Shown here: positions 1 through 64,000 of the stretch, piece by piece
Layout of the letters: each line of letters starts with the position of its first letter
Position numbering within the stretch: the first letter of the stretch is position 1
Assembly (NCBI GenBank): GCA_020630575.1
Contig: JAHDBD010000001.1
Coordinates: 124,001 to 188,000 of the forward strand
Length of the DNA: 64,000 nt
Direction of reading: 5' to 3'
Origin: Bernardetia sp.
GTDB lineage: Bacteria > Bacteroidota > Bacteroidia > Cytophagales > Bernardetiaceae
Program-made: the position numbers and the translations under genes
The notes under the pieces: model-generated
Database searches by the model: none
The model's input: only the letters and a program-made list of their open reading frames with translations
Told to the model about the DNA's origin: nothing

Positions 1-48
1 ATTTTGCATTCGTTTATCACTAATCACTAATAATTTATCACTCAATAA

Positions 49-1296
49 ATGTCGCATTTAGAACAGTTACAAAACACCATTTCGGAACTTCAAACTCAAA
101 GTACAACTCTAAATTCTTTGACAGAAGTCTATGCAAAAGCCGAAAAAACAGAGGAAAATTACAGACAAAATTTAGAGCTTTTCGAAAAACTGCGACTACA
201 ACTAGAAAGCTATGAAAATCTGCTAGACCAAAAAATAATCTCTATTTCTAAGCAAAATACAGATTCGGTTTCGGCACTGCAAGCAACCAATCAAAAAATA
301 GAACAAGCTGAAAGTCAAATCAAGCAAACTAGAGACGAATTAGATGAGCAAACAGCATCTATAGAAGCGCATTTGAAAGAAGTAAAATCTCAAAATAAAG
401 CATTTTACGAACAAACACAGGATTTGCTTGTCCAAAAAACAGATAATTTAAACGCCAATCACGAAAAATTTTATTTAGAAACAACAGAAAGAATACAAAA
501 TCGTTTGACTGCACTCACGCAGAAAAACGAAGATTTTTATTCGCTTACTTCGCATACATTATCCACACAGTTGGAAAAACTGGAAAATCAAGCTACTGGG
601 TTTTATGAGCGAGCTACAAAGAGAATCAAAATGAATCTTTCTGATTTTGCCTCACATACAAAAGAACGTGATGAAGAATTAGAAAAAATGTTGGTGCTAA
701 AAATTGATACAATCCAACAAGAAAATCAAGCTCTGCATATTCAAGCAAACACACTTTTTGAAAAACTGGAAAAAACATATACCCAGTTTAAGACTGTTTT
801 GGATAAAATGAGTGAATTCCAAATGCAGTTTGATACAATAGGAACAAACTTGGAAAATCAAGAACGAGAAATCTATAATCAATCTGAATTTTTAAAAGAA
901 GCCCAAAAAAGTGTACAAGAAAACCAAAAAAAACAGTTTGATACTTTTGCCGATTATCAGAAAAAGGCATTGAAGTTTATTTATGACAACCAAAGCAAAG
1001 AATTTAAAGAAATAAAGGAGAATTTGGAAAATAAATTTGATTTGCAAAGCAAAAGCTATAATCAAAACCAAATAAAGTTAGAAGAAGAAATTTCTTTGCA
1101 ACAGAAAAATCAATTAGTATCATTACAAAAGGCTCAAAATGAAGCAATTATTCCAATCAGAGAACAAATTTCAGAAGAGCTAACGCTACAAAAATCAAAG
1201 CTGGATAAATTAGAAAAAATTAGTACGTTTCAAATCATTACCTTTGTCGGAGTGCTAATCAATTTGGCTTTACTCATCTATTTGCTAATAAAATAA
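49..1296 (+). CDS. Coiled-coil protein with C-terminal membrane anchor
   Basis: This 415-residue protein is almost entirely Gln/Glu/Lys/Asn-rich alpha-helical coiled coil with no globular domain that I recognise. There is no signal peptide. A single hydrophobic helix at about residues 393-413 (FQIITFVGVLINLALLIYLL) ends the protein, so it is probably tail-anchored with the coiled coil in the cytoplasm. The ATG at 49 follows an AT-rich spacer without a clear ribosome site. The next gene is a DNA methyltransferase on the same strand, 73 bases on, with a large palindrome between them. A structural or scaffolding role is possible but not shown. Confidence 0.75.
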   Translation: MSHLEQLQNTISELQTQSTTLNSLTEVYAKAEKTEENYRQNLELFEKLRLQLESYENLLDQKIISISKQNTDSVSALQATNQKIEQAESQIKQTRDELDEQTASIEAHLKEVKSQNKAFYEQTQDLLVQKTDNLNANHEKFYLETTERIQNRLTALTQKNEDFYSLTSHTLSTQLEKLENQATGFYERATKRIKMNLSDFASHTKERDEELEKMLVLKIDTIQQENQALHIQANTLFEKLEKTYTQFKTVLDKMSEFQMQFDTIGTNLENQEREIYNQSEFLKEAQKSVQENQKKQFDTFADYQKKALKFIYDNQSKEFKEIKENLENKFDLQSKSYNQNQIKLEEEISLQQKNQLVSLQKAQNEAIIPIREQISEELTLQKSKLDKLEKISTFQIITFVGVLINLALLIYLLIK

Positions 1297-1304
1297 GGTT
1301 TTTA

Positions 1305-1359
1305 ATAACTGGTTCAAGTATCGATAACTGGTTTAAGCGTCGACGCTTGAACTAGTTAT
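1305..1359. repeat. Large palindrome with an extra left half-arm
   Basis: ATAACTGGTTTAAGCG (1324-1339), a TCGA centre and CGCTTGAACTAGTTAT (1344-1359) form a 16-bp stem with only two G-T type mismatches. A second copy of the left arm, ATAACTGGTTCAAG, lies at 1305-1318 and could compete for pairing. The structure separates the coiled-coil gene from the methyltransferase start at 1370 and may act as a terminator or processing site. A similar core (TTCAAGTGTCGCACTTGAA) occurs at 62261-62281. Confidence 0.7.
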
Positions 1360-1369
1360 TTCAATAAAA

Positions 1370-2410
1370 ATGAATTACATCGGCTCAAAACTTCGTCTTT
1401 CAGATTGGATAATACAAACTATTACTGAAAAATATAATAAATCAAATCCTTCAAAACCTCTTTCTCAAACCATTTTTGCAGAACTTTTTGCAGGAACAGG
1501 AATCATTAGTAGAAAACTAAAACCATTTGTAAATCAAATTATTGCAAATGATTTAGAACCATATAGTTATGTTTTACTCAAAAATTATATAGAAAATACA
1601 AAAGCTATTCCGAATGAAAGAATTGTTTTTTTGATAGAAGAATTGAATAATTTATCTATAAAAGAACAAAAAGATGGTTTTATTTATAAAAACTATTGTC
1701 AAGGAAGTGGAAGCCAACGACTTTATTTTAGCGATGACAACGGAAAAAAAATTGATGTAATTAGACAGAAATTAGAAGAATGGAAATTAAATAATTTTGT
1801 TTCTCAAAGTGAATATTTCTTTCTTTTGACTTCTTTGTTAGAAAGTGCTGATAAAATAGCAAATACAGCTTCTGTGTATGGCGCATTTTTAAAACAACTC
1901 AAAAAATCAGCTCAAAAAAATCTAGTTCTTTCTCCTGCTCATTTTCCAAAACCTCAAAATGGGCATAACCAAGAAAATCAAGTTTTCAAAGAAGATGCAA
2001 ATATGCTAATACAGAAAATCAAAGGTGATATTCTTTATTTAGACCCACCCTATAATGCTCGTCAGTATGGTGCAAACTACCATCTTTTGAATACGATTGC
2101 GCTTTATGATACTTTTGAACCCAAAGGAAAAACAGGTTTGAGAGAATATGAGCGTTCGAAATATTGCAAAAAAAATGAAGTAGAAACTGCTTTTGAAGAC
2201 TTAATTAAAAATGCAGATTTTGAGTTTATATTTCTAAGCTATAACAATGAAGGCTTGATGAACCTAGAAACCATAAAAAGAATAATGAGTAAATACGGCT
2301 CATACTCGTTAGAAAAAACAGAATATCAACGTTTCAAGGCTGATAAAGATATAAATAGAGAACACAAAGCCAATGCAACTATGGAGTATTTGCATATTTT
2401 GAGAAAATAA
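1370..2410 (+). CDS. D12-class DNA N6-adenine methyltransferase
   Basis: This 346-residue protein is a site-specific DNA adenine methyltransferase. The N-terminal MNYIGSK segment and FAGTG (about residue 41) form the S-adenosylmethionine site, and LDPPYNARQY (about residue 224) is the catalytic DPPY motif of the D12 family. No restriction endonuclease is adjacent, so it looks like an orphan methyltransferase or one whose partner was lost. A decayed copy of its last ~380 bases lies downstream at 4227-4574. The two genes between the copies may have arrived by insertion or duplication. The target site cannot be read from sequence. Confidence 0.88.
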   Translation: MNYIGSKLRLSDWIIQTITEKYNKSNPSKPLSQTIFAELFAGTGIISRKLKPFVNQIIANDLEPYSYVLLKNYIENTKAIPNERIVFLIEELNNLSIKEQKDGFIYKNYCQGSGSQRLYFSDDNGKKIDVIRQKLEEWKLNNFVSQSEYFFLLTSLLESADKIANTASVYGAFLKQLKKSAQKNLVLSPAHFPKPQNGHNQENQVFKEDANMLIQKIKGDILYLDPPYNARQYGANYHLLNTIALYDTFEPKGKTGLREYERSKYCKKNEVETAFEDLIKNADFEFIFLSYNNEGLMNLETIKRIMSKYGSYSLEKTEYQRFKADKDINREHKANATMEYLHILRK

Positions 2411-2415
2411 TACTT

Positions 2416-2823
2416 CTATCTTTTATTTTTTCTACTTACCCTTTTTACAATTTTCTGTTTGGCTTTATCACTAAAAACAACCTTAACCCAATAAGTTATT
2501 ATGATATCATATCCTCCAGTATCAATTTTTTGTTGTTCATTTAAGTAAAAAACACGAGTTGCAATTTTGTGTTCTCCTTCATCAAATCCTTTTATACTGT
2601 TAAAGTAATCAGATTTTGTTGTTATGTCTTTGCCTGATGAACCAGTTACAAAAATCACTTTTTTGCCAGTAAAATCAAATGCTTGATCAGAAAAATAACT
2701 ATTGAGAAATTCAGATTCTACTTGTGAGAGTTCTGGGTTATCATCATTTCCACACTCATCTAAGTTTTGTCCGAAAGCAGTCAAAGAAATTAGAAGCAAA
2801 AGTAATGTTAGACAGTTTTTCAT
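2416..2823 (-). CDS. Small secreted protein, unknown function
   Basis: I start this gene at the ATG at 2823, giving 135 residues that open with a clear signal peptide (MKNCLTLLLLLISLTAFGQ). The frame is open 48 codons further upstream, but that would bury the signal peptide and overlap the serine hydrolase gene. The mature part has no recognised domain; it contains KKVIFVTGSSG and ends in a basic tail. It lies 67 bases downstream of the serine hydrolase on the same strand and is probably cotranscribed. It ends five bases from the methyltransferase stop, so the genes converge. Confidence 0.7.
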   Translation of the reverse strand: MKNCLTLLLLLISLTAFGQNLDECGNDDNPELSQVESEFLNSYFSDQAFDFTGKKVIFVTGSSGKDITTKSDYFNSIKGFDEGEHKIATRVFYLNEQQKIDTGGYDIIITYWVKVVFSDKAKQKIVKRVSRKNKR

Positions 2824-2890
2824 GTTTTTATATTTATTGAGTAGTGTCTTGTATAAAATAACATTGAATTGTTTTTGTTCTTGCAAATTT

Positions 2891-4117
2891 TTATTCCAAT
2901 CTATCTTGATATTTTTCAAGTGTATTCCAAACATCCCAAAATGCTTTATGTGCTTCATCACTCTCACTTCCTGTGTTCTTAATTAATATTCGTCCAATTT
3001 TTTTTTCTGGGTCAAAAAACATTAAAGTAAAAACACCTGGATCTTCTCCACTATGACCAATGACATTTCGTGTAATAAGTTTTTCAATAAATATTCCCAC
3101 ATTATCATCATCTCCTTCTTCAAAATGCTTTTTTTCTAATTGCGATTTAAATAGCTCTGAGTAACTATCTTTATTAAGTAAAGTTCCATTACCAGAATAT
3201 CCTTTTATGAGTTCGGTTAATAATTTAGATAAATCATTACTTGAAGTTATGAGATGTCCATCTGGATAAGTGAGTCCGATATAATGAGGAATTTCTGTTT
3301 TATCAATGTAGAGTTTAGAAAATTTATCCGAATCAATCTCATCAAAAAACCATCCTGTCGAATTCATTTCTAAAGGTGTAAAAATATGTTTTTTAGTAAA
3401 TTCATTAAAAGGAGTATTAGCAGCAGATTCTATAACTAAAGCACATAAAGCAGCTCCTATATTACTATACTCATAAAATTCTCCAGGTTTTCTGTTTGCA
3501 AAAGTTTCTTTTTTAAACCACTCTGAATCCTTGTTCAACATTTTTTCAAGAAACTCCGACAATGGAAGGTAGCTATCTGGAGTATTAAAAAAATCTGTAA
3601 ACTCTTTATTTTTGGCTTGCTCATCATTTAGTTTATCTTTTAATACATAAACTTTTTCCCGGTAGAAATCCGAATCAACAATAGATGATGTATGTGTAGC
3701 TAACTGTCTAATTGTAATTTCTTCATTAGGAAAATAAGGATTTAAAACTTCAAAAGGTAAGTGTTTATTGATTGCATCATCCAGTTCTAATAATCCCATT
3801 TCTTTGGCTTTGAGAAGTGCAACTGCAATAGAAATTTTTGAAATAGAGGCAATATTTTGAATCGTATTTTCAGTATATTCTTTTTTATCTTTAATATCAG
3901 CATATCCGAAACCATTCTGATAAAGTGTTTCATTCTTATTTACTACAGCTACAGAAAATCCATTTATATATCCTCTTTTATAAATTTCACTTAACTCATT
4001 TGTCAGTGAATCTACTGTAAGTGTATTCTTTTCTGTTGAGTCTTTTTTTGAATTTGTTTTTTGATTACAAGAAGCAATCATAATTCCGATAAATAATAGA
4101 AAGATTGTGTTTTTCAT
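2891..4117 (-). CDS. Serine hydrolase, class C beta-lactamase/PBP fold, lipoprotein
   Basis: The protein (408 residues) begins with a lipoprotein signal (IMIASC, Cys17) and is probably attached to the outer membrane. It shows the penicillin-recognising enzyme motifs: SISK at residues 91-94 (nucleophile Ser91 and Lys94), YSN near residue 212 and HSG near the C-terminus in place of KTG. This family includes peptidases, esterases and true class C beta-lactamases; the substrate here is unknown. A paralogue with the same three motifs lies at 59863-61152. It is probably in an operon with the small secreted gene downstream. Confidence 0.87.
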   Translation of the reverse strand: MKNTIFLLFIGIMIASCNQKTNSKKDSTEKNTLTVDSLTNELSEIYKRGYINGFSVAVVNKNETLYQNGFGYADIKDKKEYTENTIQNIASISKISIAVALLKAKEMGLLELDDAINKHLPFEVLNPYFPNEEITIRQLATHTSSIVDSDFYREKVYVLKDKLNDEQAKNKEFTDFFNTPDSYLPLSEFLEKMLNKDSEWFKKETFANRKPGEFYEYSNIGAALCALVIESAANTPFNEFTKKHIFTPLEMNSTGWFFDEIDSDKFSKLYIDKTEIPHYIGLTYPDGHLITSSNDLSKLLTELIKGYSGNGTLLNKDSYSELFKSQLEKKHFEEGDDDNVGIFIEKLITRNVIGHSGEDPGVFTLMFFDPEKKIGRILIKNTGSESDEAHKAFWDVWNTLEKYQDRLE

Positions 4118-4226
4118 GTTTCTTCAATGTATGTGATTAATTCTTGTGCTTTAGAATTAAAATTTCTTTGTTGTATAGACACAATAATTTAAAGATAGTT
4201 GCTTATTTTGTAAATAAAAATTTATT

Positions 4227-4574
4227 TTCTATTTAAAGCCATCCTATAATACTTGTCAGTACAGAACAAGTTATCATTTTTGAACCCAAAGGAAAAACAG
4301 CTTTGAGAGAATATGAGCGTACGAAATATTGCCAAAAAAACGAAGTAGAAACTGCTTTTGAAGAGTTAATAAAAAATACAGATTTTGAGTTTATATTTTT
4401 AAGCTACAACAATGAAGGTTTGATCAACTTAGAAACTATTAAAAAATAATGAATAAATACGGTTCATACTCGTTAGAAAAAACAGAATACCAACATTTCA
4501 ATGCCGATAAAGACATCAACAGAGAACACAAAGCAAATGCAACAATGGAATATTTGCATATTTTGAAAAGGTAA
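4227..4574 (+). pseudogene. Decayed copy of the D12 methyltransferase 3' end
   Basis: This stretch aligns with 2031-2410 of the intact methyltransferase (for example GAATATGAGCGT and ATGGAATATTTGCATATTTT, with scattered substitutions). About 29 bases are missing relative to the parent, at a point where the parent has the direct repeat CTTTTGAA twice; this is a typical slippage deletion. A further one-base loss near 4444 creates an immediate stop. No start exists. It lies as a direct repeat of the parent, separated by the secreted-protein and serine-hydrolase genes, which points to a duplication or recombination event. Confidence 0.88.
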
Positions 4575-4653
4575 AAGGTCTTTTTAATAACTAAACCAAA
4601 GAAGCTGAGAGAAAATATTTAATAGTATTCAAAATGTAATACTACCGATTTAG

Positions 4654-4686
4654 TTGATTCTAATAAAAAAACAATCCGTACTTTTG
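4654..4686 (+). promoter_or_regulatory. Bacteroidota-type promoter for the GT2 gene
   Basis: TTG at 4654-4656 and TACTTTTG at 4679-4686, 22 bases apart, fit the -33 (TTG) and -7 (TAnnTTTG) elements of Bacteroidota housekeeping promoters. Transcription would start about 40 bases before the ATG at 4732. The spacer to the start codon is made of imperfect ATTCAT-type repeats. Confidence 0.6.
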
Positions 4687-4731
4687 TATTTGCATTCATT
4701 CATCATTTACAATTCATAATTCATCATTTCC

Positions 4732-5685
4732 ATGATTGAGCTTTCTGTCATTATTCCTATCTACAATGAATCTCTGAATATTCATTTGCTTCATGAAAGA
4801 CTTACTAAAGTAGTTTCTAATTTGGCAAAGACGTATGAACTTATTTTTATAAATGATGGAAGTAAAGATGATTCGTTAGAACTCGTAAAAAAACTTTCTC
4901 TTGAAGATGATAATGTAAAATTCATTGATTTGAGCCGAAATTTTGGTCATCAGATTGCTGTTTCGGCTGGTCTAGATTATTGCAAAGGACAAACCGTTGT
5001 CATTATTGATGCTGATTTGCAAGACCCACCCGAACTTATAGAACCGATGTGGGAAAAGCTCAAAGAAGGCTATCAAGTGGTTTATGCCAAGCGAAGAGCA
5101 AGAGCTGGGGAAGGATATATGAAAAAACTGACTGCCAAAACGTTTTATCGTTTGCTTTCCAAAATTACTTCTTTTCCTATTCCTGTCGATACAGGTGATT
5201 TCAGGATTATGGATAGAAGAGTAGTAGATGGACTTTGCCAAATGAAAGAAAATCATAAGTTTTTGCGTGGACAAATCGCTTGGATTGGCTTTAATCAAAC
5301 TTATGTAGAATATGATAGAGCTGAACGGAATGCAGGAGTTACAGGATATTCATATAAAAAAATGATAAATCTGGCTCTAAATGGAATTACTGCTTTTTCG
5401 AATGTGCCTATAAAATTCGTAACTGTTTCAGGCTTTGTGGTGTCTGCAATTGCATTTTTGATGATAATTTATTCGTTTATTGCCAAATATTTTGTAGTTG
5501 ATGGTTATGTGAGTGGTTGGTCTTCTATTATGGTCAGTATTATGTTTTTGGGAGGTGTTCAGCTTATTAGTTTAGGAATTATTGGCGAATATATCAGTCG
5601 CATAAATACAGATGTCAAACAGCGTCCTCTTTACTTTGTGGCTGAAACGAATGCAGAAATTGAAAATAAGCAAACAGACCAATAA
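4732..5685 (+). CDS. Family 2 glycosyltransferase, polyisoprenyl-phosphate sugar type
   Basis: This 317-residue protein matches the DPM1/GtrB/ArnC-like group that loads a sugar from a nucleotide donor onto a polyprenyl phosphate. The N-terminal GT-A domain has LSVIIPIYNES at the start, INDGSKD near residue 42 and DADLQDPPE near residue 95 (the DxD-type metal site), with RRARAGEG in the middle. Two transmembrane helices at about residues 230-255 and 265-290 anchor it in the inner membrane. The product may feed a GT-C enzyme or flippase; none is adjacent, though a GT-C-like protein lies at 55842. Confidence 0.88.
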   Translation: MIELSVIIPIYNESLNIHLLHERLTKVVSNLAKTYELIFINDGSKDDSLELVKKLSLEDDNVKFIDLSRNFGHQIAVSAGLDYCKGQTVVIIDADLQDPPELIEPMWEKLKEGYQVVYAKRRARAGEGYMKKLTAKTFYRLLSKITSFPIPVDTGDFRIMDRRVVDGLCQMKENHKFLRGQIAWIGFNQTYVEYDRAERNAGVTGYSYKKMINLALNGITAFSNVPIKFVTVSGFVVSAIAFLMIIYSFIAKYFVVDGYVSGWSSIMVSIMFLGGVQLISLGIIGEYISRINTDVKQRPLYFVAETNAEIENKQTDQ

Positions 5686-5712
5686 GATTTTAGCAATTTA
5701 ATTTCTAAATCA

Positions 5713-5744
5713 TTGCTTAATCTGTAATGAAATGCTTATTTTTG
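5713..5744 (+). promoter_or_regulatory. Candidate promoter for the SNase-like gene
   Basis: TTG (5713-5715) and TATTTTTG (5737-5744) are 21 bases apart and match the Bacteroidota -33/-7 pattern. The site lies in the 117-base gap ahead of the ATG at 5803. Confidence 0.5.
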
Positions 5745-5802
5745 ACAAAATTGTCTAATTCTGTCTGTGTTTATTTTTAGTGTTGTTTATAGAGTTTGTA
5801 AA

Positions 5803-6480
5803 ATGGAAGAACCAATCAATTATATTTTGTATGGAGAAGTTTTGGCTACATTACTTGTGGTAGTGGTAGTTCTGCTTTTTTTTCGTAAAAAAATCATGCT
5901 TTTTTTGATGATTAATTTTTCGGATAAAGCAGTCAAAACAACCGTTTTAGAAGTTTTGGAAGGAGATACGATTGTGGTAGAAGTTCCCGAAAAAGGTACA
6001 CAACAAAATCAAAATCAAAGTTCAAAGACTCTTTCTGTAAATGCTGAAAATGAAACTACTTGGACAGTTCGTCTGATTGGTGTGGATACACCTGAAAGTC
6101 GTGCTTCTCTCTACATTGATGAAGCTCCTTTTGGCAAGGAAGCATTGGCTTACACAGAAGAAAGACTGACCAAAAATAAAAATATAATTTTACTTTTTGA
6201 CGAGCAATTATTTGATAAATTTGACAAGCATTTGGCATATATTTACTTTCCTTCAGGTGAGTGTCTCAATGCTACACTTTTGAAACAAGGCTATGGCTGG
6301 ATTAGAAATCATGCTTTCACTATCAAATTTGCAAAAGAGTTTGAAAAACTACAAGAAAAAGCAAGAGCCAAACAAAAAGGAATTTGGAATATGTATGTAA
6401 CCAAAGGAATTTTGAGAGAAGAATATAAAGAGTCAGAACATTATCAAGAGTATAAAAAAAGAATAGAAGAAAATCAATAA
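5803..6480 (+). CDS. Membrane-anchored staphylococcal-nuclease-like protein
   Basis: I choose the ATG at 5803 (225 residues, MEEPINYILYGEV) over a GTG at 5767. One hydrophobic helix at about residues 10-35 anchors the protein. The rest is an SNase fold: LEGDTIVVEV, VRLIGVDTPES and HLAYIYFPSGECLNATLL. The Arg and Glu of the first catalytic pair are present (R and E of RLIGVDTPES), but the DKYGR motif that supplies the second catalytic Arg (Arg87 in S. aureus nuclease) reads DKFDK here, so Lys replaces it. Reduced or altered nuclease activity is possible. An extra Gln/Asn-rich loop interrupts the N-terminal strands. Confidence 0.82.
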   Translation: MEEPINYILYGEVLATLLVVVVVLLFFRKKIMLFLMINFSDKAVKTTVLEVLEGDTIVVEVPEKGTQQNQNQSSKTLSVNAENETTWTVRLIGVDTPESRASLYIDEAPFGKEALAYTEERLTKNKNIILLFDEQLFDKFDKHLAYIYFPSGECLNATLLKQGYGWIRNHAFTIKFAKEFEKLQEKARAKQKGIWNMYVTKGILREEYKESEHYQEYKKRIEENQ

Positions 6481-6583
6481 CCAGTAATTAGTTACTAGTT
6501 AGTATACTAATAAAAAATAAAAATCCTGTTGAGTTTAAAAATGCAGGTTTGTAAAATACTAAAATACAGTCTTTTTTTAATTG

Positions 6584-6607
6584 AACAGGGTTTTAGTCCT
6601 GTTTTTA
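6584..6607 (+). terminator. Rho-independent terminator after the SNase-like gene
   Basis: AACAGG (6584-6589), an 8-base loop and CCTGTT (6598-6603) are followed by a T-rich tract. The hairpin lies between the SNase-like gene and rsmG. Confidence 0.5.
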
Positions 6608-6644
6608 CTAATCACAAATCACTTCAAAATCATTTTATTTTAAA

Positions 6645-7283
6645 ATGGAAATTATTAAGCGTTATTTTCCCAATCTTACTGAAAAACAAATCGAACAATT
6701 TTCGGCTCTTCAAAACTTATATGCAGAATGGAATGAAAAAATAAATGTTATTTCAAGAAAAGATGTAGAAAATCTTTATGAAAGACATATTTTACATTCG
6801 ATGAGTATTGGAAAAATAGTCGAATTTGAACCTACTGATAATATCATTGACATCGGAACAGGTGGTGGTTTTCCAGGTATTCCGTTGGCTATTTTGTTTC
6901 CAGAAACGCATTTTCATTTGGTGGATTCTATTGGAAAAAAAATAAGAGTAGTAACAGAAGTTGCAAAAGAAATTGGTTTAGATAATGTAGTTGCCGAACA
7001 AATGAGAGTAGAAAAGGCAAAGAAAAATAATTATGATTTTGCTGTTACTCGTGCTGTTGCTCAAACATCAAAACTCTATCATTGGATAAAACCAGCTCTT
7101 CGAAAAAACAAACCTTCCTTAATTGAAGAAGGAGAATTCAAACATGGTATTTTGGCTTTAAAAGGAGGAGATTTGAAAGAAGAACTTGCTAACTTTAAAC
7201 ACTTTGTACGCTTGTATAATCTAAGTGACTTGTTTGAAGAAGAGTTTTTTGAGACTAAGAAAATTCTTTATATTCCTATTTAA
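6645..7283 (+). CDS. rsmG: 16S rRNA m7G527 methyltransferase RsmG
   Basis: At 212 residues this has the normal RsmG length. It carries the family's N-terminal helical segment (LYAEWNEKINVISRKD) and the SAM-binding motif DIGTGGGFPGIPLAILFP near residue 69, followed by the conserved VTRAVA segment. The enzyme methylates N7 of G527 in 16S rRNA, in the decoding-site region. The next gene, 11 bases on, is another RNA methyltransferase, so the two form a small rRNA-modification operon. An overlapping upstream frame from 6529 is not coding. Confidence 0.95.
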   Translation: MEIIKRYFPNLTEKQIEQFSALQNLYAEWNEKINVISRKDVENLYERHILHSMSIGKIVEFEPTDNIIDIGTGGGFPGIPLAILFPETHFHLVDSIGKKIRVVTEVAKEIGLDNVVAEQMRVEKAKKNNYDFAVTRAVAQTSKLYHWIKPALRKNKPSLIEEGEFKHGILALKGGDLKEELANFKHFVRLYNLSDLFEEEFFETKKILYIPI

Positions 7284-7294
7284 GACATAATTTT

Positions 7295-8077
7295 ATGACA
7301 AACGCCCAAAGAAAATTTCTACGCTCTCTTCAACAAAAAAAAGAAAGAAAAGCTACAAATTCATTTTTGATAGAAGGTGCAAAAATTGTAACCGAAACAC
7401 TTCAAGCTACACATTCGCCCTACAAAATAAAACAACTTTTTGCTACACAAGATTTTTTAACTGATTTAGAAAATCAGAATTTTTTGAATAACAAAGTAAA
7501 AGAACAGTTTGAAATTATTTTATCTACTTCAAATCAACTTAGTGAAGCAGGTTCTTTAAAGTCAAATAATGCTGCGATTGCTGTTTTAGAATTTCCAACT
7601 TTAGAAGTGCCCAAAAAACTAGAAAATCTATCTTTGCTTTTAGAAAACATCAATGACCCAGGAAATTTGGGAACAATTATCCGAATTGCTGATTGGTATG
7701 GAATAGAACATATTTTCTGTTCGCTTCAAACAGTTGATTTGTATAATTCAAAAACACTTTCGGCTACAATGGGTTCTTTTCTGCGTGTGAGAGTGCATTA
7801 TGGAAATGAATTTGAGTTTTTAAAACTAGCAGAAGGAAATACCTTTGGAGCATTTTTGGACGGAAAAAATGTACATCAAACCAAATTTCCACAAAAAGGA
7901 ATTTTAGTTATCGGAAGTGAATCGCACGGAATATCAGAACAACTGGGAAAAGAAATTACGAATAAAGTTACTATTCCTAGTTTTGCTTCAGGTAATGGAA
8001 ATGATACAGAAAGTGCAGAATCTTTAAATGCTGCCATTGCTACAGCTATCATTTGTGATAATTGGCGAAGAAATTAG
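7295..8077 (+). CDS. SpoU/TrmH-family RNA 2'-O-methyltransferase
   Basis: This 260-residue protein has an N-terminal substrate-binding region (RKFLRSLQQKKERKATNSFL) and the C-terminal trefoil-knot SpoU domain. The three family motifs are visible: NDPGNLGTIIRIADWYG near residue 126, VIGSESHGIS near residue 207 and the terminal IPSFAS...SAESLNAAIA. It should methylate a ribose 2'-OH in rRNA, or less likely tRNA; RlmB-like activity on 23S rRNA is a reasonable guess. It follows rsmG by 11 bases and ends in TAG. Confidence 0.9.
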   Translation: MTNAQRKFLRSLQQKKERKATNSFLIEGAKIVTETLQATHSPYKIKQLFATQDFLTDLENQNFLNNKVKEQFEIILSTSNQLSEAGSLKSNNAAIAVLEFPTLEVPKKLENLSLLLENINDPGNLGTIIRIADWYGIEHIFCSLQTVDLYNSKTLSATMGSFLRVRVHYGNEFEFLKLAEGNTFGAFLDGKNVHQTKFPQKGILVIGSESHGISEQLGKEITNKVTIPSFASGNGNDTESAESLNAAIATAIICDNWRRN

Positions 8078-8110
8078 AAATTAAAATAAAAAATCGTTGT
8101 TAAGGACACC

Positions 8111-8149
8111 GACAATGGCGAAGTTATGATACTCTTTTTTGCCGTTGTC
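8111..8149. repeat. Imperfect hairpin of the CCGTTGTTGG family
   Basis: GACAATGGCGAA (8111-8122) can pair imperfectly with TTTGCCGTTGTC (8138-8149). It shares the CGTTGT core with hairpins at 30141-30174, 31107-31151 and 43179-43212. It lies between the SpoU gene and the quinone oxidoreductase gene. Confidence 0.45.
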
Positions 8150-8199
8150 TCATTGATGACTCTCAATATCATCTTCTTAAACCAAACTAAAAAATAATT

Positions 8200-9204
8200 G
8201 TGAAAGCTATTCTATATAATTCTGAAAATCCAAGTGAACCTTTACAGGTAGGCGAAACTCAAAAACCAACTCCATCAGAAAATGAGATTTTGGTAAAAGT
8301 AAAAGCAACAGCTTTAAATAGAGCAGACCTTTTACAACGAGCAGGAGAATATCCACCACCAAAAGGAGCATCAAAAATTTTAGGATTAGAAATCGCAGGA
8401 GAAATTGTAGAAATTGGTAAAAATGTAACTAATCATAAAATAGGTGATGAAGTTTTCGGACTTATTGGAGGAGGAGGCTATGCACAGTATACAACAATAG
8501 ATACACAGATGGCAATCTCAAAACCAAAAAACTTTTCGTTTGAAGAAGCTGCTGCAATTCCAGAAGTATTTTTGACAGCTTTTCAGACTATTTTTTGGAC
8601 ACTTTTAGGAAAAGATAATAATACAGATAACTTAAATCAAAAAGCAATTTTGATTCATGCAGGTGCTAGTGGTGTTGGTTCGGCTGCTATTCAGATTTGT
8701 AAAGTTTTGGGAATGAAAATTTTTGTTACGGCTTCAAAGTCAAAACATGAATTTTGCCGAAATTTGGGTGCAGATGTAGTCATAGATTACAAAAATGAAG
8801 ATTTTGCAAAAGTAATTTCAGAACAAACTGATGATAAAGGAGTAAATTATATCATCGATTTTATTGGTCAAGGCTATTGGAAACAAAATATCGACTGTAT
8901 TGCTATTGATGGAAAAATGGCGATTTTGGCAGCTATGAGTGGTGCAAAATTAGAAGAGGCAAATCTTTCAAAAATCTTGATAAAAAGAATTCAGATTACA
9001 GGTTCGACATTGCGTGCTCGTTCTTTGGAGTATCAAAGAGAACTAACAAAACAGTTTTTACAATTTGCTTTGCCATTATTTCAAAAAGAAAACTTAAAGC
9101 CTGTTATTGATTCTATTTTTGATTGGTCATTGGCAGAACAAGCACACAAACACATGGAAGCCAATCAGAATAAAGGAAAGATTATTTTATCAGTGTCAGA
9201 ATAA
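8200..9204 (+). CDS. NAD(P)H quinone oxidoreductase, PIG3-like
   Basis: A 334-residue member of the medium-chain reductase superfamily without zinc ligands. The N-terminal GroES-like domain carries NRADLLQRAGEYPPP and the nucleotide-binding Rossmann domain carries HAGASGVGSAAIQ near residue 152. The wording is closest to the PIG3/TP53I3 quinone oxidoreductases, which reduce quinones one electron at a time with NADPH. The start is GTG at 8200 because MKAILYNSE is the typical family opening and no ATG lies nearby. It stands alone, about 120 bases after the SpoU gene. Confidence 0.9.
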   Translation: MKAILYNSENPSEPLQVGETQKPTPSENEILVKVKATALNRADLLQRAGEYPPPKGASKILGLEIAGEIVEIGKNVTNHKIGDEVFGLIGGGGYAQYTTIDTQMAISKPKNFSFEEAAAIPEVFLTAFQTIFWTLLGKDNNTDNLNQKAILIHAGASGVGSAAIQICKVLGMKIFVTASKSKHEFCRNLGADVVIDYKNEDFAKVISEQTDDKGVNYIIDFIGQGYWKQNIDCIAIDGKMAILAAMSGAKLEEANLSKILIKRIQITGSTLRARSLEYQRELTKQFLQFALPLFQKENLKPVIDSIFDWSLAEQAHKHMEANQNKGKIILSVSE

Positions 9205-9279
9205 ATTTGTATTTTTAGAAAAAAAGGGAAAAGATAATTCAATTACTATTTATTTATTTTAATTTTAGATGCTTCTTTT

Positions 9280-10020
9280 ATGAAAAAAGTACCCTTTTTT
9301 ATGTCCTTTACTTTTATACTTGTTTTAGTATTATTTTCTAATTACAGTCACGCTCAAGACAATACAGAAATAAAACAAACTAATTTAAATCAGATTTATT
9401 CTGATTTTAACCTTTCAGTAGGAATTTATCAAGACGGATTTTCGGGAGCTTTTGCTTATTCTCGTCTTTATCCTGTGGCTTTCAAAAAACGTTTTTATAT
9501 TGGTTATGGTGTTCGTTTTACTTCTTATTTTGGTAAAAATGGAGATTATGTAACTGCTCCTGCTGATGTTTCGGAGGGTAATTTTTTCAAACCTCAAAAT
9601 GAAGAAAAGTTAGACACTTTGTTTATGCCAACTGCACAAGTAAATTCTCTTAATGCTGCAATTTTTTTGATGTATAAATTTACCCCAAAGTTTAGCGTAG
9701 GTTTTAATATTGATGCGATTGGTTTTAGTTTTGCTAAAGACCAAACAAGTACATTTTATTCGTATAGCGAAAATATTCCTGCCACAACTTCAAACGCTTC
9801 TGTTACCAATTTTAATTTACTTTTGACAGGAGATTATGACATTGGAAGTCTCAATTCTGAAATTTATGCTCATTATGATGTCAGTGGTAAAATTGCACTT
9901 CGTGCAGGAGCTAGTTTTTTGTTTTCAGAGTATACAACAGATCAAAAATTTGCTTTTGATAACGACCGTTTTCGCAAGAAAAGTTTAGGTTTGATGCTTG
10001 GTGTTGCTTATAAACTGTAA
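9280..10020 (+). CDS. Predicted outer-membrane beta-barrel protein
   Basis: This 246-residue protein has a signal peptide (FTFILVLVLFSNYSHAQ). The mature chain alternates polar and hydrophobic residues in the way of a small beta-barrel: FYIGYGVRFTSYFGKNGDY, FSVGFNIDAIGFSF and a C-terminal strand KSLGLMLGVAYKL ending in a hydrophobic residue. No enzymatic motif is visible. It is probably a surface or outer-membrane protein of the OmpW/OprF-like size class, function unknown. It is a single gene with converging TonB-like gene downstream. Confidence 0.7.
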   Translation: MKKVPFFMSFTFILVLVLFSNYSHAQDNTEIKQTNLNQIYSDFNLSVGIYQDGFSGAFAYSRLYPVAFKKRFYIGYGVRFTSYFGKNGDYVTAPADVSEGNFFKPQNEEKLDTLFMPTAQVNSLNAAIFLMYKFTPKFSVGFNIDAIGFSFAKDQTSTFYSYSENIPATTSNASVTNFNLLLTGDYDIGSLNSEIYAHYDVSGKIALRAGASFLFSEYTTDQKFAFDNDRFRKKSLGLMLGVAYKL

Positions 10021-10112
10021 AAATGTAGCATATTCTTTAGAGTGTGATTGCATTTTTGTAGCGTGGACTTTAGTCTGCGAAACGTATAGGTATAAAAAAG
10101 ACAAGTAACCTA

Positions 10113-10562
10113 TTATTTTTTGAGTTTGAAATTAATAAATTCACTTTGCTTCTTATCTATTTTTTCTCCTCTTTCTGTGGCTGCAATCCATTTTCCACTT
10201 TCCTTTATTAGTCGAACTGCTTCTTCATCACAACCTCCACCAATTCCCTTTATTACTTTTACATCTTTTACATCTCCATTTTTTGTTACTATAAAATCAA
10301 CCTGTACTTGTCCTTCTATTTTTAACCGTTTTGCTTCTTCCGGATACTGTAAATTATCAGAGAAATATTTTGTAATACTTCCAATTCTTCCAGGATAACG
10401 AGGACTTGTGTAAACAATGGTAAATACAGATTCAGTATCTCTTTCTTGTGAAGTAGAATTTTGACTTGTGTTTGCTTTATTGGTTGAAGAACAAGAAGTA
10501 GAACCAACACAAGTAAAAAGCACACAAACAGTTAGAATAACTTTTATAGAAATAAATTTCAT
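10113..10562 (-). CDS. TonB C-terminal-domain lipoprotein
   Basis: The protein is 149 residues with a lipoprotein-like signal (STSCSS). The rest is a TonB C-terminal domain: YPEEAKRLKIEGQVQVDFIV, then NGDVKDVKVIKGIGG and the DEEAVRLI helix. In energy transducers this domain contacts the TonB box of outer-membrane receptors. Here there is no proline-rich linker and no N-terminal helix that would reach ExbB/ExbD, so a periplasmic accessory role is more likely than classical transduction. A second protein with the same domain is encoded divergently at 10660. Confidence 0.85.
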   Translation of the reverse strand: MKFISIKVILTVCVLFTCVGSTSCSSTNKANTSQNSTSQERDTESVFTIVYTSPRYPGRIGSITKYFSDNLQYPEEAKRLKIEGQVQVDFIVTKNGDVKDVKVIKGIGGGCDEEAVRLIKESGKWIAATERGEKIDKKQSEFINFKLKK

Positions 10563-10659
10563 ATTTGTTGATTAAATGATTAAAATTATAAGCCACAAAA
10601 ATACAGATAATAAATACTTTTTTAGCTAAATTTGTGTTTTAAAACTTAAAAAAAAGATT

Positions 10660-11106
10660 ATGAAATTAATATACAGTAGTATTGCTCTTTTGGCATTTTT
10701 TATCAGCACAGGATTTATTTTCTCTAATCATTCAAGTATTGAATTTGATATAATTATCCAATCTCAAACTGATTTATCTTTGCAAGATACTTCTAAACTA
10801 GAAGAAGTAGATATTCCTGCTCAATTTGAGGGAGGAATGGATGCTTTTTATAAATACGTGGCTGAAAACGTAAAATATCCATTTATGGCTCGTTTGAAAG
10901 AAAAACAAGGAAGAGTATTTGTCCAGTTTATAGTAGATAAAGAAGGAAAAATTACTGATGTGAAAACAGTAAAATCTCCAGATAAACATCTGAGCAAAGA
11001 AGCTGTAAGAGTAATACAAAATTCTCCAAAATGGATTCCTGCTACTCACGAAGGTAAGATTGTAAAAGTAAGAATGGTTATTCCAATCAGCTTTACATTA
11101 GATTGA
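10660..11106 (+). CDS. TonB C-terminal-domain periplasmic protein
   Basis: This 148-residue protein has an N-terminal hydrophobic signal (IALLAFFISTGFIFS) and a TonB C-terminal domain, seen in FEGGMDAFYKYVAENVKYP, GRVFVQFIVDKEGKITDV and KEAVRVI, with PKWIPATHEG near the end. As with its divergent neighbour there are no ExbB or ExbD genes nearby. A TAAATTTG element at 10627-10634 suits a -7 box. The pair probably arose by duplication and divergence. Confidence 0.85.
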   Translation: MKLIYSSIALLAFFISTGFIFSNHSSIEFDIIIQSQTDLSLQDTSKLEEVDIPAQFEGGMDAFYKYVAENVKYPFMARLKEKQGRVFVQFIVDKEGKITDVKTVKSPDKHLSKEAVRVIQNSPKWIPATHEGKIVKVRMVIPISFTLD

Positions 11107-11128
11107 TAGCAAATAGAATTTTCAAGAA

Positions 11129-11159
11129 TTGCAATTCTAAAAAAAACGTCGTACTTTTG
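11129..11159 (+). promoter_or_regulatory. Promoter of rpsO
   Basis: TTG (11129-11131), a 20-base spacer and TACTTTTG (11152-11159) match the Bacteroidota -33/-7 consensus well. The predicted start, about seven bases later, leaves a 5' leader of around 160 nucleotides before the rpsO ATG. Confidence 0.65.
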
Positions 11160-11163
11160 CGCT

Positions 11164-11265
11164 CCATTCAGTTATCTATCAAGATGATTGCCGAGGTTGG
11201 ATTTAATTAAAAGTGAATGAATAATTTATTTTTGAATCACAAAACATAAATCTAAGACTGAATGG
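11164..11265 (+). promoter_or_regulatory. Structured rpsO 5' leader, possible S15 autoregulatory site
   Basis: CCATTCAGT at 11164-11172, at the predicted 5' end of the transcript, is exactly complementary to ACTGAATGG at 11257-11265. This would close a leader fold of about 100 nucleotides. S15 represses its own mRNA through leader structures in several bacteria, with different RNA folds in each lineage, so an autoregulatory element is a reasonable inference. Nothing in the sequence proves S15 binding. Confidence 0.4.
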
Positions 11266-11327
11266 TGTGATAAAGAATTGACCTTAGCATTTAATCAAAC
11301 TCAACGTACAAAAGTACACACAATAAA

Positions 11328-11615
11328 ATGGCAAGAGTTGCATACCTTACTCCAGCAGACAAAGAAGAAATTTTTGAAAAAAACAGTCTTTCTAAAAGTA
11401 AAACTGATACAGGTTCATCAGAATCTCAAATCGCTCTTTTTACACACCGTATCAACTACCTTACAGAACACTTGAAAGTTCACAAAAAAGACCACGCAAG
11501 TCGTTTAGGTCTTTTGAAATTGGTAGGTAAGCGTCGTAGTTTGTTAGATTATTTAATCAAAACTGACGTATTGCGTTACCGTGCTATCATCAAAGAATTA
11601 GGTATTCGTAAATAA
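11328..11615 (+). CDS. rpsO: 30S ribosomal protein S15
   Basis: A 95-residue protein with the S15 signature: [24 protein letters not shown], then [21 protein letters not shown] and a basic C-terminus. S15 binds the central domain of 16S rRNA early in 30S assembly. The order rpsO then pnp is widely conserved. The start at 11328 gives the expected N-terminus ([16 protein letters not shown]). An overlapping frame from 11278 is a shadow. A strong palindromic terminator lies just downstream. Confidence 0.97.
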
Positions 11616-11646
11616 TTTCATTTATAATATTCTTTTTTATTTTCTA

Positions 11647-11677
11647 AACCCTAAGGGTCTTCAAGACCCTTAGGGTT
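11647..11677. terminator. rpsO terminator made from a REP-like palindrome
   Basis: AACCCTAAGGGTCTT, a central C and the exact reverse complement form a perfect 15-bp stem, followed by a run of T. It sits 32 bases after rpsO, so it can terminate rpsO transcription before pnp. The same 31-base sequence occurs unchanged at 33194-33224 beside the RAYT transposase gene, with two variants at 33889 and 33964, so this terminator is a member of a dispersed family. Confidence 0.8.
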
Positions 11678-11757
11678 TTTTGGTGTAAAAAAATAATCGA
11701 AATAATAAAAAAAACTGTATCTTCGTAACAAATAAACACAAAAAATTAAAAACGTAA

Positions 11758-13998
11758 ATGAAACCAAATCCGATTATAAAAACGGTTTCTCTCCCCGACG
11801 GACGAGAAATAAGTGTAGAAACAGGCGTATTAGCCAAACAAGCAAGTGGTGCAGTAGTTGTCAGAATGGGAAATACAATGCTTTTAGCTACAGTAGTAGG
11901 CGCAAAAGAAGCTCGTGAAGGAACAGATTTTTTCCCTCTTTCAGTTGATTATCAAGAAAAATTTGCTGCTAATGGTCGTATTCCAGGTGGCTTTTTAAAG
12001 CGTGAAGGAAGATTATCTGACCATGAAATTTTGATTTCAAGAATTGTAGATAGAGCTGTCCGTCCACTTTTTCCTGACAATTATCACAACGAAACGCAAA
12101 TCATGATTTCACTTATCTCTGCTGATGAGGAAGTTTTGCCTGATGCTTTAGCTGGTTTTGCTGCTTCGGCTGCAATTGCAGTTTCTGATTTGCCTATGCT
12201 TGAACCAATGTCAGAAGTACGAGTAATCAAATTAGGAGAAGAATATATCATCAATCCAACGCCTGCTCAAATGGAAGAAGCAAGTTTGGAATGTATTGTC
12301 GCTGCAACGTATGACAATATTATGATGGTAGAAGGAGAATCTAAAGAAGTAACAGAAGAAGATTTATTGAAAGCAATTCAAGTAGCTCATGAAACGATTA
12401 GGTTACAATGTATTTTGCAGAGAGAATTAGAACAAGCTGTTGGAAGCAGCCAAAAGCGTGAACATCTACAACCAGAAGGCGATGAAGAATTAGAAAAAAT
12501 GCTTCATGAGAAGTATTACCAAGCAATTTATGATTCTGTGAAAGAAGGCGTTTCACGTAGTAAATCTGAACGTGGAGAAGCTATGAAAGCTATTAAGCAA
12601 TCCTATATCGACACGCTTCCAGAAGAACATGAAATTGATATGAAAATGGTGGGTACATACTTTAAAAGCATGTACAAAAAAGCTGCTCGTAACTTTGTAT
12701 TAGATGAAGGAACACGTTTGGATGGAAGAAAAACAAATGAAGTACGTCCTATTTGGTCAGAAGTTGATTATTTGCCTTCTGCTCACGGTTCTGCTGTCTT
12801 TACTCGTGGCGAAACTCAATCCCTTACAACAGTTACTCTAGGTACAAAACTAGACGAACAAATGATTGATGGAGCAATGAACTCAGGTTACAATCGTTTT
12901 ATTTTACACTATAATTTCCCTGCATTTTCTACTGGTGAAGCTCGTCCGAATCGTGGACCTGGTCGTCGTGAAGTAGGACATGGAAATTTGGCTATGCGTG
13001 CATTGAAAAATATTTTGCCTTCTTATGAAGACAATCCTTATACAGTGCGTGTAGTTTCTGATATTTTAGAATCAAATGGTTCGTCTTCTATGGCTACTGT
13101 TTGTGCTGGTTCGTTGGCTCTTATGGATGCAGGTGTAAAACTTAAATCGCCTGTTTCTGGTATTGCTATGGGAATGATTTCTGATAGCGAAACAGGAAAA
13201 TTTGCTATTCTTTCTGATATTTTGGGAGATGAAGACCATCTAGGAGATATGGACTTTAAACTAACAGGAACAGAAAATGGAATTACAGCTTACCAAATGG
13301 ACATCAAAATTGATGGACTTTCGTATGAAGTATTGCACAAAGCCTTATTGCAAGCAAAAGAAGGTCGTATGCACATTTTGGGAGAAATGAATAAGACAAT
13401 GACAGAAGCTCGTGTAGAAATGAAAGACCATGCTCCACGTATTCATCAAATTATTATTCCTCGTGAACTTATTGGTGCTGTTATCGGACCTGGAGGAAAA
13501 ATTGTTCAAGAAATTCAGCGTGAAACAGGTGCAACAATTACGATTGAAGAAGTAAATAATGCAGGACGTATCTCTATTTTTGCAACTGACAAAAATAAAT
13601 TAGAAGCTGCTAAAAATATCGTTGAAGAAATTGTAACGCCACCAGAAGAAGGGAAAGTATACGAAGGAACAGTTAAAAAAATTACTGAATTTGGTGCTTT
13701 TGTAGAGTTTATGAAAGGAAAAGAAGGTTTGCTTCATATTTCTGAAATTACTTGGGAGCGTTTGCCATCAATGGAAGGCGTTTTAGAGGAAGGCGAAGAA
13801 ATACAAGTAAAACTAATGGAAGTAGACCAACGTTCTGGTAAATTCCGTTTATCAAGAAAAGTATTATTGCCTAAACCAGAAGGCTACGAAGAACGTCCAC
13901 CTCGTGATAGAAGCAACGACAGAGGAGGAAGCCGTGGAAATGGTAGAGACAGTAGAGGAGGAGGAAGAGATTCTCGTCCACCTCGTAGAAATAACTAA
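11758..13998 (+). CDS. pnp: Polyribonucleotide nucleotidyltransferase (PNPase)
   Basis: This 746-residue enzyme degrades RNA from the 3' end by phosphorolysis and can add tails in reverse. Two RNase PH domains are visible, the first with [12 protein letters not shown] (residues ~80-91) and VRPLFPDNY, the second with [23 protein letters not shown] and [21 protein letters not shown] ([20 protein letters not shown]) and S1 ([27 protein letters not shown]) domains follow. The last ~35 residues are an Arg/Gly/Asp/Ser-rich tail typical of RNA-binding extensions in this phylum. It lies downstream of rpsO but beyond a terminator, so it may have its own promoter; TATCTTCG at 11718 is a candidate. Confidence 0.97.
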
Positions 13999-14067
13999 TT
14001 TGTAATAGTGTTCTGTTATTGAATAGACACCAACAATAAGAGGTGTTTATTCTAAAATAGAATTTCT

Positions 14068-14110
14068 AACTCACACTTAAATTATGACAATTTAAGTGTG
14101 AGTTTTCTTT
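14068..14110 (+). terminator. Terminator after pnp
   Basis: AACTCACACTTAAATT (14068-14083), a 5-base loop and AATTTAAGTGTGAGTT (14089-14104) form a perfect 16-bp stem followed by TTCTTTTT. A weaker hairpin (AATAGACACC with GGTGTTTATT) lies at 14021-14050. Confidence 0.85.
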
Positions 14111-14594
14111 TTCAAATAGATTTTGATAAAAAATAAAAATAGGTTACTAATCCTTACAAAAGGAAAGAATTTTTACTTGTAAAATGAAAAATATTATATT
14201 GAAAATAGAGTTATTTCAATATAATATTTCGTAAAAATTATTTTTTTAGTTGTTTAGATTACTAAATTATTAATTTACTCTTACATCTGACTATTTGCAA
14301 ATTAGACTTATAGTCATTTTTTAGAACGATTTTTGCTATACATTTACCAAAACTTATTTACTAAAAAATACCTATTAACTTTCTATTTTATTGACTAAAT
14401 TTGAACTTATATTGAAACAAAAGGCTTTCTAATGCGTTCTATTTTAGCATCTTAAGAAAGATTTATATACAAATCTACTAAAGATTATAGAAAAAAGTTA
14501 TACATAACTATCCAGTTTTTATACACAAACGCCATAAAAACGTATTTAATATATAAAAATATTGCCCACCTTTTATCATAGGAAACCACAATAG
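14111..14594 (+). promoter_or_regulatory. Long AT-rich upstream region of the sigma factor gene
   Basis: No reading frame is supported in this ~480-base stretch. It is very AT-rich. TAAATTTG at 14396-14403 fits a -7 element, without a clear -33 partner, and would leave a 5' leader of about 185 bases before the sigma-factor ATG at 14595. Long untranslated leaders ahead of a primary sigma gene are plausible sites for growth-phase control, but I see no definite structure. Confidence 0.3.
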
Positions 14595-15458
14595 ATGAGA
14601 CAACTAAAAATTAGCAAACAGATAACCAACAGAGAAAGTCAATCACTAGATAAATATCTCCAAGAGATTGGAAAAGTTGATTTACTTACACCTGATGAAG
14701 AAGTAGAATTAGCAAAACGTATTCGTGATGGCGACCAAATCGCATTAGAAAGATTGACAAAAGCCAATTTGCGTTTTGTGGTATCTGTTGCAAAACAATA
14801 TCAAAATCAAGGACTTTCTTTGGGTGACCTTATCAATGAAGGAAATCTAGGTCTTATCAAAGCTGCACAACGTTTTGATGAAACTCGTGGTTTTAAGTTT
14901 ATTTCCTATGCTGTTTGGTGGATTCGTCAATCAATTCTACAAGCATTGGCAGAGCAATCTCGTATCGTTCGTTTGCCTCTAAACCGTGTAGGTTCGCTTA
15001 ATAAAATATCAAAGACATTTTCTGAACTAGAACAACGTTATGAACGTGAGCCTTCTCCAGAAGAATTAGCTGATGAGTTGGAAATTACGCCAGCAGAAGT
15101 AATTGATACACTCAAAATTTCAGGTCGTCATGTATCTATGGATGCTCCATTTGTACAGGGAGAAGATAATACACTTCTTGATGTTTTGGAAAATGATACA
15201 GAAGACAAACCAGATTCTGAGCTTATGAATGATTCACTTCGTCGTGAAGTTCAGAGAGCATTATCGACTCTTACTCCTCGTGAAGCTGATGTAATTACAT
15301 ATTATTTTGGTCTTAATGGAGAACATCCAATGACTTTAGAAGAGATTGGAGAGAAATTCAATCTTACTCGTGAGCGTGTTCGTCAGATTAAAGAAAAAGC
15401 TATTCGTCGCCTTCGTCATACAACACGTAGCAAGGCTTTGAAACCTTATTTAGGTTAA
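14595..15458 (+). CDS. rpoD: Primary sigma-70 factor (RpoD/SigA type)
   Basis: At 287 residues this is the short primary sigma factor of Bacteroidota, lacking region 1.1. Region 1.2 reads [21 protein letters not shown]; region 2 carries [40 protein letters not shown] and [11 protein letters not shown] (residues ~70-120) for -7 element recognition and melting; region 3 follows; region 4 ends with [20 protein letters not shown], the helix-turn-helix that reads the -33 element. It directs housekeeping transcription from TTG/TAnnTTTG promoters such as those noted in this window. It is monocistronic with its own terminator. Confidence 0.95.
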
Positions 15459-15500
15459 TAGTTAAGCATTGACATTTATTTAAAGAAGGACTAATATAGA

Positions 15501-15537
15501 AACCGAAATTCAATCAAAATTGAATTTCGGTTTTTTT
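15501..15537 (+). terminator. Terminator after rpoD
   Basis: AACCGAAATTCAAT (15501-15514), a CAAA loop and ATTGAATTTCGGTT (15519-15532) make a perfect 14-bp stem followed by TTTTT. In the gap to the next gene, TATTTTTG at 15636-15643 is a possible -7 box. Confidence 0.88.
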
Positions 15538-15758
15538 GTGAAGAATTTTTAGAATATTGTGTTATTTGAATTTTTAGATGTACAACTCATCAAGGTAATT
15601 AATCTTGTATCAGCTATGTATGTTGATAATTACGTTATTTTTGCTGAATTTTAATCTATTATCACAACTAGACATAAAAATAATGATAACAATTATGTTA
15701 AAATAATGAATTATTAGAATAAAACTCTTATATTTCGGAAACTAAAAATCACAAAAAA

Positions 15759-16790
15759 ATGATACAATTTATAAGGAATATAAGAGTCGAATTTTCTGAG
15801 CTAGTAAAGAATAATACAAACTTTACACAACGAGAAGCAAATGGAATGGTCATTTTATCGGTTATTCTTTTTTTTCCTATGTTTATGATAGTTTGGGAAA
15901 GAGTACAAAGTGCAGATGAAATAGACAAAGAACTAACAGAACTACAAGCTGAAAAGGCAGATAGTTTATTAGCTGTTTTGGAAATGCAACAGCCTTTAGA
16001 TAGAGAAACGAAGTTGGCAATGTTAGAAATTAAACTTTTCAATCCTAATAAATTATCGATTGCACAATGGCAAGCGATGGGAGTAAAGCCTTGGGTAGCT
16101 AAAAGGGTAGTAAATGCAGTTAATAAAAAATACGTTTTTTTACAAAAAAATGATTTAGCTAACTTTAATGGATTTCCAAAAGAGGAGTATGAAAGATTGA
16201 AAAACTATATAGATTTGCCTGATTCCGTAAATAGAAAAGAATATTACAAGCAAAAATATGCATCTAACAACAAGAATAAATACAATTATAAAAAATATAA
16301 GAACACGAATTATGATAAAGATAAATCAGTAAATAATTATACTTCCAATTATGAAAAAAAAGAGTATAAAAAGTATGTTCGAAAAGTCACATCAAAATTT
16401 GATATAAATACAGCCGACACATCAATATTAAAACAAATAAGAGGAATAGGAGAAAAAACATCTGTCCGAATAGAACATTTTAGAGATGCCATTGGTGGTT
16501 TTCATTCTCTGAATCAAGTGCAAGAAGTGTATGGTCTTTCACCAGAAGCCTTTGAGGAACTTCTCAAATATGCTTTTATCCACTCTTCTTTTAAAGTTAA
16601 GAAAATAAATATCAATACTGCCAATTATGAAACATTAAAAAGTCATTCGTACATAAATGGAAAAGCTGCCAGCATTTTATTAAAGTACAAAAAACAACAT
16701 GGAAATTATAAAACAATAGAAGATATTAAAAATTCAAGAGCAATAGAGGAAGAAAAGCTGAATAAACTTATTCCTTATTTGGAGTTTTAA
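15759..16790 (+). CDS. ComEA-like helix-hairpin-helix protein, membrane anchored
   Basis: The protein is 343 residues. One membrane helix (MVILSVILFFPMFMIVWERV, residues ~29-48) is followed by a short coiled coil and a first HhH-like unit, then a Lys/Tyr/Asn-rich linker (residues ~165-210). Two clear helix-hairpin-helix units follow: FDINTADTSILKQIRGIGEK (near residue 214) and ININTANYETL (near residue 285). Such domains bind DNA without sequence preference. Bacteroidota proteins of this class are annotated as helix-hairpin-helix proteins related to the competence receptor ComEA; a role in DNA uptake is inferred only. Confidence 0.8.
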   Translation: MIQFIRNIRVEFSELVKNNTNFTQREANGMVILSVILFFPMFMIVWERVQSADEIDKELTELQAEKADSLLAVLEMQQPLDRETKLAMLEIKLFNPNKLSIAQWQAMGVKPWVAKRVVNAVNKKYVFLQKNDLANFNGFPKEEYERLKNYIDLPDSVNRKEYYKQKYASNNKNKYNYKKYKNTNYDKDKSVNNYTSNYEKKEYKKYVRKVTSKFDINTADTSILKQIRGIGEKTSVRIEHFRDAIGGFHSLNQVQEVYGLSPEAFEELLKYAFIHSSFKVKKININTANYETLKSHSYINGKAASILLKYKKQHGNYKTIEDIKNSRAIEEEKLNKLIPYLEF

Positions 16791-16810
16791 TTAAATATTG
16801 AAGGTGCAAA

Positions 16811-16850
16811 AGTTGTTTAAGAATAGATTTTGTGTCTATCTTAAACAACT
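16811..16850. terminator. Hairpin between convergent genes
   Basis: AGTTGTTTAAGAATAGA (16811-16827) pairs with TCTATCTTAAACAACT (16835-16850) with one bulge. The flanking T run is on the minus strand, so it best serves the DUF3078 gene, while also lying 20 bases after the helix-hairpin-helix gene. Confidence 0.65.
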
Positions 16851-16877
16851 CAAACCATGATGAAGAATCTAGTTTAT

Positions 16878-17822
16878 TTAGAAAGTATATCCTACATTAA
16901 TATTCAACACATGCTTAAACTGAATAGCTCTTTTAGAAGCCTCATCTACACCTTCTTGTGGAATTAAAATATCATGGTCATAAATCAGTTGAGTAGAAAA
17001 ACTAGTGGTAAGATATTTATTTATCTTAAAGACAATCAAATTTTCCCAGTTTACATCTATTTGTGTGATATGTTCGTAATTAGCAAAAAGATTTAGTGTC
17101 GAACTCAGTTTTACATTTTCCATTACATCATAGCTAAGAGAAGCATCAAAGTTAGAACCAAATTCGGAACGAATATTCTGTCCTTTTTCTACTCCAAAAG
17201 CTCCAATATTAGCTAAAGAATCATTCATTACAAAGGTAAATTTGGCAGCCAAAGGAGAGTAACGCATATTAAAAATCTTAGTTTCATAACGAATACCAGT
17301 AGCAAAAAGTAAATATCCTGGTGAAAGAAAGTTTGAAATAAGCTGTCCTTGTTTTTCTTCTCCTAAAGAGTCTCTGTCAAAAAAGTAACCAGGTGCCATC
17401 TGAGTACGAAAGCTCATGGATGTTCCACTACTCCAACCTTTACCCAAATTATAACTGTATTTAGAATCAAATTGAAAATTATCATCTGTTTTTTTGAATA
17501 AATTAAAATCACTTTTTCCTATTCTTGCCATTCCATATTGAACAGTCAAGATATTTGCCCACGTAGATTTTTCAGTTTTTCTTGTTGCATTGAAGTTCAG
17601 AATTGCACCTAAGGCAATTGAGCTTTGTCCACCTCCTGCCCAGTTACTTAGTCCAACATTTGAGAACGTTCCAGAAAATGACCCTTTTTTCTCCCAAATT
17701 TTAACTTCCTCAACTGGAACAGTAGCAATTCCATCAGTTGTTACATTTGTGGTATCTTGTGCAAAAACTGAAAAAGAAATAAAAAATAAAAAAGCAGTTA
17801 CTAAAAAGTTGAATTGTTTCAT
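16878..17822 (-). CDS. DUF3078 outer-membrane protein
   Basis: This 314-residue protein has a signal peptide (FFISFSVFAQ) and matches the DUF3078 family of Bacteroidota: WEKKGSFSGTFSNVGLSNWA is the characteristic opening, followed by GGGQSSIALGAI and repeated amphipathic strands such as WSSGTSMSFRTQMAPGYFFD. It ends in a beta-strand with a C-terminal aromatic (INVGYTF), as barrels do. The function of the family is not established. The gene downstream of the DUF6438 gene is separated from it by a perfect palindrome, so it is likely transcribed separately. Confidence 0.82.
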   Translation of the reverse strand: MKQFNFLVTAFLFFISFSVFAQDTTNVTTDGIATVPVEEVKIWEKKGSFSGTFSNVGLSNWAGGGQSSIALGAILNFNATRKTEKSTWANILTVQYGMARIGKSDFNLFKKTDDNFQFDSKYSYNLGKGWSSGTSMSFRTQMAPGYFFDRDSLGEEKQGQLISNFLSPGYLLFATGIRYETKIFNMRYSPLAAKFTFVMNDSLANIGAFGVEKGQNIRSEFGSNFDASLSYDVMENVKLSSTLNLFANYEHITQIDVNWENLIVFKINKYLTTSFSTQLIYDHDILIPQEGVDEASKRAIQFKHVLNINVGYTF

Positions 17823-17852
17823 ACAAAAATAATAAATAAGATAATAAAAAAA

Positions 17853-17886
17853 GGTGTTCTATAGTTACATGTAACTATAGAACACC
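17853..17886 (-). terminator. Perfect 34-bp palindrome, terminator of the DUF6438 gene
   Basis: GGTGTTCTATAGTTACA and its exact reverse complement are directly abutted, giving a 17-bp inverted repeat with no spacer. On the minus strand it is followed by a T run, so it would terminate transcription from the gene ending at 17936 before the DUF3078 gene. Confidence 0.8.
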
Positions 17887-17935
17887 AATATAACTATCAA
17901 AAATAATACAGATTTTAGATTTATTATGAAATAAA

Positions 17936-18403
17936 TTAATTTGTTCGGCTATCTGCTTGTAATTCAAGAACTAACAGGTCTAAAAAAATTAAAAGTGGTT
18001 CTAAGTTTTTAGGTTTTTCTATATACATAGTTTGCTTTTTGGTTTTTTCTCCTGTAGTAATTTCTAATGTAGTAATGGGAATATCAAAAGCACGGTTATA
18101 GCCAATTGCCTCAGTTTCTAAAAACTGACTTTCTTTAATTAATTGTTGAAGTTTTTGATATTTTTCATCAGATAATTTTATCTGAACGATTCCAATAATA
18201 GTTGTATATTGTCTGCCATTAAAAACAACCATTTGATCTTCTTTGATTGTCATATCAAAAACAGGACATTGCCCTTTACAAGCTGATTTGGCATATTTCA
18301 ATTCGAAAAAACTATCTGTTTTGGCAGATTTACACGAAAAAAATAAACTGCTACAAAGAAACAGAGAAGAAAGTAAAGCGAGAAATAAGACGTAACTTTT
18401 CAT
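17936..18403 (-). CDS. DUF6438 lipoprotein
   Basis: A 155-residue protein with a long hydrophobic signal ending in a lipobox (LFFSC, about Cys24). The mature part opens with SACKGQCPVFDMTIKEDQMV, the short Cys-containing signature of DUF6438 domains, and has about 130 residues beyond the anchor. The two Cys of KGQCP and SAC may form a disulfide in the periplasm. No catalytic role is known. The gene follows the PAP2 phosphatase gene by 58 bases on the same strand. Confidence 0.75.
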   Translation of the reverse strand: MKSYVLFLALLSSLFLCSSLFFSCKSAKTDSFFELKYAKSACKGQCPVFDMTIKEDQMVVFNGRQYTTIIGIVQIKLSDEKYQKLQQLIKESQFLETEAIGYNRAFDIPITTLEITTGEKTKKQTMYIEKPKNLEPLLIFLDLLVLELQADSRTN

Positions 18404-18461
18404 TAATTATTTGTTTTGTTTTAATTGATTGGAATTCTATTAGCTACTTAGTAAAGTTTTT

Positions 18462-19088
18462 TTACTCTAAAAAGCTATCTGAAGTTTTTTGCAAAGGTAC
18501 TGAAAAACGTTTCTCTAATACTGTATATATCCAAAAAACAAACCAAGCTATCAAAATTCCTGCTATTGCTCCAGCTACAATATCGCCCACATAATGCACT
18601 CCCAAATATACACGAGAATAAGCCACAAGTAAAGCCCAAAAAAGAGAAGCATAACGCAGAACTTTTACCCAAAGCAGTTTTGAAAATCGTTTTAAAGCCA
18701 AAAAAACAAAAAAAGCAATACTGAAAGTAGTAGAAGCATGAGAAGAAATAAAACCATATTTTCCACCTCTATAATCTCTTAAAATATAAACTAGGTTTTC
18801 TATTTCTGGACTGTGTGAAGGACGTAAACGCTCAAAAAAAGGTTTACAAAAGCCAGATGCAAATTGGTCTGCCAAAGCTATTGAGATAAGAATACCTAAA
18901 ACAATTTTCCAAAAATGCTTAATGCCAAAAAGTTTGTATAAGATAAAAATTAATCCTAAATAAATAGGAATCCACGTATATTTTAAAGAAATATACCACA
19001 TCAGATCATCCATAAAAGGATGATGAAGTCCATTTAAAAATAGTAAAAGTTGTTTGTCTAATTGGTCTAGTTTTTCTATCAAAGTCAT
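18462..19088 (-). CDS. PAP2-family membrane phosphatase
   Basis: The 208-residue protein has about five transmembrane helices and the three PAP2 phosphatase motifs: KPFFERLRPSH (near residue 80), SSHASTTFSIAFF (near residue 114) and YSRVYLGVHYVGDIVAG (near residue 160), which together form the vanadium-haloperoxidase-like active site facing the periplasm. Likely substrates are phosphatidic acid, undecaprenyl pyrophosphate or related lipid phosphates; sequence alone does not decide. Confidence 0.92.
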   Translation of the reverse strand: MTLIEKLDQLDKQLLLFLNGLHHPFMDDLMWYISLKYTWIPIYLGLIFILYKLFGIKHFWKIVLGILISIALADQFASGFCKPFFERLRPSHSPEIENLVYILRDYRGGKYGFISSHASTTFSIAFFVFLALKRFSKLLWVKVLRYASLFWALLVAYSRVYLGVHYVGDIVAGAIAGILIAWFVFWIYTVLEKRFSVPLQKTSDSFLE

Positions 19089-19278
19089 TATTTTGAATGA
19101 TTACTTGAAATTTCGCTATTTTTTTGATTCGTAAAAAATTACTGTTATTATCTAATTCCGACTTATAGTTATGTCTTGCTCAATTACTCACAAATTTATA
19201 AAACTCTTTGAGAATTCTTTATTTAAAGTTATTTCAGAAAGAAATAAAATATTTCTCTAAAGTCTATTACTAAAAGAC

Positions 19279-19286
19279 TAAATTTG
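19279..19286 (+). promoter_or_regulatory. Candidate -7 element for the desaturase gene
   Basis: TAAATTTG lies 45 bases before the ATG at 19331. No convincing -33 TTG is placed 19-23 bases upstream, so this is a partial match. Confidence 0.4.
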
Positions 19287-19330
19287 CATAACACAAGTAG
19301 TAACTACCAATCTTGTAAAAATTACCAACT

Positions 19331-20413
19331 ATGAAGAATTACGTAAAATTTAAGCCTCAGTCTAAAAATTTGTTCTTTCCTACTCTCAAACAAAGAGTAG
19401 ATGATTATTTTACGACAAACAATATTAGTAAAAATGCTAATACAGGTATGGTAATAAAAACGATTATTCTATTATCTGGCTACATTTTGCCTTTTGTCTA
19501 TATTTTGATATACAATCCAATTTACATTGTTTCAACTATTTTATGGGCAATAATGGGATTGAGTATGGCAGGAATTGGAATGAGTGTAATGCATGATGCT
19601 AATCATGGTGCATATTCTAGTTCAGAATGGATAAATAAATTATTGGGAAATACACTTACATTGGTAGGAGGTTCGGTAGATAATTGGAAGGTACAACATA
19701 ATTTATTGCATCATACTTTTACAAATGTTGTGCATCAAGATGATGATATATCAGACAAATTTGTTTTGCGATTTTCTCCACACACAAAAGTAAAGTGGTT
19801 TCATAAATATCAGTATTTTTATGCGTTCTTTTTTTATGGATTACAAACCTTATTTTGGGTACTTGTCAAAGATTTTCTGCAATTTAAACGCTATGTAATA
19901 AAAGGACAAGCAAAATGGATTACTCTAACTAAATTGATTTTATCAAAAATTGTCTATCTTTTTGTAATCTTGGTACTGCCAGTTGTATTTTTTGATATTC
20001 CAGTTTTACATGTGGTAACAGGATTTTTAGTCATGCACTTTTTTTCAGGCTTAATCTTAACAGTTATTTTTCAGTTGGCTCATACTGTTGAAGGAACTAC
20101 ACACCCTCTACCTAACGAAAAAAATGAAATTACAAACGATTGGGCAATTCATCAGATGAACACAACAGTAGATTTTGCACCAAAAAACAAGCTACTTTCT
20201 TGGTATATCGGTGGACTTAATTTTCAAGTAGAACATCATTTATTTACCAAAATTTGTCATATTCACTATCCAGAAATTTCAAAAATTGTACAACAAACGG
20301 CTGCCGAATTTGATATACCTTATTTGGTAAATGAAAAGTTTTCGGATGCACTCATGGCTCACGTAAATGCTTTAAAGCGATTTGGAAAAGAAGAAAGTGG
20401 GTTAGTCGTTTAG
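19331..20413 (+). CDS. Front-end-type fatty acid desaturase
   Basis: A 360-residue membrane di-iron desaturase. The three histidine boxes are HDANH (residues 88-92), HNLLHH (123-128) and QVEHH (299-303); the Gln in the third box is the mark of the front-end (delta-5/delta-6, linoleoyl-CoA-like) group. Four or more transmembrane helices flank the boxes. There is no fused cytochrome b5, as in other bacterial members. It should introduce a double bond into membrane acyl chains, perhaps in response to cold. A CFA-synthase-like gene, also acting on unsaturated chains, is encoded nearby at 20946-21794. Confidence 0.9.
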   Translation: MKNYVKFKPQSKNLFFPTLKQRVDDYFTTNNISKNANTGMVIKTIILLSGYILPFVYILIYNPIYIVSTILWAIMGLSMAGIGMSVMHDANHGAYSSSEWINKLLGNTLTLVGGSVDNWKVQHNLLHHTFTNVVHQDDDISDKFVLRFSPHTKVKWFHKYQYFYAFFFYGLQTLFWVLVKDFLQFKRYVIKGQAKWITLTKLILSKIVYLFVILVLPVVFFDIPVLHVVTGFLVMHFFSGLILTVIFQLAHTVEGTTHPLPNEKNEITNDWAIHQMNTTVDFAPKNKLLSWYIGGLNFQVEHHLFTKICHIHYPEISKIVQQTAAEFDIPYLVNEKFSDALMAHVNALKRFGKEESGLVV

Positions 20414-20491
20414 GTTATTTTCAATATAATTAAGTATCTATCTTGTCTATTTTTATAGTATCAAGAAAGAACCTTTTTTTGACTAAAATTA

Positions 20492-20659
20492 TTATTTTTT
20501 CTTTAGCTTTTCAATTCTTTCTTTGTAATAATCATCCATGGAATCATAAGAATTAGCACTTTTAGGATAATATTCAATACAAAGTTCAAAATATTGAGAT
20601 TGAGTAGGAAAAAGCACGCCTTTTCCTGTATTTGTCTTTTCCTTAAATACATAATATGT
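20492..20659 (-). pseudogene. C-terminal relic of a serine-hydrolase-like gene
   Basis: The minus strand between 20659 and the TAA at 20492 reads as about 55 residues including FPTQSQYFELCIEYYPKSAN and SYDSMDDYYKERI. This Tyr-rich repeat-like wording is typical of the short C-terminal extension found after beta-lactamase-fold hydrolases in Bacteroidota (family knowledge, from memory). A stop precedes the stretch and no start codon or catalytic part is present, so it is the tail of a deleted gene. The remaining ~230 bases to 20888 show nothing recognisable. Confidence 0.5.
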
Positions 20660-20945
20660 TTATTCAAAACTTACTGTTTTTTTGAGAATAAAAAACAGGT
20701 GAATAAACAGTAGGGTTTGCAAACATGTCGCTACGGAAAAATGAACATTACTAAATTAATCGTGATAACCTTTAATCAAATATAACACATATACAGAAAT
20801 ATATCTGAAAGACAAGTCTAGTTTGGAAAAGATTATTGCCGTATAGCTTTTAAAATTAAATAGTTTTAAGTTATGCAACATAACGTTTTTAGACTTTCTC
20901 AAATACCAATCTATAATGATCCATAATTTCTTGTTCGAAACATAC

Positions 20946-21794
20946 TCAATTTGGGCTAATTCTAAATATAGCAACTTGATGTTGAAATTCTTTATTGGTC
21001 AGATATTTTGGAATAAGCGAAAGATAAAGTAGGTATTTTTTGAAATTAAACTTTCTAAATTTCTTTCTCCATTGCCCTATAGTTTGTATATAATCTAGTC
21101 TTCCACTACTTTGTGAGATTAATTTAAACTTAGGTTCAGTATTTCTGATTACCATTTCAGGATCATAAGGAAGCCAAGACCCTGGAAATTGTTTGACCAT
21201 TAGTTCGCAGACATAAGCAGCAGAATCTTTTGGTGCATTAATATCAAAATCTTCAAAACCAACCATGTTTTTGCTAAATGTCATGGTTTGCATGTAAAAT
21301 CTTCCTCCTACGGCAAGTAAATCGTAGATAGTTTTAAAGAAATTAGCATAAATTTCTTCTTGTTTTCCTGCTTGCCATTCTTCTACTGAACAAAAATGCT
21401 CTAAACCACCAATACAACTAATCGCATCAAAAGTTCCGTAATCCTCAGGTTTTATATAGCGACAATCTTGCACAATTACATTTAATCCATTTTTTTGACA
21501 GGCTGCTGCTTGTCCTTCAGAAAGTGTCAAACCTATTACGGTTGCTTCTCTCTCATTTTGTACATACGTACAGAAAGGTCCCCATCCACACGCCATATCT
21601 AGCACTATGCTGCCTTTCTTGATATTTAAGCTGTCAGCAATAAATTTGTGCTTTGCTTTTTGTGCTTCTTCAAGAGACATAGAAAAATCTCCGTCATATT
21701 TAGCACCACTATAATCACCTGTTTCGCCCATACTTAGGCGAAAAATTTCATCAATCGAAGAGTAGGTAAAATCTAAATCACTTTTTACAGCCAT
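20946..21794 (-). CDS. CFA-synthase-like SAM methyltransferase, cut short by a TGA codon
   Basis: The 282-residue reading frame is a class I methyltransferase of the cyclopropane-fatty-acid/mycolic-acid synthase family: VLDMACGWGPF (near residue 64) is the SAM-binding motif and GLTLSEGQ matches the family segment. These enzymes transfer a methylene or methyl group to unsaturated acyl chains. The frame ends RISPN then TGA (20946-20948). The same frame then continues for 18 codons (VCFEQEIMDHYRLVFEKV) to a TAA at 20889. That continuation reads like a natural C-terminus, so a Trp codon TGG may have become TGA. The product may therefore be a truncated protein. Confidence 0.82.
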   Translation of the reverse strand: MAVKSDLDFTYSSIDEIFRLSMGETGDYSGAKYDGDFSMSLEEAQKAKHKFIADSLNIKKGSIVLDMACGWGPFCTYVQNEREATVIGLTLSEGQAAACQKNGLNVIVQDCRYIKPEDYGTFDAISCIGGLEHFCSVEEWQAGKQEEIYANFFKTIYDLLAVGGRFYMQTMTFSKNMVGFEDFDINAPKDSAAYVCELMVKQFPGSWLPYDPEMVIRNTEPKFKLISQSSGRLDYIQTIGQWRKKFRKFNFKKYLLYLSLIPKYLTNKEFQHQVAIFRISPN

Positions 21795-22002
21795 TTTTAT
21801 ATTGTTTTATTTTTTGAGTTGTCATAAAGAAATAGCACGTTGTAAAATCAACACAGGCTAATAGACCAACAAAAATAAAATAAGTAGATTTGTGATGTAT
21901 GAGTTTGTTAGTGATTATAACGAAAATCCGAAATACAACACTAAACAACAATTTTGTGGCAATACTGACAAGAACGTCTAAAATTCCTTCTAAAGCAAAA
22001 AA
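21795..22002. other. Intergenic stretch without a supported gene
   Basis: This AT-rich stretch before the first palindromic repeat has no supported gene; a 61-codon frame starting at 21899 has no coding character. From 22040 to 22076, beyond the repeat, there are several near-copies of ATTACGAATT. Confidence 0.5.
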
Positions 22003-22033
22003 CCTTCTTCGAATAAAGATTATTCAAAGAAGG
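22003..22033 (-). terminator. Palindromic repeat copy 1 (CCTTCTT family)
   Basis: CCTTCTTCGAATAA and TTATTCAAAGAAGG surround a short loop; the outer 7-bp stem CCTTCTT/AAGAAGG is perfect and the inner AATAA arm pairs across a mismatched step. An A run on the left becomes a T run on the minus strand, so it suits termination of the minus-strand gene ending at 22184. Confidence 0.65.
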
Positions 22034-22183
22034 TTAGCAACAATTACGAATTACGAATTAAAAATTACGAATTTAAAAACCTGATTGTCAATTATTTACA
22101 AACTCTTGAATAGTAGTTTATTTAATTCTTACTCCTTAGTAATAAATTGTAGTTACAGATTATACTTGACTATTTTTCTATTC

Positions 22184-22852
22184 TTAACTTTCTTCTTCAA
22201 GAAATACTACTATTTCAGTTTCGTATTCTGATTTGAGAAAATCTTCCCTAGCTATCCAATAGTTTGAGGTTACGAGTTGATAAGTAGTGTCGTTCAATTT
22301 ATCTACGTGCCACATAGATTTTGCAGCATCTCCAAATGGTTCATTTCCATTAAGTTGCTCTTCAAATAATCGTTTTATCAAATTATTATCCTTCAATCCT
22401 TCTACTAATGCTTTTAGAAGTATTTCGTTATCGATTTCAAGATTTTTATCTGTTATCGGAATTATTTCTAAATCAATAATAGTAGCTTCTGTATTCGGAA
22501 ATTTGCCGTTGTATGCTTTATGAAGAAGTTGATTGATATTATAGAGATCAAAATGCAGCGCAGGTTCACGATATTCTTCAGCTATTTTATCCTTCAACAT
22601 TTCGTGGGAAATAGAATCTATTTGACCTTCATTCAATTCTTCGCTTAGTTTGTAAGTCAGAACGATATTTGCAGCTTCGGCAGGTTCAAAGTCAGTAATT
22701 GCCATCAGCAGTAAATCTAAAAGTTCGGGATTGTTTTTGTCTGCATCTGGAAAATTAAACTCTTTGAGAAGATTGACATAATCTTGAGCTTTCCAATAAA
22801 AATCTAAATTGTTTACGGTTTGGACGTTTTTGATAGTTACTTTTAATTTCAT
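22184..22852 (-). CDS. Unknown cytoplasmic protein
   Basis: This 222-residue acidic protein has no signal peptide, no membrane segment and no domain that I recognise. It opens MKLKVTIKNVQTVNNLDFYW, has a helical acidic middle (ITDFEPAEAANIVLTYKLSE) and ends with a run of acidic residues (VVFLEEES). It is a plausible real gene by codon use and length. A CCTTCTT-type terminator repeat follows it. The neighbour at 23108 is also an unknown acidic cytoplasmic protein, so the pair could belong together. Confidence 0.6.
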   Translation of the reverse strand: MKLKVTIKNVQTVNNLDFYWKAQDYVNLLKEFNFPDADKNNPELLDLLLMAITDFEPAEAANIVLTYKLSEELNEGQIDSISHEMLKDKIAEEYREPALHFDLYNINQLLHKAYNGKFPNTEATIIDLEIIPITDKNLEIDNEILLKALVEGLKDNNLIKRLFEEQLNGNEPFGDAAKSMWHVDKLNDTTYQLVTSNYWIAREDFLKSEYETEIVVFLEEES

Positions 22853-23032
22853 TTTTTTGGATATAAGTTAAAAAAATTGGTTGTAAAACCTTTAGTAGAA
22901 CATCTTTAATATATAGAAAATTTATTAAATTCCTTGTATTTCAATGATTTATGTAAATCTACAAAACTACTATCACAATAAATTACAAAATTTCAGTTAC
23001 AGGGAAATACTATTTTACAAAGCACAAAAAAA

Positions 23033-23063
23033 CCTTCTTCAAATAAAAAATATTCAAAGAAGG
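23033..23063 (-). terminator. Palindromic repeat copy 2 (CCTTCTT family)
   Basis: Same palindrome as at 22003-22033, here with a long A run to its left. It lies 45 bases beyond the end of the minus-strand gene at 23108 and fits a terminator for it. Confidence 0.65.
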
Positions 23064-23107
23064 TTGAATAGAATCTAAATTTATTCTTTTAGCAAATAAT
23101 CTTTAAC

Positions 23108-23593
23108 TTAATGCTCTTCTATCCATTTTTCTAATCGCTCCAAACAAATTTTGTCTATATTTTCCCTAGTTGCTCCTTCCCAATACCACTGAACAACATC
23201 ATAATTTAAGTCTTCTTTTGCAAAGTAAAGACAATAAAAATCATATATATTAATTTGGTTATCCAGTTCATTGTGTAAGTCTTTTAGGTCTCGTAAAGTT
23301 TTTGTCAAATCTCGTTTACCACCAACAACTTGTTTTGCTAAATAGGTTACATAATCATTCATAATTTTAGTTGAGTTTTTATAGTCAAGATTTAATTCTA
23401 TAAATATTTTTTCTACTAATTGATGTAGTTCAAACTGATTATATGGCTTTTCCATTATTGCCAATTTAACTAAACTATCTGTTTCAAATCCAGCTATCAT
23501 CATTTCTGTAGCCCAATCTGACCATTTTTCATTCACACCATAGTTTAGATATTTCCAAGCCAGTATTTCGTATGTAGATTCTATTACTTTCAT
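23108..23593 (-). CDS. Small acidic protein of unknown function
   Basis: The protein is 161 residues, helical and rich in Trp, Tyr, Glu and Asp (YEILAWKYLNYGVNEKWSDW, VVQWYWEGATRENIDKICLE). There is no signal peptide and no recognised domain. Its size and Trp/acidic composition resemble immunity-type small proteins of polymorphic toxin systems, but no toxin is next to it and this is only an impression. Confidence 0.55.
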   Translation of the reverse strand: MKVIESTYEILAWKYLNYGVNEKWSDWATEMMIAGFETDSLVKLAIMEKPYNQFELHQLVEKIFIELNLDYKNSTKIMNDYVTYLAKQVVGGKRDLTKTLRDLKDLHNELDNQINIYDFYCLYFAKEDLNYDVVQWYWEGATRENIDKICLERLEKWIEEH

Positions 23594-23766
23594 TTTAGTT
23601 CTTTCTTATTGTGATGAAAAATCTATATTATTACTTGGACTGTTGCCTTTGAGAGGATAAACAATAACATAAAAAATAAGAAAAAGATTTCTTATAAAAG
23701 CAAAAATCCTAAATCTTGGATTAAGAGTTTAGGATTTTTGAGATGTTGACAAAATATGTATTTGCA

Positions 23767-26148
23767 TTAATGTCTTCTACCCGAATACGTCATCGCTTCT
23801 CCTTTACCAAAGGCATAACTTACGCCAAAGGTTATGAAGCGTCCACGTTGTCTAAAATTATAAGACTCAAAAGTAGGTTGGTTTACAAAACTTTCTTGAA
23901 TCCTAGATGCAAAAACATCTCTAACTCCTAAATTAGCAACAACTTTTCCCTCAATAAACTTTTTACGAAGACCTACATTCATAAAAGCAAAACCACTTTG
24001 CTTACCTTGTACGGTTTCAAAACCAGAGCGATAATCTCCAGTTAGTTCCAAATCTATATCAGCAGGCAATTTTATTTTTGAATCTAAACGAAGAGACCAT
24101 CTATTACCTGTAAAATCAAAATTTTGGCTCTCAAAAACTCCTTTACGATCGAAATAAGAATAGTTGAAATTACCATTGAAAGTAAGCCATTTCATAGGAC
24201 TGTATTTTCCGTTTGTTTCAAATCCTACGACAGCATTTGTTCCAATATTTTGAGGTGTTGTATAGGTAACATTATCTTCAAAACTAGAAATTCTCTCCAC
24301 TACATCAGTCGTATATCTATGATAAACACTAGAACTCATTGATGCTTCTCCAATTTCGTAAATACTTGTCAGTTCATACGAATCTGTAAATTCAGGTTGA
24401 AGGTTTGGATTACCTGTACGAATATTAAAATTATTTCTAATGTTGAAAAAAGGATTCAAATCCCATAATCTTGGTCTGAATATACGCCTAGAATATCCTG
24501 CTTGAAGTGACAAGTTTTCTGATGCCTTATACGAAGTATGCAAAGAAGGAAAAAGATTAGTAAAGTTTTGTGAGTTTGATTGGTTGGTAGTCGTTAATAA
24601 AGTTTGTAGGTCTGTATTTTCAACACGTAAGCCAGCTTTAACTCCCCATATTTCATTTTCAAAAGCACCAGTAGCATAAACTCCTAATACTTTTTGATTC
24701 CATTCAAAGTTGTTTGTAAAATCTAAGTTATCTACATATTCACCATTGACAAAATCTTGTACTTCAAAATTATTACCTACATCATTAATGACATAAAGCG
24801 CACCTGTTTCTATAGTATAATTTTCTGATAATGGATTGACATAGTCTGCTTTGAAAGTATAATCTGTTTGTTGAAAAGTAGTCGCTGTAAGTTGATTGCT
24901 ATCTACATTTTCGCCTTCTAAAGTTGTATCAATAAAGAGAGATGAAAGATCTTTTCCAAAAGAACTTCCCAAAGCACTTACTTGAAAAGTATGCTCTTCG
25001 TTGTTTTTGAAAGTTTTAGTCCAGTTAAATTCGTATTGCCATTTGGGATTGGTGGCTTCAGTTGTTTCGTTTCGTCTCCATTTAGAAATAAGTTGTTGTT
25101 CGCCATTTAAAAAACTAAAATTCGTTTCAGAAGGTTGATCTTCTATCTCATAAGCAAAATTTCCTGAAAGTGTAAAGACGTTGTATTTATTCAAATGATA
25201 ATCTGTTCCGAGCGTAATATTAAAAAATGTTTCATTTCTAAACTCCTCACCATCACTCAAAATAGATTGTCCATTGAGTAGATTTAGACTTCTAGCCTCG
25301 TTTTGGGTAGGTATTGAGCGATAACCTGCACCAAATTGAGTAAATAAATTGAATTTTTCGGTACGACGGTTTATACTTCCTCCAATGCTATGATTGTCAG
25401 GAATACCTGTATTGGCAGAAATAGAACCATTCCACCCTTTTTTTTCTTCTTTTTTAAGGATAATATTCAAAATCCCAGATGTTCCAGAGGCTTCATATTT
25501 TGCAGAAGGATTAGTAATTACCTCAATACTTTCAATCATATCTGCTGTAATCGTACCTAGTGCATTTCCACCATCTGCCAAAATAGAAGGTTTGCCATTG
25601 ATGAGAATTTGTACACCACCACTTCCACGCAGACTTACTTCTCCTTCAATATTTACATTGACAGAAGGCACATTATTCAAAACATCAAGCGCACTTCCTC
25701 CTGTTGTACTGAGGTCTTTTCCAACATTAAAAACACGTTTATCTAATTGGAAAACCATCTTAGACGTTTCTCCTTCCACTACAATTTGATTTAGCAGTTG
25801 TGTATCTGGAGCAAGTGATATAGTTCCAAGATTTGCGTTGCCCTCCAAAATGGTAAACTCCGTTAAGGTCTTGGTTTCATACCCCATAAAACTAATTTTG
25901 ACATAAAAATCAGTTTTGGTAGTAGAAATAGAAAATTTTCCCTCTTCGTCTGAAGTTATACCTGTAATGAGTTCGTTGGTGTTGGGGACATAAAGAGCAA
26001 CAGTAGCATAAGGAACAGGTTGAGCAGATTCTGCTTCTACTAGTTTACCAAACACTGTAGTTTTTTGTTTTTGAGCAGTAGCCAAACCACTCCAAATGAG
26101 AAATAGAAATAAACAGGTTGTTCGCAGTAAATTGTGTTTCATATTCAT
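23767..26148 (-). CDS. TonB-dependent-receptor-like outer-membrane protein
   Basis: A 793-residue outer-membrane protein. After the signal peptide (LFLIWSGLATAQ) there is a CarboxypepD_reg-like domain (TVFGKLVEAESAQPVPYATV, residues ~30-110), then a plug-like domain with DVLNNVPSVNVNIEGEVSLR (near residue 155) and INGKPS, and a ~500-residue barrel ending FGVSYAFGKGEAM. The wording fits the outer membrane beta-barrel family (OMP_b-brl_3) often annotated as TonB-dependent receptor. The ligand is unknown; no SusD partner gene is adjacent, so it is not a SusCD pair. The gene stands alone, divergent from DUF808. Confidence 0.9.
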   Translation of the reverse strand: MNMKHNLLRTTCLFLFLIWSGLATAQKQKTTVFGKLVEAESAQPVPYATVALYVPNTNELITGITSDEEGKFSISTTKTDFYVKISFMGYETKTLTEFTILEGNANLGTISLAPDTQLLNQIVVEGETSKMVFQLDKRVFNVGKDLSTTGGSALDVLNNVPSVNVNIEGEVSLRGSGGVQILINGKPSILADGGNALGTITADMIESIEVITNPSAKYEASGTSGILNIILKKEEKKGWNGSISANTGIPDNHSIGGSINRRTEKFNLFTQFGAGYRSIPTQNEARSLNLLNGQSILSDGEEFRNETFFNITLGTDYHLNKYNVFTLSGNFAYEIEDQPSETNFSFLNGEQQLISKWRRNETTEATNPKWQYEFNWTKTFKNNEEHTFQVSALGSSFGKDLSSLFIDTTLEGENVDSNQLTATTFQQTDYTFKADYVNPLSENYTIETGALYVINDVGNNFEVQDFVNGEYVDNLDFTNNFEWNQKVLGVYATGAFENEIWGVKAGLRVENTDLQTLLTTTNQSNSQNFTNLFPSLHTSYKASENLSLQAGYSRRIFRPRLWDLNPFFNIRNNFNIRTGNPNLQPEFTDSYELTSIYEIGEASMSSSVYHRYTTDVVERISSFEDNVTYTTPQNIGTNAVVGFETNGKYSPMKWLTFNGNFNYSYFDRKGVFESQNFDFTGNRWSLRLDSKIKLPADIDLELTGDYRSGFETVQGKQSGFAFMNVGLRKKFIEGKVVANLGVRDVFASRIQESFVNQPTFESYNFRQRGRFITFGVSYAFGKGEAMTYSGRRH

Positions 26149-26424
26149 TTTTTGATGTTAAATTATTTCTTTTTCCCAACTTTCTATCTATAAAGGTTGT
26201 TCTAATTTTTGCTTTTTTTGTGAAGTGATTACATTTTACTCTCGGTAATTACTCTAGCCAAATATTTTTTAGTAAAACTTTTCATTGTTAGTCGTGTTTT
26301 GATTTTGTAATCCCAAGAACTTAAAGAAATCAAAGATTACTATTGACAAGGAGTTGCCTGAAATTAAAATCAACAACTCACAACATTTTTTCAACTTTAT
26401 TTTTTCAACTCTAATTATATAAAA

Positions 26425-27306
26425 ATGGCATCAGGATTTTTCGCCCTTTTCGACGATATTGCAATTCTCATGGATGATGTAGCTGTTTTGAGTAAACTAG
26501 CTACCAAAAAAACGGCAGGTATTTTAGCAGATGATTTGGCTGTTAATGCTGAAAAAGCATCTGGCTTTGTTTCGGATAGAGAAATTCCTGTTTTATGGAA
26601 AATAACAAAGGGTTCTCTTCTGAATAAAATAATTATTCTACCCATTGTCTTTCTTTTGAGTGCTTATTTTCCTGTAGCTATTACGCCAATCTTGCTATTA
26701 GGAGGAGCATATTTAGGTTATGAAGGTGCAGAGAAAATATATGAATATTTTTTCCATAAAAAGGAAACTAAAAAAGGTCTTTTAGCAGATAGCAAAATGA
26801 GTGAGGCAGAGATTGCAGCTTATGAAAAGGAAAAAATAAAATCGGCTATTATTGTAGATTTTATTTTGTCGATAGAAATTGTGATTATAGCATTAAGTAG
26901 TGTAATTGAGAGTCCACTCAACATGCAAATCATGGTAGTAACCATAGTAGCTCTTTTGGCTACTGTTTTTGTTTATGGTTTGGTTGCGCTCTTGGTAAGA
27001 ATGGATGACTTAGGATATAATTTGATAGCAAAAAGCAAAACTGAACAAGGTTTTTTACATAAACTAGGAAATGCTTTAGTTAAAACTTTACCCTATATTG
27101 TTAGAGGTTTAGGAGTATTGGGTACGATTGCCATGATTTTGGTAGCAGGAGGAATATTTGTTCATAACATTGAAGCGATACATCACATTACAGAAGGTTT
27201 TCCTTTGCCTAGTATTGTGAGTGAGTTTGTTGTTGGACTGCTTGTAGGTTTTATTTGTTTAGTGGTTGTTAAGGCGATTATGAAAATTATAGGGAAGAAA
27301 AATTAG
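26425..27306 (+). CDS. DUF808 inner-membrane protein (YedI-like)
   Basis: A 293-residue membrane protein with about five or six helices. The N-terminal ASGFFALFDDIAILMDDVAV and VNAEKASGF are the characteristic start of DUF808 proteins, named after E. coli YedI. The family function is unknown. The protein is full length. It is divergent from the outer-membrane receptor gene and convergent with the esterase gene, so it forms its own unit. Confidence 0.9.
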   Translation: MASGFFALFDDIAILMDDVAVLSKLATKKTAGILADDLAVNAEKASGFVSDREIPVLWKITKGSLLNKIIILPIVFLLSAYFPVAITPILLLGGAYLGYEGAEKIYEYFFHKKETKKGLLADSKMSEAEIAAYEKEKIKSAIIVDFILSIEIVIIALSSVIESPLNMQIMVVTIVALLATVFVYGLVALLVRMDDLGYNLIAKSKTEQGFLHKLGNALVKTLPYIVRGLGVLGTIAMILVAGGIFVHNIEAIHHITEGFPLPSIVSEFVVGLLVGFICLVVVKAIMKIIGKKN

Positions 27307-27352
27307 TGTAGTTTATTTCTAGAAATAAGCAAATTGCTAAAAACTCAAAAAA

Positions 27353-27497
27353 CCTTCTTCAAATAATAATTATTCAAAGCAGGTTATATGAAAATTGTTT
27401 GTCTTTTTTTAAACGGTATTTCCTGTTTTTGGGATAAGAAAAAGGCAAACTATTTTAGAATGAAAATCTAATTTCTACTTGCAACAGAAATACAAAA
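27353..27497 (-). repeat. 145-bp duplicated block A with palindrome copy 3
   Basis: This block, downstream of the esterase gene, matches 29506-29650 base for base over most of its length. It starts with the CCTTCTT-family palindrome (27353-27383) and contains GGCAAACTATTTTAGAATGA and ACAGAAATACAAAA. On the minus strand the middle reads as a short open frame ending FSF-stop (stop at 27455-27457), like the last strand of an outer-membrane barrel, so it may be a fossil gene end plus its terminator. Confidence 0.75.
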
Positions 27498-27562
27498 ACC
27501 ACAGATAACACTTAATAACTTTTTCAGTCTAATTCTATTTGTACAAGAGAAATCAGAGAGGC

Positions 27563-29155
27563 TTATTTTGTATTTATAAAACGTTGCCTTTTATTAGTGC
27601 CAACAAAATAGATAGAATACAAACCAGTTTCTAGGTTAGAAATATCAATAGTTGTCTTATTTTTTATATTATTTTCTTGTAAAACAAGCCTTCCTAAAAA
27701 GTTATAAATTTGAATAGCTTGTGCATTGTTAGGTGTGTCTTGAATAGTTATTTGATGAATTGCAGGATTTGGAAAAATAGAAGTTTCTACTTCTGCTAAA
27801 GCTAATTGCTCTACAGAATTGTTATTAGTACGATTAGAAGCAGCTGAACCAATGAAAATTTTATTCTCAAAAAAGCCTGTGTTACTATTATTGATTGCAA
27901 TATCTATTAATAAACTAGAATTAGAGCCAGTTGTTAGTCTTTTTAATACTCCATTGATAAGATATTTAATATCTGTACCGACACGCTCAATACGTATTAC
28001 ATCTCCTAATACATATTTACCCAAATACTTAACTCGTTGTCCATTCTCAAAAGCAGCAATATTATCACCATAAATCTCAAAGGCATACTGAATTTGATCT
28101 TTGTTTGCATTAGCATTAGAAGAAGACAAGCCAAAAACTTTACTGTTTGAACCAGTATTCTCTAAAATAGTAGTTTGTGCCCAACCATTGGAGTTGGCAG
28201 GAATTACTTCAACAGAAGCAGCACCACTATTTCCCCAGCCATAATCACCTGTACTTGTTATATTACCATTGGCATCTTCTGATACACCAACTTTGTCTGT
28301 CCAAGTAACTCTTTGTGGGTCTGTAGGAGTGCTAGAATTATTCAAACTTTTTGATAAAAGCCATTCATAAAGATTAGGGCTATGTAGAGAATTGTCTGTT
28401 TTATAAGCCCTACTCCAAGAATTATGTCCGACACCCTCATAAGTAGTAAAAATTAATTCTGCTGTAGGCTTGGGATTATTACAGTCCTTAATACCATTAA
28501 ATGTTTTCAAACCTGCATCATAAATCACTGTTTTATCTTTATTTCCATGAAAATGCCATACTGGAATTTCTTTTTCCGAAATAGAACAACCTCTTTCTTC
28601 AACTTTGTTTGTAGCTGTTCTAGCTGCTATTGGAGCAATAGCTGCTAAAATGTTGTCACTGTTTCTATATCCATCAGCAGCATACTTGTAAACTCCAATT
28701 CCACCTAAGCTCAATCCTGTTAAATAAATTCTATTAGGATCTATACGATAATTATCAGAACCACTTACCACATGATTGATGACATCTTGAACTATAGAAG
28801 GACGCCAAGCATTTTCGTTGGAAAAAAGTTGAGGAGATATAACAATAAAGCACTCTTGTTGTCCATTAACAGTGAAACACATAGGATGTCCTTCTTTGAT
28901 ATGCTTTGGAGAACCACTTTTTTTCAAGCTGTCCAAATCTGAAGGACTTCCACTTCCTTTTTCTCCTTGTCCGTGCAAAAATATTAATACAGGATAGGTT
29001 TTAGAAGAATTAGTAGCGTAATCTGAAGGAAGGTGTTCTAAGTAACCTATATTTCCTTTGTCATTATCTGTTCGGCGAGCCGTTTGTTGTGCACTTAAAT
29101 AATTTGAAAAAAAGAATAAATAAACAAACAGAAAGAAAAAAATATTTTTATACAT
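27563..29155 (-). CDS. Secreted alpha/beta esterase with type IX sorting domain
   Basis: The 530-residue protein has a signal peptide (LFFFSNYLSAQQ), then a catalytic domain of the PHB-depolymerase/LpqC-like esterase group: FLHGQGEKGSG near residue 59, nucleophile motif GLSLGG near residue 148 and HFHGNKDKT near residue 202. A middle beta-sandwich-like region follows, and the C-terminal ~80 residues (FPNPAIHQITIQD, GLYSIYF) are a type A type IX secretion sorting domain. It is therefore probably exported to the surface by the gliding/T9SS machinery; the polymer or ester substrate is unknown. Confidence 0.87.
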   Translation of the reverse strand: MYKNIFFFLFVYLFFFSNYLSAQQTARRTDNDKGNIGYLEHLPSDYATNSSKTYPVLIFLHGQGEKGSGSPSDLDSLKKSGSPKHIKEGHPMCFTVNGQQECFIVISPQLFSNENAWRPSIVQDVINHVVSGSDNYRIDPNRIYLTGLSLGGIGVYKYAADGYRNSDNILAAIAPIAARTATNKVEERGCSISEKEIPVWHFHGNKDKTVIYDAGLKTFNGIKDCNNPKPTAELIFTTYEGVGHNSWSRAYKTDNSLHSPNLYEWLLSKSLNNSSTPTDPQRVTWTDKVGVSEDANGNITSTGDYGWGNSGAASVEVIPANSNGWAQTTILENTGSNSKVFGLSSSNANANKDQIQYAFEIYGDNIAAFENGQRVKYLGKYVLGDVIRIERVGTDIKYLINGVLKRLTTGSNSSLLIDIAINNSNTGFFENKIFIGSAASNRTNNNSVEQLALAEVETSIFPNPAIHQITIQDTPNNAQAIQIYNFLGRLVLQENNIKNKTTIDISNLETGLYSIYFVGTNKRQRFINTK

Positions 29156-29505
29156 AATTTTACAATTAAAGTGTATTAATAAATTGATATTGTAAATAAT
29201 TGACTGTTAGTGATTTGTTAATTATAATGGAGGTAATGTTACAAATAAAAATTTATATATTTATATAAATTTTATTTTTTAACAATTGCATTTTTACAAT
29301 AATTAATTTGGCAATAGGCTAAATATTCAAAATTTTTAGCTCTTGTTATTTAGATGTACACAAAGTTGTTGACTGCGTTCTTGTGAGGCTTCAAACAATA
29401 AAACTCTATATCAAAAAAATAAACTAAAATTTAATACCTTGTCTAAAGGATAGGATAGATTTAGTTATTCTATAGAATTCAACAATGCAGTATGCCATTA
29501 AAAAA
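29156..29505. other. Intergenic stretch without a supported gene
   Basis: No reading frame of substance is seen. The sequence is very AT-rich with poly-T and TATA-like runs near the esterase start. I found no convincing promoter for the minus-strand esterase. Confidence 0.5.
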
Positions 29506-29650
29506 CCTTCTTCAAATAATAAATTATTCAAAGAAGGTGCTATAAAAATGCCTTACCTTTTCCTAAACGCTCTTTCCTGTTTGTAGGATGAAAAAAGGCA
29601 AACTATTTTAGAATGAAAAACTAATTCCTACTTCCAACAGAAATACAAAA
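29506..29650 (-). repeat. 145-bp duplicated block B with palindrome copy 4
   Basis: Second copy of the block at 27353-27497, including palindrome 29506-29537 and the minus-strand FSF-stop frame. It lies 30 bases beyond the end of the interrupted membrane gene at 29680. Confidence 0.75.
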
Positions 29651-29679
29651 CCCTTAACCAGAGAGTTTACTATCTAGTT

Positions 29680-30099
29680 TTACTTTTTGTTCTGCCCAAA
29701 AAAGTTGTGATAAAGACTAGGAAGGACAAGAGCCAATATAAGAAGAAGGGTAAGAGCAACTCCTAAGTAAGGCACGTTTATATATTCGCTATTTGTTCCT
29801 ATCATTATCAAAAACATGACAGCACTTGCATAAGAATGAAGTAGTAAACGAAAAGGATAGAGTTCCTTCTTCTTAGTTTTATTACTGCCACCTACCATTA
29901 ATATATACAATACCAATACGCATACACCTCCTTCAAAAATATATTCAGTCTTACTCAATGAATATTCATCCTCATACATTTCAATAAACGGAGGCAAGTT
30001 TTCCTAGTTGAATAGCGCATATAAATAAGGAGCTAGAAAAATAACAAGAATTAAGGCTTCCTTACTAAATTCTTCCAAATCTATTTTCCCTGTTTTCAT
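29680..30099 (-). pseudogene. Small membrane protein gene broken by an in-frame TAG
   Basis: From the ATG at 30099 the frame reads MKTGKIDLEEFSKEALILV and a first hydrophobic helix, then a TAG at 30004-30006 (codon 32), then continues open for 107 more codons to 29680. The second part holds at least three hydrophobic helices, including YIFEGGVCVLVLYILMVG and YLGVALTLLLILALVL. A TTG at 29997 could restart the second part but would lose the first helix. The intact protein would be 139 residues. No family recognised. It may be decayed, misread by one base, or suppressed. Confidence 0.7.
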
Positions 30100-30140
30100 G
30101 GTTATGATAATGCTAATGGTGTCATTTTTTGAACGTGTTT

Positions 30141-30174
30141 GTTATTGGTGTCGCTTCGCTAAAACACCGATAAC
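30141..30174. repeat. Hairpin of the GTTGTTGGTGT family
   Basis: GTTATTGGTGT (30141-30151) pairs with ACACCGATAAC (30164-30174) across a loop CGCTTCGCTAAA. The loop is the reverse complement of the loop of the hairpin at 43179-43212, so the two are inverted copies of one element. Confidence 0.65.
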
Positions 30175-30260
30175 GGTGGAAGAAAATACAAAAACCACAA
30201 CAAAATACCAAATACATAGAACTCACTCGGCAAAGCCTACTAGAGTCGTTTAGTTGCCTA

Positions 30261-30848
30261 TTAATTTTCAAAAACTATTCTATCATAAATATCAATAAAA
30301 GGAATATTCAATGTTTCAGTTTCAGAAATGACTAATTCAAGTGAACCTTCCAAACCTTCAATAGTCTGTATATTCCATAATGAAGTCGGACTCTGACGAG
30401 AATAAATCTGAATTTTTGCTTCATTTTGTTTTACCAAAACATAATGACGAAGTGAGGAAAGTTGTCTGTATAAATCAAATTTATCTCCTCTATCAAACGC
30501 TTCGGTAGATTTTGACAACACTTCTATAATCACAACAGGATTTTTGAAAGCATCTTTATAATTTTCTGCCTTTTCTTTTTCTCCACAAAAAATCATCGCA
30601 TCAGGATAAAGATAACTATTGCTGTTTTCTAAATACAGTTTTGTATCACTATTCATTATTTGGCATGGTTTGCCTTTGAGTTTCATATTTATCTCTGACA
30701 AAATATTTGTAGTAATCGTATTATATTCATACGTTCCTCCTGCCATTGCTTCTACATAGCCGTTGTAGTATTCATATTTTTGATGCGTTTCTTCTTCTAG
30801 TTGTATATAATCTTCTAATAAAAGTCTAGTTTGTTTTTGTTGTTGCAT
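30261..30848 (-). CDS. Uma2-family putative endonuclease
   Basis: A 195-residue Uma2 (DUF820) protein with a PD-(D/E)XK nuclease-like core: YEYYNGYVEAMAGGTYEYN, SDTKLYL, YPDAMIFCGEKE and NPVVIIEVLSKSTEAFDRGD, the last two giving the acidic and Glu-x-Leu (EVLS) residues. Uma2 proteins are abundant in filamentous and gliding bacteria and often come in large paralogous sets; their substrate is unknown. No partner gene is adjacent. It follows the J-domain protein gene in the same direction. Confidence 0.88.
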   Translation of the reverse strand: MQQQKQTRLLLEDYIQLEEETHQKYEYYNGYVEAMAGGTYEYNTITTNILSEINMKLKGKPCQIMNSDTKLYLENSNSYLYPDAMIFCGEKEKAENYKDAFKNPVVIIEVLSKSTEAFDRGDKFDLYRQLSSLRHYVLVKQNEAKIQIYSRQSPTSLWNIQTIEGLEGSLELVISETETLNIPFIDIYDRIVFEN

Positions 30849-30925
30849 GGCTTTTAAGAATTAATGTTAAATACTTTCTTAAATATACGCATTAAATGGA
30901 TTTGATGTTTTGAGACAACAAAAAG

Positions 30926-30957
30926 CCTTCTTCAAATAGTAAATTATTCAAAGAAGG
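30926..30957 (-). terminator. Palindromic repeat copy 5 (CCTTCTT family)
   Basis: The stem is extended by one G-C pair (GCCTTCTT with AAGAAGGC). It lies downstream of the minus-strand J-domain gene (ending 31188) and upstream of the Uma2 start, so it would separate the two transcripts. Confidence 0.65.
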
Positions 30958-31106
30958 CTTTTAAAAACCTCACCGACGTAATTATGTCCTAAAACCCAAT
31001 TACTCACGCCTAAAAACGACTTCGGTTACTATTTTTATACAAAAATACGAAATTGATAGTATAAAAGTTGTATTATCTCAATTATCAAATCTAATTCCCA
31101 CTGTCT

Positions 31107-31151
31107 GTTGTTGGTCATCGTAACGGCAAGTCGAAACTAAAGACCAACAAC
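31107..31151. repeat. Hairpin GTTGTTGGTC...GACCAACAAC
   Basis: A perfect 10-bp inverted repeat (31107-31116 and 31142-31151) with a 25-base loop; the right arm runs into the CGGC box. It belongs to the same group as the hairpins at 30141 and 43179, and lies just after the J-domain gene. Confidence 0.6.
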
Positions 31152-31187
31152 GGCATAGAGCCGTTTTACGAGCGACAACAGGTGAAA

Positions 31188-32567
31188 TTATGGACAATCT
31201 CCTTTCAAACATTTTCCTTTTCTATTAATGTAAAACCACTTTCCGTTTTTTCTTACCTTTATTAAACTATTGATGTTGTCTACAAGTATTTTATTAAACA
31301 TACTACCTATTGAGTAGTGTGTGCTTTGATAAAAACGTGTTGTTCCTTCTTCATATTTGATTGGAATAACAATAGTACCTGTTTTATCAATAAAACCATA
31401 CTTTCCATCCTTTCTAACCATAGCTAGACCATCTAAAAAATAATAATATTTGTAATCATGCTGTAGAGGAATTACTGTTGAACCCATTCGATCAATAAAT
31501 CCAGATTGTCCATCTTTCTCAACACTAACTAATCCTTCCTTAAACGTAGTACCAACAACATTCTCATATTGTAAATCAATAACTACAGCACCTGTTTTGT
31601 CAATAAAACCATACTTCTCTTCTTTTACACTTGCTAAGCCCTCATAAAAAGGATAAGCATCACTATATTTCAAAGGAACAACTACGATACCCTTTTTATC
31701 TACAAAACCAAATTTTCCTCCAAAACCTGAATCATTTGCTTGTCCTACTCTAGCCAATCCTTCGTTAAATTTCTGAACGTCTGTATATTTTTCAATCAAT
31801 TCAAGAGCTATTACAATACTATCAGCTTGTTTAGCGTAATTTCCATTAGGATATTCATAGAGATATTTCTGATAAATATCCTTAGTATCTTCTAATTCTA
31901 CATTTTGCCAGTATAATGTTTCTAGCTCATTCAAAATAGTATTAATTTCATCTCTATGGTAAGTTTTTGGATATTCGCTTAGAAAATTTTGATAGGCTTC
32001 TTTAGTATTTGTTAATTTCGCTTTTTGCCATGCATCATCTTCTTTTGGCAATAAAGCATATATTCCAAACCCAGCAACAAGAAATAATAAAATTCCTATT
32101 GCTATAAAAATAGGTTTACGGTTTGTTTCTTTTTCTCTTTGCCTTTTCTCGTTTTCATTCTTTATTAATTCTGCTTCTCTTTGCTTTCTGTCAAATTCAT
32201 TTTGTTTACGTTTTAATTCCTCTTCTTTTTCCCTTTGTCTTCTGTCATTTTCATTTTGCTTATTTTTTAATTCCTCTTCTCGTCTTTTTAAATCTTCTTC
32301 TTTCTGTTGATTATAATTACTATTTGTTTGATTATTATGTTGTCTATTTAAAAATTCTTTCAAACGCATGTCATAACTACTTTTCTTGCTTGGATTGCTA
32401 AGTATTTCGTATGCTTCATTAATTGATTTAGATTTCTTTTCAAAAAATTCTCTTTGTTGTGGATTTACGTCAGGGTGAAACTTTTTTAATAATGCTTTAT
32501 ATGCTGCCTTTATTTCATCAAAAGAGGCATTAGTTTCTATTCCTAAAATGTCATAGTAGTTTTTCAT
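31188..32567 (-). CDS. J-domain membrane protein with TPR-like and WG repeats
   Basis: The protein is 459 residues with an unusual domain order. Residues 1-70 are a J-domain (NYYDILGIETNASFDEIKAA, with HPD at residues ~33-35) that would stimulate a DnaK-type ATPase. A Lys/Glu/Gln-rich coiled coil (~70-150) is followed by a membrane helix (IFIAIGILLFLVAGFGIYAL, residues ~152-171), then a TPR-like region (EYPKTYHRDEINT) and at least four WG repeats (YGFIDKTGAVVI and similar). The J-domain would be cytoplasmic and the repeats outside or inside the periplasm, linking chaperone recruitment to an extracytoplasmic sensor. It has a terminator repeat downstream. Confidence 0.85.
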   Translation of the reverse strand: MKNYYDILGIETNASFDEIKAAYKALLKKFHPDVNPQQREFFEKKSKSINEAYEILSNPSKKSSYDMRLKEFLNRQHNNQTNSNYNQQKEEDLKRREEELKNKQNENDRRQREKEEELKRKQNEFDRKQREAELIKNENEKRQREKETNRKPIFIAIGILLFLVAGFGIYALLPKEDDAWQKAKLTNTKEAYQNFLSEYPKTYHRDEINTILNELETLYWQNVELEDTKDIYQKYLYEYPNGNYAKQADSIVIALELIEKYTDVQKFNEGLARVGQANDSGFGGKFGFVDKKGIVVVPLKYSDAYPFYEGLASVKEEKYGFIDKTGAVVIDLQYENVVGTTFKEGLVSVEKDGQSGFIDRMGSTVIPLQHDYKYYYFLDGLAMVRKDGKYGFIDKTGTIVIPIKYEEGTTRFYQSTHYSIGSMFNKILVDNINSLIKVRKNGKWFYINRKGKCLKGDCP

Positions 32568-32723
32568 GTGATTTTTTGAAATAAAGTTTATTTTACAAGT
32601 TTTAACAAATGAATCTTTTAACTTATTATGTTTAATAAAAATATTTTACAAATATTGGAACTCTTTTACTGTTTTATTCTGTTTGTTTTTCTGTTACAAT
32701 TTCTCACTTAAATTTAATGCCGT

Positions 32724-32966
32724 ATGTCAGATTTAGTAAATATCGAAATTACAAAAGAAACTATTTTATATTCTGCTGATTCAAATCAAAAAGAAGTACA
32801 ATATGAATTAGAAGTAGGAACACTTGCCCATAAAGACATACCAACAGTTGATTATACACCCACATTTACAAATCGTTTTTATGTTACTGTAACAGAAGGT
32901 AAACATAAAGAAAAAAAAGGATGGATTGAAGACGGCAAGAATAATTATATTACTTTGAATCCGTAG
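32724..32966 (+). CDS. Small unknown protein
   Basis: An 80-residue acidic beta-rich protein (VNIEITKETILYSADSNQKE, VTVTEGKHKEKKGWIED) with no signal, no membrane segment and no family I recognise. The codon use and an adjacent terminator (32980) support a real gene. It lies between the J-domain gene and the RAYT region. Confidence 0.5.
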   Translation: MSDLVNIEITKETILYSADSNQKEVQYELEVGTLAHKDIPTVDYTPTFTNRFYVTVTEGKHKEKKGWIEDGKNNYITLNP

Positions 32967-32979
32967 AAAAATAATAAAA

Positions 32980-33016
32980 AACGGACAATCTTAAAAAAAG
33001 GTTGTCCGTTTTTTCA
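32980..33016 (+). terminator. Terminator after the 80-residue gene
   Basis: AACGGACAATCTT and AAGGTTGTCCGTT form a stem with a short A-rich loop (from 32980 to 33010), followed by TTTTTTC. Confidence 0.7.
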
Positions 33017-33022
33017 TAATTC

Positions 33023-33137
33023 CTACATATTCCTCCTATACTGCCCCCCCACTTCAAACAAAGCTCTAGTAATCTGTCCTAACGAACAGGTTTTAGTAGC
33101 TGTCATTAAGTGTTCAAACATATTTTCGTGTTTGATG
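33023..33137 (-). pseudogene. Duplicated 3' fragment of icmF
   Basis: Positions 33024-33137 match 34009-34122 without gaps over 114 bases, with four mismatches by my count. They encode, on the minus strand, the last 38 codons of the acyl-CoA mutase plus a stop codon (TAG here, TAA in the real gene). The unique 871 bases between the copies hold the RAYT gene and three palindromes. No promoter or start is present. Confidence 0.85.
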
Positions 33138-33193
33138 TTCGAAAGATTTAGTAAGTATTAGTAAAGAAAAAGTACGAAAAATGAAAATAACCA

Positions 33194-33224
33194 AACCCTA
33201 AGGGTCTTCAAGACCCTTAGGGTT
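33194..33224. repeat. REP-like palindrome, upstream copy beside RAYT
   Basis: Identical over 31 bases to the rpsO terminator at 11647-11677: AACCCTAAGGGTCTT, C, and the exact reverse complement. It is located 22 bases before the RAYT start codon. Confidence 0.8.
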
Positions 33225-33245
33225 TAAATAAAAACGCACTAAACT

Positions 33246-33881
33246 ATGGCAAACAACAGACAACCTTTGCTTCCAGAAAAAACCTATCATCTATTCCATC
33301 ACGCTATTGGAGAAGAAAATTTGTTTCGTTCGGCTGAAAACTATCGATATTTTTTACAGCGTTATGCAGAATATATTTTTCCAATAGCAGAAACATTTTG
33401 TTATTGTCTTTTGCCTAATCATTACCATTTTTTGATTCGTTTGCGTTCAGAAGAGGAAATATTAGATTGTTTAGACCCAAAGAAACTCAAACGTCAAAAA
33501 TGGAAAGACGAAGATAAATCTATAAGTACGCTATTAGCCAACCGAGTAGGTACTTTTCAAAATGCGTATGCAAAAGCATTCAATAAACAACACTGCAGAA
33601 GAGGTGGTTTATTTGAACAAAGTTTTGGTAGAAAGGAAGTTAAAACAGACAGTTATTTTACAAATGCGATTCATTATGTTCATGCAAATGCTGTGCATCA
33701 CGGTTTTGTAAAAGATATTTTAGATTGGCATTATACTTCTTACAATTCTTTTTTAGCCAATAAAAAATCAAAATTAATGAAAGAAGAGGTTTTTGATTGG
33801 TTTGGAGGAAAAGAACAATTTATAATTCATCATAAAAGAGATATTGACGAACGTTTAATTTTAGAAATGGAAGATTTTTGA
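33246..33881 (+). CDS. REP-associated tyrosine (Y1) transposase, RAYT
   Basis: A 211-residue single-copy-type HUH transposase. NHYH (His59 and His61) is the metal-binding HUH motif, FQNAYAKAFN carries the likely nucleophile Tyr108, GGLFEQSFGRKEV and AIHYVHANAVHHGF complete the RAYT pattern. RAYTs act on REP palindromes in the genome and are usually immobile single genes. Palindromes of one family lie 22 bases upstream (33194) and 8 and 83 bases downstream (33889, 33964). No IS200/IS605-type TnpB gene is nearby. Confidence 0.92.
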   Translation: MANNRQPLLPEKTYHLFHHAIGEENLFRSAENYRYFLQRYAEYIFPIAETFCYCLLPNHYHFLIRLRSEEEILDCLDPKKLKRQKWKDEDKSISTLLANRVGTFQNAYAKAFNKQHCRRGGLFEQSFGRKEVKTDSYFTNAIHYVHANAVHHGFVKDILDWHYTSYNSFLANKKSKLMKEEVFDWFGGKEQFIIHHKRDIDERLILEMEDF

Positions 33882-33888
33882 AATAGTA

Positions 33889-33920
33889 AACCCTAAGGGT
33901 CTTCATAGTCCCTTAGGGTT
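33889..33920. repeat. REP-like palindrome, first downstream copy
   Basis: AACCCTAAGGG and CCCTTAGGGTT are intact while the centre (TCTTCATAGT) differs from the 33194 copy. It starts 8 bases after the RAYT stop. Confidence 0.75.
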
Positions 33921-33963
33921 TTGAAATATACAGTTTTTTGAATACAATCGATACAGAAATACA

Positions 33964-33995
33964 AACCCTAAGGGTCGCTGAAGACCCTTAGGGTT
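33964..33995. repeat. REP-like palindrome, second downstream copy
   Basis: AACCCTAAGGGTC and the arm AGACCCTTAGGGTT surround a different centre (GCTGA). It lies between the first downstream copy and the end of icmF, just before the duplicated segment begins. Confidence 0.75.
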
Positions 33996-34007
33996 AAATA
34001 CATTCAA

Positions 34008-37000
34008 TTACATATTCCTCCTATATTGCCCACCAACTTCAAACAAAGCTCTAGTAATCTGTCCTAACGAACAGGTTTTAGTAGCTGTCATTAGGTGTTC
34101 AAACATATTTTCGTGTTTGATGGCTGCTTTTTGAAGGTCTTTGAGTATTTGCTGATTTTTTTGTTCGTCAAAAGAATGTAGCGATTTGAGCATATTTATT
34201 TGATACTCTTTTTCTTCTTCTGTCGAACGAATTACTTCGGCAGGAATAACGGTAGGCGAACCCTTCGAAGACAAAAATGTATTTACACCCACAATCGGAT
34301 ATTCGCCTGTATGTTTTTGCATTTCGTAATACATACTTTCTTCCTGTATTTGTGTGCGTTGAAACTGTCTTTCCATCGCTCCCAAAACACCACCACGCTC
34401 TGTAATTTGGTCAAAAATCTTCAAAACAGCTTCTTCTACTAAATCAGTCAGTTCTTCAATAATAAACGAACCTTGCAACGGATTTTCATTTTTTGCTAGT
34501 CCTAATTCTTTATTGATGATAAGCTGAATCGCAACAGCACGACGAACAGAATCTTCCGTTGGTGTCGTTATGGCTTCGTCGTAAGCGTTGGTATGCAGCG
34601 AGTTACAGTTGTCGTAAATGGCATACAAGGCTTGTAAAGTAGTACGAATATCATTAAAATCAATTTCTTGTGCGTGCAGTGAACGCCCCGAAGTTTGGAT
34701 ATGATATTTTAGTTTTTGCGCTCTATCGTTTGCTCCGTACTTGTGTTTCATCGCCTTTGCCCAAATACGACGAGCAACACGACCAATAACAGAATATTCT
34801 GGGTCAATTCCATTCGAAAAGAAAAACGAGAAATTCGGTGCAAAATCATTAATATCCATTCCTCTACTCAAATAATATTCTGCAAACGTAAAACCGTTGC
34901 TAAGAGTAAAGGCAAGTTGCGTAATCGGATTTGCGCCTGCTTCTGCAATATGATAACCCGAAATAGAAACCGAATAGAAATTTTGAACGTGATGGTCGAT
35001 AAAATACTGCTGAATATCTCCCATTAATTTTAGCGAAAATTCAGTACTAAAAATACACGTATTTTGCGCTTGGTCTTCCTTCAAAATATCAGCTTGAACC
35101 GTTCCACGTACTTGTGTAAGCGTTTTGGCTTTTATTTTATCATAAATTTCTTTATCCAAAACTTCATCGCCTGTTGCTCCCAAAAGCATCAAACCTAAGC
35201 CGTTATTTCCTTCTGGCAAATCTCCATTATACGTAGGACGAATTTTGCCTTCGTATTTTTTCTTGATTTTTGCCTCAACTTCTTCCTCTAATTCATTTTC
35301 TTTGATATAAATTTCACATTGTTGGTCAATGGCTGCATTCATAAAAAAGGCACAAACCGTAGCAGCAGGGCCATTAATTGTCATTGAAACCGAAGTAGTT
35401 GGGTCAGCCAAATTAAAACCTGAATAAAGTTTTTTAGCATCATCCAAACAACACACACTTACACCCGAATTACCCACTTTTCCATAAATATCTGGGCGAT
35501 AATCTGGGTCTTCTCCATACAATGTTACCGAATCAAAAGCTGTCGAAAGTCGTGCAGCAGGCATTCCTTTTGAAAGATAATGAAAACGTCTGTTTGTGCG
35601 TTCGGGACCTCCTTCTCCTGCAAACATACGAGTAGGGTCTTCGCCTGTACGTTTAAACGGAAAAACGCCAGCCGTAAAAGGAAATTCCCCTGGTACATTT
35701 TCTTGCAAATTCCATTTCAAAATATCTCCCCACGCTTTGTATTTTGGTAGCGAAATTTTAGGGATTTTAGATTGAGAAAGTGAAGTTGTATAAGTTTTTA
35801 AACTAAATTCTTTATTACGAACTTTATAGACAAAATCATCAGCCGTATAAGTAGCTACTTTTGTTTGCCAATCTTCAATTATTTTCCAGTTTGTTCCCTC
35901 TAAAGAAAGTTTTATTTGTTCGAAAGTATCTTTTAAGCCTTGAATAATAGAATCTTTCAATTCTTTTTCCATTTCCTCGTTTTCAGAAATAGAATGAATA
36001 GAAAGTTCTAAACCATATAATTTCTGTGCAATTTCGGCTTGTTCTTCTGCATTTTTATCATAACGACGATTACTTTCGCTAATTTCTGACAGATAACGAA
36101 CTCTTGAAGGAGGAATGATATACTGTTTTTCAGAAGTTGCAGCTGATATTTCAAAAGTAGAATCAAATTTTGTAGGCGATGTTTCATTGATTTTGTTAAT
36201 CAAAGTACGATACAACGTATTCATTCCAATATCATTAAACTGCGATGCAATCGTACCAAAAACAGGAATTTCTGAATCTGGCGTATCCCACAAATTACGA
36301 TTTCTTTTGTACTGTTTTTTGACATCACGAAGCGCATCTAAAGCACCACGTTTGTCAAATTTATTGAGCGCAATTACATCAGCAAAATCAATCATATCGA
36401 TTTTTTCTAACTGCGAAGCTGCACCGTATTCAGGTGTCATGACGTACAAAGAAGCATCTGAATGGTCTGTAATGGCTGTGTCAGATTGTCCAATTCCAGA
36501 AGTTTCGACGATAATCAAATCAAATTCGGCTGCACGAAGAATATCAATCGCATCTTGAACGTATTTTGAAAGGGCTAAATTTGATTGACGAGTAGCCAAC
36601 GAACGCATATAAACACGCTCATTTGTGATAGAGTTCATACGAATACGGTCGCCCAAAAGTGCGCCACCAGTACGACGACGAGAAGGATCGACAGAAACAA
36701 TGGCAATCGTTTTGTCTTCAAAATCCATCAAATAACGTCTTACAAGTTCATCAACTAATGAAGATTTACCTGCACCACCTGTTCCTGTAATTCCCAAAAC
36801 AGGAGCTACTTTTTCAGGTATTAATTCTTTTATTTTCTTTAGAATTTCCTTATTTTTTTCTGGATAATTTTCAACGGCTGAAATAATCCTTCCCAAATTT
36901 TTAGAATTTCTTTCTTTTACTTTTTCTACTTCGCTTATTTCTACATCGTGTCCTGTTGGAAAATCAGTTTGTTCAAGCAAATCATTTATCATTCCTTGCA

Positions 37001-37406
37001 ATCCCATCGAACGACCGTCATCTGGATGATAAATTCTTGTAATGCCATAACTGTGCAACTCTTCGATTTCAGAAGGCAAAATTACACCTCCACCACCACC
37101 AAAAAGTTTGATGTGTCCTGCACCTCTTTCTTTCAAAAGGTCGTGCATATATTTAAAAAATTCTACGTGTCCACCTTGATAAGAAGTAATGGCAATGGCT
37201 TGCGCATCTTCTTGAATGGCGCAATTTACAATTTCTTCTACCGAACGGTTGTGTCCTAAATGGATAACTTCTGCGCCCGAAGACTGAATAATTCGACGCA
37301 TTATATTTATAGCTGCATCATGTCCATCAAAAAGAGCTGCTGCCGTAACGACACGCAGTTTGTTTTGGGAAACATAAGGCTCTGGAATTGGAGGGTTGGT
37401 ACTCAT
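34008..37406 (-). CDS. icmF: Fused acyl-CoA mutase IcmF with G-protein chaperone
   Basis: At 1132 residues this matches IcmF, a natural fusion of the B12-binding subunit, a MeaB-like GTPase and the mutase catalytic subunit. ALFDGHDAA (Asp27 and His29) is the cobalamin DxHxxG-type site. [13 protein letters not shown] near residue 205 is the P-loop and ALNKFDKRG the guanine-recognition NKxD. The C-terminal ~570 residues are the TIM-barrel mutase domain ([20 protein letters not shown]). IcmF interconverts isobutyryl-CoA and n-butyryl-CoA with adenosylcobalamin; pivalyl or methylmalonyl substrates cannot be ruled out from this text. The 3' end is partly duplicated beyond the RAYT gene. Confidence 0.92.
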
Positions 37407-37638
37407 ATTATTTTTTGTGTTGTATATAGTTCTTTTCGAAAGCTAAAGCATTCAGTACAGTTTCGCACCTTAAAAGATACGCTACATTTTTTGTAACTCT
37501 TATATTACAAAAATAGTAAGAAAAAGCGAAGTTTTTTGTTTTGGGTAATTTCGAATCATTTTGTTTTACCTAGAAGTTTTAAAGTATCAGAAAATTAGAG
37601 TGAAATTTATTATCTTGAAATGAAAAACACTAAAGAAA

Positions 37639-38157
37639 ATGAAAGAAACTGAAACCTATCCAATTTCTTTATTTGAAGAACCTATTTTGATTCCGAAGGT
37701 ACATCAAGAAGCAAAAGAACTTCTATCTAAAATTGAAATTATCTTAGATAAATGCGAAACTTCACGAAAAATAAAATCCAAAGCCTATAACTTATGTTGT
37801 GAGTATTTTCAAACTAATTTTAAATTAGAATTAAATGCTACTTTTAATTTATCTTTTTTAGAAAAGAATGATGTTAAACTAGAATTTATTTTTAATGATA
37901 AAGAAGGCGAGTTTGTAAAACAGCTAAGAAAGTACAATCAAGTTTTCAAAGAGAAAGGATTTTTGGAATTCAAGACTTTATATAAAGGTGTTCTAGTTAA
38001 AAACAAACTTTATAGTAGTGAAAGAAAATTTTCAGTAGAGGATAATGTAATTATGATGCTTTATTCGCATTTTTGGAACAACAAGTATATTTTCAAAGAA
38101 GAAATAACAAAAGAAGATAAATTCAAAATCACCTATCAAATAAGAAATAAAGTATAG
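37639..38157 (+). CDS. Unknown cytoplasmic protein
   Basis: A 172-residue Lys/Glu-rich protein (MKETETYPISLFEEPILIPK opening, then RKIKSKAYNLCCEYFQTNFK) with no signal, membrane helix or recognised domain. It is divergent from icmF, with 232 bases between the starts, and 107 bases upstream of mutS in the same direction. A functional link to mutS is not supported. Confidence 0.55.
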   Translation: MKETETYPISLFEEPILIPKVHQEAKELLSKIEIILDKCETSRKIKSKAYNLCCEYFQTNFKLELNATFNLSFLEKNDVKLEFIFNDKEGEFVKQLRKYNQVFKEKGFLEFKTLYKGVLVKNKLYSSERKFSVEDNVIMMLYSHFWNNKYIFKEEITKEDKFKITYQIRNKV

Positions 38158-38264
38158 AAAAACACTTTTCTCAAAAAAACTCCCCAAATCTCAAAATATT
38201 TTTGCAATTTTGATTCACTTAAAAAATCAAATTGCCAATAAAAATAGCTATAAAAAATATTCTC

Positions 38265-40937
38265 ATGAGCAAAAAAGCAACTTCAAGAACAAGTACAACA
38301 GATACCAAAAAGACAAAACAAACACCTTTGATGAAACAATACAATCAAATCAAAGGAAAACATCCAGATGCTATTTTGCTTTTTCGTGTTGGTGATTTTT
38401 ACGAAACTTTTGGAGAAGATGCTGTTCGGGCTGCCAAGATTTTAGATATTACACTTACCAAACGTGCCAACGGTGCAGCTTCTGAAATTGCACTGGCTGG
38501 TTTTCCTCATCATTCTTTAGATAATTATTTGCCTAAGCTGGTTCGTGCAGGACTTCGTGTGGCTATTTGTGACCAACTAGAAGACCCAAAACTAGCAAAA
38601 GGAATTGTCAAACGAGGCGTTACCGAACTTGTTACACCAGGATTGGTTTTGGGAGATAATGTTTTGGAAAACAAGAAAAATAATTATTTGGCTTCTATTT
38701 ATTTCTATAAAAATAAAAAATACGAGGCTGTTGGTGCTGCTTTTTTAGATCTATCGACAGGAGAGTTTTTGGTAGCAGAAGGAGAGTACAATTATATCGA
38801 ACAACTTTTAGAGCGTTTTGCGCCTTCTGAAATTATTTATAGCAAATCGAATAAAAAAGAATTTGAAACACAGGTAGTCAGACAGGGAAGTAATTTTTCG
38901 CAGTTTGCTATCGAAGAGTGGATTTATACGCTTAATTTTGCCTACGAAAAACTGACAAAACACTTCGGAACAGCATCATTAAAAGGTTTTGGGATTGAAT
39001 CTCTACACGCTGCCACCATTACAGCAGGAGCAGTTTTGTATTATTTGGAAACGACAGAACACCACGAAAAAAATCATATTATTTCTCTAAGCCGAGTCGA
39101 ACAAGACAAATATGTTTGGTTAGATTCTTTCACTACTCGCAATTTGGAATTACTTGTTCCGATGCATGGAAATGGTAGTTCCTTAATTGAAATTTTGGAC
39201 AAAACGGTTACACCAATGGGCGCAAGGCTTTTGAGAAAATGGGTAGCTTTTCCACTCAAAGATGCAAAACCAATTCAGAATAGACTTCGAAATGTAGCTA
39301 TTTTGGTAGAAAAAGATGCTCTACAAGGCGAATTACGTTCCTATTTGAAGGAAGTAGGCGATTTAGAACGCTTGATTTCAAAAGTTGCAGTAGGTAGAAT
39401 TAGTCCGAAAGAATTAGTGAAACTTCGTGATTCTTTAGAAGCAATTCCGACAATTAAAGATATTTTAGTAAAGAGCAAAACCAATGAATTAGAAGCCATT
39501 GGAGAAAAAATTCTCTTGAATAACGATATTTTAAAGAAGTTACAAGATGAGTTAGAAGACAATCCACCACTTGCCGTTCAGCAGGGAACAACTATAAAAA
39601 GAGGAGTTCATAAAGAGCTTGACGAACTGCGTGATATTTCTAGTTCGGCAAAAGATTTTTTAGAAAAAGTACGTCAGAGAGAAATTGTAGCTACTGGAAT
39701 TACATCGTTAAAAATCAGTTTTAATAAAGTTTTTGGTTATTATATTGAGGTCAGTAATGCTCACAAAACTAAAGTTCCACAAGCTTGGATTCGCAAACAA
39801 ACACTTGTAAATGCAGAACGTTACATTACACCAGAACTCAAAGAATGGGAAGAAAAAATCATTACAGCAGAGGAAAAAATCGCAAGTATTGAATATACCT
39901 TGTATCATAATTTGGTTTCAGAAGTTGCCAAATATGTAAAGGTTATTCAGCAAAATGCAAAGTTTTTGTCAATGTTAGATGCCCTTTGTGGACTGGCAGA
40001 AGTGGCAATGCAAAATAATTATTCCTTGCCTGAAATTACAGATGATAACATTTTAGAAATTAGAGAAGGAAAGCACCCTGTTATTGAAAAATTATTACCT
40101 CTTGGAGAGCAGTATGTTCCAAATGATGTAATTATGAATCCTGAAAGTGAACAGATTTTTATCATAACGGGTCCTAATATGGCTGGTAAATCTGCGCTTT
40201 TGCGTCAGACGGCTTTGATTGTTTTGATGGCTCAAATCGGAAGTTTTGTTCCTGCCAAAAGTGCCAAAATTGGTGTTGTAGATAAAGTTTTTACTAGAGT
40301 TGGAGCTTCGGATAATATTGCAAAAGGAGAATCTACTTTTATGGTAGAAATGTCTGAAACGGCTAGTATTTTGAATAATTTGAGTGATAGAAGTCTTGTT
40401 TTGATGGACGAAATAGGGCGTGGAACAAGTACGTATGACGGAATTTCGATTGCGTGGGCGATTGTGGAATATTTGCATACTTTACCAAACGCAAAACCAA
40501 AAACGCTTTTTGCAACGCATTATCACGAACTCAACGAACTTCAAAAAGATTTTGATAGAATAAAAAATTACAATGTTTCGGTAAAAGAAGTAGGAGGAAA
40601 AATTATTTTCCTTAGAAAACTAAAAGAAGGAGGAAGCGAACACAGTTTTGGAATAAATGTAGCCTCACTTGCAGGAATGCCTAAAAAAGTAGTTTTGAGA
40701 GCATCGGAAATGATGCATCATTTTGAAACCAATAAATTCAAAGATAAGGACAAAGAAACGCTACAATCTGCACCAAAGAACACATTTTATCAAAATACGC
40801 TTTTTGGGGAAAATCAAGGAAATGACCCAATTTTAGAAAAGCTAAAAGATGAATTATTAAGTCTTGACATCAATCGTCTTTCGCCTGTAGAAGCACTTTT
40901 GAAATTGAATGAGTTTAAAATAAGAGTGGGGAAGTAG
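38265..40937 (+). CDS. mutS: DNA mismatch repair ATPase MutS
   Basis: The protein is 890 residues from the ATG at 38265; a TTG at 38232 would add 11 unlikely residues. The mismatch-binding motif GDFYETFGED (Phe and Glu of F-x-E) is near residue 47. The C-terminal ABC-type ATPase has GPNMAGKSALLRQ (Walker A, near residue 635) and DEIGRGTSTYDG (Walker B). Domain order is mismatch-recognition, connector, core lever and ATPase. It binds mismatches and recruits MutL, which is not in this window. TATTTTTG at 38197-38204 is a candidate -7 box. Confidence 0.97.
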   Translation: MSKKATSRTSTTDTKKTKQTPLMKQYNQIKGKHPDAILLFRVGDFYETFGEDAVRAAKILDITLTKRANGAASEIALAGFPHHSLDNYLPKLVRAGLRVAICDQLEDPKLAKGIVKRGVTELVTPGLVLGDNVLENKKNNYLASIYFYKNKKYEAVGAAFLDLSTGEFLVAEGEYNYIEQLLERFAPSEIIYSKSNKKEFETQVVRQGSNFSQFAIEEWIYTLNFAYEKLTKHFGTASLKGFGIESLHAATITAGAVLYYLETTEHHEKNHIISLSRVEQDKYVWLDSFTTRNLELLVPMHGNGSSLIEILDKTVTPMGARLLRKWVAFPLKDAKPIQNRLRNVAILVEKDALQGELRSYLKEVGDLERLISKVAVGRISPKELVKLRDSLEAIPTIKDILVKSKTNELEAIGEKILLNNDILKKLQDELEDNPPLAVQQGTTIKRGVHKELDELRDISSSAKDFLEKVRQREIVATGITSLKISFNKVFGYYIEVSNAHKTKVPQAWIRKQTLVNAERYITPELKEWEEKIITAEEKIASIEYTLYHNLVSEVAKYVKVIQQNAKFLSMLDALCGLAEVAMQNNYSLPEITDDNILEIREGKHPVIEKLLPLGEQYVPNDVIMNPESEQIFIITGPNMAGKSALLRQTALIVLMAQIGSFVPAKSAKIGVVDKVFTRVGASDNIAKGESTFMVEMSETASILNNLSDRSLVLMDEIGRGTSTYDGISIAWAIVEYLHTLPNAKPKTLFATHYHELNELQKDFDRIKNYNVSVKEVGGKIIFLRKLKEGGSEHSFGINVASLAGMPKKVVLRASEMMHHFETNKFKDKDKETLQSAPKNTFYQNTLFGENQGNDPILEKLKDELLSLDINRLSPVEALLKLNEFKIRVGK

Positions 40938-40984
40938 TGATAAGTGATTAATTATTAACGATTAATGAATTTCGGCTTTTATCC

Positions 40985-41009
40985 TCAACGACGCTTTTAA
41001 GCTCGTTGA
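40985..41009. repeat. Hairpin after mutS
   Basis: TCAACGA (40985-40991) and TCGTTGA (41003-41009) flank GCTTTTAAGC, itself a small palindrome, so the whole folds into one stem with a single bulge. It resembles the GTTG-type hairpins and could help end mutS transcription, although no T run follows. Confidence 0.4.
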
Positions 41010-41030
41010 CGGCTAAAAAAACAAACTTGT

Positions 41031-41591
41031 ATGAGAAAATACGATAATAAACCATTGTTATTAATAATTGAGCCTAAGTTTATCTATTGGCTTTTTATCA
41101 TTCTAATATTGCTATTAATCTTTTTTTTTACTTTTCTTGTTTACAAGAATTGTATAAAGGGAGATTATGGGGTTATTAATCTTCTATTAATTATTGGATT
41201 AATATTTTTTTTATATAAACTACTTTCTATTAAAAAAGTCTTATCAATAGAACTGTATGATACAGAACTCATTATGAAGCATTCATTTGGAGAGGATTTG
41301 AGTTTGAAATACAATCAAATTGATAAGGTAAATATTTATTATGATATAACATTTCATACAAGAAACCCTCATGAAACTGTTGTAGTTTGGAGAAAGAGAG
41401 GACATAATATTCAATTTAGCATAGAACGAGCTAAGATAAATTTGAAAGAGGGGGCTAATTTTCTACAATGCGTTAATTTTTTATCTACCAAAATCCCTGT
41501 AACTATTCATATACATAACGACCGTAAAAAGTATATTACAGAAGACATAATAGAAGCAAAAATAAGATGGTCAAATAAACCTTACTTATAG
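41031..41591 (+). CDS. Two-helix membrane protein of unknown function
   Basis: A 186-residue protein with two N-terminal hydrophobic helices at about residues 16-40 and 48-65 (WLFIILILLLIFFFTFLVYK; LLLIIGLIFFLYKLLSIKK), followed by a soluble domain of about 120 residues with basic patches (VWRKRGHNIQFSIERAKINL). The layout is like small PH-type membrane proteins, but I cannot confirm a family. Confidence 0.6.
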   Translation: MRKYDNKPLLLIIEPKFIYWLFIILILLLIFFFTFLVYKNCIKGDYGVINLLLIIGLIFFLYKLLSIKKVLSIELYDTELIMKHSFGEDLSLKYNQIDKVNIYYDITFHTRNPHETVVVWRKRGHNIQFSIERAKINLKEGANFLQCVNFLSTKIPVTIHIHNDRKKYITEDIIEAKIRWSNKPYL

Positions 41592-41618
41592 GTACTCTTT
41601 TTAAACAAGTAAAAAACT

Positions 41619-41699
41619 ATGCAAACACTAGAAAAAAAATTAGCGACTACAATTTCTGCTTTAAAAGAAGAGAAACAAAAATATCTTTTAGAATTGTAA
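41619..41699 (+). other. Short frame of doubtful coding value
   Basis: An ATG at 41619 opens 26 codons (MQTLEKKLATTISALKEEKQ) ending in TAA. It looks like the start of a coiled-coil protein whose frame continues for another ~31 codons after the stop, but a terminator hairpin begins within that continuation. It may be a gene relic. Confidence 0.25.
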
Positions 41700-41753
41700 A
41701 ATCAAATGTTTTGGAAGGCTTTGAATTGGATTTGGAAAATATCTTTTAAGTAC

Positions 41754-41790
41754 AACAGACTTCCTAGTCTGTTTAAGGAGTTTTATTTTT
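41754..41790 (+). terminator. Terminator ahead of fumarylacetoacetase
   Basis: AACAGACT (41754-41761), a TCCT loop and AGTCTGTT (41766-41773) form a perfect 8-bp stem followed by a T-rich tract. Confidence 0.65.
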
Positions 41791-41819
41791 CATAACAAAA
41801 TCAATTCTATACGATTGTG

Positions 41820-41827
41820 TATATTTG
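41820..41827 (+). promoter_or_regulatory. Candidate -7 element for fumarylacetoacetase
   Basis: TATATTTG fits TAnnTTTG and lies about 50 bases before the ATG at 41879. No clear -33 partner is seen. Confidence 0.4.
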
Positions 41828-41878
41828 CAGTATAGCAATTTTTTAAACTTATATTTTACCATAAAAACGACACATTTC

Positions 41879-43150
41879 ATGTCAGCACACACATTCAAAG
41901 CTAACAATCCAGCCTTAAAATCTTTTGTAGAAGTTGCGAAAGATTCAGACTTTCCAATTCAGAACTTACCGTTTGGCATTTTTTCTACTGATAACCAAGA
42001 TGCTCGTGTAGGCGTTCGTATCGGAGATTTTGTATTAGATTTAGCAGAACTTTCTGACTCAAATTTATTAAATGATTTGGATTTTGACCATAGCGTTTTT
42101 TATGAGAACGTTCTTAATCCTTTTATAGAATTAGGTCAAGAAAATTGGAGAGCTACACGAGAAAAAATCTCAGAATTATTACAAACTGGTTCTGATTTAG
42201 AGAAGCAAAAAGACAAAGTTCTCGTTCCTGTAGCAAATGTAACGATGCACATGCCTGTACAAGTAGGCGATTATACTGATTTTTATTCTAGCATCGAACA
42301 CGCTACTAACTTAGGAAAACTTTTCAGACCTAATGCAGAGGCACTTATGCCAAATTGGAAACATATTCCTGTTGGTTATCACGGTCGTGCTTCTTCTATT
42401 GTTATTTCGGGTACAGAAATTCATAGACCAAAAGGACAAATAAAACCAAATGAGGATGAGCCACCTATTTTTTCGCCTTGTAGAACATTAGATTTCGAAT
42501 TAGAAATGGCTTTCATTGTTGGTAAGTCTACAAAACTGGGTGAATCTGTTACGATTGACACAGCAGAAGACCACATTTTTGGAATGGTTGTCTTTAATGA
42601 CTGGTCGGCTAGAGATATTCAAAAATGGGAATATGTGCCATTAGGACCTTTCTTGGGGAAAAGTTTTGCGTCGTCTATTTCGCCTTGGATAGTTACGCTT
42701 GATGCTTTAGAGCCGTTTAGAGTAGAAAGTCCAAAGCAAGACCCAGAAGTGTTGGATTATTTGAAATACACAGGAAAACATAATTTTAATATTAGTTTAG
42801 AAGTAGATTTTATTCCTGAAAATGGAGAAGCCACTACAATTAGCCATTCAAGTTTCAAATACTTGTACTGGAATATGGCTCAGCAACTTACACACCATAC
42901 CGTAAATGGTTGTAATATCAATGTTGGTGATATGTGTGCTTCGGGAACAATTAGTGGAAAAGATGAAAATTCGTATGGTTCACTTATCGAAATTACACAA
43001 GGAGGTAAAAAAACACTTACGTTGAAAGGTGGAGAAGAGCGCAAATTTATTCAAGACAATGATACGATTGTAATGCGTGGTTTTTGTCAGAATGATTCTG
43101 TAAGAATTGGTTTTGGAGAAGTTAGTGGAAAAATTCTTCCTGCTAAATAA
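41879..43150 (+). CDS. fahA: Fumarylacetoacetase
   Basis: The protein is 423 residues from the ATG at 41879 (MSAHTFKANNPALKSFV); an upstream start at 41825 would only add a hydrophobic, non-conserved tail. MHMPVQVGDYTDFYSSIEHA holds the family's catalytic-site region, with a His/Asp/Glu metal site downstream in WSARDIQKWEYVPLGPFLGK. The enzyme hydrolyses fumarylacetoacetate to fumarate and acetoacetate, the last step of tyrosine catabolism. No other tyrosine-degradation gene is next to it. Confidence 0.95.
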   Translation: MSAHTFKANNPALKSFVEVAKDSDFPIQNLPFGIFSTDNQDARVGVRIGDFVLDLAELSDSNLLNDLDFDHSVFYENVLNPFIELGQENWRATREKISELLQTGSDLEKQKDKVLVPVANVTMHMPVQVGDYTDFYSSIEHATNLGKLFRPNAEALMPNWKHIPVGYHGRASSIVISGTEIHRPKGQIKPNEDEPPIFSPCRTLDFELEMAFIVGKSTKLGESVTIDTAEDHIFGMVVFNDWSARDIQKWEYVPLGPFLGKSFASSISPWIVTLDALEPFRVESPKQDPEVLDYLKYTGKHNFNISLEVDFIPENGEATTISHSSFKYLYWNMAQQLTHHTVNGCNINVGDMCASGTISGKDENSYGSLIEITQGGKKTLTLKGGEERKFIQDNDTIVMRGFCQNDSVRIGFGEVSGKILPAK

Positions 43151-43178
43151 GATACATTCAGATATATTTTCTACAGCC

Positions 43179-43212
43179 GTTGTTGGTGTTTTAGCGAAGC
43201 GACACCAACAAC
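43179..43212. repeat. Hairpin GTTGTTGGTGT...ACACCAACAAC
   Basis: A perfect 11-bp inverted repeat with the loop TTTAGCGAAGCG. It lies just after fahA and is an inverted copy of the element at 30141-30174. Confidence 0.7.
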
Positions 43213-43225
43213 CAAATAACCAACA

Positions 43226-43266
43226 AAAAATGCTTACAGAATCAAAAGGATTTTGTAAGCATTTTT
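43226..43266. terminator. Bidirectional terminator between fahA and the hydrolase gene
   Basis: AAAAATGCTTACA (43226-43238) and TGTAAGCATTTTT (43254-43266) form a 13-bp stem whose loop can add AATC/GATT pairs. A run on one side and T run on the other allow termination in both directions. Confidence 0.85.
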
Positions 43267-43286
43267 TATGAATTCTGAGTTATAAT

Positions 43287-44357
43287 CTAATTTCCTAAAG
43301 CTCTTCCAAAAAGTTGCCCTACAAGCTCAAAACCTTCTGCATAATTATTTCTTTTTTGCTCAAAAGATAAATTACCGTTTTCATCTTCTGTAATCAGATA
43401 CGTAAAGACAAAATCACCATCTCCATTCTGCCAGCCGTCTAATTGTCCAAAACGAAGGTCATTTATTTGATAAATTTTCTTTCCATTTTCTGTTCTTGTT
43501 TTTACTGTGTAATATCCTTGTGGAACTTCTAAAAGCTGTTTTACTTTTTCATTGTCTTTTATTGGGTCTAAAAGCTGCCAATTTTTATCAAAATAATTGT
43601 AATTTACTGATTTGTTTTCATCTAAAACAGAATAATAACCACTATAATAACCATCTTCTGTTTCTACAATATTATTCCAAAGTAAAATATTCAACGGTGT
43701 AGTTTTGGTATCGTAACGCAGATAATCAATATTTTGTGATTTTAGATTTTCTTCAAAAACAGAATTTACTCGCTGCTGATTAATCACTCCCATTAATAAA
43801 TAAAAAGAAGACATTCCCACGCCAAACCAAACCAAAAAAGCACGTTTCTCATTATAAGAACCACTATACGAATTTCCTTTAAAAGCAGGTAAAAACCTTG
43901 CCCAAAGAAGCAAAATTAAGAAAGGAATGGTATAGAAAAAATCAATGACAAAAACGGTTTTGGTAGCATATCCATAATCTGAAAAAGGATAGAAAATTTT
44001 TGTTCCCCAAGTAGTAAAAATATCTAACCAAGAATGCGTAATCATTCCCCAAAAAAACAAATGTGTCCACCTCCAAAAACTCATTTCTGATAGAAATTTG
44101 AGTTTGTGTTTTGTTCCCAAGGAGTTAAAAAGCCAACCCAAAAGTGGCGCAATAATAACTGCAAACAAAACAGAGTGCATCAAACTACGATGCCAATGCA
44201 ATTCTTGTACAATATCCAAAAATGGATTTGCCAAGACATCTAAATCTGGAATTGTTCCTGCAACTGCGCCCCAAAGCATCGCTTGATTTCCTATTTTTCG
44301 CCCTGCGATAAGCTCGCCGACGGCTGCTCCTAATACGATTTGTGTAAGTGAATCCAT
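43287..44357 (-). CDS. Membrane-bound metal-dependent hydrolase (YdjM-like)
   Basis: This 356-residue protein opens MDSLTQIVLGAAVGELIAGR, then TIPDLDVL and HRSLMHSVLFAV, the pattern of the YdjM/DUF457-type membrane-bound hydrolase family; HRSLMHS and HSWLDIFTTWG supply the His/Asp residues. There are about five transmembrane helices followed by a ~180-residue C-terminal domain. Substrate and physiological role are unknown in general. It is monocistronic. Confidence 0.85.
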   Translation of the reverse strand: MDSLTQIVLGAAVGELIAGRKIGNQAMLWGAVAGTIPDLDVLANPFLDIVQELHWHRSLMHSVLFAVIIAPLLGWLFNSLGTKHKLKFLSEMSFWRWTHLFFWGMITHSWLDIFTTWGTKIFYPFSDYGYATKTVFVIDFFYTIPFLILLLWARFLPAFKGNSYSGSYNEKRAFLVWFGVGMSSFYLLMGVINQQRVNSVFEENLKSQNIDYLRYDTKTTPLNILLWNNIVETEDGYYSGYYSVLDENKSVNYNYFDKNWQLLDPIKDNEKVKQLLEVPQGYYTVKTRTENGKKIYQINDLRFGQLDGWQNGDGDFVFTYLITEDENGNLSFEQKRNNYAEGFELVGQLFGRALGN

Positions 44358-44478
44358 AAAGTTTTCTTAAAATAATTTCTCAAATTAAGAAAAAAACGAA
44401 ACAAACATATAAAAGTTTTTCACTAAGATGAATACTTTAATTTTCTACGTTTAAAGTTTAATTCAACTTACAATTATT

Positions 44479-46329
44479 CTATTTAGCTAACTCTTCCAAA
44501 ACTACCTGTTTGAGTTTGTCTATATTCCCACCAAAACCAGTTTCACGATGTACAATTTCGCCTTTTTTATTGATAATTACAGTTGTTGGGATTGAACCTA
44601 TATCATAACTTTTAGATAATTCTTTTGCATTTGGTAAGACTGAAAAACCAAACATTTCTTTCTGTTGTTGGGCAAAACGAGTTACCTCAATTGGTGTATT
44701 TGTAGTAGCAGCTAAGAAAACAATACCTTTCGTTTGTGTTTCTCTCCAAAATTCGTTAAAGAGTGGAATTTCTTTTATACAAGGAAGACAATAGTTTGCC
44801 CAAAAATTAATAACGACCACTTTTCCTTTTAACTCTGAAAGTTTTATTTCGTTAGTGTTCATATCTTTTATAGAAAAATCAGAAGCTAATTGTTTCGATT
44901 CTTTGGCTTTATTTTCTACTCTCTTTTTTAAATCTTGAGCGTAACTTTTAAAGTTTGTTTCTTGCTCTGTTTGATTAAAAAGAATCTTTATTGAATCCAA
45001 AACACTTTCTTCTTCTGTTTCTTGATAAAGATTTTCGTAGGTTTTTAAGGCTTCATTGTTTTGACTTAGCTCTTTTTGTAGAAAAACTTTTCTCTCTAGC
45101 TGAAATCTACGAAAATTAACAGAATATTTATCAGTGTTTTTATTTGCAAAATACAAAGAGCTGTCAATATGAGAAAGAGCTGATTCAAAATCTCCTTCTT
45201 CTATTTCTACATGCCCTAGCCAATAATAACCATTTGCAATAGAATAATTAATATTTTTACCAAAAAGATATTTTCTTTCTTTCTTATACAATGGCGCATC
45301 GTGCAACCATTTACCTTTTTTTGCCTCTTGTAAAAGAAAAGTTGCCCATTTTTTTGCGCTCGCATAATCTTCTTGATGAAGGTATGCCTCTATATTTGCA
45401 ATTATGGAGTAGTCTAATGTAGAATCCATATATTTAAAGTTATAATTATTATTTGCTATAATATCTTCATCTTTATAATAACCCTTTAGTATCCATTTAT
45501 TGTTAGAGTACTCTCCATGCATGTTTGCTCTTCCGAAAGGGGATTGAGGGTGATGTTTTCCTATTGCCTGAATAAATGACTCCATAAAAAAAACATCATC
45601 GCTGTCATTATGCAAACTATAACTATAGTTGTAAATTGAAAAAGCCTTATTTAGGAAATTAGAATTGGGGTAACTACTAAGTAGTTTGTAAAGAATTTCT
45701 TTAGATTTATCAAACTGTTTATTGTAAGCATATAAAATAGATAAGGCTGCCAAATCACTTACTTCTTTAGTATTTACCTTTTTCTGTACCTTTTTTAATG
45801 ATTCTTTTACTTCTGTTTTAAATAGTGTATCACTTACTCGTCCAAAAGAGTAGCCTTCTGCTAGATAAGAAATATAATTGGCATATGCCATCAAATTAGT
45901 TGGATAATTAGTAAGTTCTTTTTGTAAGGCTTCGTTATTCATACGAGATTCGTATGCATTCTGATACGCATTTTTAGCTATTTTTCCATCTTTATTATGT
46001 ACTCTTCTAATATAAGTAGTAGCACTCCTATCATCCATACTATAAAAGTAACCCATAAGCAGAGCTGCATCCTTAGGGATAGTAAATTTTGCTTTTCCAT
46101 TTATAATAGGAACATATCCTTTAATGTAGCTCATGTCTTGTGTAAATACATCGACATGAAAGAATAAAGAATCTGAATCTATATCAATACTATTTTTTAT
46201 AGCATAGACTGTTACCTCTTCGCTTTCATGAATTATTTGAGGAAGAATGTTATCACTTTCTTTATATTCAATTGTACGGAATGATAAAATACTGAGGCTT
46301 AAAAATAAAATTAGATTTATTAATTTCAT
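44479..46329 (-). CDS. TPR/TlpA-like thioredoxin-domain protein, second of a pair
   Basis: The protein is 616 residues with a signal peptide (INLILFLSLSILSFRTI). An N-terminal beta-rich region and an alpha-helical tetratricopeptide-like middle precede a C-terminal TlpA/AhpC-like thioredoxin domain: FSIKDMNTNEIKLSELKG, then CLPC (residues 514-517) in FWANYCLPCIKEIP and the cis-Pro in IPTTVII. It should exchange disulfides on periplasmic substrates. It closely resembles the upstream gene at 46496-48334 and lies downstream of the double-glycine peptide gene, so peptide thiols are candidate substrates. Confidence 0.87.
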   Translation of the reverse strand: MKLINLILFLSLSILSFRTIEYKESDNILPQIIHESEEVTVYAIKNSIDIDSDSLFFHVDVFTQDMSYIKGYVPIINGKAKFTIPKDAALLMGYFYSMDDRSATTYIRRVHNKDGKIAKNAYQNAYESRMNNEALQKELTNYPTNLMAYANYISYLAEGYSFGRVSDTLFKTEVKESLKKVQKKVNTKEVSDLAALSILYAYNKQFDKSKEILYKLLSSYPNSNFLNKAFSIYNYSYSLHNDSDDVFFMESFIQAIGKHHPQSPFGRANMHGEYSNNKWILKGYYKDEDIIANNNYNFKYMDSTLDYSIIANIEAYLHQEDYASAKKWATFLLQEAKKGKWLHDAPLYKKERKYLFGKNINYSIANGYYWLGHVEIEEGDFESALSHIDSSLYFANKNTDKYSVNFRRFQLERKVFLQKELSQNNEALKTYENLYQETEEESVLDSIKILFNQTEQETNFKSYAQDLKKRVENKAKESKQLASDFSIKDMNTNEIKLSELKGKVVVINFWANYCLPCIKEIPLFNEFWRETQTKGIVFLAATTNTPIEVTRFAQQQKEMFGFSVLPNAKELSKSYDIGSIPTTVIINKKGEIVHRETGFGGNIDKLKQVVLEELAK

Positions 46330-46361
46330 GATTTTTATAGACTAGACTAGGATAAGATAAT

Positions 46362-46394
46362 GGTTTGCAAAAATAAAATTTACAAACCATTTTG
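46362..46394 (-). terminator. Hairpin between the two TlpA-like genes
   Basis: AATGGTTTG (46362-46370) pairs with CAAACCATT (46386-46394), a perfect 9-bp stem with a 15-base loop. The flanks have no long T run, so it may be a weak terminator or processing site. Confidence 0.5.
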
Positions 46395-46495
46395 AAGTTT
46401 ATTTTCAATAAAAATACTGAGAACTACAGAGAATTTAAAAACTAGTGCTGCAATTTGAAAATTTTATTTGTTATTATATTTTTCATTGTGATAAA

Positions 46496-48334
46496 TTACT
46501 TATTCAATTCTTCCAAAACTACCTGTTTGAGTTTGTCTATATTTCCACTAAAACCACTTTCTTGGTATATAATTTCGCTTTTTTTATTGATAACAATAGT
46601 TGTAGGAACTAGATTTACATCATACACATCAGCTAATTCTTTTGCATTTGGAAGAATAGAAAAACTAAACATTTCTTTTTGTCTTTGTGCAAAACGTGTT
46701 ACTTCAAGAGGTGTATTCTTTGTAACAGCTAAAAAAATAATATCATCTGTTTGAGTTTCCCTCCATATTTTATTGAGATATGGAATTTCCTTTGCACACG
46801 GAAGACAATAGTTTGCCCAAAAATTTAGTACGACTACTCGCCCTTTCCACTCTGAAAGTTTTATTTCATAACCAGACATATCTTTGATAGAAAAATCAGC
46901 AGCTAGCTCTTTTGTTTCTTGGTTTTTGTTTTCTACTCTTTCTTTTAGATTTTTAGCATAACTTTCAAACCCTTTTTCTTGTTCTTTTTCTTTGAAAATA
47001 ACTTTTATAGAATCCAAAACTCTGTCGTCTTTTGTTTCTTGATAGAGAGTTTCGTAGGTTTTTAGGGCTTCGTTTGACTGGTTTATTTTTCTTTGTATAG
47101 AGGCTTTATAGTTAAGTGCATCAGTAATAGGATTTTTGATAAACCTATTTTGTCTATCTGTTTGATAAGATAGATATGCACTATCTAAGTAGTTAATAGC
47201 TTGATTATAATATTTTGCTGCTTCACTTACTTCTGCTAGAAGATGGTAGGCAAAACCAATTTGACTTCCTGTTTCTACAAAACCATTTCGTCCTCCTATT
47301 TTCATTGGACTATGTATCTTCCATTGTTCTGTTTTAGCTTCTTTTAAAATATTTAATGCCTCATGTTTAGCCTCTAAAATACTTTTATTATCTAGTTTTA
47401 TTTTTGCTCTTATGAAATATTTACGGTATTCTAAATTAGTAGAATCTATATTTTTTAAATAGAATTGAGCATTTTTCGCTATTATTTTTGGCGAATAATA
47501 TTTCATATTTATAGGCGCAAGACTATTCTTTATTCCAATAAGGGTATGAGGAATATTCTTTGCAATATATCTGTCGAAATTGTCAGAAAATATTTCTGTT
47601 TTCTCTTTGTCATCTCTTTTTAAAAAGCTATTGACACGATATGAACTGTATGCTCTATCTAAAAAACTACTGTTGGGATGTTTTTTCATCATACTTAAGA
47701 GCAAGTCTTCAGAAGCCTCATACTCTTGACTGAAAGCATACAATGAAACTAATGCATACATGTCATCAGCTTTTTCCAAATTTGCTTTTTGTTTGATTAT
47801 TTTGAGGTACTCAGATATTTCTTGACGCAATACTGTATCACTTTTTTGTCCTAAAAATACTTTTTCTGATGAATGCTCTAAATACTTTACGTAAGTAACT
47901 AGATTATTTGGGTAGTTTGTAAGTTCTTTTTCCATCATTTGCTCATCCATCCACAGTTGATAAGCATTTATTACCTCTTTATTTGTAACATTATCATAAA
48001 CTCTTCTTACATAATCTCTTTTTTCTCTACCTTCCATATTGTAAAACCCTCCCAACAATATAGCTGCTCCATGTGGAACAGTTATAGAAGCTTTTCCATC
48101 TTCTAACCTTACATAACCTTTACGAATACTCAAATCTTGCATATAAAATTTGATATCAAAAAATAACGTATCAGTATTTATTTTTATACTGTCATCTATA
48201 GCATAAATTGTTATAGTCTCTCCTTCATATATTTTTTCAGGTAGAATTTGATCTATTTCTCTTAATTTATCTTCTTTTTGAGAACATGAAACCAAGGTAA
48301 ATAAGGTTAGAACCGTGAAGAATTTAATGACCAT
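46496..48334 (-). CDS. TPR/TlpA-like thioredoxin-domain lipoprotein, first of a pair
   Basis: A 612-residue protein with a lipoprotein signal (FTLVSC, Cys17). The architecture matches its downstream paralogue: an N-terminal beta-rich region (EGETITIYAIDDSIKINTDT), helical repeats, and a C-terminal thioredoxin domain with CLPC at residues 510-513 (NFWANYCLPCAKEIP) and cis-Pro in VPTTIV. The last ~100 residues are the most alike between the two. It lies directly downstream of the peptide precursor gene, across a hairpin, and probably forms one transcription unit with it. Confidence 0.88.
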   Translation of the reverse strand: MVIKFFTVLTLFTLVSCSQKEDKLREIDQILPEKIYEGETITIYAIDDSIKINTDTLFFDIKFYMQDLSIRKGYVRLEDGKASITVPHGAAILLGGFYNMEGREKRDYVRRVYDNVTNKEVINAYQLWMDEQMMEKELTNYPNNLVTYVKYLEHSSEKVFLGQKSDTVLRQEISEYLKIIKQKANLEKADDMYALVSLYAFSQEYEASEDLLLSMMKKHPNSSFLDRAYSSYRVNSFLKRDDKEKTEIFSDNFDRYIAKNIPHTLIGIKNSLAPINMKYYSPKIIAKNAQFYLKNIDSTNLEYRKYFIRAKIKLDNKSILEAKHEALNILKEAKTEQWKIHSPMKIGGRNGFVETGSQIGFAYHLLAEVSEAAKYYNQAINYLDSAYLSYQTDRQNRFIKNPITDALNYKASIQRKINQSNEALKTYETLYQETKDDRVLDSIKVIFKEKEQEKGFESYAKNLKERVENKNQETKELAADFSIKDMSGYEIKLSEWKGRVVVLNFWANYCLPCAKEIPYLNKIWRETQTDDIIFLAVTKNTPLEVTRFAQRQKEMFSFSILPNAKELADVYDVNLVPTTIVINKKSEIIYQESGFSGNIDKLKQVVLEELNK

Positions 48335-48361
48335 AATTTTATTTATTCTTAATTAAAAAGT

Positions 48362-48392
48362 AAGTACACAAAGTAATAAGCTCTGTGTACTT
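48362..48392 (-). terminator. Hairpin between the peptide precursor and the first TlpA gene
   Basis: AAGTACACA (48362-48370) and TGTGTACTT (48384-48392) form a perfect 9-bp stem; on the minus strand ACTTTTTAATT follows. It may partly end transcription so that the precursor is made in excess over the TlpA proteins, as is common after RiPP precursor genes. Confidence 0.6.
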
Positions 48393-48415
48393 GTTTTATC
48401 AAATTATATATATGC

Positions 48416-48616
48416 TTAATAAGAGTATACAGGATCATCATCAGAGCATCCATCATAGCCTCCTAGCATAGTGAATGCCTCTATTGCATCTGACTGACCA
48501 CTGTAAGTAGTAGTAACACCACTCCTAGTCTAACAAGTCCAAGTACCACCATTTACTTTCTTAGCTTTTTCAGAAGAAATAGCAAACTTACCAAATCTTT
48601 TTTTAAGATTTTTCAT
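48416..48616 (-). pseudogene. Double-glycine leader peptide (RiPP-like precursor) with in-frame TAG
   Basis: From the ATG at 48616 the frame is MKNLKKRFGKFAISSEKAKK then VNGG (residues 21-24), T25-W26-T27-C28, a TAG (48530-48532, codon 29), and then 37 further codons free of stops to the TAA at 48416. The first part is a basic leader with a GG cleavage site, as in Bacteroidota double-glycine precursor peptides; the second is rich in Ser, Thr, Gly and Asp with Cys57 (GGYDGCSDDDPVYSY). The region is richer in G+C than its surroundings, supporting coding. Either a 28-residue peptide is made, the codon is read through, or the gene is decayed. Confidence 0.75.
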
Positions 48617-48697
48617 AGAACATAAAAATTTAATGAATTTAAAAATAATTTATTATCTAACCTGCCTTTCAGAAGATTTACTAAGTAAGTTTGATAG

Positions 48698-48732
48698 CAA
48701 AAATATCAAAAAAAAAAAGGTGTAGTTCCAAA
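48698..48732 (-). promoter_or_regulatory. Candidate promoter of the peptide precursor
   Basis: On the minus strand TTTG at 48732-48729 and TATTTTTG at 48705-48698 are 23 bases apart, close to the Bacteroidota -33/-7 spacing. Transcription would begin near 48690, leaving a leader of about 75 bases. The rest of the 358-base divergent region is A/T rich with no other strong signal. Confidence 0.45.
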
Positions 48733-48930
48733 TCCAAATAACCTTATTTTCTAAAATAATTTTTAATTGGTTGATAATGAGTTGTTTATATTTTAAAGTA
48801 ATTTCATTATTAGACTATATAGCTCTATACTTATTAATCAATTCCGATAAAAATAAACATGATTTATAGTTCATAATCTTATTTTTTATAAGCAATGATA
48901 GTTATTTTTCTCTATTCCAAATTTTTACAT

Positions 48931-48938
48931 TACTTTTG
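48931..48938 (+). promoter_or_regulatory. Candidate -7 element of the ABC exporter gene
   Basis: TACTTTTG fits TAnnTTTG, 37 bases before the ATG at 48975. No TTG is well placed upstream. Confidence 0.45.
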
Positions 48939-48974
48939 TTATAAAATAAACCATATTAATATAGAAAGTACCAA

Positions 48975-51191
48975 ATGGCTAAATTTCCTCATATCAAGCA
49001 ACGTGACCAAATGGATTGTGGTCCTACGTGTTTGAAGATGATTACAAAATATTACGGAAAAAATTTCTCACTACCTTTTTTGAGAGAAAACTGTTATATA
49101 GGCAAACAAGGCGTTTCTCTTTTAGGAATTGCTACAGCAGCCGAAAATATTGGACTTCGTACACTTGCTGTTCAGATAGATATTGAAACCCTCATAGAAG
49201 AAAAACCTGTTCCTTTTATAGCACACTGGAATCAAAATCATTTTGTTGTAGTCTATAAAATCACAAATAAAAAAGTTTTTGTAGCAGATCCAGCTTCGCA
49301 GCTTTTAGAATATACACACCAAGAATTTAAGAAAGCGTGGATTCAAGCCAATGGAGCAGCAAAAGAAGGGCAATTACAAGGAGAAGAAACTGGAATTGCA
49401 TTATTGATAGAAACTACACCAGACTTTGATAATCAAGATGATGTAGAAGAAAGCAAGGCTTCTTTTGGGTATTTATTAAATTATTTAAAGCCTTATAAAG
49501 CAATTATTTTTCAATTGTTTCTAGGACTTTTGGGAGCTACCCTACTTTCGCTTTTCTTGCCTTTACTTACTCAAGCCTTAGTAGATACAGGAATTCAGCA
49601 AAAAAATCTTTCCTTTGTTTATGTTGTTTTGATAGCTCAACTTTTATTTTTTCTATCCAAAAACTTTATTAATCTTATCAGAAGTTGGATTTTGTTGCAA
49701 TTGTCTGTGCGCCTGAATATACAAATTGTGTCCGATTTTTTAGCTAAAATGATACGATTACCTTTACCATTTTTTGAATCTAAAAATCTAGGAGATATTT
49801 TGCAACGTATGCAAGATAATCAGCGAATTGAACAGTTTTTGAGCGGTACATTACTAGATTTTATCTTCTCTTTAGCGAGTTTATTCTCTGTTGGTATACT
49901 AGTAGTAATTTATAGTCCTGTTATATTTGCACTTTTTTTAGCAGGAAGTGCTTTATATATCACTTGGATTTTGCTTTTTTTGAAGAAAAGAAAAGTTTTA
50001 GATAATAAACGTTTTGCACTTTCTTCTTCCACTCAAAGTAACGAAGTAGAACTCGTACAAGGAATGGCAGAAATTAAGTTTAATAATTTTGAGAAAGAAA
50101 AACGATGGGAATGGGAACGCTTGCAGGTAAAAAGAGCTAAGTTATCGATGCAAAGTTTACGTCTTAGTCAGTTTCAACAGTATGGAGGTGGTTTTATCAA
50201 TGAACTCAAAAATATCATTATTACTTTTTGGGCTGCTTATGAAGTAATTCAAGGAAGTATGACACTAGGAATGATGATGGCAGTACAGCAAGTTTTGGGG
50301 CAAATGGAAGTTCCTTTGCTTCAATCAGTTAATTTTGTGCAACAAGGACAAGATGCAAAATTGAGCTTGGAACGTTTGGCAGAAATTCATGAACAAAAAG
50401 ATGAAGATTCAGAAGATTTTCTTATTAAAGAGCTGCCAGAAGGTGAAAACTCAAGAGATATTTATCTTAAAAATGTAACATTCCGATACGGAACGCCACA
50501 TAGCCAACCAGCCATAGACGATTTGACACTTCATATTCCGACAGGAAAAACGACAGCTATTGTAGGAGAAAGTGGAAGTGGAAAAACGACACTTTTGAAA
50601 CTATTATTAAAATATTATATTCCTCAAAGTGGACAAATTACCGTTGGTTCATTGCCTCTGACTGCACTCAGTAGCTCAGTTTGGCGTGCTACTATTGGTT
50701 CTGTTATGCAAGAAGGCTTTATTTTTTCGGAAAGTATAGCCAAAAATATTGCTTTAGGTGATGAGAGACCCACACAAAAACACCTTATAGAAGCCACACA
50801 GACAGCAAATATTTATGAGCATATACAAACTTTGCCTTTAGGTTTTCATACCAAAATAGGTCAGTCAGGTGAAGGGGTAAGTCAAGGACAAAAGCAACGT
50901 TTACTCATTGCTCGGGCTGTATATAAAGACCCCGATTATTTATTTTTTGATGAAGCTACTTCTGCATTAGATGCTAAAAATGAAAAGGTAATTTCAGAAA
51001 ATTTACAACGCTTTGGAAAGTCTAAAACACAAATTATTATAGCGCATAGACTAAGCACTGTAAAAAATGCAGACCAAATTATATTTTTAGAAAAAGGAAA
51101 AATTAGGGAGCAAGGAACACACGAAGAATTAGTAGAGAAAAGAGGAATGTATTTTAATCTTGTTAAAAATCAGTTGGAGTTAGCAGGATAA
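48975..51191 (+). CDS. Peptidase-containing ABC exporter (C39 bacteriocin-type, PCAT)
   Basis: The 738-residue protein joins a C39 cysteine peptidase to an ABC exporter half. The peptidase at residues 1-140 has Gln9, Cys15 (QMDCGPTCL), His89 (NQNHFVVV) and Asp105 (VADPAS), the full catalytic set. Six transmembrane helices follow at about 175-450. The ATPase has GESGSGKTTLL near residue 531, signature VSQGQKQR in place of LSGGQ, FFDEATSALD and IIAHRLST. Such exporters cut precursors after a GG motif while exporting the core; the divergently encoded VNGG peptide is a matching substrate. Confidence 0.93.
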   Translation: MAKFPHIKQRDQMDCGPTCLKMITKYYGKNFSLPFLRENCYIGKQGVSLLGIATAAENIGLRTLAVQIDIETLIEEKPVPFIAHWNQNHFVVVYKITNKKVFVADPASQLLEYTHQEFKKAWIQANGAAKEGQLQGEETGIALLIETTPDFDNQDDVEESKASFGYLLNYLKPYKAIIFQLFLGLLGATLLSLFLPLLTQALVDTGIQQKNLSFVYVVLIAQLLFFLSKNFINLIRSWILLQLSVRLNIQIVSDFLAKMIRLPLPFFESKNLGDILQRMQDNQRIEQFLSGTLLDFIFSLASLFSVGILVVIYSPVIFALFLAGSALYITWILLFLKKRKVLDNKRFALSSSTQSNEVELVQGMAEIKFNNFEKEKRWEWERLQVKRAKLSMQSLRLSQFQQYGGGFINELKNIIITFWAAYEVIQGSMTLGMMMAVQQVLGQMEVPLLQSVNFVQQGQDAKLSLERLAEIHEQKDEDSEDFLIKELPEGENSRDIYLKNVTFRYGTPHSQPAIDDLTLHIPTGKTTAIVGESGSGKTTLLKLLLKYYIPQSGQITVGSLPLTALSSSVWRATIGSVMQEGFIFSESIAKNIALGDERPTQKHLIEATQTANIYEHIQTLPLGFHTKIGQSGEGVSQGQKQRLLIARAVYKDPDYLFFDEATSALDAKNEKVISENLQRFGKSKTQIIIAHRLSTVKNADQIIFLEKGKIREQGTHEELVEKRGMYFNLVKNQLELAG

Positions 51192-51198
51192 AACAAAA

Positions 51199-51235
51199 AA
51201 GCACTTGATTTGAATTAATCAAGTGCTTTTTTTAA
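51199..51235. terminator. Bidirectional terminator after the ABC exporter
   Basis: AAGCACTTGATT (51199-51210) and AATCAAGTGCTT (51217-51228) form a perfect 12-bp stem flanked by A and T runs. It lies between convergent genes. Confidence 0.85.
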
Positions 51236-51250
51236 AATGTAAAACTTATT

Positions 51251-52111
51251 TTATTTCAACTCAATTTTTCTGCTCAAATAATTTGTTCCTTGACGAACAA
51301 CAAGTGTATAAGTATCTGTTCCATTAACAGCTAAATCAATTTTGCCTTGATAATCTCCAGAAAAATCAACTAAAGATTCAAAGTAGATTACATTTCCAGC
51401 AGAGTCATAAACCTCAATATAAGTTGTTTTTTTATCAGCTTTATTATTTGACAATGAGAAATTTAGAGTAAATATTCCTTCTTTTTTTTGTGGAGTTATT
51501 TTGACAGAATTTTGAACATCTTTATCAAATAAAGTAGTTGTTTCTTTTTTCACCTTATCAGAAAGAGTTGGATTTTCTTCTATATTCAATTCAGAAAAAT
51601 CACGTTCTATAGTTCTTCTTTCTTTGTAAGGACGACCGTTTTGTGTCAGAATGCGAATACGTGGCGAACCATTATTTGTATGTATATCGTCTAATTCTTC
51701 GTGAAGCTCATCCAATTCTTCATGCAGCTCATTTGCAAAATCTTCATCAATTTCTATTCTGATGTTAGCTAATTCTTCATTAGCTTCCTCTAGTCCTTGT
51801 CTTGCCTCTTCCATAGCAATTTCAATTTCTTCGTCTACTTCGTCCCAATCAATATCTTCAAGTTGTCTGAAGGCATTTTTTAGTTCAATTTTTAATGCTT
51901 GTAAATCGATTTTTATATCTTCTTTTAGTTCATTTAGCTCATCTTGTTCGATGATAATAACTCTTCTATGATTTGTTTTACTGTTTGTTTTTGAATCTAT
52001 TCTAACTGATTTTTTTTGCTCTTTTTTATCTTCTTCCGAATCTTGAGCAAAACTTAAAACAGGAAACATAAAAAGAAGTGAGAATATAACAGGAGTGAGA
52101 AGTGATTTCAT
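51251..52111 (-). CDS. Secreted coiled-coil protein with a beta-rich C-terminus
   Basis: The 286-residue protein has a signal peptide (ILSLLFMFPVLSFAQ-like, ending AQ near residue 22) and a Lys-rich then very acidic helical region with near-heptad repeats (EELANIRIEIDEDFANEL, ELHEELDELHEELDDIH). A C-terminal ~80 residues (VYDSAGNVIYFESLVDFSG, TYTLVVRQGTNYLSRKIELK) resemble type IX sorting-domain-like or adhesion modules. Function unknown; a surface-attached fibrous role is inferred. It lies downstream of a bidirectional terminator and is transcribed alone. Confidence 0.6.
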   Translation of the reverse strand: MKSLLTPVIFSLLFMFPVLSFAQDSEEDKKEQKKSVRIDSKTNSKTNHRRVIIIEQDELNELKEDIKIDLQALKIELKNAFRQLEDIDWDEVDEEIEIAMEEARQGLEEANEELANIRIEIDEDFANELHEELDELHEELDDIHTNNGSPRIRILTQNGRPYKERRTIERDFSELNIEENPTLSDKVKKETTTLFDKDVQNSVKITPQKKEGIFTLNFSLSNNKADKKTTYIEVYDSAGNVIYFESLVDFSGDYQGKIDLAVNGTDTYTLVVRQGTNYLSRKIELK

Positions 52112-52564
52112 GAGGATAATAAGTTTAGGGTACTATTTTTATTTTTTTAGAAAGACAGTTTTTTTTCATAAAGGTTGCAGCATTATTAAAATATAGAAAA
52201 AATAAGCCCAGTTTAACGTTTATTTAGAGATTGATTTGAAATCAAACTATATACAAATAATAATTTTGTTTAACTTTTTCACTATAATTGATTCACTAAT
52301 ATGATTTTTAATTTAACAATAAAGATTTTTTGTTAATTTAAGGTTTGTTTTTTTGATATAATAATAGTATCTTTAATAGGTAAAATAATCAGAGCAAAAC
52401 AATAAACAATATAAAATTCTTTTCACAGTTTGTACTTAGTGTCTGTTTGAGGAGTTTCTATAATTCAAATTAAAATATATTTAACAGAAATTATTTTCAA
52501 ATTTACTTCTGTTAAATAAAAACACTAAAGAAAATCAAACTGTCAAAAAACGGTCACCAACGCT
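52112..52564. other. AT-rich intergenic region between divergent genes
   Basis: Divergent from 51251-52111 and the small gene at 52565. It contains a hairpin (ATTTAACAGAA at 52479-52489 with TTCTGTTAAAT at 52507-52517) 47 bases before the start at 52565. No reading frame or strong promoter was identified. Confidence 0.5.
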
Positions 52565-52909
52565 ATGGGATATTACAATTCAAAATTATTTGCAGAACGA
52601 TTAGACGAATTTCTTAGAGGAAATATTTGTCCAATTACAAGAAAACCAATGAAACCTTGTGATGTAAATTACAAATCTGGTTATAGTAGTTTTCATTATG
52701 TCTGTGAAGCTATACATCCAGAAGTGAAAATTGCTCTTTCAGGTTCGCTTATTTCTAATGAAGATAAACTTTACGACGAACTCAAAAATAATGCTTCTTT
52801 ACAAAAAGAAATCATAGGAAGAATAAGACAACACAAAGGAGAAGAATTTATGATTGCTACCTACACAGTACGTGAAGTATTGGAAGGTAAAAAAGAAGAT
52901 ATTGGGTAA
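52565..52909 (+). CDS. Small unknown protein with Cys pairs
   Basis: A 114-residue protein (MGYYNSKLFAERLDEFLRGN) with CPITRKPMKPCD and one further Cys, so a zinc-ribbon-like fold is possible but not sure. No signal peptide or membrane segment. A strong bidirectional terminator follows. Function unknown. Confidence 0.55.
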   Translation: MGYYNSKLFAERLDEFLRGNICPITRKPMKPCDVNYKSGYSSFHYVCEAIHPEVKIALSGSLISNEDKLYDELKNNASLQKEIIGRIRQHKGEEFMIATYTVREVLEGKKEDIG

Positions 52910-52939
52910 TGAAAAATAAATATAAACAACAGTTCTAAA

Positions 52940-52979
52940 AAAAGACTACTTTGATTATTTTAATCTAAAGTAGTCTTTT
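52940..52979. terminator. Bidirectional terminator between convergent genes
   Basis: AAGACTACTTTGATT and AATCTAAAGTAGTCTT surround a short loop within 52940-52979, flanked by A and T runs. It serves the small gene and the DUF3857 gene ending at 52982. Confidence 0.85.
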
Positions 52980-52981
52980 TT

Positions 52982-54931
52982 TTAACGCTGCAAGACAATA
53001 TTTTGCCTATATGCTTGATGCAATTGTTTTATCATTTCGTTCCATTTTTTATATTCTGAAATAGGTAAAATTAAATAATTACTATATACTGAGTGCTTTA
53101 AAATTATCTGTTCAGAGCTGCGAGTATATTCTACTGAAAAGCCAAAATACTCAGAATCATATTTTTGATTTTGAGGTAAATATTTGATAGCTGCTCCTCT
53201 TGGAAGTTCTAATACATAGACTTGCGTTTTTTCGAATTTATAATTGGCACTTACAGGAGTTTTTCTCAAACTATCAATTTCTGTATTCCTCCAAATTGGA
53301 TTCAAATGAAGATTGATATAAAACTCACTGTATAAAGATTGTGTATGATTAGGAATTTCATATTCATAATTTATCTGCAAGGGTTTTTCTCTTTTAGTAG
53401 ATAAAACTTCCGTTTTTTTGAGTTGTAGAGTAGGTTCATGAGGATTGAGTAGGCGTTTAAATGCTTCTATTTCTTGCTCTTTATCTTGAAATTGTAGATA
53501 AGGAAGAATTGTTGTTTTAGGAAAACCTTTCAAAACCATATTTCCTGTTGCACTTATTTTTGCTCCATCAATTTTTACTTTTGCACTATCATAAATACTA
53601 TTTTGGGAATAAGGAGCAGAATCAACATTCAAAATTTCAAATTTTTCAGAATTGATAGCTACTAAAGCCTCTTTATTTTGTGTAAAATAAGATGGCATTC
53701 CAAATATTTCTTGATTTCCTGTTGCATCCAAGAAATAATTTTTTCCATTTATTTTTGCAACTACAATCATATGATTGTCTACTAATGGAATAGGTAGTTG
53801 AGAGTATCTATAAGGCAAGTCTCTTGAACCTAGCCACGCAAAATGTGCTTCAATACCTTCTATTCTAAGCATTGCCAAAAGTGCACTTGCCATATCCTTA
53901 CAATCGCCATATTTTCGTTTACATACTTTTTCAGGTTGTGCAGGTCTGAATCCACGTTCTCCATCTTCAAATGCAATATATTGAACCTGTGTAGAAATCC
54001 AATCAAAAATACGTTGCGATTTTGCTAGTGCTGTAGTGTCATTTGCAGTTAGTTCATCAACAAAATACTCTAACTCAGGAAATTCTTTCATAGTATCAAT
54101 TTCTTTTATAAAAGGATAATACCAATCGTATAGGTCTTGTATAGAAGAAGATAAAGATACTTTTTTATCATTTTCGTCCTCTCTATTTTTGATAAACAAA
54201 ACTACATGAGGTTCATAATAACGAAGATTAGGTGACGATTTTTCGTCTGTATATTTGGGAGCATTTTCTAAAGTCCACGTATATATATTTCTATCTCCTT
54301 CTATTTTTTCTGTAAAATGAATTTTACTTGTATCCATTCCGAAAAACTGAAATCCAATTTCTATAGTATTGGCTACCGAAACTGATAATTCTGTTTTTTT
54401 TGAGTGAATGTAAGAGGTAAAGAAAAAGCTACCTAAGAAACGAGGTTCTAAAAGCTCTTCTGTATAAGCAAGATGTGTTTGTGTACCTGCTGTGATATTA
54501 GAAAACAAAAAAACTTTTTCCTTTACATCATTATAAAAAACATCATCTGAAACAGCATCACGAGTTTGAAAATTCACGACTTGTTTTTTCTTTATTCCGT
54601 CAGCAGTTTGGACTAAAGAATAAGCATCAACATTTTTTATTTTGTTATAATCTGAGTAGGTAATTGCCTCTTGTGCGTAGGCTTGCGAGTGAAGACGCAA
54701 ATGCAACATACGTGATTCTACCTGTGAAATAATTTTAAAACTATCTTTTTTTGTATCAAAATCAATATTTACTTCTTTTTTTCTATAAACAAAAACAGCT
54801 TTTTCTTTAGGATATATTTTTCGATATTCTTCTAAAAGAGAATTTTGGCAAAATAAATCAGTAGAAAAAGGAATAAAAAGTAGAAATAAAATACTAGTCA
54901 GTATCTTTTTATCAAGATTATATTTTTTCAT
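52982..54931 (-). CDS. DUF3857/transglutaminase-like secreted protein
   Basis: The 649-residue protein has a signal peptide (ILFLLFIPFSTDLFCQ) and an N-terminal DUF3857 domain, followed by a transglutaminase-like domain: KYGDCKDMASALLAMLR (Cys near residue 342), VDNHMIVVAKI (His) and YFLDATGN (Asp), which complete the catalytic triad. A C-terminal ~170-residue DUF3858-like part follows. This architecture is widespread in Bacteroidota and acts in the periplasm, as a peptidase or cross-linker; its substrate is unknown. Confidence 0.88.
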   Translation of the reverse strand: MKKYNLDKKILTSILFLLFIPFSTDLFCQNSLLEEYRKIYPKEKAVFVYRKKEVNIDFDTKKDSFKIISQVESRMLHLRLHSQAYAQEAITYSDYNKIKNVDAYSLVQTADGIKKKQVVNFQTRDAVSDDVFYNDVKEKVFLFSNITAGTQTHLAYTEELLEPRFLGSFFFTSYIHSKKTELSVSVANTIEIGFQFFGMDTSKIHFTEKIEGDRNIYTWTLENAPKYTDEKSSPNLRYYEPHVVLFIKNREDENDKKVSLSSSIQDLYDWYYPFIKEIDTMKEFPELEYFVDELTANDTTALAKSQRIFDWISTQVQYIAFEDGERGFRPAQPEKVCKRKYGDCKDMASALLAMLRIEGIEAHFAWLGSRDLPYRYSQLPIPLVDNHMIVVAKINGKNYFLDATGNQEIFGMPSYFTQNKEALVAINSEKFEILNVDSAPYSQNSIYDSAKVKIDGAKISATGNMVLKGFPKTTILPYLQFQDKEQEIEAFKRLLNPHEPTLQLKKTEVLSTKREKPLQINYEYEIPNHTQSLYSEFYINLHLNPIWRNTEIDSLRKTPVSANYKFEKTQVYVLELPRGAAIKYLPQNQKYDSEYFGFSVEYTRSSEQIILKHSVYSNYLILPISEYKKWNEMIKQLHQAYRQNIVLQR

Positions 54932-55052
54932 AAAAAGTCATTTATCAATTAATGTAGGATAGTTTTTGTAATTATTCTATTCAAATGACTAGCCATAATT
55001 TTAAAGACTCTATGAGAATATCTTATTTTTATAAAAATGAAACATAAATGTC

Positions 55053-55748
55053 TTATAGATTCTCTATAATCTCTTTGATAAGGATATTTATTTCATTTGA
55101 ATGTGTCAAAATCATAAAATGTCCTCCATTCTCAATCAGAAAATCATTTTTATTCAATCTTTTAGTAGAAAAAGGAATCACCAAATCGTTTGTGCCATGA
55201 ATTCTGAAAATAGAATTCGTAATAACTCTATTACTCTTCTCTTTGTGTTGCCACTTTAAAATCATCTTTATAAAAGACTTCGCAAATTTTGGATTTGAAT
55301 TTCTGATGATTTGATAAAGCTGTCTTTTTTCCTTTCTGTATTTTTTGTGAGCTATTCCAAATGCGAAACTGAGTAGTTTATTAGGTTTGTTGAGTAGAAA
55401 AGTAGGAATAAAAAAGTAGAGTTTTAATTTCCCAAAGAATCTATACAAAAATGGAATTTCTTTAGGAGTGAAAGCACTTGAAATTAAAATGACTTTCTCT
55501 GTTTGAATATGTTTGGAAAGTTCGGAAACCAACATTCCACCAAACGAAACACCTATCAGAATTACTTTTTTTGTTGTCTCTATTTGTGAAGAAAGCTGCA
55601 AAGCATACTCCTCTAAGTTATCAGTTTGTGGAGTTTCCCATTCTATAAATTTATGTCTTCTTTCTTTCAAAAATGAAAGATTATCAAATACAGAACTATC
55701 TGCACCAAGTCCAGAAAATAGGTAAATTATGCTTTCGTTTTCATTCAT
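55053..55748 (-). CDS. Alpha/beta-hydrolase
   Basis: A 231-residue alpha/beta-hydrolase of the small esterase kind: GLGADSS near the start, the nucleophile elbow GVSFGGMLV (near residue 70), the acid in IHGTNDLVIPFS and the His of NGGHFMI. No signal peptide. The cap region is short and basic (KEKRQLYQIIRNSN). Substrate unknown. It is divergent from the GT-C-like gene. Confidence 0.85.
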   Translation of the reverse strand: MNENESIIYLFSGLGADSSVFDNLSFLKERRHKFIEWETPQTDNLEEYALQLSSQIETTKKVILIGVSFGGMLVSELSKHIQTEKVILISSAFTPKEIPFLYRFFGKLKLYFFIPTFLLNKPNKLLSFAFGIAHKKYRKEKRQLYQIIRNSNPKFAKSFIKMILKWQHKEKSNRVITNSIFRIHGTNDLVIPFSTKRLNKNDFLIENGGHFMILTHSNEINILIKEIIENL

Positions 55749-55786
55749 AATCGTAAAGTTAAACTTTTCGGTTAGATAAAATCATT

Positions 55787-55810
55787 ACTTATTCGTTACT
55801 TTGTAAATTA
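55787..55810 (+). promoter_or_regulatory. Shared 24-base motif upstream of the GT-C-like gene
   Basis: ACTTATTCGTTACTTTGTAA (plus ATTA) lies 32 bases before the ATG at 55842. An almost identical copy is at 57454-57477 before the M16 gene, one mismatch in 24. The TTACTTTG core fits a -7 box. Confidence 0.55.
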
Positions 55811-55841
55811 TATAAAAAACACAATTTTACCGTTATTAATT

Positions 55842-57434
55842 ATGGAAGATAAAGATATATCTCAAAAAGTATATCGCTTTAGTTTATTACTTCTAGTTTT
55901 GGCAAGTAGTTATTTTTTTATTAGAACTTTATCAACACAATACGAAATTATTACTTCGCCCTATCAACAAGATTATAGAGAAATGGTTCATGTTTTGGCA
56001 GTGGAACTAATGACAGAGGGAGGCAATCCTTATCGAATAGATAATCAACCAGAATATGCACAGGCGTATGGAATCGTGCAAGACTTGCTCTATTTTCCTT
56101 TTATGAAAATTTTTGGCTCTTCTCCTCAACTTCATAGATTACTTACAGCTTTGGGAGGATTACTTAGTAGTTTGGTTATGATGACTTGGTTGCTGAATTT
56201 GAGAGTCAATATAATTGTTGCTATATCTGCTTCATTGATACTTTATTTGAATCTTCTGTTTTGGCAATTAGGAATTTCTCGTCCCGACTCTTGGGGTTTA
56301 TTTTTTATGCTTTTATCTATGTATATCCCTTTTAAATACAGTTATTCTATTAAAAGTTTAGTAATAAGTACTCTTTTGGGGTTATTAGCATTTTATACTA
56401 AATCTTATTTTGTGCTTGGAAGTGTACTCATCTCTAGTTTTATGTTTTTCTTTGTTTCTAAAAAGAAAGGTGTTTTATATGGGTTTTCATTTTTGTTTGT
56501 TTTTTTTATTTCAATTTATGTAGTGGTTTACTTTTTTCCATTGTTTTTTTATCTAACAGTATTATCTTTCCTTAATTATTCACTTGATGGTTCTTGGAGT
56601 CATGCTAATTTTCAGCTTTTTCAATTTTTCCGTATTCATAGTGCTATTTTTATTGTGTTTTTGATAGGTGTATTTTACTATTTTTATTGTAAAAATAAAG
56701 ATAAATTAAAGTATAGTTTTGATTGGAATTTATCTTCATTTAATCAACCTTTATTTACCATTCAAAATATTTCTTTAAGTTTAATTTTTAGAATATATTC
56801 TTTCTTTCTTATGTTTTTCTTAATTCATTATTTTTTAGGTGGAAATATTGGAGCTTATTTGAGTTATTATTTTACTCATGTTAGTCCTTTTCTTCTTCTT
56901 TTGGTAATTCCTATGATTACTTTCATTTCAAAGAAAAATAAATTGCTCGCTAGTATGGCTATTATTCTTGTTTTATTTGGAGTTTGGAATGCTAGAAAAG
57001 CATTATTCTCTCATAAACTAAATGAAGAGCAAATTGAACAATGGGAAATAGCAAAGAAATATGTCCAAAATAGTTCAAATATATTAGGTACTCCTGACAT
57101 GGCTAATCTTATTAGAGAAAGAAACTTGAAAGTATATGAGCAAGGTTTATTAATGCAATTTGTACTTGCAGGAAATGTAGAAAAACCATTTTTGCAAAAA
57201 ATATTTCCTCGTTATGAAGAGATACAAAAAGTAAGTGAAGAATTTGATAAGTCCATTAGAAATAAAATCCAAGGTAAAGAATTTGATTTAATAGTTATGC
57301 CCGATATACATCCGACCATTGCGTCTGATAAAAATGTAGAACTTTATTATGAGCAAATAGATTCAGTACGAATAGAGATGCCTTTTACAGGACAAAGCTG
57401 GAAAACCACTTTTTGGAAGCCAAGGAAAGAATAA
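55842..57434 (+). CDS. GT-C-like membrane glycosyltransferase
   Basis: The 530-residue protein has about 9-11 transmembrane helices and an N-terminal soluble loop (QYEIITSPYQQDYREMVHVL, TEGGNPYRIDNQPEYAQA) of the GT39/ArnT-like GT-C superfamily, including the DYRE segment that suggests a catalytic acidic site. A C-terminal soluble part follows from residue ~400. Such enzymes transfer sugars from polyprenyl-phosphate donors outside the inner membrane. It shares a promoter-like motif with the M16 gene downstream, though each appears to have its own. Confidence 0.65.
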   Translation: MEDKDISQKVYRFSLLLLVLASSYFFIRTLSTQYEIITSPYQQDYREMVHVLAVELMTEGGNPYRIDNQPEYAQAYGIVQDLLYFPFMKIFGSSPQLHRLLTALGGLLSSLVMMTWLLNLRVNIIVAISASLILYLNLLFWQLGISRPDSWGLFFMLLSMYIPFKYSYSIKSLVISTLLGLLAFYTKSYFVLGSVLISSFMFFFVSKKKGVLYGFSFLFVFFISIYVVVYFFPLFFYLTVLSFLNYSLDGSWSHANFQLFQFFRIHSAIFIVFLIGVFYYFYCKNKDKLKYSFDWNLSSFNQPLFTIQNISLSLIFRIYSFFLMFFLIHYFLGGNIGAYLSYYFTHVSPFLLLLVIPMITFISKKNKLLASMAIILVLFGVWNARKALFSHKLNEEQIEQWEIAKKYVQNSSNILGTPDMANLIRERNLKVYEQGLLMQFVLAGNVEKPFLQKIFPRYEEIQKVSEEFDKSIRNKIQGKEFDLIVMPDIHPTIASDKNVELYYEQIDSVRIEMPFTGQSWKTTFWKPRKE

Positions 57435-57453
57435 GGAAATAGACAAAACCGAT

Positions 57454-57477
57454 ACTTATTTGTTACTTTGTAAATTA
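57454..57477 (+). promoter_or_regulatory. Shared 24-base motif upstream of the M16 gene
   Basis: ACTTATTTGTTACTTTGTAA (plus ATTA) lies 31 bases before the ATG at 57508, matching the copy at 55787-55810. The same distance to both start codons suggests a shared promoter or operator. Confidence 0.55.
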
Positions 57478-57507
57478 AAAGTAAAAAAAGAGATTTTATA
57501 GCATACT

Positions 57508-58782
57508 ATGAGTATAGATACTAATTCAGATAATTACCAAGTTTATACGTTTCCTAATGGTATTCGTTTGGTTCATTGTAGAGTAAATCATACCAAAATA
57601 GCACATTGTGGGTTTAGTTTGGAGGTGGGAAGTAGAGATGAAAAAGCACATCAGGAAGGAATAGCTCACTTTTGGGAACACATGGCTTTCAAAGGAACTC
57701 AAAAACGAAAGGCTTTTCATATCATTAATCGTTTGGATGCTGTTGGGGGCGAACTCAATGCCTTTACAACGAAAGAAAAGATTGTTTTTTATGCTTCTGT
57801 TTTGGATGAACATTCTGAAAAAGCAATAGATATTTTATCAGATATTGCCTTTCGTTCTGTCTTTCCAGATAAAGAAATTGAGAAAGAAAGAGGGGTTATT
57901 TTGGAAGAAATGGCGATGTATAAAGATAATCCGATTGATTTGTTAGATGATGAGTTTGATGAAGTCGTTTTTGGAAATCATGCTTTAGGAAAACAAATTT
58001 TAGGAACGAGTGAAAGTGTAAAGCGTTTTAAAAGAACAGATTTTGAAGAGTTTGTAGCTCAAAATTTGGATACAAGTCGTCTTGTTTTTTCGTCCGTTAG
58101 TCGTTTGCCTTTTGAGAAAGTAAAGAAAATGGTAGAGAAATACATTGCTGATATTCCTGTTTTTACTTCGACTTTATACCGAAATTCTGCACCTTTCATA
58201 AAAGCACAACATATTATTAAGCCAAAATCTATTTCACAGGCACATTGTATGATTGGTGGAGCAGCTTATAATTTACATGATAATAAACGTATTCCTTTTG
58301 CGCTTCTCAATAATTACTTGGGAGGTCCTGCGCTCAATTCTCGTCTTAATCTGTCACTAAGAGAAAAGTATGGTTTGGTTTATTCTGTCGATTCAGGTTT
58401 CTCAGCATATAGCGATTCTGGAATGTTTGCCATTTCGTTTGCCACAGAAAAGAAGAGTTTGGATAAAAGTCTAAATTTAGTTTTGAAGCAACTCAATTTA
58501 CTCAAAGAAAAAACGCTTGGAAGTGGACTTTTTCACACAGCCAAACAGCAGTTTAAAGGACAGTTGGCAATGTCTAGTGAAAGTAATTCTGGACTTATGA
58601 TAGGAATGGGAAAATCATTTTTAGATTTTGGAAGAATGGTTTCGCTACAAGAATTTTTTGATAAAATAGATGCCTTGACTGTTTTTGATTTACAAGAAAT
58701 TGCACAAGAAATTTTTAGAGAAGAAAATTTGCATCGTCTGATTTATATGCCTGATGGAACACAGGAAGAGGAAGAAGACTAA
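57508..58782 (+). CDS. M16-family zinc metalloprotease
   Basis: A 424-residue M16 (pitrilysin) peptidase. HFWEH (His54, Glu57, His58) is the inverted zinc motif, and EEMAMY near residue 133 supplies the third metal ligand. The two M16 halves are seen (a second half with GGPALNSRLNLSLREKYGLV). No signal peptide is evident, so it may be cytoplasmic or exported by another route. The substrate is unknown. It has its own terminator at 58805. Confidence 0.9.
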   Translation: MSIDTNSDNYQVYTFPNGIRLVHCRVNHTKIAHCGFSLEVGSRDEKAHQEGIAHFWEHMAFKGTQKRKAFHIINRLDAVGGELNAFTTKEKIVFYASVLDEHSEKAIDILSDIAFRSVFPDKEIEKERGVILEEMAMYKDNPIDLLDDEFDEVVFGNHALGKQILGTSESVKRFKRTDFEEFVAQNLDTSRLVFSSVSRLPFEKVKKMVEKYIADIPVFTSTLYRNSAPFIKAQHIIKPKSISQAHCMIGGAAYNLHDNKRIPFALLNNYLGGPALNSRLNLSLREKYGLVYSVDSGFSAYSDSGMFAISFATEKKSLDKSLNLVLKQLNLLKEKTLGSGLFHTAKQQFKGQLAMSSESNSGLMIGMGKSFLDFGRMVSLQEFFDKIDALTVFDLQEIAQEIFREENLHRLIYMPDGTQEEEED

Positions 58783-58804
58783 TTAGTTCTTATTAGAAGA
58801 AAGA

Positions 58805-58841
58805 AAAAGCCGTCATTTTTATAAAAATAACGGCTTTTGTC
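58805..58841. terminator. Bidirectional terminator between M16 and the Spy-like gene
   Basis: AAAAGCCGT (58805 on) and ACGGCTTTT (to 58838) enclose ATTTTTATAAAAAT-type inner pairing with one mismatch; A and T runs flank it. Confidence 0.8.
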
Positions 58842-58908
58842 TTATAAATTATTTGGAAGGCTAGAAGCTATTTTGGATAAATAATATCTATTTTTCTCTT
58901 TTAGAGTA

Positions 58909-59526
58909 TTATTTTTTACCTTTTCTGTGTTTGCCTCCTTTACCATGTCTGCCTTTTTTCTCTGCTTTTATTTGCTGATATTTAGTAAACTGTTCGCTAG
59001 AAAGAATAGATTTTAGTTCCGTTTCAAAGGCTGTTTTTACAGCTTTACGCTCTTCTTTGTCTACTTTTTCGTCTCCTGCTGCTTCTTTGAGAGCTTGCAT
59101 TTTAGTCATTTTTGTAACTAAGGCAGCTTTTACTTTAGTAGCTTGTGCATCAGTCAAAGAAAGGTCAGACTTTAATTTTTCGATATGTTTTTCTGCTCTT
59201 TTGTTTGGGTCTTTGCGTTCTGCTCGTAAAGCATCTGCTTTTTTGCGTTGTTCTGGAGTCAAGATTTTGTCCATCTCTGCTTTAAACTCTGCTCGGTTTG
59301 TTTTTGCCCTAGCTTTAGCTTCTTCTTTTTTCTTCTCATGAAGAGCTTTGATTTGTTCTACTTGAGCATCTGAAAGTCCGAGTTCTTCTTTCATTTTTTC
59401 TAGTCTTTGTTCGTGATTATGATGTCTTCCATGTCTGCCTTCACCCTCTTTTTGTGCAAATGCACTAACTGAAAAAGCAAATAACAAGGCTAAAGATAAA
59501 ATTGCGATTTTTTGAATGGTTTTCAT
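58909..59526 (-). CDS. Spy/CpxP-like LTxxQ periplasmic protein
   Basis: A 205-residue secreted protein (signal LALLFAFSVSAFAQ) with a charged helical mature part. LGLSDAQVEQIKALHEKKKE and ILTPEQRKKADAL, and LSLTDAQATKVKAAL, are repeats of the LTxxQ type seen in Spy and CpxP chaperones, with Lys/Arg-rich linkers and a basic His/Gly/Lys tail (GRHGKGGKHRKGKK). It is probably a periplasmic anti-aggregation or stress protein; metal binding by the His/Gly tail is possible. Two copies of a 19-base motif lie upstream. Confidence 0.78.
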   Translation of the reverse strand: MKTIQKIAILSLALLFAFSVSAFAQKEGEGRHGRHHNHEQRLEKMKEELGLSDAQVEQIKALHEKKKEEAKARAKTNRAEFKAEMDKILTPEQRKKADALRAERKDPNKRAEKHIEKLKSDLSLTDAQATKVKAALVTKMTKMQALKEAAGDEKVDKEERKAVKTAFETELKSILSSEQFTKYQQIKAEKKGRHGKGGKHRKGKK

Positions 59527-59618
59527 AATTGATGGAAATTGATTGTTTTTGAAATATAATTTAGTGAATAGATTTTAAACTAATTTTGAATACATTTAAA
59601 ATTATTTTTTCGTTGGTA

Positions 59619-59750
59619 TTCGTAAGGTTAGATACAAGTGAAAAGCGAAGGTTTAATCTGAATTTTTATTTATGATTTTTTTAGAAATTCTATTTTTCTT
59701 TATTTCAAATCAAAATTTTTATTGGTCGCTTTTCGTAAGGTTAGATACAA
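59619..59750. repeat. Two identical 19-base direct repeats upstream of the Spy-like gene
   Basis: TTCGTAAGGTTAGATACAA occurs exactly at 59619-59637 and 59732-59750, each preceded by ATTGGT or TTGGT-like sequence and followed by a related AAGGTTTAAT segment. The spacing of 113 bases and good conservation in an otherwise AT-rich gap suggest two copies of a regulatory module, or a small duplicated unit. Confidence 0.65.
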
Positions 59751-59792
59751 ACAGATGAGAAAGGTTTAATTGAATATTATTTTAAAAGAAAA

Positions 59793-59824
59793 AACCTTCA
59801 AGACGTTTAAAAATCTTGAAGGTT
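59793..59824 (-). terminator. Terminator of the second serine hydrolase gene
   Basis: AACCTTCAAGA (59793-59803), a 10-base loop and TCTTGAAGGTT (59814-59824) form a perfect 11-bp stem with a T run on the minus strand. Confidence 0.8.
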
Positions 59825-59862
59825 TGGAATGATATATTCAATTTAGAAAAAAAGATAGATTA

Positions 59863-61152
59863 TTATAATTTTTTACCTAGTTCGAATGCTTGTTTATACA
59901 TTTCTATTAATGTATTGTCTATTTGGTCACCAACATTTTCATCTTCAGCACTTATGTTAGTAAATACAAGTACACCAATTTTGGTAACTGGATCAAAAGC
60001 CATTTCTGTTGTTGTGCCATCTTCGCCTCCATTGTGTCCCCAAAGCCCTAAAGATGCATCTTGCAGGAACATATGTAAACCCATAGTTTCATCAAGACTT
60101 GGAATTTGTTGTGTAAGCATAGACTCAACAGTTGAAGATTTTAGAAGCTCATAACCATTGAAAGTACCACCATTAGCAATTGCAGCCGCAAACTTAGCCA
60201 TTTCTCTAGGCGTTGTACGCAGACCACCATTTGGATAGTCAGGGAAAGTATAGTTTTCAATTTTTACAGCTTCTCCGTCCTGTAATTCGTAAGGCTGAAC
60301 AATAGTTCCTGTAATTCCACCTAATTTCCATGTTGTGTTAGTCATACCTAGAGGAGTGAAAATATTTTGCTGTGTATAATCAGTAAAACTCATTCCAGAA
60401 ATTTCTTCTACCAAAACACCGATAAGCGCAGAGCCTGCATTTGAATAACTAAACTCTGTTCCAGGTGCTGCCTCGGCAAAATTAGCCTCTGCATCGTAAC
60501 GAGAACCACCTACTTTTAAATAACTTTCCATAAATGGTTTAAGAGCAAGAGGTGTATCTCCGTTAAATGTTTTGTTTCCATACAAGTTGTCTCCGTCTAT
60601 AATAGAAGAAGAATGTGTAAGCACCATACGGAATGTAATTGGAGTCGAAGAGTTAGGATTAACAACAGGAAAAGAAAGATAATCATTAATTGGATCGTCC
60701 AAATCAAATCTTTCTTCATCATACAAACGAAGCAATGCTACAGCTGTAACAGTTTTAGAAATAGAAGCAATCAAAAATAAATGATCTGCAGCTAAATCTA
60801 AATCTTGTGCCACATTTGATTTTCCATAATAGCCTTCATGCAAAATTTGATTGTCTTTGAAAATAATTGCACCAACAGCAGGAAGTTTTTGGGCATCCAT
60901 TTGAGCAGCTATAAAGTCATCAAAGGCTTGTTTGTCTGAGTCGGTATCTCCACCACTATCTCCTCCACCATCTTCATCACCACCGTCTTGATCTCCTCCA
61001 TCACCATCATCATCACCATCTTCATCAGCAGGAGGATCAACAACATCTACATTAGGCTCTGGATCACTATCATCTCCACAACTTGAAAGTGATATAGAAA
61101 AAGTAAGTAATAAACTCAAAAGAAATAGCACAGGAAATTTTGAAATGTTCAT
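59863..61152 (-). CDS. Serine hydrolase, class C beta-lactamase/PBP fold, lipoprotein (second)
   Basis: A 429-residue lipoprotein (SLSSC, Cys25) with the same fold as the protein at 2891-4117. A 35-residue Asp/Gly/Glu-rich linker (residues ~37-73; GDDDGDGGDQDGGDEDGG is within it) precedes the catalytic domain, in which SISK (Ser130, Lys133), YSNAG and a HNGG motif give the active site. The linker may bind calcium or act as a hydrated spacer. The two hydrolases share motifs but the linker is unique to this one. Confidence 0.88.
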   Translation of the reverse strand: MNISKFPVLFLLSLLLTFSISLSSCGDDSDPEPNVDVVDPPADEDGDDDGDGGDQDGGDEDGGGDSGGDTDSDKQAFDDFIAAQMDAQKLPAVGAIIFKDNQILHEGYYGKSNVAQDLDLAADHLFLIASISKTVTAVALLRLYDEERFDLDDPINDYLSFPVVNPNSSTPITFRMVLTHSSSIIDGDNLYGNKTFNGDTPLALKPFMESYLKVGGSRYDAEANFAEAAPGTEFSYSNAGSALIGVLVEEISGMSFTDYTQQNIFTPLGMTNTTWKLGGITGTIVQPYELQDGEAVKIENYTFPDYPNGGLRTTPREMAKFAAAIANGGTFNGYELLKSSTVESMLTQQIPSLDETMGLHMFLQDASLGLWGHNGGEDGTTTEMAFDPVTKIGVLVFTNISAEDENVGDQIDNTLIEMYKQAFELGKKL

Positions 61153-61336
61153 AATAAATAATTTTAGGTTAATTAAAATAAAGTGAGCGTTTTTTACGAT
61201 GTCTTATTTCTATAAGACATCGGCAATTAGCATTATAATCTATTTTATTCAAAAAAAAGCATATAGACAAAGTATAGACAAGTCATAAAAAGTGCATTTT
61301 TTTTGACTAAAATCACTGTAAAGGACTATTTTTTAT

Positions 61337-62059
61337 TTATTTAATCTTACTTTTTGGTTCTACCGTAATTTTTGAACCTTCAGTAAGCATAACTGAAGCA
61401 GGTTTTTGATTATCCAAAAAAGAAAATTCTTCTCCATAAATTCCACCAAAATCAGCTTTTATTTCATAGTCTAAAACATCATACTTTTGCCATTTTGGGT
61501 GAGTTACTTCGTATTCATTTGTTTTTTGGTCACCTTGTTTTGCATAACCCCAGTAATGTTCGGTTATAAATTCAGTTTTGCTTCCTTCTTCTATTTCACT
61601 TAAATTTTTAGTTGTTTTGAGATAAATAGAATTAAGTTTTTTAGTTTTATTCTTTTGCCATGTGTATTCTATTTCTCTGTTATCTTGATTTTCTACCCAT
61701 TTATGACTCATTTTCATTGTTTCATAATTTTCTCCATAAATCATATTTGCTACAAAAGTAATGGCAGGCTTGGGAACAATTTCTTTTATAAAAACAACTC
61801 CTCTTTTCCATTCTTTTGTTATTGGATCTAATCTTTTTACATAAAAACGCAAATTTACTTCTTCAAAATCAGTATGAAAGGGAATAGACAATCCTACTAA
61901 TTTTACATCCTTAAACATAAAACCGATTAGACTAACATAACATTTTCCTTTCCACAAATCTAGTTCTGTTCCAAATGGAAGATAAGGAAGAAGTAAAGAA
62001 GGTTCTATTTCGTAATTTACAAATGCTAATTTTCGCCATTCTGCTATTAGAAAACTCAT
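61337..62059 (-). CDS. DUF2071 (YqjF-like) protein
   Basis: A 240-residue protein that opens with the DUF2071 pattern: FLIAEWRKLAFVNYEIEPSL, LPYLPFGTELDLWKGKCYVS, then VNLRFYVKR. Bacterial YqjF-like proteins of this family have no firm function. No signal or membrane segment. It is separated from the ABC exporter gene by the hairpin at 62261 and stands alone. Confidence 0.85.
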   Translation of the reverse strand: MSFLIAEWRKLAFVNYEIEPSLLLPYLPFGTELDLWKGKCYVSLIGFMFKDVKLVGLSIPFHTDFEEVNLRFYVKRLDPITKEWKRGVVFIKEIVPKPAITFVANMIYGENYETMKMSHKWVENQDNREIEYTWQKNKTKKLNSIYLKTTKNLSEIEEGSKTEFITEHYWGYAKQGDQKTNEYEVTHPKWQKYDVLDYEIKADFGGIYGEEFSFLDNQKPASVMLTEGSKITVEPKSKIK

Positions 62060-62260
62060 TTTTTTAGATTAAAATAATGGGTTGGAATAAAGTAGGTGTA
62101 AAATCAAATATAGCTTATAAATCTTACAATTCAATTTCAGTTCTTAAAAAATCAAAACTAGCCTTTTTAGAGATAAAAAAGTTCAAATCAAATCTAACTT
62201 TTAGTGTATCTTTATCGTTAAGACCAAATCATTGTAGCTACAAGCATTTTCTCTGTTCTG

Positions 62261-62281
62261 ATTCAAGTGTCGCACTTGAAT
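62261..62281. repeat. Palindrome ATTCAAGTG-TCG-CACTTGAAT
   Basis: A perfect 9-bp stem with a 3-base loop, about 20 bases before the ATG at 62300. It shares TTCAAG(C/T)GTCG with the palindrome at 1324-1359. Confidence 0.6.
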
Positions 62282-62299
62282 TAAATAATATCTATAAAA

Positions 62300-64000
62300 A
62301 TGAAAGAACTTTTTGCCTTAAATAAATATTTTTATCGTTACAAATGGCATCTCTTGGGAGGCATTTTTTTCGTGTTGTTATCTTGTGTTTTTGCTATTAT
62401 TCCTGCTCAAATTGTTCGTCATGCTTTTGATTTGATAACCAATACAATCAGAATGAATGATCTGTTTGAAGGAACGGCTTCACAAGATCAAGTAATGATT
62501 ACTTTCAGAAATGTAGTCTTGCTTTATGGTGGAATTATTTTACTAATGGCTCTTATTCGTGGTGTGTTTCTGTTTCTGCAACGCCAAACCATTATCGTTA
62601 TGTCAAGGCTGATTGAATATGATTTGAAAAATGACATTTATGTTCATTATCAAAAATTACCGTTGGCTTTTTACAGAAAAAATAATACAGGCGACCTAAT
62701 GAATCGTATTTCAGAAGATGTTTCACAAGTCAGAATGTATCTAGGACCTGCCATTATGTATACAATTAATATGATTGGAACGGCAGTTTTGGTAATCTCT
62801 TATATGCTTACCATTAATGTACGCCTTACACTTTTTGCTCTTTTGCCTTTGCCTATTCTTTCTATTAGTATTTATTATGTCAATAATTTGATAAATAAAC
62901 GTTCTATCCTGATTCAACAAAGTTTGTCTAAGATGACAACATTTGTTCAAGAAGCTTTTTCAGGAATTCGTGTTATGAAGGCATATATTAGAGAAGACGA
63001 TTTTTCAAAAGAATTTGAAGGAGAAACAAAAGATTATTTTAATAAATCGCTTAGTTTGGTTCGTGTAGATTCACTTTTTATGCCTTTGATTGTTGGATTG
63101 ATTGGGTTGAGTACAATTCTGACAGTTTATGTGGGTGGAATTGAGGTAATGAGAGGAACAATTACTACAGGAAATATTGCTGAATTTGTAATTTATGTAA
63201 ATCTACTCACTTGGCCAGTTGCTTCTTTAGGTTGGGTTACTAGTCTTACACAGCGTGCAGCAGCATCACAGGAGCGCATTAATGAATTTTTGAATACAAA
63301 AAGTGAAATTCTATCAACAGTAAACAAAACAACTACAATAAAAGGAGAAGTCAAGTTTGATAATGTAACTTTTGTTTATCCAGATTCTGGGATAAAAGCT
63401 TTAGATAATGTCAGTTTTGAAATTCGTGAAGGACAAACACTTGCTATTTTGGGTACGACAGGTTCAGGTAAAAGTACGATTGCCAACCTTATTTGTAGAA
63501 TGTACGACGTAACAGAAGGCAAAATTTTGATAGACAAAACAGCTATTCAAGATTATGAAATAACCTATTTGCGTTCGAATGTTGGTTATGTTCCACAGGA
63601 AGTATTTTTGTTTTCTGACTCTATTCGTAATAATATTGCTTTTGGATTCAATGAAAATGATTTTGAAGAAAATCAGATTAAAGAGGCAGCAGCAGATGCA
63701 GACCTTCTAGAAAATATCGAACGCTTTCCTGAAGGATTCGAAACAATGTTAGGAGAACGAGGAATTACCCTTTCAGGAGGACAAAAACAACGTGTCAGTA
63801 TTGCTAGAGCAATTATTCGTAATCCAAAAATATTGATTTTGGATGATAGCCTTTCAGCAGTAGATACAAAGACAGAGAACGCCATTCTTGGAAATATGAA
63901 GCGAATAATGAAAGATAGAACATCAATTATTATTTCACATCGTGTTTCTTCTGCCAAACTTGCCGATTATATTATTTTCTTAGATGAAGGTAAAATAACT
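62300..64000 (+). CDS. ABC exporter (MdlB/MsbA-like), incomplete at the window end
   Basis: The reading frame starts at the ATG at 62300 (MKELFALNKYFYRYKWHLLG) and runs open for 567 codons off the window, so the true end is not visible. Six transmembrane helices lie in the first ~330 residues. The ATPase follows: GTTGSGKSTI (Walker A), LSGGQKQR (signature) and LDDSLSAVDTKT (Walker B/D-loop), with ISHRVSSAK (H-loop) near the edge. It belongs to the multidrug/lipid exporter half-transporters. Unlike the exporter at 48975 it has no C39 domain. Confidence 0.88.
   Translation, partial: MKELFALNKYFYRYKWHLLGGIFFVLLSCVFAIIPAQIVRHAFDLITNTIRMNDLFEGTASQDQVMITFRNVVLLYGGIILLMALIRGVFLFLQRQTIIVMSRLIEYDLKNDIYVHYQKLPLAFYRKNNTGDLMNRISEDVSQVRMYLGPAIMYTINMIGTAVLVISYMLTINVRLTLFALLPLPILSISIYYVNNLINKRSILIQQSLSKMTTFVQEAFSGIRVMKAYIREDDFSKEFEGETKDYFNKSLSLVRVDSLFMPLIVGLIGLSTILTVYVGGIEVMRGTITTGNIAEFVIYVNLLTWPVASLGWVTSLTQRAAASQERINEFLNTKSEILSTVNKTTTIKGEVKFDNVTFVYPDSGIKALDNVSFEIREGQTLAILGTTGSGKSTIANLICRMYDVTEGKILIDKTAIQDYEITYLRSNVGYVPQEVFLFSDSIRNNIAFGFNENDFEENQIKEAAADADLLENIERFPEGFETMLGERGITLSGGQKQRVSIARAIIRNPKILILDDSLSAVDTKTENAILGNMKRIMKDRTSIIISHRVSSAKLADYIIFLDEGKIT

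Follow-up and report, generated by a model that had tools for sequence, protein, structure and literature searches.

A RAYT-like transposase gene and GTAG-less nested palindromes in Bernardetia: a probable Bacteroidota variant of the REP/RAYT partnership

The window analyzed here comprises 64,000 nucleotides of a Bernardetia sp. genome (contig JAHDBD010000001.1, positions 124,001 to 188,000), and it contains a gene for a RAYT-like transposase set among short palindromes of one family. The source genome (G000) is represented by an assembly of 5.31 Mb that is 84.5% complete. A sequence-only reading had described an HUH transposase of the RAYT type with one palindrome upstream and two downstream, and all of these were located:

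33246..33881, + strand: RAYT / TnpA_REP-like HUH Y1 transposase, 211 aa (NCBIfam, AlphaFold2, and PDB profile match)
33417..33428, + strand: HUH motif NHYH, residues 58-61 (N58, H59, and H61 invariant in 78 relatives)
33675..33677, + strand: codon of Tyr144, the predicted nucleophile (in YVHANA), aligned with E. coli TnpA_REP Tyr115
33193..33225, no strand assigned: upstream nested palindrome AAACCCTAAGGGTCTTCAAGACCCTTAGGGTTT, 33 nt, ~20 nt before the ATG at 33246
33888..33921, no strand assigned: first downstream palindrome, 34 nt with one mismatched pair, 6 nt past the stop codon ending at 33881
33964..33995, no strand assigned: second downstream palindrome, 32 nt, ~82 nt past the stop codon
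11646..11678, no strand assigned: distant copy, matching the upstream palindrome at all 33 nt

The identity between the upstream and distant copies had been claimed over 31 bases and extends over the whole 33 nt. The site orthologous to the distant copy in G001 also has a palindrome of the family (shared site L187/L051), and the upstream palindrome sequence is repeated 5′ of the orthologous RAYT in G005. Within the window, AACCCTAAGGG occurs 8 times, every time as a paired arm, compared with 0.02 occurrences in shuffles. The 3′ end of a methylmalonyl-CoA mutase-like gene has a 114-nt copy, 96% identical, 5′ of the RAYT (33024-33137 and 34009-34122), placing the RAYT unit between two direct copies of that gene end. 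An XRE-type HTH gene lies ahead of the palindrome and the RAYT in G005 (L020, 1086-1448), and the window seems to retain only a 3′-end remnant of such a gene at ~33140-33192.

Profile and fold comparisons support the window protein as RAYT-like. The NCBIfam model REP_Tyr_transpos (NF047646) gave it 54.4 bits, under the cut-off of 80, and matched 19/19 members of relative set A1 at E 0.001 or better. Pfam gave no match for the 211-aa protein, its Y1_Tnp family was reached by 10 of 19 relatives at E 0.1, and a profile of 19 relatives matched E. coli TnpA_REP (4ER8) at E 2.5e-6. The AlphaFold2 model (mean pLDDT 93.3) needed its input alignment of 78 sequences to become confident, the model from the single sequence reaching a pLDDT of 36.6; its top PDB match was again 4ER8 (E 2e-8, TM 0.73 by target length), with IS200/IS605 transposases next. 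By alignment and model, the protein has the HUH motif and the Y1 fold of RAYT / TnpA_REP proteins. When 4ER8 is aligned with the window protein, Tyr115, the nucleophile of E. coli TnpA_REP, falls on Tyr144 and not with Tyr108, the residue that had been put forward earlier. Tyrosine occupies the Tyr144 position in 77/78 relatives, the sole exception (L076) falling at an alignment gap; Tyr108 is common too (75/78), yet it is not the tyrosine of the Y motif. The Y---NP signature of class 2 is incomplete in the window protein, which keeps Y144 and N148 and has alanine at P149, a position that is P in 73/78 relatives and Ala in the window protein and three other sequences. Across the clade, the HUH motif reads NHFH in 66/78 relatives and F replaces W in 74/78. 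Traits of IS200/IS605 elements were not found, the Y motif being YVHAN rather than Y---Q and G000 holding no near-identical copies of the gene (its closest other homologue there is 45% identical), while the HUH/Y1 core and the Tyr115-aligned tyrosine are those of the RAYT / TnpA_REP proteins that accompany REPs, as in the E. coli REPtron (4ER8; PMC2817692, PMC8266576).

The palindrome is dispersed through the G000 genome, where exact ACCCTAAGGG..CCCTTAGGGT palindromes number 21 (0 in the reversed control) and 53 instances of the core ACCCTWAGGGT were counted (none in the control). Among 12 further extra-core stretches that were read, the inverted second arm is degenerate in nine (L279, L280, L281, L282, L284, L287, L288, L289, and L290), L286 is a direct repeat, and L283 and L285 are solitary; the nine belong to degenerate palindromes, which makes half-sites as independent units the less likely reading. 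The modal length of palindromes beside RAYTs is 33 nt (arm 15, loop 3, arm 15), i.e., the repeat consists of two inverted 15-nt half-sites, 3-4 nt apart, each of which is itself quasi-palindromic with the form AxACCTNNNAGGTxT. Arm positions 3-6 are complementary to positions 10-13 in 79% of cases (39 distinct arms), compared with 52 ± 3% in a control in which 3′ halves were dealt among families and which leaves the relatedness among loci in place. As had been noted from the sequence, no GTAG-type tag was present: neither this nor a GT[AG]G foot was found at 128 ends of type A palindromes, whose core is bordered by A/G only, with a weak pyrimidine preference further out. The residues that read GTAG in E. 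coli TnpA_REP are W94, Q95, E100, H101, and R104 (PMC6006769), and these align with F123, E124, R129, K130, and K133 of the window protein, of which R129 (at the E100 position) is present in 74/78 relatives. This clade repeat, with its nested 33-nt anatomy, no GTAG tag, and replaced GTAG-reading residues, is new here, and no earlier report of the clade's repeats was found in searches of an open-access library.

Compared with known systems, the arrangement resembles the E. coli REPtron in its single-copy gene, its dispersed extragenic flanking hairpins, and its cognate pairing, but differs in having a 33-nt nested palindrome without GTAG foot or orientation tag. It also recalls REPINs (PMC3116915), in which one hairpin is formed from two inverted palindromic units, though the half-sites here are 15 nt long, only 3-4 nt apart, and untagged. 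Quentin et al. (2018) described a TnpA_Y1 subclass 2.6 (RAYT group 5), mostly from Bacteroidetes, with motifs NH[LIV]H, WQ, and YIH[QN]NP, a median length of 179 aa, and atypical flanking secondary structures that lack GTAG and have copies elsewhere in the genome (PMC6006769). The repeats studied here are likewise atypical, GTAG-less, and copied in the genome, whereas the clade departs from subclass 2.6 as judged by the published motifs (NH[FY]H, mostly F for W, and ~185-225 aa), and the window RAYT has NHYH, F-E, and YVHANA in place of the subclass motifs. Genes that do resemble subclass 2.6 (NHVH, NHIH, or NHLH with W) were seen in related genomes, with 23-nt hairpins on both sides at L047, L141, and L158. 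Subclass 2.1, for which NH[YF]H and F for W are published variants and no REPs were found, has been linked to the TIRYTs of Di Nocera et al. (2013) (PMC6006769), and TIRYTs (TIRtrons), largely subclass 2.1, carry GTAG-less inverted repeats, some self-complementary and some genome-repeated, many of them sharing GGGGWSAS (PMC3733652, PMC6006769). The clade is like this group in NH[YF]H, F for W, and GTAG-less inverted repeats, and unlike it in having REP-like structures, whereas subclass 2.1 was reported without them; the GGGGWSAS motif was not found in the CCCTAAGGG palindromes. The proposal that a Bacteroidota version would extend the REP/RAYT set is therefore less novel than it seemed, since Bacteroidetes TnpA_Y1 genes with atypical, GTAG-less flanking repeats were published in 2018 (PMC6006769). 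On sequence comparison, the pair would be a Bacteroidota variant of the REP/RAYT partnership, of a known kind but with motifs that differ from subclass 2.6 as published.

Support for a functional pairing comes mainly from comparison among relatives. Our survey covered 99 loci with relatives, drawn from Cytophagales genomes and from named records, most of them Bacteroidota and a few from other phyla. At least one flanking hairpin was present at 81/99 loci and hairpins on both sides at 54/99. Upstream and downstream hairpins matched at ≥80% in 46 of the 54 two-sided loci (median 96%), compared with 19 of 648 pairings between different loci. Palindrome similarity also followed protein similarity over 68 loci (Mantel r 0.26; null sd 0.04), with all 1000 permutations falling below the observed value (maximum 0.14). 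The flanking palindromes differ from one RAYT to another, for example AAACCTATAAGG.. at L017, AACTCTCCAAGGG.. at L022, and AGATTTGACAAC.. at L115 and L120, and the second RAYT of G000 (L017) sits between CCTATAAGG palindromes. Because relatives are thus flanked by their own, different palindromes, those beside the window RAYT appear to be of its own type, as had been suggested, and, as described for RAYTs, the flanking REP-like repeats recur elsewhere in the genome. The same-locus match and the Mantel correlation together indicate that RAYTs of this clade carry their own repeats, a cognate pairing that these comparisons support well.

Copy numbers tell a more varied story. Genome counts had been expected to follow the presence of the RAYT, and within the genus they do not: the two carriers of the window RAYT, G000 and G005 (whose RAYT occupies this locus with 95% identity), hold 21 and 25 palindromes, and G001-G004, in which only RAYTs of ~40% identity or less were found, hold 21, 13, 20, and 12, respectively. 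The copy number of the CCCTAAGGG palindrome is therefore independent of the window RAYT inside the genus. G079, of the same species as G000, gave no match to the window RAYT and has a different hairpin in its mutase 3′ neighborhood. Because palindromes are present both with and without the RAYT in the genus, the gene may have been gained and lost while the repeats remained. The CTCCAAGGG-type palindrome does track its cognate RAYT: among 79 genomes it was counted 12 times in G057, 11 in G023, 3 in G056, and once each in G022 and G055, with zeros in 74; it adjoins the RAYTs of G023 and G057, and one of the G056 copies lies next to a split RAYT match (C9:519306-519800). The CCTATAAGG type is present in 27/79 genomes, many of them without a detected cognate RAYT. 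The second highest count, 31, is in G028, which has a RAYT flanked by four copies, and the highest, 82, is in G066, where no cognate RAYT was found.

These counts bear on the strongest alternative, according to which the RAYT once spread the palindromes and the host now maintains them as 3′-end hairpins or terminators, the RAYT having no current role in their number or position. The persistence of copies without the RAYT in congeners and within the same species fits such a relic pair, as do the degeneracy of some copies and the placement of palindromes, which lie within 35 nt of 46/59 gene 3′ ends (those listed at ≤400 nt in G000, G001, and G005; ORF-based 5′-end distances were set aside, as stop codons inside the palindrome bias the values). 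However, the copies adjoining the RAYT are intact or nearly so, and only 2 of 21 sites are common to G000 and G001, which implies turnover, and we consider this account rather unlikely, if plausible.

Turnover was also visible within the species, in a form that is likewise new here. Among 13 G000 sites compared with G079, the palindrome is kept, in some cases with changes, at eight (L178, L179, L182, L183, L188, L191, L193, and L194), shows larger differences at two (L185 and L190), and is replaced in the same slot by another hairpin at three: an unrelated one at L181, a CCTATAAGG palindrome at L180 (assigned from the site alignment, the automatic comparison step having given no L180 row), and one like the flanks of the L032 RAYT at L189. 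The G079 counterparts of the swapped sites L180, L181, and L189 are L273, L261, and L263, and two of the three swapped hairpins resemble repeats of other RAYTs in the genus. That one slot holds different hairpins in close relatives, and that the palindromes lie behind stop codons and end in short A/T runs, would also be expected if they were ordinary host terminators of convergent form, with the RAYT nearby by chance and no functional link. We regard this as very improbable, since hairpins upstream and downstream of a RAYT resemble one another but not the hairpins found at other RAYTs, palindromes of the CTCCAAGGG type follow their cognate RAYT, and unassociated hairpins are weaker in nested symmetry (mean 0.46 vs 0.71, p 4e-5), 33 nt not being their common length.

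In two genomes, the palindromes appear to have traveled inside larger units. G007 has 71 palindromes, no RAYT of the window family was found there, and the search gave only a distant RAYT-like match (31 bits). At all 15 of the G007 loci that were read (L163-L177), a longer repeat bounded by inverted ends encloses the palindrome, and it measures ~180 bp as read from the alignment in 13 of them; L172 and L173 are shorter, lacking the palindrome-flanking stretches (around GACACGAAATAAAATTTGGACT and GGGCATAGG) and keeping the outer ends. This repeat, whose inverted ends lie near GCAGTGATGTTAAATTCT and which contains the palindrome, looks MITE-like, so that, for the sites read, the G007 count reflects its carrier. 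In G066, a longer flank is common to 5 of the 12 CCTATAAGG copies read (L296, L299, L301, L303, and L305), as if these palindromes were carried by another MITE-like element. A plain palindrome count against RAYT presence was rejected as the sole test, as it fails in the genus and the G007 count misleads. That the palindromes travel mainly as cargo of MITE-like elements mobilized by an unrelated transposase, a view backed only by the loci read in G007 and by some of those in G066, is the least probable of the readings and insufficient for G000, whose copies as read have mutually unrelated flanks outside the 33-mer, no conserved flank emerging from the pooled copies of G000, G001, and G005 either.

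The best reading, to which we assign a probability of roughly 0.6, is that the window holds a Bacteroidota REP/RAYT pair (REPtron-like) in which the RAYT acts on its own palindrome and has helped its spread. Counted for it are the fold and Tyr144 match to 4ER8, the same-locus hairpin match, the Mantel correlation, the tracking of CTCCAAGGG, the pairs at G028 and L017, and the low number of sites common to G000 and G001 (2 of 21). Against it we counted the copy numbers in the genus, CCTATAAGG without a cognate RAYT, G079, the alanine in the Y motif, the sub-cut-off profile score, and the failure to find a clean empty site where the mutase gene ends, a neighborhood that differs in every congener read. 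Under a REP/RAYT pairing, the single-copy Y1 transposase would recognize its 33-nt nested palindrome when this folds into a hairpin within single-stranded DNA, perhaps at a replication fork or transcription bubble, and would nick and rejoin it via Tyr144; it might thereby have helped to disperse a family of short non-autonomous hairpins, which come to rest immediately after stop codons and could act there as bidirectional terminators or 3′-end hairpins. More speculatively, and in our view quite unlikely, the clade may follow a distinct rule by which the transposase recognizes, in place of a GTAG foot, the nested palindrome as a minimal REPIN built of two inverted 15-nt mini-hairpins, and can replace the hairpin of one RAYT with that of another at a given 3′-end slot.

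Together, these comparisons suggest that GTAG-less cognate repeat-transposase pairs recur across a clade of Bacteroidota with motifs unlike those of the published Bacteroidetes subclass, and they tell apart two routes of spread, one as solitary palindromes and one aboard MITE-like repeats. They also provide a repeat whose 33-nt anatomy is defined, along with a dense comparative set, dozens of RAYTs and dozens of distinct palindromes, for learning how a RAYT reads its repeat.

What the first reader, a model, noticed from the sequence alone, without database searches (positions are those of the whole stretch)
44479..51191. Double-glycine peptide locus with C39 exporter and tandem TlpA-like redox proteins
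Seen: a short minus-strand gene (48416-48616) with a basic leader ending VNGG, divergent from an ABC exporter with an intact C39 catalytic set (Cys15, His89, Asp105), and followed on its own strand by two paralogous thioredoxin-domain proteins, both with CLPC. Known: C39 exporters cut leaders after GG. Inferred: the locus makes and exports a small peptide whose cysteine(s) are oxidised or kept reduced by the TlpA-like pair in the periplasm. No modification enzyme (rSAM, LanB/C, YcaO) is present in the window, so a disulfide or unmodified peptide is more likely. This is the best candidate for an undescribed system here.
Basis: partly seen in the sequence, partly recalled or inferred. Interest (0 to 1): 0.85.

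Follow-up and report, generated by a model that had tools for sequence, protein, structure and literature searches.

The report
Swappable disulfide-peptide and thioredoxin-partner cassette
This bacterium (a Bernardetia-like Bacteroidota) carries a small secreted-peptide gene next to its exporter and followed by two thioredoxin-type helper proteins; here the peptide gene is interrupted by a stop codon, but in relatives it is intact, and even strains of one species swap the peptide together with the recognition half of its helper, which suggests a rapidly varying family of disulfide-bonded peptides with matched helpers.

Summary
The locus is real, with one correction. The exporter is an intact C39 ABC transporter, and the two downstream proteins are 612-616 aa TPR-like/TlpA fusions. 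The leader (MKNLKKRFGKFAISSEKAKKVNGG) belongs to a family of about nine in this genome. The window's own precursor is broken: an in-frame TAG falls four residues after GG, where intact relatives have Trp. The locus is one allele of a variable system found across the Bernardetia-type genus, in which a conserved exporter (90-99% identity in five genomes) sits beside exchangeable units of GG peptide plus partner. In a same-species genome the flanks are 92-99% identical, but DNA similarity stops at leader codon 14 and resumes at partner residue ~422: what differs is the core peptide plus the partner's N-domain, between two conserved arms. Partner N-domain class tends to follow peptide class. Of 24 Cys-containing cores, 23 have even Cys counts. 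A second locus encodes a C39-like (no catalytic Cys)-VKOR-thioredoxin fusion; in other Bacteroidota it has Cys-rich GG peptides within 3 kb at 19 of 20 loci. Best reading: a bacteroidetocin-like disulfide-peptide secretion system with dedicated, swappable redox partners. Peptide activity and disulfides are inferred, not shown.

The parts
48416..48616 (-). GG-leader precursor gene, interrupted: leader 48545-48616, core remnant 48416-48544, amber codon 48530-48532
   Evidence: translation; paralogs in own genome; intact same-class relatives L073:10038-10223 and L074:11895-12077
46496..48334 (-). likely cognate partner: lipoprotein-like signal (LVSCS), beta domain plus TPR-like N-domain (about 1-420), TlpA/ResA-type thioredoxin domain with WANYCLPC (about 477-612)
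   Evidence: Pfam, alignment A1, AlphaFold model mean pLDDT 65, Foldseek TPR matches, domain divergence
44479..46329 (-). second partner of the same family without a peptide gene of its own; no lipobox Cys; closest to L073:14662-16509
   Evidence: N-domain 79% identical to the G005 copy that also lacks its own peptide
48975..51191 (+). C39 peptidase ABC exporter (738 aa), catalytic Cys15/His89/Asp105 in place
   Evidence: Pfam; 97, 99, 92, 90% identical in G005, G003, G001, G004 and 81% in G006
48576..48974 (.). conserved upstream arm: divergent intergenic region plus first leader codons (about 92% identical in the same-species genome)
   Evidence: blastn
47072..48575 (-). variable segment: second half of leader, core peptide, partner N-domain (no blastn similarity to the same-species genome at this place)
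46506..47071 (-). conserved downstream arm: linker and thioredoxin-domain coding region of the partner (89.6% to the same-species genome)

Best explanation
The locus is one allele of a variable cassette in a secretion system for small disulfide-bonded peptides. A 24-residue double-glycine leader directs the precursor to the C39 ABC exporter, which cuts after GG and exports the core (inferred from the family). The core's cysteines are paired in the cell envelope (inferred from even Cys counts). The general oxidant is probably the C39-like-VKOR-thioredoxin protein encoded elsewhere; its C39 domain has lost the catalytic Cys and may only dock leaders (inferred). The TPR-TlpA protein beside each peptide is a dedicated redox partner: its N-domain recognises its own peptide, while its common thioredoxin domain does disulfide exchange and must fit a shared electron partner, so that domain stays conserved and is homogenised between paralogs (variable/conserved split shown; function inferred). 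Strains exchange core plus N-domain by recombination between the conserved upstream-and-leader region and the conserved thioredoxin region (boundaries shown; process inferred). In this strain the precursor has an amber codon, so this copy is probably inactive, or the stop is an assembly error. The product is most likely bacteriocin-like.
For: Leader family of nine places in own genome. Exporter conserved 90-99% in five genomes with an adjacent GG-leader gene in 7 of 7 genus genomes. Same-species genome: similarity ends at leader codon 14 and resumes at partner residue 422; comparable boundaries (leader codons about 9-29, partner residues about 356-440) in other between-class pairs, while same-class pairs G5A-G6 and G5B-G3 align over most of the partner. 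Partner N-domain about 30% identical between classes versus 85-93% in the thioredoxin region (67-71% for the second-partner type); within G005, dS 0.33-0.38 in the thioredoxin region versus 1.4-1.65 in the N-domain. Nearest-neighbour concordance of peptide and N-domain 6 of 8, exact p 0.004. 23 of 24 Cys-containing cores have even Cys. C39-like-VKOR-Trx with peptide neighbours at 19 of 20 loci, 0.265 versus 0.023 GG-Cys peptides per kb. N-domain plus thioredoxin proteins next to GG peptides in other families. Bacteroidetocin precedent.
Against: No peptide, disulfide, activity or interaction has been shown. The window copy is interrupted. A Pearson Mantel test of peptide versus N-domain similarity was only suggestive (p 0.076) and the rank correlation was about zero. 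The second TlpA has no peptide. The C39-VKOR-Trx gene is on another contig, so its link to this exporter rests on paralogous leaders and on G005, where both lie in one cluster. TlpA-like proteins can also act as reductants. Flavobacteria-like loci have the VKOR fusion and peptides mostly without an adjacent large partner. Only one same-species genome was available.
Confidence: 0.6

Rival explanations
1. The partner is an immunity or self-protection lipoprotein: its N-domain binds and neutralises the cognate peptide toxin, and the thioredoxin domain reduces its disulfides. Orphan copies are retained immunity genes.
For: Peptide-matched N-domain, lipoprotein-like signals in most copies, orphan or degraded copies without a peptide in the window, G005 and G001, strain-level exchange typical of toxin-immunity pairs.
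Against: In bacteroidetocins the thiol oxidoreductase gave no protection and was needed for toxin activity. Large thioredoxin-domain partners recur beside GG peptides in other families, more easily read as maturation.
Confidence: 0.25
2. The peptides are signals rather than toxins, and the variable cassette sets specificity groups, in the manner of agr or comQXP loci.
For: Exchange of peptide plus matched partner half between conserved arms within a species resembles those loci (general knowledge).
Against: No variable receptor or histidine kinase adjoins the cassettes. Many different peptides per genome fit an arsenal better.
Confidence: 0.12
3. The window precursor is functional: TAG is read through, or the four-residue product TWTC is itself the secreted molecule.
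For: The frame stays open after TAG and keeps same-class motifs right after it (TR-S/A-G) and near its end (DGC).
Against: Both intact relatives have Trp at that codon. TAG ends 11 of 46 window ORFs. TWTC would leave one unpaired Cys.
Confidence: 0.07
4. Ordinary neighbours: a housekeeping TlpA pair that happens to lie next to a peptide gene.
For: TlpA-like proteins are common in Bacteroidota; eleven places in this genome match at E up to 0.001.
Against: This TPR-TlpA family occurs only at these loci in the genus and in none of four other genomes of the family. Class matching and shared exchange boundaries.
Confidence: 0.03

Closest known systems
Bacteroidetocins (proposed class IIf bacteriocins of Bacteroidales), PMC6671954
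   Same: Double-glycine leader, even Cys, C39 ABC exporter, and a thiol oxidoreductase gene next to the precursor that is needed for full activity
   Different: Four-gene region with a 5-TM protein and one conserved peptide family; here leaders of 24 rather than 15 residues, unrelated cores, large two-part TPR-TlpA partners, several cassettes per genome and strain-level exchange
Class IIa accessory disulfide proteins (PedC/BrcD type; named in PMC13289728)
   Same: Thioredoxin-fold helper for a GG-leader disulfide peptide
   Different: Here a roughly 612-residue lipoprotein-like partner whose N-domain varies with the peptide
ResA/TlpA/StoA thiol-disulfide oxidoreductases
   Same: C-terminal domain with CxxC; best PDB matches are ResA; NCBIfam ResA matches below its cut-off
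   Different: N-terminal beta plus TPR-like domain; linked to GG peptides, not to cytochrome or spore genes
VKOR-thioredoxin fusions (VKOR-DsbA, as in PMC12453122)
   Same: VKOR membrane domain plus thioredoxin domain, each with CxxC
   Different: An extra N-terminal C39-like domain without catalytic Cys and consistent linkage to GG-leader peptides
agr and comQXP specificity loci (general knowledge)
   Same: Peptide plus matched interacting half exchanged between conserved flanks
   Different: Partner is a thioredoxin protein, not a sensor kinase; function may be antagonism

Membership tests
C39-exported double-glycine peptides | basic leader ending in GG, shared by paralogs | tested here: met
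C39-exported double-glycine peptides | adjacent C39 ABC exporter with catalytic Cys-His-Asp | tested here: met
C39-exported double-glycine peptides | intact precursor | tested here: not met
   in-frame TAG in the window copy; intact in relatives
C39-exported double-glycine peptides | cleaved and secreted | not testable with these tools
   needs mass spectrometry
Bacteroidetocin | four-gene region with 5-TM protein, peptide, thiol oxidoreductase, C39 exporter | tested here: not met
   peptide, redox protein and exporter present; no further gene of the unit that would match the 5-TM protein
Bacteroidetocin | 15-residue leader and 42-residue, 4-Cys mature peptide | tested here: not met
   24-residue leader; the same-class intact cores have 2 Cys
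TIGR04149 rSAM-modified GG peptides | leader over the NCBIfam cut-off | tested here: not met
   window peptide no match; best paralog 13.3 bits against 25
TlpA/ResA-like thioredoxin proteins | AhpC-TSA/Redoxin domain over cut-off with CxxC | tested here: met
TlpA/ResA-like thioredoxin proteins | NCBIfam ResA over its cut-off | tested here: not met
   93 bits against cut-off 170
Matched peptide-partner specificity cassette | partner class follows peptide class | tested here: inconclusive
   nearest-neighbour test p 0.004; Mantel Pearson p 0.076

The most novel reading that the evidence does not exclude
A polymorphic secretion system in which a peptide and the peptide-recognising half of a two-part thioredoxin lipoprotein are exchanged together between conserved DNA arms (upstream region with leader start, and thioredoxin domain), served by a C39-like-VKOR-thioredoxin enzyme that uses a dead C39 domain to dock leaders: a leader-guided disulfide-forming system for secreted peptides across Bacteroidota.
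Probability: 0.35. Interest if true: 0.82.

Novelty: new variant of a known kind. Interest (0 to 1): 0.62.

Why it matters
Bacteroides are said to lack general disulfide machinery (PMC6671954), so a peptide system that brings its own redox partners would explain how Bacteroidota make disulfide peptides. If the partner's N-domain sets specificity, the swap offers a natural set of matched peptide-partner pairs for testing recognition. The C39-like-VKOR-Trx marker gives a practical handle for finding many uncharacterised Cys-rich peptides in Bacteroidota. Nine literature searches of the held open-access library found no description of this fusion or of these cassettes, but that library is incomplete.

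Tried and rejected
A chance GG match was rejected. TAG reassignment was rejected: 11 of 46 window ORFs end in TAG. An rSAM-modified TIGR04149 peptide was rejected. A housekeeping TlpA was rejected because the family is restricted to these loci in the genus. A Mantel test of peptide versus N-domain similarity did not reach significance (p 0.076), probably because class-c partners are very divergent; a nearest-neighbour test was used in addition and both are reported. A first regular expression for cores was too strict (2 hits) and was replaced. A first pairing script failed, and so did a first annotation script. The AlphaFold model had only three sequences and pLDDT 65; its Foldseek matches are generic TPR superhelices with low TM-scores, so nothing beyond TPR-like is claimed. 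A genome-contig scan gave only two further loci.
Full report
Observation. The four reported genes are present. The exporter has all three expected domains and its Cys15, His89 and Asp105 can be read directly from the sequence; Cys15 and His89 are invariant in an alignment that includes a 29%-identical outgroup. The two minus-strand proteins are 44% identical and both end in a TlpA/ResA-type thioredoxin domain with WANYCLPC. The peptide gene is not intact: four codons after the GG there is an in-frame TAG (48530-48532), after which the frame continues to a TAA at 48416. Two intact relatives of the same class (G005, G006) have Trp at that codon. TAG is an ordinary stop here. The simplest readings are a recent nonsense mutation or an assembly error. 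In the 19 kb compared with a same-species genome the other genes have matching or nearly matching lengths, which makes general poor quality unlikely but does not exclude a single error.

The leader is a real family. Searching the own genome with the 28 residues up to the stop gave nine places, with paralogs down to E 7e-9. They share a leader of about 24 residues and then differ completely, mostly with several cysteines. Across the genus, 25 distinct intact cores were collected; 24 contain Cys, and 23 of those have an even number (2, 4, 6 or 8). That is what fully paired cysteines would give, with the caution that some cores are related.

Genus comparison. The held set has seven genomes of this genus, one of them the same species. 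Records recovered from public contigs are named Flexibacter sp. and uncultured Cytophagales, which suggests Bernardetia (inference). The exporter is 97, 99, 92 and 90% identical in G005, G003, G001 and G004, and 81% in G006. In all seven genomes a GG-leader gene lies next to it, but in G006 that gene ends one residue after GG. Six of seven genomes have the TPR-TlpA family, against none of four genomes from other genera of the same family. G005 carries three peptide-partner units in a row, one partner without a peptide, a further peptide, and then the C39-like-VKOR-Trx and HlyD-like genes, which joins the two loci that are separate in the window's genome.

Exchange. Against same-species G003 the window is 92-99% identical on both sides. 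Similarity on the peptide side ends inside the leader at codon 14 and resumes at partner residue 422. In between, G003 has a different core (IIRPGDPGTNSTLCC...) and a partner N-domain only 31% identical to the window's. The window has two partners where G003 has one. Comparisons among six units give boundaries at leader codons about 9-29 and partner residues about 356-440 between most pairs, while same-class pairs (G5A-G6, G5B-G3) align from about residue 35 to the end. Two units within G005 are 98.4% identical over 373 nt up to leader codon 15 and then differ. The thioredoxin regions of three G005 partners have dS 0.33-0.38 among themselves, against 1.4-1.65 in their N-domains, and mostly 0.58-1.05 against other genomes; selection on the protein alone would not lower dS in this way, so sequence exchange or conversion is likely. 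The second peptide locus (C94) is also an island: own and G003 DNA are 96-97% identical on both sides, but the peptide-bearing interior differs in length and content.

Matching. Peptide nearest neighbour and partner N-domain nearest neighbour agree in 6 of 8 units (exact permutation p 0.004). A Mantel test was weaker (Pearson p 0.076, rank correlation about zero), so matching is supported but not secure.

The wider system. The C94 locus encodes a protein with a C39-like domain, a VKOR domain and a thioredoxin domain. The C39-like part starts after the catalytic Cys position, and none of 28 such proteins has the catalytic motif, while all have a CxxC in the VKOR domain and all but one truncated copy have a second in the thioredoxin domain. 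The protein was found in 21 of 296 Bacteroidota genomes at E 1e-15 or better. At 19 of 20 such loci a Cys-containing GG peptide lies within 3 kb, 0.265 per kb against 0.023 per kb farther away in the same stretches. C39 exporters and HlyD-like genes are frequent neighbours. At several loci outside the Flavobacteria-like family, the gene beside the peptide encodes a large protein with a thioredoxin domain. So the pairing of GG peptide and thioredoxin partner is general, while the particular TPR-TlpA family is confined to this genus in what was searched. Exporter relatives elsewhere in the order are usually followed by an HlyD-like gene and only sometimes have a GG peptide close by, so the exporter family alone does not identify the system.

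Mechanism. Shown: gene order, conservation, variable and conserved halves, boundaries, Cys parity, co-occurrence. Inferred: export and cleavage (from C39 exporters in general), disulfides, recognition by the N-domain, leader docking by the dead C39 domain, and antagonism as purpose. Bacteroidetocins supply the nearest experimental precedent: GG leader, four Cys, C39 exporter, and a thiol oxidoreductase whose deletion attenuates activity and which gives no immunity (PMC6671954). This favours a maturation role over immunity, but immunity remains a serious rival because of orphan partners and matched exchange.

Verdict. A real and interesting system, a new variant of known GG-leader disulfide-peptide systems. 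The specific copy in the window is probably inactive.

Noticed in passing
L084:8329-8427 (G006): The exporter-adjacent leader gene ends one residue after GG (SKISGGV, then stop), with no recognisable core after it: a second exporter-adjacent precursor that has lost its core.
   Followed up: partly
L032:9599-13226 (G000 contig C44): A second C39 ABC exporter with an HlyD-like gene and a 39-residue GG-leader ORF without Cys (MKKVQKKSDIKNLEAKKLIAQDLKTIKGGAKETFNRNGK), apparently a different peptide system.
   Followed up: no
L077:11000-14425 (G001): Several broken TPR-TlpA copies (frame shifts and stops) beside peptide genes, suggesting repeated gain and decay of partner genes.
   Followed up: partly
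L026:9119-9304, L027:897-1106, L030:9356-9830, L031:9085-9339 (G000): Solitary GG-leader Cys peptides away from any exporter or partner, presumably served in trans.
   Followed up: no
L130:4541-4933: A PPIC-type prolyl isomerase gene between two GG-leader peptide genes near a VKOR fusion: another possible folding helper.
   Followed up: no
L074:5082-5540: ORF translating a short DNA repeat (LRITNYGLRITNYELRITNY), probably an intergenic repeat and not a protein.
   Followed up: no
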